Shown here piece by piece: positions 1 to 20,198 of a stretch of DNA of 20,198 nucleotides. A model generated the notes under the pieces. That model searched no databases, was not told the origin of the DNA, and saw only the letters and a list, made by a program, of their open reading frames with translations. A program made the position numbers and the translations under genes. The first letter of the stretch is position 1. Every line of letters begins with the position of its first letter. The stretch comes from Saprospiraceae bacterium (GTDB lineage: Bacteria > Bacteroidota > Bacteroidia > Bacteroidales > JAIPBB01): positions 1 through 20,198 of the forward strand of contig JAIPBB010000050.1 in NCBI GenBank assembly GCA_021739805.1, read 5' to 3'.

Positions 1-183
1 TATATAGAAGGAGATGGTATAGAAACTATTGAAATAATTAATGTAATTGGGCAAACAATAAAAGAATTTACATTAAGAAATAAAACAATATTAATAGACC
101 TAAGCTCACAAACAAAAGGCACTTATTTTGTGAGAATAACCACTAACAATGGAGTTGTGGTTGAGAAAGTGGTGCTTGAGTAA
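1..183 (+). CDS. C-terminal end of a T9SS-secreted protein (partial)
   Basis: The frame is open from the first base and stops at 181-183, giving 60 residues whose start lies outside the window. The tail has the pattern of the type A T9SS sorting domain: IEIINVIGQTIKEF, then an alternating hydrophobic stretch around ILIDLSSQTKGTYFVRITTNNG and a final VVEKVVLE. The GTYFVRI strand and the KVVLE end are the hallmark pieces. By family knowledge this domain sends a protein through the type IX system across the outer membrane, where it is removed. The passenger domain is not visible, so the function of the protein is unknown. Confidence 0.85.
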   Translation, partial: YIEGDGIETIEIINVIGQTIKEFTLRNKTILIDLSSQTKGTYFVRITTNNGVVVEKVVLE

Positions 184-221
184 TTAGTAATTAGAAATTA
201 GTAATTAGAAATTAGAAATTT
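181..221. repeat. Short AT-rich direct repeats after the first gene
   Basis: Directly after the stop codon, the words TTAGTAATTAGAAA and TTAGAAATT recur in near-tandem. The rest of the 184-466 gap is AT-rich. Apart from the promoter at 406-435, nothing else is recognisable in it. Confidence 0.6.
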
Positions 222-405
222 GGTTTGCTCTTGAATTTCTAATTATACAGATTAAATGTAAGTAGTGTATGCAAAAAAACTACCCTGAATTGAAAATCAA
301 AATCTGTTGGGTTTTCTTGATGATACTATCTACTCACCCGACACATCAAAATAATATTTAGCCATTAAAAAAAATTAAAGAATTTTAAAATTTTACAATA
401 TTTTC

Positions 406-435
406 TTGTTTGTCTCGTTTTTAGATGTAACTTTG
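406..435 (+). promoter_or_regulatory. Bacteroidota-type promoter for the 467 gene pair
   Basis: TAACTTTG at 428-435 fits the Bacteroidota -7 consensus TAnnTTTG exactly. TTG at 406-408 lies 19 bp upstream as a -33 element. Transcription would start near 442, about 25 nt before the ATG at 467. This is a match by eye only. Confidence 0.55.
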
Positions 436-466
436 CAATACAAAGTACTTTCTAATTCATAATAAA

Positions 467-1117
467 ATGACAGAAAAACAAGACCAATTAAAGACTTTAG
501 ACGAGATTAAGAACATGATGGAAAACTCTTCCAGATTTTTGTCTCTCAGTGGATTATCCGGAGTTTTTGCCGGAATATTCGCTTTATTAGGAGCTGCCGC
601 TGCCTATATTCATTTAAACCTTCATTTTCTATCGCGTGATTATTATAAGTATGGAATTGAAGAATATTCAAATCACATCAGAACACTCAATGTTGATTTT
701 CTATTGTTCTTTTTTGTTGATGCTTTGGCAGTTTTGTTTTTGGCATTGGCTTTTGGAACATTTTTTACAACCCGCAATGCAAGAAAAAAAGGATTGAAAA
801 TTTGGGGCAAAGCAACGAAACTGCTTCTGCTAAATTTATTTGTACCCTTGGTTGCAGGAGGTCTTTTTTGTTTGATTTTGGTTTATCAGGGTTTTATTGA
901 ACTTGTAGCACCTGCAACATTGATTTTTTATGGATTAGCTTTGATTAACGGTGGAAAATACACATATAAAGATGTGAGATTTTTAGGTGCATTCGAAATA
1001 CTTATTGGCTTGCTAGCATCAATTTTTGTTGGTTATGGATTATTATTTTGGGCCTTGGGTTTTGGTGTGATGCACATAATTTATGGTGTGGTGATGTATT
1101 TTAAATACGAGAGGTAA
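467..1117 (+). CDS. Six-helix inner-membrane protein paired with a winged-helix regulator
   Basis: This 216-residue protein has a short charged cytosolic N-terminus (about residues 1-28) and roughly six hydrophobic helices near 29-50, 77-100, 118-142, 146-160, 172-192 and 193-212. A polar stretch at 51-75 may face the periplasm. A basic loop (RNARKKGLK, about 103-111) marks a cytosolic face. No catalytic motif is visible. Its stop codon is two bases before the ATG of the regulator at 1120, so the two are almost certainly co-transcribed from the promoter just upstream. Small membrane proteins paired with HTH_34-type regulators occur in Bacteroidota, so a regulator-plus-sensor or effector unit is plausible, but that is inference. 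Function unknown. Confidence 0.85.
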   Translation: MTEKQDQLKTLDEIKNMMENSSRFLSLSGLSGVFAGIFALLGAAAAYIHLNLHFLSRDYYKYGIEEYSNHIRTLNVDFLLFFFVDALAVLFLALAFGTFFTTRNARKKGLKIWGKATKLLLLNLFVPLVAGGLFCLILVYQGFIELVAPATLIFYGLALINGGKYTYKDVRFLGAFEILIGLLASIFVGYGLLFWALGFGVMHIIYGVVMYFKYER

Positions 1118-1119
1118 AA

Positions 1120-1422
1120 ATGAGTTTTGATATTGAAAATATAAATAAACTGTTTGAAAGCAGGGTTCGTCTTGGGGTGATGTCGATTCTGATGGTAAAC
1201 GAAAGAATTGATTTCAAATCACTGAGAGACATTCTTAAAGTTACTGATGGAAATCTTGCATCTCACCTTTCGGCACTTGAAAAAAATAATTTAATAAAAG
1301 TAAAAAAGCAGTTCATTGGCAAAAAACCTAACACAACTTATTCGGCAACAGAAAACGGAATCAAATCTTTTAATGAGCATTTGGCGGCATTGGAGGAGTT
1401 GATTAGGGGGAGTGGGGGTTGA
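1120..1422 (+). CDS. Small winged-helix transcriptional regulator (HTH_34/MarR-like)
   Basis: This 100-residue, single-domain DNA-binding protein opens with NINKLFESRVRLGVMSILM (helix 1). It then shows a helix-turn-helix (FKSLRDILKVTDGNLASHLSAL, about residues 33-54; recognition helix GNLASHLSALEK) and the beta wing (LIKVKKQFIGKKPNTTYSAT). This layout matches the winged-helix family PF13601 (HTH_34). No sensor domain is attached, so signal input must come from elsewhere, perhaps from the membrane protein encoded two bases upstream. Target genes cannot be told from the sequence; autoregulation of the 467-1422 pair is the simplest guess. The family assignment is firm, the regulon unknown. Confidence 0.9.
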   Translation: MSFDIENINKLFESRVRLGVMSILMVNERIDFKSLRDILKVTDGNLASHLSALEKNNLIKVKKQFIGKKPNTTYSATENGIKSFNEHLAALEELIRGSGG

Positions 1423-1498
1423 TGGGTTAATAAGGCTAAGGCGTAGGCTAAGGAGAAGGGAAAAAGGCAAAAGTAAAAAGTAAAAAGGCAAAAGTTTA

Positions 1499-1516
1499 CC
1501 CCGATAGCTATCGGGG
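1499..1516. repeat. Perfect 18-bp palindrome CCCCGATAGCTATCGGGG
   Basis: The two 9-base halves are exact reverse complements. It sits between two copies of GGCAAAAG, as if dropped into that repeat. There is no U-tract after it, so it is not a typical terminator. I suspect it belongs to a genome-wide palindromic family, but that cannot be shown from this window. Confidence 0.7.
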
Positions 1517-1551
1517 GCAAAAGATTGCAATAAGTAGTAGTCAGACCGAGT

Positions 1552-1600
1552 GCCACGCATTTATGGGATTTGATTGTAATTAGAAAATTTGCAGCGTGGC
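1552..1600. repeat. Inverted repeat in spacer
   Basis: GCCACGC (1552-1558) and GCGTGGC (1594-1600) are perfect complements around a 35-base AT-rich loop. The loop begins ATTT and carries AAATTT near its end, which lets the stem extend imperfectly. No U-tract follows. Confidence 0.55.
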
Positions 1601-1871
1601 GTATCGAGGAATGACGGAAAGGCAGTAGGCAAATTTGTGAGAGTTGGTGAAGGGGAGAGCGTGAGAGCATGTGAGCATGAGAGCATGAGACTGAGAGTTT
1701 GAGAAATGAGTTGTGAGAAATGAGAGGTGAGAAAGAGCAACGAGCAACGAGAAACGAGTAACGAGTAACGAGCAATGAACCTCATTAACAAACTATATAA
1801 AATCATAATGCGAATCAGAATAATCATCTGCATTAAAATGATTTTGGATAAAACAAAAAGAAAGAAACACT

Positions 1872-2336
1872 ATGTATAAAAAACAATATGAATTTTTAAA
1901 CACTAAAAACATCATAGCCTTGTTTTATATAGGATTCATAGCAATTCTGCTATTTGCATCTGATGTTGGTTATCTGAATAAATCCCGAGGATGGCTGGCA
2001 GAAAATGTATTTTATTACGACAAAGTTGGACACTTTGTTTTAATCGGATTTCTTGCTTTTATTCTTAATCTTTTGTTTTTGAGAAGAAATGCAAAATACT
2101 TTAATCCAAAACTTTTAATTGGTTCATATTTGACTTTTGCTTTTTCAACTATTGAAGAATTCAGTCAAATATTTATTGAAAGCCGCTCATTTAATGTTTA
2201 TGATTTAATGGCAAATTATTTAGGAATAGCATTTTTTAGTTTGCTGTTTTTTTTAGTGTTTAAAAAGTTTGCTTCAAAGAAAGAAAATCAAAACTCAATT
2301 TATTTATCATCCCTAATGGTCAAAAAAAGAAATTAA
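1872..2336 (+). CDS. VanZ-like membrane protein
   Basis: This 154-residue protein has about four hydrophobic helices (near 13-31, 52-70, 80-94 and 112-131) and carries the VanZ-like motif set (PF04892). DKVGHFVLIGFLAF begins at residue 50 with conserved His54, STIEEFSQIFIESRSF spans about 92-107, and DLMANYLG has Asp111. VanZ confers low-level teicoplanin resistance in enterococci. Most family members, like this one, have no known substrate, and no van genes are nearby, so a resistance role should not be assumed. The tail (about 133-154) is lysine-rich. The next gene starts 16 bases after its stop, suggesting co-transcription. Confidence 0.8.
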   Translation: MYKKQYEFLNTKNIIALFYIGFIAILLFASDVGYLNKSRGWLAENVFYYDKVGHFVLIGFLAFILNLLFLRRNAKYFNPKLLIGSYLTFAFSTIEEFSQIFIESRSFNVYDLMANYLGIAFFSLLFFLVFKKFASKKENQNSIYLSSLMVKKRN

Positions 2337-2352
2337 TTAAAAAAACAATATC

Positions 2353-5145
2353 ATGAAAAAGAACGATTTAATTCTCGTATTATCAGTGGCTTTATACAGC
2401 CTTTTGTTTTACCATCAAGCTTTAGGAATAAATTTCTTTATTTTTTCCATTGCAATGGTGGGTGCATTTGTAGTTCTTGACAAAGAATTGCTTAAAGACA
2501 AATCATGGCTGGGTGCTGCCGCCGGTTCAATTGTTTCAGGTTTTACGGTTATGTATTATGGAAATGGTCTTGCGGTTACAGCCAACGTTATTTCTCTTTC
2601 GCTTTTGTCGGGACTAAGTATTAGCCGAGGTTCGTCAATTTTGCTGACATTACTTTATTCGGCATATTCTTATGTGACCGCCATTGCATTTATGATTGTT
2701 GATTTGGTTCAACGAAAGCAAGTTAAATCCACTACCAAAGGAAATAGTTTCTGGATAAAGTTTGGAATTGGATTGATAATATTTGTCGTTGTGATATTGT
2801 TCTTCTTTCTCTATCAAAAATCGAATTCATTATTTAAAAATTTCACCGAGCAAATCAATTTCGATTGGATAACTTGGAGTTGGGTTAGGTTTACTTTTCT
2901 TGGCTTTATTATCCTTTATGGCTTCTTTTATCATAGAAATTTCCCATCATGGTTTAAAAAAGACAGCCAAGCTCCGAATCTTCTAAATCGTGAAAAAATC
3001 GAAAATTCTGAAAATTCATTTTTCGGAAAATTGCTGAATATTAATGTGGAGCTTTATTCGGGGATTGTATTGTTTGTGCTTTTAAATATCCTGATTTTAA
3101 TAGTAAATATCCTGGATATTATTTATTTGTGGCTTTCGTCGGGAACTTTGCCCGAAGGAATGACTTACTCCGAATTTGTTCACCAGGGAACAGGAAATCT
3201 AATCGCTTCAATTGTTTTTGCAATTTTGATAATCTTGTTTTATTTCCGCGGACATTTAAACTATTTCGCAAAAAATAAAGGAATAAAAGCATTGGCATTT
3301 CTTTGGGTTGTTCAAAATGCTTTTATGGTTATTTCGGCGGCTTATAAAAATCTCCTTTATGTTTCTGAATACAGCCTGACCTACAAAAGAATCGGTGTTT
3401 ATATTTACTTATTGCTTTGTCTGATTGGACTTATCACCGCTTTGGTGAAAATCTATAAGCAAAAAAGCAATTGGTATTTATTCCGAAAAAACAGTTGGGC
3501 ACTTTATCTTGTTTTGGTTCTCACTGCCTTAATAAATTGGGACCAGTTTATTACTGATTTTAATATTGAAAATTCGAAATCAAGAATTGATAAAAAATAC
3601 CTGGTTGAATTAAACTCAACCAACATACCTGAATTGCTTCTACTTGCAAAAGATACAAGCACTAATGAAAATTATTCATATTCTGACTATGATGATGATT
3701 ACAACTCATATTGGGAATATAATGATGGGAAAACCCGGGGAGGTTATAGCGAAGATTTTACGAACAGGATACATAATAAAATGTTTAAATTTTTAGCATC
3801 ACATGCAGAATTAGACTGGCAATCATGGTGCGTTGATAAAAATAAAACAGCAAAGCAAATTTATAAACTTCATGATGATGGAAAAATCAAAAGTCTAAAT
3901 TTAAGGGGATATGGAAAGGACAATTTATTGCCAATTCAAAAATTTACTAAGCTTGAACATCTGAATATTTCTGACATTGGTTCGGTTAATCTTGAAGAAC
4001 TTAAGCCATTTGAAAATCTAAAGACTTTGGAGCTTTCATCGGATGATATTTATTCTATTGATAAACTTCCGGTGATGGAGCAACTCGAAGAACTCTATCT
4101 TGATTATAATAATATTGATGATTTCAGCCATTTGAAAAATTATTCAAATCTTGAGATTCTTAATATTGCTGAGAATTCAGATGTTGAACTTAAATCAATC
4201 GTTGGGTTGAATAAACTGAAAAAATTAGATATTTCCCGAAATTCAATTAAAGACCTTAGCTCTTTAGGACAATTTCCAATGCTTACTGAGTTGGATTTAA
4301 GTAGTCAAAGAAGTTTTAATTTCGAGACTTTTCCAAAAATCGAATCACTTGAAATTCTCAATCTTTCAGGGAATAAGTTTACAAACAACGAAATAAAATT
4401 ATTAGACAAACTTAGAGAGCTTGATAATTTACGTGATTTGAATTTGGCTAATAATTCGATGAGAAGTCTTTATATTTTAACTAATTATTATATAAAGAAC
4501 AATTCATTAATCCTTAAAACGAAAAAGGAAGATGAAGTTGTTGGATTACTTCCAAACATTGAAAAGTTGAATGTTATGAATAATAACATTAATGATATTT
4601 CTGCTATTAAGTATTTTCAAAATCTCGTATATTTTAATGTTTCGTATAATAAAGTTAGCAACTTATCATCTTTAAAAGACCTTAGTAAAATTGAAACATT
4701 AGAATTGAATAATAACCAGATTAGCAATCTAAAAGGTATTGAAGGCTTGCTAAGTTTAAAATCGCTTTACCTTTCAAATAATTCAATAATTGAGCTTAAA
4801 AACCTTAAAGATTTAAGCAAACTTGAATATCTGGATTTATCTGCAAATAATATTACTGATGTTTCATCTTTAAATGCTTTAACCGAATTAAAATTGCTAA
4901 AACTAAGCGGAAACAGGATTAATGATATATCTGTACTTAAAAACCTTAAGAATCTTGAAACTCTTTATTTGCTTGATATGACAACTTTTGAGATTTCTCA
5001 GTTATACGAATTTACTATGTTAAAACAACTTTATCTGCAAACAGCAACACAGGAGGAAATTGATTTATTAAAAGATAAACTTAAAAACACTGAGGTTTAT
5101 GTGAAGCATATTAAAAGAGAAAATGATAGGAGTTTTATTAGATGA
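2353..5145 (+). CDS. DUF4173-type membrane protein fused to C-terminal leucine-rich repeats
   Basis: The 930 residues fall into two halves. Residues 1-400 contain about 10-12 transmembrane helices, with features of the DUF4173 family (PF13687): LPEGMTYSEFVHQGTGNLIAS at about 266-286 and LTYKRIGVYIYLLLCLIGLITAL at about 343-365. An acidic, Tyr/Asp-rich linker (YSYSDYDDDYNSYWEYND, 441-458) follows. Residues 510-900 hold about 14 leucine-rich repeats. The later ones (775-875) have a clear 22-residue period of the SDS22/internalin kind (LxxLxxLxLxxNxIxDxSxL). The earlier repeats are irregular, with an insert near 705-730 (YYIKNNSLILKTKKEDE). Plain DUF4173 proteins are about half this length, so the LRR half is an added domain, probably for protein binding. 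Ligand, topology and function are unknown. It is probably in one transcript with the VanZ-like gene. Confidence 0.8.
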   Translation: MKKNDLILVLSVALYSLLFYHQALGINFFIFSIAMVGAFVVLDKELLKDKSWLGAAAGSIVSGFTVMYYGNGLAVTANVISLSLLSGLSISRGSSILLTLLYSAYSYVTAIAFMIVDLVQRKQVKSTTKGNSFWIKFGIGLIIFVVVILFFFLYQKSNSLFKNFTEQINFDWITWSWVRFTFLGFIILYGFFYHRNFPSWFKKDSQAPNLLNREKIENSENSFFGKLLNINVELYSGIVLFVLLNILILIVNILDIIYLWLSSGTLPEGMTYSEFVHQGTGNLIASIVFAILIILFYFRGHLNYFAKNKGIKALAFLWVVQNAFMVISAAYKNLLYVSEYSLTYKRIGVYIYLLLCLIGLITALVKIYKQKSNWYLFRKNSWALYLVLVLTALINWDQFITDFNIENSKSRIDKKYLVELNSTNIPELLLLAKDTSTNENYSYSDYDDDYNSYWEYNDGKTRGGYSEDFTNRIHNKMFKFLASHAELDWQSWCVDKNKTAKQIYKLHDDGKIKSLNLRGYGKDNLLPIQKFTKLEHLNISDIGSVNLEELKPFENLKTLELSSDDIYSIDKLPVMEQLEELYLDYNNIDDFSHLKNYSNLEILNIAENSDVELKSIVGLNKLKKLDISRNSIKDLSSLGQFPMLTELDLSSQRSFNFETFPKIESLEILNLSGNKFTNNEIKLLDKLRELDNLRDLNLANNSMRSLYILTNYYIKNNSLILKTKKEDEVVGLLPNIEKLNVMNNNINDISAIKYFQNLVYFNVSYNKVSNLSSLKDLSKIETLELNNNQISNLKGIEGLLSLKSLYLSNNSIIELKNLKDLSKLEYLDLSANNITDVSSLNALTELKLLKLSGNRINDISVLKNLKNLETLYLLDMTTFEISQLYEFTMLKQLYLQTATQEEIDLLKDKLKNTEVYVKHIKRENDRSFIR

Positions 5146-5335
5146 GTCAGGAAATAAAGGAAAAGGCTGAGGCTAAGGCTAAGGAGAAGTATAAAGGCAA
5201 AAGTAAAAAGGCAAAAAAGTTAGAAGTCGGAAGACCGAAGTCGGAAGTTTGAGAAATGAAACCAGCTTTGTACAAAGACATCAATCATAAAAAATCAGCG
5301 TAATTCAGTGTCAAAAAATATAGAAAACACAAAAG
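5146..5335. repeat. 190-bp spacer with dispersed repeats and a shared leader
   Basis: The spacer shares GGCTAAGGAGAAG (5177-5189) and an 18-base word (5193-5210) with the 1423-1871 spacer. It carries a 25-base word (5223-5247) found in reverse orientation at 11597-11621, and a 33-base leader (5286-5318) matched 31/33 at 6761-6793. A 12-bp palindrome CTTTGTACAAAG lies at 5266-5277. No gene is seen. Confidence 0.7.
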
Positions 5336-5830
5336 ATGAAAGTAAAAGCTAAAATAAATATCGCAATAGTTTTATTAATAACATTTTTTAAAACTGCTAT
5401 TGGAAGCTTTATTGGCTTGCTAATTTTATGTTTAATTTTTCAGGATAAGATTGAAAGATTTGGTATAGCGGATGAATATTCTGTTATAATATTGTTTGGA
5501 GGAATAGTTGGACTTATTTTATCACTGATTTATTGCTTAGTTGTACTTCTTCCAACTTATTTCATCGATAAGAAATTTATTGAAACTCATGAGACCATCG
5601 AATCTTTTAAAAGACTTATTCCTTTTCCCGCTTTGATTGCATTCATAATCAGCTTGTTTTTCATATCAACTTTAATTGAATTTAAAGATGAATTTAGTGT
5701 TATTGCAATTATGTTTTTGTCAAATTTATATATCATGGTTTTCATGAGTTTATATTTCTTTTTAAGCACATTTAAAAACCACCAAAACAAAAATCAAATA
5801 CAAATTACAAACTCAGAAATCGAGAAATAA
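5336..5830 (+). CDS. Four-helix hypothetical membrane protein
   Basis: This 164-residue protein has four hydrophobic helices (about 9-36, 45-74, 92-113 and 119-144) and a polar, Gln/Asn/Lys-rich tail (148-164). A basic loop with YFIDKKF at about 75-81 lies between helices 2 and 3. I recognise no family and see no catalytic residues. The stop codon TAA shares its last base with the ATG of the next gene (5830), so the two are translationally coupled and their products may form a complex. A small integral-membrane subunit or accessory protein is all that can be said. Confidence 0.75.
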   Translation: MKVKAKINIAIVLLITFFKTAIGSFIGLLILCLIFQDKIERFGIADEYSVIILFGGIVGLILSLIYCLVVLLPTYFIDKKFIETHETIESFKRLIPFPALIAFIISLFFISTLIEFKDEFSVIAIMFLSNLYIMVFMSLYFFLSTFKNHQNKNQIQITNSEIEK

Positions 5831-6507
5831 TGAAAGAACAAAATATTTTAATCGAACTTTTGCATAATAAGGGAATGTTCATTGAAAAAACCCTTAACAA
5901 CAGATTATCGAACAAAGAATTTAAAACACTGTTTTTTACGAGTATTCTGTTTTTTGCGATTTTTGGATTTATCATAGGTTCAAGCCATAGTTTTCCGCAG
6001 GCATTGGTTTCATCTTTGAAGTTGCCAGTTTTGTTTTTAATTTCAACTTTGATTTGTTTTCCTACTCTTTACTTTTTTCTGGCAATTTTAGGTTTAAAAC
6101 AAAATTTCTATCAACTATTTTCATACACTCTTGTTTGCCTGACAATAATTAGTGGTGTTTTACTTGTTTTTGCTCCGATTTCTTTCTTTTTCCTGATAAC
6201 AACATCAAATTATTATTTCTTTAAGCTGCTAAATGTGATTGTTTTTGCAATAGCAGGATTTGTTGGTATTTATGTGTTTTATAAGAATATAAATATTGAA
6301 ATTGACAATAATGTCGAAGTAGGATATCAAAAAAGAATCCGAAATTTTCTTAAGCTGTGGCTGATTTTGTTTGGATTTATTGGTTGCCAATTATCTTACA
6401 CTTTAAGTCCGTTTTTTGGTCTGCCCGATGAGCCATTTATATTGTTTACAAAGCTTAATAGTAATTTTTATGTAGAAGTTCTTCAGTCGATTTCGAGGAT
6501 GTTTTAA
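5830..6507 (+). CDS. Multispanning membrane protein, Yip1-like by appearance
   Basis: This 225-residue protein has a cytosolic N-terminus of about 32 residues (including a basic NNRLSNKEFK) and five to six helices near 33-52, 62-84, 93-122, 130-152 and 172-192. The run SFPQALVSSLKLPVLFL then LICFPTLYFF (about 54-82), with its conserved-looking prolines, resembles the Yip1-like / pseudo-annotated 'actin-binding WH2' membrane proteins of bacteria that I remember. This is a resemblance only, not a domain hit. Its start overlaps the stop of the preceding gene by one base. Two tandem-repeat arrays begin right after its stop codon. Confidence 0.75.
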   Translation: MKEQNILIELLHNKGMFIEKTLNNRLSNKEFKTLFFTSILFFAIFGFIIGSSHSFPQALVSSLKLPVLFLISTLICFPTLYFFLAILGLKQNFYQLFSYTLVCLTIISGVLLVFAPISFFFLITTSNYYFFKLLNVIVFAIAGFVGIYVFYKNINIEIDNNVEVGYQKRIRNFLKLWLILFGFIGCQLSYTLSPFFGLPDEPFILFTKLNSNFYVEVLQSISRMF

Positions 6508-6570
6508 TGATGTAATGCGATAATGCGATAATGATGTAATGCGATAATGATGTAATGATAGTATGATGTA
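6506..6570 (+). repeat. Imperfect 8-bp tandem repeats (AATGCGAT / AATGATGT)
   Basis: Beginning at the stop codon of the preceding gene, units AATGCGAT and AATGATGT alternate irregularly for about eight copies before giving way to the 11-bp array. Both arrays share the AATGA core, so one may have evolved from the other. Confidence 0.75.
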
Positions 6571-6724
6571 ATAACAACTGAATGACAATCGAATGACTAC
6601 TTAATGACAACCGAATGACAACTGAATGACCACTTAATGACCACTTAATGACAACCGAATGACAACCGAATGACAACCGAATGACAACCGAATGACAACC
6701 GAATGACAACCGAATGACAACTTA
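6571..6724 (+). repeat. 11-bp tandem array, 14 units of ATGACAACCGA
   Basis: Fourteen consecutive 11-bp units run without a break. Units at 6604 and 6648-6713 (six in a row) are exact copies of ATGACAACCGA. The others vary at the end (ATGACCACTTA twice, ATGACTACTTA, ATGACAACTGA, ATGACAATCGA, ATGACAACTTA). The plus strand has stops in every frame, so the array is non-coding. Unit variation concentrates in the last six bases, and the homogeneous block sits at the downstream end. Confidence 0.95.
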
Positions 6725-6760
6725 ATGACTAATAATGACTTTAATCTTTTAATAATCAAA

Positions 6761-6793
6761 CATAAAAAATCAGCGTAAATCAGCGTCAAAAAA
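6761..6793 (+). repeat. 33-bp leader shared with 5286-5318
   Basis: Positions 6761-6793 match 5286-5318 at 31 of 33 bases, including the word ATCAGCGTAA. They lie 8 and 17 bases before the start codons of the genes at 6802 and 5336. Being in the same position and orientation before two unrelated genes, this is either a shared 5' leader or a dispersed repeat that tends to sit there. Confidence 0.6.
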
Positions 6794-6801
6794 ACCAAAC
6801 C

Positions 6802-7725
6802 ATGAACAAAAAACGCGAAATATTAATCTGCTTTCTTTTTGCAATATCATCAATTGTAATTGTCTCCGGTATTGAAAATTATTTGGTTTCACTTTACAGG
6901 TCTTTGGCAATTCAAATTGCAGCTTTTATGATTTTTGCTACAGTTTATTTTATGTTTAAAAGGAAAATCAAAATAGCAATAATCGGTTTTTTAAGTTCAG
7001 TTACTATTCTGCTTTTTCTTCCATCGTTTCATACCACAGAAAATGAAAATCCCATAAATAATAATGAGATTTTTAGAGTTGCACAATTCAATGTTTTAAG
7101 GACCAACCGGGACCACACAAGTACTATAAATGCTGCCATTAATAGCGATGCTGATTTTATTTCATTTCAGGAGGTGAATTCAAAATGGGCTGATTCTTTG
7201 ATTAAAGGTTTAGAAAGTCGTTATCCTTATCGTTTAGTCAAAACTGTTGATGATAGATTTTGTGGAATTGCAGTGTTTTCGAGATTTCCGTTATCAAATA
7301 TTCATATAATTGACTATGGAGTAACACCGAATATTGTTGGAAAAATTGAAGTTGAAGATGGCAATTCCATAAATTTTATTGCAGCACACCCACAATCCCC
7401 GACAAGATATTTTAAGTATAGAATAAGGAATAAGCATTTCAGGCAAATGGCATCTTATTTAGAAAATATTGATGATCCGGTTATAGCATTGGGAGATTTT
7501 AATGCAGTTCCCTGGGATAAAAATATTATGGAATTTAAAAGAAAAACAAAAATGCTTGATAGCAGAAAATCATATGTTCCAACATGGCCAAATCTATTTA
7601 ATATCGGGATGATTCCCATTGATTATATTTTCCATTCAAACGAAATTGCTTGTTTGGACTTTAAAAGTATAAGAGGAACGTCCTCTGATCATTTTGGGAT
7701 TGTTGGGGAGTATAGGGTGAATTGA
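6802..7725 (+). CDS. Membrane-anchored endonuclease/exonuclease/phosphatase (EEP) family protein
   Basis: This 307-residue protein has three N-terminal helices (about 8-26, 33-51 and 57-75), then a complete EEP fold (PF03372). The metal-binding and catalytic set is all present: Asn97 (VAQFNVLR), Glu124 (SFQEV), His196 (AAHPQS), Asp232/Asn234 (GDFNAVPWD), Asp274 (PIDYIFHS) and Asp296/His297 (SSDHFGIV). The enzyme should therefore be an active metal-dependent phosphodiesterase or phosphatase. The odd number of helices would place the domain on the far side of the membrane if the N-terminus is cytosolic, i.e. in the periplasm. The substrate (nucleic acid, phospholipid or sugar phosphate) cannot be read from the sequence. 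It lies upstream of the exosortase K pair but is separated from it by a 334-bp repeat spacer, so co-transcription is doubtful. Confidence 0.88.
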   Translation: MNKKREILICFLFAISSIVIVSGIENYLVSLYRSLAIQIAAFMIFATVYFMFKRKIKIAIIGFLSSVTILLFLPSFHTTENENPINNNEIFRVAQFNVLRTNRDHTSTINAAINSDADFISFQEVNSKWADSLIKGLESRYPYRLVKTVDDRFCGIAVFSRFPLSNIHIIDYGVTPNIVGKIEVEDGNSINFIAAHPQSPTRYFKYRIRNKHFRQMASYLENIDDPVIALGDFNAVPWDKNIMEFKRKTKMLDSRKSYVPTWPNLFNIGMIPIDYIFHSNEIACLDFKSIRGTSSDHFGIVGEYRVN

Positions 7726-8059
7726 TGAGCTTGAGAGACTGAGAGAGAAGGCAGTAGGCAAATTAGAGCATGAGAGCGTGAGAGCATGTGAAGGGGTGAT
7801 GAGGAGAATGGGAGAGCCTGTGAGCACGAGAATGGGATTAAAAAACGAGAAATGAAAGACAATTCAAGGCGTCATTGCGAAGGAGGAACGACTGAAGCAA
7901 TCCCTTTGATGAAGAGTAATAAAATTATTTACAGATTGCTTCGCTTCACTTCGAATACGCTCAGCACAGGCAACTCGCAATGACGAAAGCAACAAGAAAC
8001 AAATTAACTATACAACAAACAAACTTACGACTTTGGACTAATATAAAAACAAAAAAGAT
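7726..8059. repeat. 334-bp gene-free spacer with dispersed repeats
   Basis: The left part (7726-7860) is purine-rich and shares a 17-base word (7748-7764) and a 20-base word (7772-7791) with the spacer at 1423-1871. The right part contains the inverted-repeat element 7871-7984. The last 30 bases (CGACTTTGGACTAAT then A-rich) resemble the leader at 11611-11643 before another gene. I see no gene and no clear promoter. Confidence 0.7.
7871..7984. repeat. Inverted-repeat element with GTCATTGCGA outer ends
   Basis: The left arm begins GTCATTGCGAAGG and runs to GAAGCAATC (7902). The right arm runs from GATTGCTTCGCTTCACTTCG (7934) to CTCGCAATGAC (7984). The outer 9 bases and the inner GAAGCAATC/GATTGCTTC pair are exact complements, and the interior of each arm has diverged. 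The same arm sequences recur at 16541-16658 in the opposite order. The shape is that of a small non-autonomous dispersed palindromic element; no transposase is nearby. Confidence 0.75.
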
Positions 8060-8596
8060 TTGACAGCAAACAAAAACATAGCATATTATGTGATAGCAAT
8101 AGTAATTTTTATTTTGCTGAAATTTTACTATACAATTGCTGATAATGAAGACCTAATTTTATTATTGGCTCCAACCAGCAAAATCATCAGCCTTGTAACA
8201 AATACAAGCTCAGAGTTTTTGTTGGATAGCGGATACTTTTTCGAAAAATTAAATATTGTAATTGATAAATCCTGCTCAGGATTTAACTTTTTGATATTAT
8301 GCTTTATTATGCTCACATTCTCAGGGATTAAATTCTTTAAGAGTAGAAATAAAAAAATCCTATTAATGCTTATTTTACTTTTCACATCCTATTTTCTGAC
8401 AATCTTTGTGAATACTTCTAGAATAATGTTTTCCGTTTTTAGTAGAAATTATGGAGCAAATTTTATCGACAATCAAATAGATTGGTTACATCAGGCTGAA
8501 GGTACATTTATATACCTTTCTTTTCTTATTATCATTTATTTAGCTTTTAATTTAGTAATAAAAAAAATAACTCATAGCAATGAAAAACTTACTTAA
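8060..8596 (+). CDS. xrtK: Exosortase K
   Basis: This 178-residue protein with about five transmembrane helices carries the exosortase/archaeosortase catalytic triad in order: Cys72 in KSCSGFNF, Arg121 in VNTSRIMFS and His144 in DWLHQAEGTFIYL. The short length and the immediate MSEP-CTERM neighbour fit exosortase K (TIGR04287). By family knowledge exosortases are membrane transpeptidases that recognise a C-terminal tripartite signal (short motif, transmembrane helix, basic tail) at the cell membrane, and cleave or transfer the protein there. The start is TTG at 8060: an in-frame stop lies at 8039-8041, and the next methionine is beyond the catalytic cysteine. Its end overlaps the next ATG by 17 bases, implying translational coupling with the substrate gene. 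Confidence 0.88.
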   Translation: MTANKNIAYYVIAIVIFILLKFYYTIADNEDLILLLAPTSKIISLVTNTSSEFLLDSGYFFEKLNIVIDKSCSGFNFLILCFIMLTFSGIKFFKSRNKKILLMLILLFTSYFLTIFVNTSRIMFSVFSRNYGANFIDNQIDWLHQAEGTFIYLSFLIIIYLAFNLVIKKITHSNEKLT

Positions 8597-11426
8597 TCCC
8601 AAATGGATTTTTTTAATAAACACTATTCCAATAGTCGTGCTTTTCTTCATTTTTTTTGGTGAGTATAATATTATAAAAAGCTTGCTAACCGACGAAAACC
8701 TAATCGCCTGGAAAAAATTCGGATTAATTTTAGGAATTCTAGGAACGCTGAATTTTCTTTATGCAGTTCTCCTTGTCGTAAAAAGAAAGGAAGTTTCAGC
8801 AATTTATGGAGTCGTAGCCTTGCTGATTTATATTCCATTTCTATATTTGTATGGTAATTATGCTGAGGATATTATTCCATTTAACATTCCACAATGGATG
8901 ATTTCAGACAATATGTTTCTATATGTAGGAACTTTCATAATGCCAACATTAGCTTACTCTTTATTTGTTTTAGTTACTTATTTAACCCCAAATGGTAGCG
9001 AAAAAAAGGCATGGAAGAATTTTTTAGTTGTAATAATAATTCCAATTTCCTGGTATTTATTTACGCAAGTAATAATTCCTTTTTGGCAGCCTGTGGGTTC
9101 GAATTTTAGCATGCACACTATTATTATTTTTATAATTATCAGCACTTTAATTTTTTTGTTCTTTTTAATTCGAGCTATTTACATTTTAGGATTGAAAAAA
9201 GCCAGTGCCTGGAGCAAATATCAATTGGCTTGGAAAATCCCCATTTCAATTGTTCTTCCATTATTAGGTTTAGCTATTAATAATGGCTTATTATTCAAAG
9301 ATGTGTATTATTATAATTCAGGTATTTTTGGAGATTTTCATAACATTTGGTTTTATATTCTTGCTGTAGCTAATGGAGTATTTATTTGCCTTCCTGGTTT
9401 AGAAAACAAACTCTATAGACTTTTGTTATTTATCGGACGTACTGTGACATTTGCCTTTACATTATATTTTTTCATGGTTTTCATACCTTTTCTTCCTTTG
9501 TCAGTTATTGCTATTTTGGCTTTTGGTGCAGGCTTTTTAATGCTTACACCTTTGGTCTTATTTGTTATTCATCTAAGCGAATTAACAAATGATTTCAAAT
9601 TTTTAATAAATTTCTTTTCGAAAAAATTAGTTCGTTTAATAGCGATTCTAAGCTTTTTTGTTTTGCCTGTCATTATAACTATAACTTACCTGAAGGATAG
9701 AAGTGTACTAAATGAAACTCTAGATTATTTGTATGCTCCGGATTATTCCAAAAACTATAATATTAATGAAACCTCATTATCAAAAACAATTGATGTTGTA
9801 AAACGACATAAAGAAAGAAACAATGATTTCATATTTAGTAGCCAAATTCCTTATTTAACTTCCTATTTCAATTGGCTAGTATTAGAAAACCTAACTTTAT
9901 CAGACTCGAAAATCAACAATATAGAAAATGTGTTTTTTGCTAATGGAACATACAACCCAAGGTCTGAGAATATCAGAAATGAAAATGTCGAAATTTCAAA
10001 TGTGAGTTCAAGCAGCAGGTTTGATAAGAGTCAGAATGCCTGGATAAGTTGGGTAGATTTGGAAATCACAAATAATTCCACAAATAATTTGTTTGCAGAA
10101 TATGCAACTACCATAGAATTACCTGTGGGATGTTGGATAAGCGATTACTATTTGTATGTTGGAAAGAGAAAAGAAATGGGAATTTTAGCTGAAAAAAAAT
10201 CAGCAATATGGGTGTTTTCTCAAATTCGTAACGCAAACAGAGACCCGGGAATTTTGTATTACTTAGGTGGAAATAAAGTTGCTTTTAGAGTATTTCCTTT
10301 TTCAAAAGAAGAGATAAGAAAAACTGGAATAGAATTTATTCACAAAGAGACTGTAAAGCTTAATTTTGACGGGAATATAATTGAACTGGGAAACAACTCA
10401 ATGCCAAATAAAAATTCATTTAACACAAAATCTGATGATAATGTGATATACATAACAGCTCAGGAAAAGTCAACTTTAATGAAGGTTCAGAGAAAGCCCT
10501 ATTATCATTTCTTAGTTGATGTTTCTGAGGGTGGAGAAAAACACAAAGATGAATTTGTTAGAAGAATTGAAAATTTATTAAAAAGAAATATTATTAGCAG
10601 CGATAATGCTCAAATTAGTTTCGTGAATTCTTTTACTTCCACTTTTTTATTGAATAATAACTGGAAACAAAGAATTAACGAGCAAAAATTTCAGGGTGGG
10701 TTTTATTTAGATAGGGCAATTAAAACTACTCTATTTCATTCTTACAAATCAATAAGCAATTCATATCCAATAATTGTAACTATTACTGACAATATTGAAA
10801 ATGCAATTATTGAAAAGGATTTTTCAGATTTCAAAATGGCATATCCCGAAAGTGATTTGTTTTATAATTTAAATAAATATGGAGATTTAAAACCACATTC
10901 TTTATCTGATAATCCAATCAGGCAAATTCACGACACATTAAATTTGAATTTCAATAATAAAGTACTGGCATTTCCAAATAGCAAGAATCCTATAGCTTAC
11001 TTATCAGATAACCAACAATCAAGCATAATTTTAAAAAATGACCTTTTTGAAATTAACGATAAAGAAATAAAAGAAAAAAACTGGCAATCTGCATTAGAAT
11101 TACAAGCTATGTGGATTTCACAAGTTTTACATCCTGAAACAACGGTCAAAGAATGGCTAAATTTAGTAAAATATAGTTTTATATCTAAAATTATGTGCCC
11201 GGTTACTTCTTATATGGTGGTGGAAAACGAAGCACAAAAAGCAATCTTGAAAAAGAAGCAGGAGCAAGTACTTTCAAGTAATAAATCTTTAGACATAGGT
11301 GAAGATACACAACGAATGTCGGAGCCTAGTTTAATATTATTGATTTTATTAATTGGTTTGCTCTTTTGGTTTAAGAAAAAGAGAATACGACAATGGGTAA
11401 AAATGACAATAAGAAATCAGAAATGA
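8580..11426 (+). CDS. MSEP-CTERM protein, VIT domain, predicted substrate of exosortase K
   Basis: The 948 residues comprise about ten transmembrane helices within 1-370, a soluble region at 371-905, and a C-terminal sorting signal. That signal is MSEP at 913-916, a hydrophobic helix at 917-931 and a basic KKKRIRQ stretch from 932, with a further ten-residue polar tail. The combination of length, MSEP motif and adjacent XrtK is the signature of TIGR04286. Within the soluble part, 485-600 reads as a VIT domain (ATTIELPVGCWISDYYLYVG, RKEMGILAEKKSA, RDPGILYY, VFPFSKEEIRKTGIEF). Residues 640-740 look like a von Willebrand A fold with an altered metal site (Asp647-Val-Ser649-Glu-Gly651 instead of DxSxS). 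CPVTSYMVVENEAQ (874-887) is the kind of segment that ends many VIT/VWA proteins. Function unknown. Confidence 0.88.
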   Translation: MKNLLNPKWIFLINTIPIVVLFFIFFGEYNIIKSLLTDENLIAWKKFGLILGILGTLNFLYAVLLVVKRKEVSAIYGVVALLIYIPFLYLYGNYAEDIIPFNIPQWMISDNMFLYVGTFIMPTLAYSLFVLVTYLTPNGSEKKAWKNFLVVIIIPISWYLFTQVIIPFWQPVGSNFSMHTIIIFIIISTLIFLFFLIRAIYILGLKKASAWSKYQLAWKIPISIVLPLLGLAINNGLLFKDVYYYNSGIFGDFHNIWFYILAVANGVFICLPGLENKLYRLLLFIGRTVTFAFTLYFFMVFIPFLPLSVIAILAFGAGFLMLTPLVLFVIHLSELTNDFKFLINFFSKKLVRLIAILSFFVLPVIITITYLKDRSVLNETLDYLYAPDYSKNYNINETSLSKTIDVVKRHKERNNDFIFSSQIPYLTSYFNWLVLENLTLSDSKINNIENVFFANGTYNPRSENIRNENVEISNVSSSSRFDKSQNAWISWVDLEITNNSTNNLFAEYATTIELPVGCWISDYYLYVGKRKEMGILAEKKSAIWVFSQIRNANRDPGILYYLGGNKVAFRVFPFSKEEIRKTGIEFIHKETVKLNFDGNIIELGNNSMPNKNSFNTKSDDNVIYITAQEKSTLMKVQRKPYYHFLVDVSEGGEKHKDEFVRRIENLLKRNIISSDNAQISFVNSFTSTFLLNNNWKQRINEQKFQGGFYLDRAIKTTLFHSYKSISNSYPIIVTITDNIENAIIEKDFSDFKMAYPESDLFYNLNKYGDLKPHSLSDNPIRQIHDTLNLNFNNKVLAFPNSKNPIAYLSDNQQSSIILKNDLFEINDKEIKEKNWQSALELQAMWISQVLHPETTVKEWLNLVKYSFISKIMCPVTSYMVVENEAQKAILKKKQEQVLSSNKSLDIGEDTQRMSEPSLILLILLIGLLFWFKKKRIRQWVKMTIRNQK

Positions 11427-11643
11427 AATCAGAGCAAGACACTTCGGCTCCGCTCAGTGTCCATTAAGGTTCATTGAGCGAAGCCGAAATGAACAATGAA
11501 CTACGAGCAATCAAGACGGAGGAAGCAAGCTTCGCAAGAAACCAGTAACAAGCAACGAGTAACAAGCAACGAGTAACAAATCAACTATAACAAAAACTTC
11601 CGACTTCGGTCTTCCGACTTCGGACTAATAAAAAAACAAAACC
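11427..11643. repeat. 217-bp spacer with hairpin, 14-bp direct repeat and dispersed word
   Basis: The spacer holds the inverted repeat 11443-11488, a 14-bp direct repeat (AACAAGCAACGAGT twice, 11547-11574) and the 25-base word 11597-11621, which is the exact reverse complement of 5223-5247. No gene is seen. Confidence 0.7.
11443..11488. repeat. Inverted repeat after the MSEP-CTERM gene
   Basis: TTCGGCTCCGCTCA (11443-11456) and TGAGCGAAGCCGAA (11475-11488) pair at 13 of 14 positions around an 18-base loop. The stem begins 17 bases after the MSEP-CTERM stop codon. There is no U-tract on either side, so intrinsic termination is doubtful; RNA end protection or a dispersed palindromic repeat is more likely. 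Confidence 0.65.
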
Positions 11644-12360
11644 ATGTCATCAAAAGCTTTAAAAACAATATTTTGGGTAGCACTTTTTTCAATTGCAATG
11701 GGCTATATGGAAAGTGCAATTGTTGTTTACTTACGTAAACTCTATTATCCCGGTGGATTCACATTTCCTTTATCAAATATTGAAATTGATATTGCCGGAG
11801 TTGAATTTGTCAGGGAGTTGGCAACTATGATAATGCTTGCAACCATTGGAATTGTGGCAGGTAGAAAAAATATAGAAAGATTTGCTTACTTTATTTTCTC
11901 TTTTGCCATTTGGGATATTTTCTATTATGTATTTTTAAAAATCCTGGTTCAATGGCCGGAATCATTAATGACCTGGGATGTTTTATTTCTGATTCCTGTA
12001 ACCTGGTTTGGACCTGTAATCGGGCCTGTGCTCAATTCAATAACCATGATTCTTTTGGCAGTGGTAACTATTTATTTTGTAGATAAAAATCAAAAAGCAA
12101 AATATGGCTGGCTCGTTTGGACTTTGCTGATTGTTGGTTCTTTGGTTGTTATTGTTTCTTATACCGAAGAATACACAAGATTTATGATGCAGGAATTTAC
12201 TTTTTGGGAATTGATAGGAATAAGAGATGCTGAATCAATTATTGCACTGGCATTAACCTATATTCCTCAAAAATTCAATTGGTATATCTTTCTGGTTGGG
12301 GAAGTGATGCATTTGGCTGCAATTGGATTGGTGGTAGTAAGAAATAAAAAGCTTTCGTAA
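11644..12360 (+). CDS. Six-helix hypothetical membrane protein
   Basis: The 238 residues form about six helices (near 8-28, 55-73, 80-100, 112-145, 155-174 and 211-232). Aromatic-rich helical segments stand out (FAIWDIFYYVFLKI, 87-100; TWDVLFLIPVTWFGPVIGP, 110-128), as do acidic residues inside or beside helices (Glu23, Asp91, Asp112, Glu220). These could form a polar site in the membrane, but I recognise no family. It follows the exosortase K pair after a 217-bp repeat spacer. Its stop is only three bases from the end of the convergent gene, leaving no room for a separate terminator. Confidence 0.8.
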   Translation: MSSKALKTIFWVALFSIAMGYMESAIVVYLRKLYYPGGFTFPLSNIEIDIAGVEFVRELATMIMLATIGIVAGRKNIERFAYFIFSFAIWDIFYYVFLKILVQWPESLMTWDVLFLIPVTWFGPVIGPVLNSITMILLAVVTIYFVDKNQKAKYGWLVWTLLIVGSLVVIVSYTEEYTRFMMQEFTFWELIGIRDAESIIALALTYIPQKFNWYIFLVGEVMHLAAIGLVVVRNKKLS

Positions 12361-12363
12361 AAT

Positions 12364-13776
12364 CTACTGCAACACAAGTTTTTCAACTTTAACAAAATCT
12401 TTGTTTGCAATTCTTATTAAGTAAATTCCTTTTGAATAATTTGTGGCATAAATTTGTTTATCAAATATATCCTTTACACTATTGAATTTTTCAGAGCTGA
12501 GTATTCTTCCACTTAAATCAATAATTTGCAATTCAAAATCACCTTTAATTCCATTAATTACAATATTGAATATTCCTTTTGTTGGATTAGGAATTAAAGA
12601 AATAGAATTACTGTTGTACTTATCATTAATTCCAGTATCGTCAATTACTTCAACAACTATTGTATCGCTTGCCATACATCCAAAGCTACTCACTTCAACA
12701 AAATATGTGTGTATTCCCACACCTACAACAGAACCAATAATTTGCCTGATTTTATTTTTTGAATTATCGTCCCACAAATACGTTGCAAAGCTTGAACCGG
12801 CATCAAGTGCTAATGTTTGACTTAATCCAATAATAGTATCAGCACCAAGATTTACTATAGGAATTGGATTTACATGAACATAAACAGTATCTGATGCACT
12901 ATTACCAGCATCAGAAATTGTAACAATAAAAGATGTATCATAAGGAAGATTATTTGGATGAGGTGGAAGATGAATTGCAGAGGGATTAAAAACCGTATCA
13001 CCAGTACTCCACAAAACACTTATGTTTGCTTGGGGACAAATAATTTCAACTTCATCAATTCCCCAGGCATCGAATCCTGTGCTTGATGTAGCTAATTGTG
13101 CCCATCTAAATTTGGCGTTTGAAATTGATGCAACCGGAGGAATAGTGCTAGAATATCTATGCCAAAAATAAGCTGTATTAGCATTTTGGGCTGTCGGACC
13201 TATAGATGGAATCCAATATCCACCCGAACCATTTGTGTTTGTAATAAATGGCCCAGTTGATGAATTTGGTCCAATAGGATTTACATTTGGTTCGGGAAAA
13301 TCAGTCCAGGTTAATCCATTATTAACAGAATATTGCAAATGTACTCCTTCATTTGCTGCATCAGGGTCTTCACAGTTACCTAGATTCTGATCTCGCCCAT
13401 ATCTCATATCCCAGTTAATAACACAGTTCCCTGTACTAACATTATAATTAGCTGTTTCTAGGGTTCTTTGTAGAGAAGCTGTTGTTCCAATCCAAACATG
13501 AATTCCAATAGGGCCTGGACCACAAGGATTTGTGAAAACAGGATTTGCCAAGGTTGATGACCATCCTATTCCAATAGTCCCATTATTGAAGTCATTTTTC
13601 ATTAGATAACCACAACTTCCGGTTGCAGATAAAGTGATAGAATCCCCTGCACAAATTACGTTTGGATATGCTGTTGCCTGAATAATACATTGAGAAAATG
13701 ATTTAATCCCAAAGCTTAGAATAAATAATAATCCAAAGTACTTTATCGCTGATGTTAATAAATTAATCTTATTCAT
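12364..13776 (-). CDS. T9SS-secreted protein with jelly-roll-like and PKD/Ig-like domains (copy 1)
   Basis: This is a 470-residue secreted protein. Residues 1-28 are a signal peptide (basic MNK, hydrophobic core, SFSQ before the mature end). The N-terminal domain (about 55-250) has a jelly-roll, reelin-repeat-like look: FNNGTIGIGWSS, NPVFTNPCG, INWDMRYGRDQ, EGVHLQYSVNNGLTWTDF and the closing WGIDEVEIICP, with paired cysteines. A PKD/Ig-like segment follows (about 305-378: VNLGADT, LDAGSSFATYLWDDNS, TYFVEV). A type A T9SS sorting domain ends the protein (about 390-470: SLIPNPTKGIFNIVI, KGIYLIRI, VEKLVLQ). The PNPTKG entry motif is clear. It is a close paralog of the next gene, with the same length and domain order. 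An adhesive or extracellular-matrix role is a guess. Confidence 0.9.
   Translation of the reverse strand: MNKINLLTSAIKYFGLLFILSFGIKSFSQCIIQATAYPNVICAGDSITLSATGSCGYLMKNDFNNGTIGIGWSSTLANPVFTNPCGPGPIGIHVWIGTTASLQRTLETANYNVSTGNCVINWDMRYGRDQNLGNCEDPDAANEGVHLQYSVNNGLTWTDFPEPNVNPIGPNSSTGPFITNTNGSGGYWIPSIGPTAQNANTAYFWHRYSSTIPPVASISNAKFRWAQLATSSTGFDAWGIDEVEIICPQANISVLWSTGDTVFNPSAIHLPPHPNNLPYDTSFIVTISDAGNSASDTVYVHVNPIPIVNLGADTIIGLSQTLALDAGSSFATYLWDDNSKNKIRQIIGSVVGVGIHTYFVEVSSFGCMASDTIVVEVIDDTGINDKYNSNSISLIPNPTKGIFNIVINGIKGDFELQIIDLSGRILSSEKFNSVKDIFDKQIYATNYSKGIYLIRIANKDFVKVEKLVLQ
12548..12657. repeat. Homogenised block, copy A
   Basis: This 110-bp stretch encodes the linker and entry of the T9SS sorting domain. 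It matches 14159-14268 at all but four bases by eye. The flanking parts of the two paralogous genes are much less alike. Confidence 0.8.
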
Positions 13777-13974
13777 AATTTTTGAGTTTAATTAATTATG
13801 ATATTAATGTTTTTTAATTCAAATTTTGTTAATAATAAATCTAGCTGTTTTTTTGATTTTTGTTTTTGTTGACATTATTTTGGTATTTATTATGAGATGT
13901 TTTAGTTATTATTTGTAAACATACAACTAATTGCTTTTATTAGACTAACATTGACCTTTATTTTTTCTTTTATT
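13777..13974. other. 198-bp spacer between the two paralogs
   Basis: Very AT-rich with T-runs on the plus strand. I see no hairpin with a U-tract that would clearly terminate the upstream paralog, and no match to the TAnnTTTG promoter that I would trust. Confidence 0.4.
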
Positions 13975-15387
13975 TTATTGAATCACTAATTTTTTCATTT
14001 CGATAATGTCATTATTTGTAAGTTTAATATAGTAAATGCCTTTTGCCAGCATACTTACATTTATTTCTTTAACATAGCCATTTTTAATTCCATTAAGTTT
14101 TTCAGAGCGATGAATTTTTCCGTTAATATCAATGATTTGCAAATCGAAATCACTTTCAATTCCATTAATTACAATATTGAATATGCCTTTTGTTGGATTA
14201 GGAATTAAAGAAATAGAATTACTGTTGTACTTATCATCAATTACTGTATCGTCAATTACTTCAACAACGATAGTATCACTTCCCTGACATCCATTTGGGT
14301 CTGTCACATCAACATAATAAGTGTGAGTTCCAAGACCTGCAATAGAAGCAATAATTTGAAGGCTTTGGTTGGAAGAATTATCATTCCACAAATAAGTAGC
14401 AAAGCCTGCTCCGGCATCAAGTGTTAATGTATGACTTAGTTTAAGAATAGTGTCAAGTCCAAGATTTACTACAGGAGAATTTACATGAACGCAAACAGTA
14501 TCTGTTGCACTATAAAGAGAATCAGAAATTGTAATTATAAAACAAGTATCATAAGGAAGATTGTTTGGATGTGGAGGAAGATAAATAGTACCAGGGTTAA
14601 AAACTGTATCTCCTGTGCTCCATAAAATATTTGTATTAAGTGTAGGGCAAATAATTTCAACTTCATCAATTCCCCATGTGTCATGTCCTCCCGTTGATAA
14701 ACATAATTGTGCCCATCTGAATTTGGCGTTTGAAATTGATGCAACTGGAGGAATAACACTAGAATATTTATGCCAAAAATAAGCTGCATGATTTGATTGT
14801 GCAGCTGAATCTGAAACCGGTTGCCAATATCCACCGGAACCAGGAGTAGTTGTAATAAAAGGTGGTGTTGGTGAATTTGGTCCAGATGGTAAAATATTTG
14901 GTCCGGGAAAATCTGTCCAAGAAGCTCCAGCATTTATAGTATATTGCAAATGTACTCCTTCATATATAGCATCAGGAGCATTGCAATTTCCAATGTTTTG
15001 ATCTCGACCATATCTCATATACCAATTAATTACACAATTACCGACAGAAACATTATAATTACTTGTTGTCATTGTTCTTTGTATAGATGCTAGTGGTCCA
15101 ATCCAAATGTGATATCCGTTAGGACCGGAACCACAAGGATTTGTAAAAACCGGATTAACAGTTAGTGATGACCATCCCATTCCAATAGTCCCATTGTTAA
15201 AACCATTTTTCATTAAATAACCACAATTTCCTGTTGTTGATAAAGAAATGGAATCCCCTGCACAAATTGTGTCTTGAGAAACAGTTGCCTGAACATAGCA
15301 TTGAGAGTAGGATGTTAATTCTGAGATAATTAAAAGCATTAATCCAAAATACTTTATTATGGGTATTATTAAAGGGAATTTATTCAT
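13975..15387 (-). CDS. T9SS-secreted protein with jelly-roll-like and PKD/Ig-like domains (copy 2)
   Basis: This paralog of the 12364 gene has the same length (470 residues) and the same order: signal peptide (1-29, ending SYSQ), jelly-roll-like domain (FNNGTIGMGWSS, NPVFTNPCGSGP, INWYMRYGRDQN, EGVHLQYTINAG, WGIDEVEIICP), PKD/Ig-like segment (VNLGLDT, LDAGAGFATYLWNDNS) and type A T9SS tail (SLIPNPTKGIFNIVI, KGIYYIKL, MKKLVIQ). The two proteins differ at many sites in the N-terminal domain and in the last 60 residues, but are nearly identical from EVIDDT to FNIVINGI. The preceding leader contains TTTTGC but only an imperfect -7 box. It probably has its own promoter, since 198 bases separate it from copy 1. 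Confidence 0.9.
   Translation of the reverse strand: MNKFPLIIPIIKYFGLMLLIISELTSYSQCYVQATVSQDTICAGDSISLSTTGNCGYLMKNGFNNGTIGMGWSSLTVNPVFTNPCGSGPNGYHIWIGPLASIQRTMTTSNYNVSVGNCVINWYMRYGRDQNIGNCNAPDAIYEGVHLQYTINAGASWTDFPGPNILPSGPNSPTPPFITTTPGSGGYWQPVSDSAAQSNHAAYFWHKYSSVIPPVASISNAKFRWAQLCLSTGGHDTWGIDEVEIICPTLNTNILWSTGDTVFNPGTIYLPPHPNNLPYDTCFIITISDSLYSATDTVCVHVNSPVVNLGLDTILKLSHTLTLDAGAGFATYLWNDNSSNQSLQIIASIAGLGTHTYYVDVTDPNGCQGSDTIVVEVIDDTVIDDKYNSNSISLIPNPTKGIFNIVINGIESDFDLQIIDINGKIHRSEKLNGIKNGYVKEINVSMLAKGIYYIKLTNNDIIEMKKLVIQ
14159..14268. repeat. Homogenised block, copy B
   Basis: Partner of 12548-12657, in direct orientation, 1611 bp away. It covers the same codons of the second paralog. Confidence 0.8.
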
Positions 15388-15583
15388 AATGATTGATTGT
15401 TCATTTTTAATTTAATCCTTTGACTAATTTTTTTTGCAAAAGTTTAATGATGTAAGAAAAAGTTTATGTATTTATTCTTTAGCGAGAAAAAATTAAAAGA
15501 GATTTCTAAATATCAAAATTATAATTCTTTACTCCTTTGCAATATAATTCTTAATTTTGGCATCTAATTGAAAATTACACTCA

Positions 15584-16495
15584 ATGTCGATTAAGGTAGA
15601 AAATATAACAAAACTTTACGGTGAGCAAAAAGCTCTTGATAATGTTTCTCTTGATATTAAAAAAGGTGAAGTAGTTGGATTACTCGGACCCAATGGAGCA
15701 GGGAAATCAACTATGATGAAAATAATCACTTGTTTTCTTCCTCCTACTTCCGGTAATGTTGAAGTCTGTGGATTTAATATTTACGAGCAATCAATGGACA
15801 TTCGAAAAAAAGTTGGCTATTTGCCTGAAAATAATCCACTTTATCTTGATATGTATGTGAGAGAATATCTTGAGTTTGTTGCAGGAATTTACAAATTGGG
15901 TAAAATCAAGAAACAACGCATTGATGAAATGATAAAAGTAACCGGTTTAGAAATTGAGAAAAAGAAAAAAATCGGTGCTTTATCAAAAGGATTCAGGCAG
16001 AGAGTGGGATTAGCTCAAGCATTAATCCACGACCCGGAAGTTTTAATTCTTGATGAACCAACATCAGGTCTTGACCCAAACCAATTAATCGAAATCAGGA
16101 ATTTGATTAAAGAAATTGGAAAAGAAAAAACCATAATGCTTTCAACTCATATTATGCAGGAAGTTGAAGCAATTTGCGACAGAGCAATTATAATTGATAA
16201 AGGAAAAATTGTTGCTGACGATTCAACTAAAAATCTTCATCAGATTTCATCCGGGAAAGATGTTGTTATCGTAGAATTTAATAAGGAAATATCAGAATCT
16301 CTTCTAAAAGGAATTGAAGGAGTGAAATCCGTGAAAAATCTTAAAGATAACAAATGGCAAATCGAAGCCTCATCAAAGAAAGATATCAGAGAAGAAATCT
16401 TTCAATTTGCAGTTCAGAAAAAGCTAAGTGTTCTTTCGATGAATAAACAAGAACACAGTCTGGAGCAGGTATTTCAGTCGTTGACGAAGAAATAG
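15584..16495 (+). CDS. gldA: Gliding-motility-type ABC transporter ATP-binding protein GldA
   Basis: This 303-residue ABC ATPase has Walker A GPNGAGKST (35-43), a Q-loop position occupied by Glu in YLPENNPLYLD (79-89), signature LSKGFRQR (133-140), Walker B VLILDEP (153-159) and H-loop His189 (STHIMQEVEAICDR). The segment from LPENNPLYLD to YVREYL and the run DPNQLIEIRNLIK...IMLSTHIMQEVEAICDRAIIIDKG closely follow GldA of Flavobacterium as I remember it (TIGR03522). The C-terminal 80 residues (about 225-303) form the family's extra domain. GldA works with the membrane subunits GldF and GldG in gliding. Neither is adjacent here, so they would have to be elsewhere, or the protein serves another exporter. 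A weak -7-like box (CTCCTTTGC) ends at 15540. Confidence 0.87.
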   Translation: MSIKVENITKLYGEQKALDNVSLDIKKGEVVGLLGPNGAGKSTMMKIITCFLPPTSGNVEVCGFNIYEQSMDIRKKVGYLPENNPLYLDMYVREYLEFVAGIYKLGKIKKQRIDEMIKVTGLEIEKKKKIGALSKGFRQRVGLAQALIHDPEVLILDEPTSGLDPNQLIEIRNLIKEIGKEKTIMLSTHIMQEVEAICDRAIIIDKGKIVADDSTKNLHQISSGKDVVIVEFNKEISESLLKGIEGVKSVKNLKDNKWQIEASSKKDIREEIFQFAVQKKLSVLSMNKQEHSLEQVFQSLTKK

Positions 16496-16540
16496 TTTCA
16501 TTGTTTGAGTATTAAATAATCATATCAACAAACCAGAGGA

Positions 16541-16658
16541 GATTGCTTCAGTCGTACCTCCCTCGCAATGACGTTTTTTATAGTTTACAGTTTTACTGAA
16601 CGGAATTATTCTAGCAGTCAAAACGACCTTAACGTCATTGCGAGCGGAGCGAAGCAAT
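16541..16658. repeat. Inverted-repeat element with GATTGCTTC outer ends
   Basis: The left arm 16541-16574 runs GATTGCTTCAGTCG to CTCGCAATGACGT. The right arm 16631-16658 runs AACGTCATTGCGAG to GCGAAGCAAT. The arms are those of 7871-7984 but with inner and outer ends exchanged, so the word GTCATTGCGA points outward there and inward here. This suggests that the unit is the single arm and that arms occur in pairs of either arrangement. Confidence 0.75.
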
Positions 16659-16744
16659 ATGTTTGAATTATAACTTAATGTTAATTCTTATCACTTTCGA
16701 TTTCTACTTCTCGAACAACGAATACAAAAAAATAATTATTTAAA

Positions 16745-16777
16745 TTTGTTTTAAATAAAAATAATTTCCTACTTTTG
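16745..16777 (+). promoter_or_regulatory. Bacteroidota-type promoter for metK
   Basis: TTTG at 16745-16748 and TACTTTTG at 16770-16777 (exact TAnnTTTG) are 21 bp apart, matching the -33/-7 pattern of the phylum. The predicted transcript start near 16784 falls directly before the riboswitch stem at 16786. Confidence 0.65.
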
Positions 16778-16785
16778 CCTTTGAA

Positions 16786-16837
16786 TTGTGGAAAGATTTG
16801 ATTGATTGCAACCACGGAAAAAAATGCTAAAGCAATA
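16786..16837 (+). ncRNA. Candidate SAM-II (metA-type) riboswitch upstream of metK
   Basis: The layout fits SAM-II. Stem P1 is formed by TTGTGG (16786-16791) with CCACGG (16812-16817): GTGG/CCAC plus two G-T pairs. The loop between carries GATTTGATTG and ends in ATTGCAA, like the conserved loop of the class. After P1 comes an A-rich joiner, then TGCTAAA (16825-16831), the conserved 3' core. GCAAT at 16832-16836 is complementary to loop bases ATTGC at 16805-16809, giving the expected pseudoknot. It sits between a clear promoter and the SAM synthase gene, the expected target for SAM feedback. The start codon is about 120 nt further on, so how binding would control expression is not evident. Confidence 0.75.
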
Positions 16838-16893
16838 TGTTTTCCAGCCTATCAATCACTTCCCATAATAAATTAACGTTGCTAAAAAGTTTA

Positions 16894-16929
16894 ACTCTAG
16901 GCACTCTAAGTACTCTAGGCACTTTAGGC
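16894..16929 (+). repeat. 9-bp tandem repeat in the metK leader
   Basis: There are four units: ACTCTAGGC, ACTCTAAGT, ACTCTAGGC and ACTTTAGGC. A partial ACTTT follows. It lies between the riboswitch and the metK start codon, 30 bases before the ATG. Confidence 0.85.
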
Positions 16930-16959
16930 ACTTTTTATTAAACATTTAAAATTTCAAAT

Positions 16960-18261
16960 ATGGGATATTTATTTACATCAGAATCAGTTTCTGAAGGACA
17001 TCCTGATAAAGTAGCGGACCAAATATCAGATGCATTATTAGATAATTTTTTAGCCAGTGACCCAGAGTCAAAAGTGGCCTGTGAAACACTTGTAACAACT
17101 GGTCTTACTGTTCTTAGCGGTGAAGTAAAAACTTTAGGTTATGTTGACGTTCAGTCAGTAGCCAGGCGAGTAATTGAGAAAATTGGTTATACAAAAGCAG
17201 AATACCAATTTGATTCAAAATCATGTGGTGTTATTTCAGCAATTCATGAGCAATCGGGGGATATTAATCAAGGAGTTGTAAGAGCAAAAGAAGAAGACCA
17301 GGGAGCCGGTGACCAGGGAATGATGTTTGGTTATGCAAGTCGCGAAATGGATAATTATATGCCTATTCCAATTGAGTTGGCACATATTTTCCTTCAGGAA
17401 TTAGCAGCCATTCGTCGTGAAGGCAAAAAAATGAAATATTTACGCCCAGATTCAAAATCGCAGGTAACTATTGAATATAGCGACAATAATAAACCATTAA
17501 GAATTGATGCAATTGTTATTTCAACTCAGCATGATGATTTTGATGAAGAAGAAGCAATGCTTGCTAAAATCAAGGAAGACGTTCAAAATATTTTAATTCC
17601 AAGAGTTAAAAGCCAGATTCCACGAAAGTATAAAAAACTATTCCAGGGAGATTACACTCTTCATGTGAACCCAACAGGAAAGTTTGTTATTGGCGGACCA
17701 CATGGCGACACAGGCTTAACAGGTCGTAAAATCATTGTTGACACTTATGGTGGTAAAGGTGCTCATGGTGGTGGTGCTTTTTCAGGAAAAGATTCTTCAA
17801 AAGTTGACCGTTCTGCTGCTTATGCAACACGTCATATCGCCAAAAATCTAGTTGCGGCTGGTGTTGCTGATGAGGTATTAGTTCAGGTTGCTTATGCAAT
17901 TGGAGTTGCCCAACCTGTTGGTTTATATATCAATACCTATAAAACAGCTAAAGTTAAAAATGCTGAAGGCAAAAAACTTACTGATGGTGAAATTTCAGAA
18001 AAAGTGAATGAAATTTTCGATATGCGACCTTATGCAATTATTAAAAGATTTGGATTAAAAAATCCAATTTTTGAAAGAACAGCTTCTTATGGTCATTTTG
18101 GAAGAGATCATTATATGGAAGAAGTTGAAGTTTTCTATGATGGAAAAAATGTTACTACTAAGAAAATAGACGGTGTTGAACGCAAATTCAAAAATGTTGA
18201 ATTTTTTGCTTGGGAAAAACTTGATTATGTAGAGAAAATTCAAAAGGCATTTGGGTTGTAA
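16960..18261 (+). CDS. metK: S-adenosylmethionine synthase
   Basis: This is methionine adenosyltransferase, a cytosolic enzyme making SAM from ATP and methionine. All family motifs are present: SEGHPDK (11-17) at the ATP site, [12 protein letters not shown] (115-126), the phosphate-binding [13 protein letters not shown] (245-257) and the P-loop-like [19 protein letters not shown] (270-288). The length of 433 residues fits the slightly long Bacteroidota form. The start is set by [17 protein letters not shown], the normal N-terminus. A candidate SAM-II riboswitch and promoter lie upstream, so it is probably expressed alone and repressed by its own product. An intrinsic terminator follows 29 bases after the stop. 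Confidence 0.98.
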
Positions 18262-18290
18262 AATCTAAGACAGTAAATAATTAATAGTGA

Positions 18291-18324
18291 AACCTCTCAG
18301 GAAATTGGGAGGTTTTTTTTTTGC
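18291..18324 (+). terminator. Intrinsic terminator after metK
   Basis: AACCTCTC (18291-18298) pairs with GGGAGGTT (18307-18314), an 8-bp stem with one G-T pair and an 8-base loop, followed by a run of T up to 18322. It is nearly identical to the terminator at 18928-18960. Confidence 0.9.
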
Positions 18325-18366
18325 ACAATTAGTCCTTTAGCATCTCAAAGTAAAATTTAGACGAAA

Positions 18367-18397
18367 TTGTTTTACTGCTAAAAAGATTGTATTTTTG
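18367..18397 (+). promoter_or_regulatory. Promoter of the toxin-antitoxin pair
   Basis: TATTTTTG at 18390-18397 matches TAnnTTTG. TTG at 18367-18369 lies 20 bp upstream. It follows the metK terminator and precedes the antitoxin ATG by 17 bases, so the pair has its own promoter and a very short leader. Confidence 0.6.
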
Positions 18398-18414
18398 TAT
18401 AAAAAAATAGAATT

Positions 18415-18636
18415 ATGGCTTTATTAGTTATTGATAGTAAGGATAATGGGTTTCTTAGTCTTATACATAATTTGGTTAATAAATTTAAAGGTGCAAAAGC
18501 TGAATTAATTGAGACTGAAGATAGCATTTCTGAATTGGAAGATAAATTTCTGGCAAAGGAAATAAAAAAAGGTCTTGAAAGTGGTATTGCATCCAAAAAA
18601 GAGAAAGAAACTTTTATGAATGATTTGTTGAAATAA
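18415..18636 (+). CDS. Putative antitoxin of a RelE/ParE-type pair
   Basis: This 73-residue protein is encoded directly before a RelE/ParE-like toxin and shares one base with it (TAATG). The N-terminal half (about 1-30) is short and hydrophobic with MALLVIDSKDNGFLSLIHNL. The rest is highly charged and probably helical (ETEDSISELEDKFLAKEIKKGLESG, then KKEKETFMNDLL), the kind of extended segment that wraps a toxin. I see no clear DNA-binding fold, unlike many RelB antitoxins, so autorepression is uncertain. The call rests mostly on gene order, size and overlap. Confidence 0.75.
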   Translation: MALLVIDSKDNGFLSLIHNLVNKFKGAKAELIETEDSISELEDKFLAKEIKKGLESGIASKKEKETFMNDLLK

Positions 18637-18902
18637 TGGAAACAAACTTAACCAATTCATTTATAAAATCTGTCAACAAAATAAAAGATAAGAAGCTTAA
18701 ACTATTAATTTCCAAAATTATTAATGATGTTGAATTAGCAAAAGATTTTGAAGAGATTCAAAATATAGTAAAACTCACCGGTTATAAGGCTTATTACAGA
18801 ATAAGACTTGGTAAATATAGAATTGGCATTGAAATTAGTAATGATGTTGTAACTTTCTCAGCATTTGCTCACCGAAGTATGATTTATAAAAAATTTCCTT
18901 AG
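18636..18902 (+). CDS. RelE/ParE-superfamily toxin
   Basis: This 88-residue protein has the RelE/ParE layout. Two helices come first (SFIKSVNKIKDKKLKLLISKIINDVE), followed by the beta-sheet core with the family's characteristic segment: VKLTGYKAYYRIRLGKYRIGIEISNDVVTFSAFAHR, then YKKFP. In this superfamily the YRIRLGKYRI strands and the basic AHR...YKKF end carry residues used in ribosome-dependent mRNA cleavage (RelE) or gyrase inhibition (ParE). Which of the two applies cannot be settled here. The one-base overlap with the antitoxin stop ensures coupled translation. A terminator lies 25 bases after its stop. Confidence 0.87.
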   Translation: METNLTNSFIKSVNKIKDKKLKLLISKIINDVELAKDFEEIQNIVKLTGYKAYYRIRLGKYRIGIEISNDVVTFSAFAHRSMIYKKFP

Positions 18903-18927
18903 TTTAAGAAAAAGATATTTTATAATA

Positions 18928-18960
18928 AACCTCTCAAGAAATTGGGAGGTTTTTTGTTTT
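18928..18960 (+). terminator. Intrinsic terminator after the toxin gene
   Basis: AACCTCTC (18928-18935) pairs with GGGAGGTT (18944-18951) around an AAGAAATT loop, followed by a T-rich tract to 18960. A 29-base stretch matches the metK terminator with a single difference in the loop. It may also serve in the reverse sense for the convergent gene at 18991, since the upstream side is A-rich. Confidence 0.9.
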
Positions 18961-18990
18961 ATATACATGTTAGATCAGAAAAATATCAGG

Positions 18991-20198
18991 TTAATGCTCT
19001 ATTACAAGCTTATTCATAAAAACTTTCCCCTTAGCATCCTCAAGTCTAATAATATAGACACCATTAGAAATAGAATTTGTAATCACTTTCCTCTCACTTT
19101 GAATACTTTGAGTAAGCACCTCCCGACCAAAAATATCATAAAGCATTATTTGTAGGGGGTATTTCGATGCTTCATCCAAAATAATATTAAATCCATAATT
19201 AGCAGGATTTGGATATGTAATGACTGTCTTTGATTTTAATGTTTGTGTTTTTGGTTCATCCGTACTTAGCACAATTCCATTAGGATTATAGATTGTAATA
19301 CCATTCCCGCTAATCCACAGATTCTCATTTTTATCAAACATAAGTCCGTATGAATAACTTTCCAAATTACTTGTTTTTATCATTATTGAATCCCAGACAG
19401 TGTTTTTTAGGATTCTTATGCCAGTGTATTGATCCATCACATACATATTGTTTTGAGAATCAAAAACAGGAGGAGATAAATTATAGCCGTAGATGGGAGA
19501 ATTTTGACTATTATAGATAGTCCATACTCCGTTCTGTAATTTGCCCAGATCACCATCTAAATTGTTGAACCATAAAGCATGATTTTTGTCTTCAACAATA
19601 TTTTTAATGTAATCATTATACAATGTCCAAGTGAAATTCTGTGATTTCCACAGCCCGTTTTTATATATACCAACTCCTCTACCATTTGACCCAGCCCATA
19701 AACCACCATTGGAATCTACAAAAACAGCTGTAACACTACTGCCAACATTATTGCAGAAGTTGGATTCAAATGAAAAGCTATTATTTACAAATGATAGTAA
19801 TCCTTCATCAGAACCAATCCATATTTTTTTATTAATAGTATCATTACAAACATCAAAAAGATAAAGATGATTTCCGTATATTGCAGGATCAGGTGTATAA
19901 GTAGTTAATATTGTATCATTAAGCTTATGAAGTGACAATCGGCTAGTCCCCCACAAATTACCATTATTATCTTCAAACTTCCATTTGATACCGGGAATTC
20001 CTTTCATTAACATAGGCTTAACCGTATCAAAATTATTTATTAAACAGGATGTATATGTATTCATTTGAAATGGTAAATAAGGATCTTGTTCCTGTATTAT
20101 ATATGTACCATCCTGCTTCTGATAAACTGTTACATCATTTGTTGTAAGCCCCGAATTGGAAACATTAATTTTTTGAATTGTATTGTTTTTCAATCGAT
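18991..20198 (-). CDS. T9SS-secreted beta-propeller (Reg_prop-like) protein, truncated at window edge
   Basis: The frame runs open to the window edge, so only the C-terminal 400 or so residues are seen. A TTG near 20193 should not be taken as the start. The sequence has repeated propeller-blade segments of the Reg_prop type (PF07494-like): NGNLWGTSRLSLHKL, KKIWIGSDEGLLSF, GGLWAGSNGRGVGIYKNG, HALWFNNLDGDLGKLQNG, ENLWISGNGITIYNP. It ends in a type A T9SS sorting domain of about 80 residues (ITYPNPANYGFNIILD, YDIFGREVL, NGVYIIRLED, MNKLVIEH). No histidine kinase or output domain is present in the visible part, so it is a secreted or cell-surface propeller rather than a hybrid two-component sensor. 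Ligand unknown. Confidence 0.88.
   Translation of the reverse strand, partial: RLKNNTIQKINVSNSGLTTNDVTVYQKQDGTYIIQEQDPYLPFQMNTYTSCLINNFDTVKPMLMKGIPGIKWKFEDNNGNLWGTSRLSLHKLNDTILTTYTPDPAIYGNHLYLFDVCNDTINKKIWIGSDEGLLSFVNNSFSFESNFCNNVGSSVTAVFVDSNGGLWAGSNGRGVGIYKNGLWKSQNFTWTLYNDYIKNIVEDKNHALWFNNLDGDLGKLQNGVWTIYNSQNSPIYGYNLSPPVFDSQNNMYVMDQYTGIRILKNTVWDSIMIKTSNLESYSYGLMFDKNENLWISGNGITIYNPNGIVLSTDEPKTQTLKSKTVITYPNPANYGFNIILDEASKYPLQIMLYDIFGREVLTQSIQSERKVITNSISNGVYIIRLEDAKGKVFMNKLVIEH

What the first reader, a model, noticed from the sequence alone, without database searches (positions are those of the whole stretch)
8060..11426. Exosortase K overlapping its likely sole substrate, an MSEP-CTERM VIT protein
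Seen: a 178-residue membrane protein with Cys72/Arg121/His144, whose gene overlaps by 17 bases a 948-residue protein ending in MSEP, a hydrophobic helix and a basic stretch. Known: this is the arrangement behind TIGR04287/TIGR04286. Exosortases usually serve many proteins, but this type pairs with one. Inference: a dedicated sortase for one multispanning protein is unlikely to export a cargo pool. It may mature or re-anchor one large membrane machine whose role is, to my knowledge, unknown. No other MSEP-like C-terminus is seen in this window.
Basis: partly seen in the sequence, partly recalled or inferred. Interest (0 to 1): 0.75.

Follow-up and report, generated by a model that had tools for sequence, protein, structure and literature searches.

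The report
Dedicated exosortase and its membrane client
The window holds a known pair, a small membrane protease and the one large membrane protein whose tail it probably cuts; the new point is that in many relatives from one bacterial family the protease gene is missing and the big protein carries the tail signal of a different protease, so cutting that tail seems to matter more than which enzyme does it.

Summary
xrtK (8060-8596, TIGR04287) overlaps by 17 bases a 948-residue MSEP-CTERM protein (8580-11426, TIGR04286), both far over curated cut-offs. C72/R121/H144 are invariant in 50 of 50 aligned XrtK. The substrate is modelled as about 11 membrane helices, a VIT and a VWA domain like inter-alpha-inhibitor heavy chain, a disordered MSEP linker and one last helix. 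"Sole substrate" holds where testable: no second MSEP tail in 12 of 12 XrtK genomes; the window's own genome is not held.

The new part lies outside the window. In 150 genomes of the family of Hymenobacter aquaticus, 27 carry the substrate and 7 XrtK. All 7 with XrtK have MSEP; all 19 intact ones without it end in P-[ILV]-D, helix and basic tail, the PID-CTERM type (15 of 19 over cut-off), and all hold exosortase X. No xrtK is found at 12 of 12 fetched loci of these. The tree favours one switch. So a dedicated client was probably handed to another exosortase. Cleavage, its product and the protein's function are untested.

The parts
8060..8596 (+). xrtK, exosortase K, 178 aa, TTG start
   Evidence: TIGR04287 135.8 bits, cut-off 55; 150 relatives, 120 listed
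8273..8275 (+). codon of catalytic-type Cys72 (with Arg121 at 8420-8422 and His144 at 8489-8491)
   Evidence: invariant in 50 of 50 aligned XrtK; that these are catalytic is recalled from the superfamily; a Cys active site of archaeosortase A is named in PMC7157517 passages
8580..8596 (+). 17-base overlap of xrtK and the substrate gene; probable translational coupling (inferred)
   Evidence: same 17-base overlap in 8 of 12 other loci; 97 of 120 listed XrtK proteins end in a peptide that fits it, by a loose pattern
8580..11426 (+). MSEP-CTERM VIT protein, 948 aa, likely sole XrtK client
   Evidence: TIGR04286 940.2 bits, cut-off 150
8601..9734 (+). polytopic membrane part, about 11 helices (residues 8-385), N-terminus inside
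   Evidence: AlphaFold2 helices; K+R alternation of loops over 65 sequences
9987..10394 (+). VIT domain (residues about 470-605)
   Evidence: model; Foldseek 6fpz ITIH1 E 9e-9; hhalign to XrtN-type VIT proteins 98.8% over columns 248-607
10485..10973 (+). VWA-like domain (residues about 636-798) with a degenerate metal motif, DxSxG in the window
11316..11327 (+). MSEP motif (residues 913-916) in a disordered linker, predicted periplasmic
   Evidence: pLDDT under 50 at residues 910-917; Pro916 invariant in 65 of 65, MSEP- and PID-tailed alike
11331..11423 (+). C-terminal helix and basic tail (residues 918-948)
   Evidence: helix 918-947 in the model; K+R 3.2 against D+E 0.2 in 934-948

Best explanation
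XrtK is a small membrane cysteine enzyme of the exosortase kind made together with its single client. The client has about 11 helices in the inner membrane, a periplasmic VIT-VWA ectodomain like an inter-alpha-inhibitor heavy chain, and a tail of MSEP, helix and basic residues. XrtK most likely attacks the disordered MSEP linker at the outer face of the membrane, removes the last helix and passes the new C-terminus to water or to an amine-bearing acceptor such as a lipid. As the client stays held by its other helices, the step matures it and does not export it. What selection keeps is the removal of this tail rather than XrtK itself: in 20 of 27 substrate-bearing genomes of the Hymenobacter aquaticus family XrtK is absent, the intact clients (19) have a PID-CTERM type tail, and exosortase X is present. 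Shown: families, invariant residues, modelled folds, no second MSEP tail in XrtK genomes, the match of tail type to enzyme. Inferred: cleavage, chemistry, coupling, the hand-over and its direction. Unknown: what the client does.
For: Families and cut-offs. Invariant Cys/Arg/His. Fold, disordered MSEP, topology. No second MSEP tail in 12 of 12 XrtK genomes, and no such tail in 4 of 4 XrtK-less ones, best E 0.04. Tail and enzyme match: 7 of 7 XrtK genomes MSEP, 19 of 19 intact XrtK-less ones P-[ILV]-D. Of the 19, 15 tails pass the PID_CTERM cut-off. XrtX is present in 20 of 20 XrtK-less substrate genomes against 48 of 123 without substrate and 2 of 7 with XrtK (Fisher p 6e-8 and 3e-4, no correction for kinship). 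Changed tails share on average 0.53 identity with the best sampled small PID-CTERM tail of their own genome and 0.48 with the mean of other genomes; MSEP tails share 0.21. Same locus without xrtK: aconitase lies upstream in 7 of 7 MSEP loci and in 7 of the 12 XrtK-less loci that were fetched (12 of 19), and XrtK is not matched in any of the 12 at E 1e-8. Two XrtK genomes also hold XrtX, a plausible intermediate. Of 235 relatives taken from two capped lists, 160 have an MSEP-type and 73 a PID-type motif and 2 differ by one residue from MSEP.
Against: No cleavage of any member has been measured. The tree gives one switch (87/89 support, one change in 88% of bootstraps), so 19 genomes are not 19 independent events. 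Letter make-up is uneven in 8 of the 41 rows of that tree, and it used no mixture model. Three tails (G410, G476, G478) were not found by the PID model at E 0.001 and one (G520) scored 25.0 against 26. XrtX is common, 70 of 150 genomes. Five of the 12 fetched XrtK-less loci lack the aconitase neighbour. The acceptor and product are unknown.
Confidence: 0.7

Rival explanations
1. The tails are plain stop-transfer anchors. The changed tail of the XrtK-less proteins is drift of an unprocessed helix, and the match to PID-CTERM is coincidence.
For: Four of 19 changed tails miss the PID model cut-off; many have VPLDDY or VPLN in place of PIDGG.
Against: The invariant proline followed by I, L or V and then D or N is kept across a divergent clade; genome-wide E down to 1.6e-12 for a changed tail; all 20 substrate genomes without XrtK hold XrtX.
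Confidence: 0.15
2. XrtK has further clients whose tails do not look like MSEP, so it is not dedicated.
For: The tail search used an MSEP-built profile and would miss other motifs.
Against: Tight co-occurrence and usual gene overlap with this one protein; XrtK over cut-off was found in no sampled genome without the substrate (4 of 4 and 7 of 7 had it).
Confidence: 0.2
3. The changed proteins are xenologues: a PID-tailed gene arrived from elsewhere and replaced the resident pair.
For: Homologous membrane VIT proteins with another enzyme exist: XrtN-type in 21 of 150 genomes, none shared with the 27; support for one PID group is not full; 5 of 12 fetched XrtK-less loci lack the aconitase neighbour.
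Against: PID proteins nest inside the MSEP proteins of the same family and 7 of 12 fetched loci keep the aconitase neighbour.
Confidence: 0.12

Closest known systems
Exosortase K / MSEP-CTERM system (NCBIfam TIGR04287, TIGR04286)
   Same: The window pair is a full member: both proteins over cut-off, adjacent, overlapping.
   Different: Nothing in the window. In the Hymenobacter aquaticus family, 19 intact proteins over the same cut-off have no MSEP and no XrtK, though source names call many such proteins MSEP-CTERM.
Exosortase X / PID-CTERM system (NF046081, NF046080)
   Same: Supplies the tail type and the likely enzyme of the changed clade.
   Different: Its other sampled clients are small, 64 to 138 residues as read (open frames up to 302), not polytopic proteins.
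Exosortase N / XrtN system VIT protein (TIGR04476, TIGR04477)
   Same: Membrane VIT protein beside an exosortase; homologous over part of the length.
   Different: Enzyme gene downstream and tail VPEPHEW in the four loci read, all four confirmed as TIGR04477 and TIGR04476; the window protein is far below the TIGR04477 cut-off.
VIT/VWA proteins with GlyGly-CTERM, LPXTG or PEP-CTERM (PMC3237569, section 12 read)
   Same: Precedent that homologues of one VIT/VWA family carry tails for unrelated sorting enzymes, with a dedicated sortase beside the LPXTG ones.
   Different: Described there for other VIT/VWA proteins; this switch is inside one curated family, partly at one locus, with loss of the dedicated enzyme.
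Archaeosortase A (PMC7157517, passages read)
   Same: Same superfamily; its cleavage is tied to lipid anchoring, which guides the chemistry proposed here.
   Different: Serves several exported proteins (recalled); here one polytopic protein.

Membership tests
Exosortase K (TIGR04287) | score over curated cut-off | tested here: met
   135.8 bits, cut-off 55
Exosortase K (TIGR04287) | conserved Cys, Arg, His of the superfamily | tested here: met
   C72, R121, H144 invariant in 50 of 50 aligned; activity not shown
MSEP-CTERM protein (TIGR04286) | score over curated cut-off, full length | tested here: met
   940.2 bits, profile 1-917 of 920
MSEP-CTERM protein (TIGR04286) | MSEP, helix, basic tail | tested here: met
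   sequence; helix 918-947
MSEP-CTERM protein (TIGR04286) | MSEP present in the 19 intact XrtK-less members of the G168 family that pass the cut-off | tested here: not met
   0 of 19
PID-CTERM (NF046080), for those 19 | score over cut-off 26 bits | tested here: inconclusive
   15 of 19 over it, 1 at 25.0, 3 not found at E 0.001
XrtN system VIT protein (TIGR04477) | score over cut-off 250 | tested here: not met
   49.7 bits, residues 250-584
VIT-VWA ectodomain of the ITI heavy chain type | VIT followed by VWA fold | tested here: met
VWA with standard metal site | DxSxS motif | tested here: not met
   window has D647, S649, G651; third Ser in 2 of 65
Dedicated exosortase pair | cleavage of the client by XrtK | not testable with these tools
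   needs wet work

The most novel reading that the evidence does not exclude
Exosortase clients are portable. A polytopic VIT-VWA membrane protein whose C-terminal tether must be cut has been passed from a dedicated enzyme (K) to a general one (X) by change of its last 30 residues or so and loss of the old enzyme gene, and remote homologues use a third enzyme (N). Tail cutting itself would then be the conserved activating step of this protein.
Probability: 0.6. Interest if true: 0.65.

Novelty: new variant of a known kind. Interest (0 to 1): 0.52.

Why it matters
The window pair alone is a known, curated arrangement. The switch seen in the Hymenobacter aquaticus family is a natural experiment: it points to MSEP as the XrtK signal, suggests that recognition lies in the tail, and indicates that selection keeps tail processing of this protein even when the enzyme changes. 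It makes the role of a one-client exosortase testable by tail swaps and enzyme deletions in laboratory strains. It also warns that the name MSEP-CTERM is given to proteins without MSEP.

Tried and rejected
Whole-genome look at the window's own assembly: not held, so "sole substrate" was tested only in relatives. Aconitase as a shared neighbour of XrtN and XrtK loci: seen in 3 of 4 fetched loci from the phylum sample but 0 of 8 from the G168 family, so dropped. P0232 seemed to lack a tail; it has MSEP followed by a fused downstream stretch, and was left out of the trees. Independent repeated switching: the G429/G419/G434/P0185 group looked separate but the tree prefers one change. A fold match for XrtK in the PDB: none at E 0.001 for a model of mean pLDDT 84.0, none by sequence with a credible E. 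A mutual exclusion of XrtN-type and MSEP-family genes (0 shared of 27 and 21 in 150, p 0.011 without kinship correction) may only reflect genera. Weaker matches: 80 of 395 genomes hit TIGR04286 at E 0.001 but 75 of these lie below the cut-off, in the rows shown mostly over the VIT part alone; 9 of 395 and 11 of 150 hit TIGR04287 below its cut-off, the 11 all in genomes of the XrtN-type list. misread loci on the minus strand and was replaced. Literature: none of the 30 listed of 75 papers with exosortase or MSEP-CTERM shows MSEP-CTERM; 12 papers for PID-CTERM, exosortase K or X, XrtK, XrtX, XrtN, all unrelated by title; none with Hymenobacter and exosortase; Haft 2012 is not held. The library holds open papers only.

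Full report
What is there. The ORF list and sequence confirm a 178-residue ORF at 8060-8596 (TTG start) and a 948-residue ORF at 8580-11426, same strand, 17-base overlap. NCBIfam names them exosortase K (135.8 bits, cut-off 55) and MSEP-CTERM sorting domain-containing protein (940.2 bits, cut-off 150). The 17-base overlap is itself common: exact in 8 of 12 other XrtK loci, and 97 of 120 listed XrtK relatives end in a peptide that fits it, by a loose pattern. Translational coupling is the natural inference.

Is it the sole substrate? The window's genome is not held. A profile of 13 MSEP tails was run over 16 genomes. In the 12 with XrtK it found one tail each (E 1.9e-13 or better, by construction, since those tails built the profile) and nothing else better than E 0.06. 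In the 4 without XrtK the best match was E 0.04, and two clients' own tails rang only at 0.28 and 0.35. XrtK over its cut-off was found in 4 of 395 genomes drawn from the phylum of G002 and the substrate in 5, the four included; G002 was chosen for having the pair. Other clients with a different motif would be missed by this test.

The exception that explains. The fifth genome, G168 (its protein is that of Hymenobacter aquaticus, P0121), has the substrate, no XrtK match, and a tail that scores as PID-CTERM (28.9 bits, cut-off 26). One of the 27, G447, is broken and was left out of the tail count. Of the other 26, the 7 with XrtK have MSEP and the 19 without have P-[ILV]-D, helix and basic tail. 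Of the 19, 15 pass the PID-CTERM cut-off, G520 scores 25.0, and G410, G476 and G478 are not found at E 0.001. Exosortase X is present in all 20 XrtK-less substrate genomes, G447 included. Five of the 7 XrtK genomes show no exosortase but XrtK and no PID-CTERM match at E 0.001; the other two, G459 and G498, have XrtX as well. XrtX is found in 70 of 150 genomes overall, so its presence alone is weak, but 20 of 20 exceeds 48 of 123 and 2 of 7 (without kinship correction).

How the switch happened. On trees built without the tail, PID-tailed proteins form one group nested within MSEP proteins of the same family (support 76 in FastTree on 104 rows thinned from those at hand; 87/89 in IQ-TREE on 41 chosen rows under LG+G4, one change in 88% of bootstraps). 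FastTree flagged two long rows, G139 and G291, and uneven letter make-up in most rows; they were not in the second tree, where 8 of 41 rows were uneven. Neighbourhoods were fetched for 12 of the 19 XrtK-less clients: 7 have the aconitase gene upstream that all 7 MSEP loci have, 5 do not (one on a cut contig), and XrtK is matched in none of the 12. PID-type tails resemble the sampled small PID-CTERM proteins: mean 0.53 to the best of the same genome, 0.48 to the mean of other genomes, against 0.21 for MSEP tails. Best-of and mean are not the same yardstick, so this does not show copying within a genome. Direction, MSEP to PID, rests on the nesting.

A third enzyme. The XrtN-type VIT proteins are homologous over part of the protein (98.8%, E 5e-17, columns 248-607). 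The four loci read end in VPEPHEW with the enzyme downstream and all four pairs pass the TIGR04477 and TIGR04476 cut-offs. In the 150 genomes they occur in 21, none among the 27. PMC3237569, section 12, reports VIT/VWA homologues with GlyGly-CTERM, LPXTG or PEP-CTERM tails. Tail exchange on VIT proteins is thus a known theme; the case inside one curated family, with loss of a dedicated enzyme, was not seen in the listings of the searches made.

Verdict. The window pair is an ordinary, well-marked member of a known system. The wider comparison gives a probable hand-over of a dedicated client to another exosortase. Function of the client, cleavage and product are untested.

Noticed in passing
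window 2353-5145: 930-residue protein joining a DUF4153 membrane domain (169.5 bits) to a long leucine-rich repeat region.
   Followed up: no
window 12364-13776 and 13975-15387, minus strand: Two adjacent similar ORFs of 470 residues each whose C-terminal stretch looks like a type IX secretion sorting domain (by eye).
   Followed up: no
window 6570-6729: 11-base tandem repeat, 14.5 copies, 87% match; further short arrays at 1655-1775 and 11535-11623.
   Followed up: no
window 18636-18902: 88-residue ORF that reads like a RelE-type toxin (recalled resemblance, no search).
   Followed up: no
L065-L076, L144-L172: Sampled XrtX clients are tiny, with a signal-like start and a mostly Gly/Pro-rich mature part before the PID tail.
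   Followed up: partly
P0122-P0134 and others: Hymenobacter proteins named MSEP-CTERM by their sources lack MSEP and end in a PID-type tail.
   Followed up: yes
L102 (G447): Substrate gene appears broken (one TAG inside, part of the profile) in a genome with two XrtX genes and no XrtK match.
   Followed up: partly
P0232: MSEP tail followed by about 140 further residues that look like a fused downstream lipoprotein gene.
   Followed up: partly
P0250, P0347: Two MSEP relatives with one-residue changes of the motif, MSES and MNEP.
   Followed up: no
L049-L051: XrtN-type loci lie beside aconitase genes, as do the MSEP loci of the G168 family; not seen in 8 XrtN-type loci of that family.
   Followed up: yes
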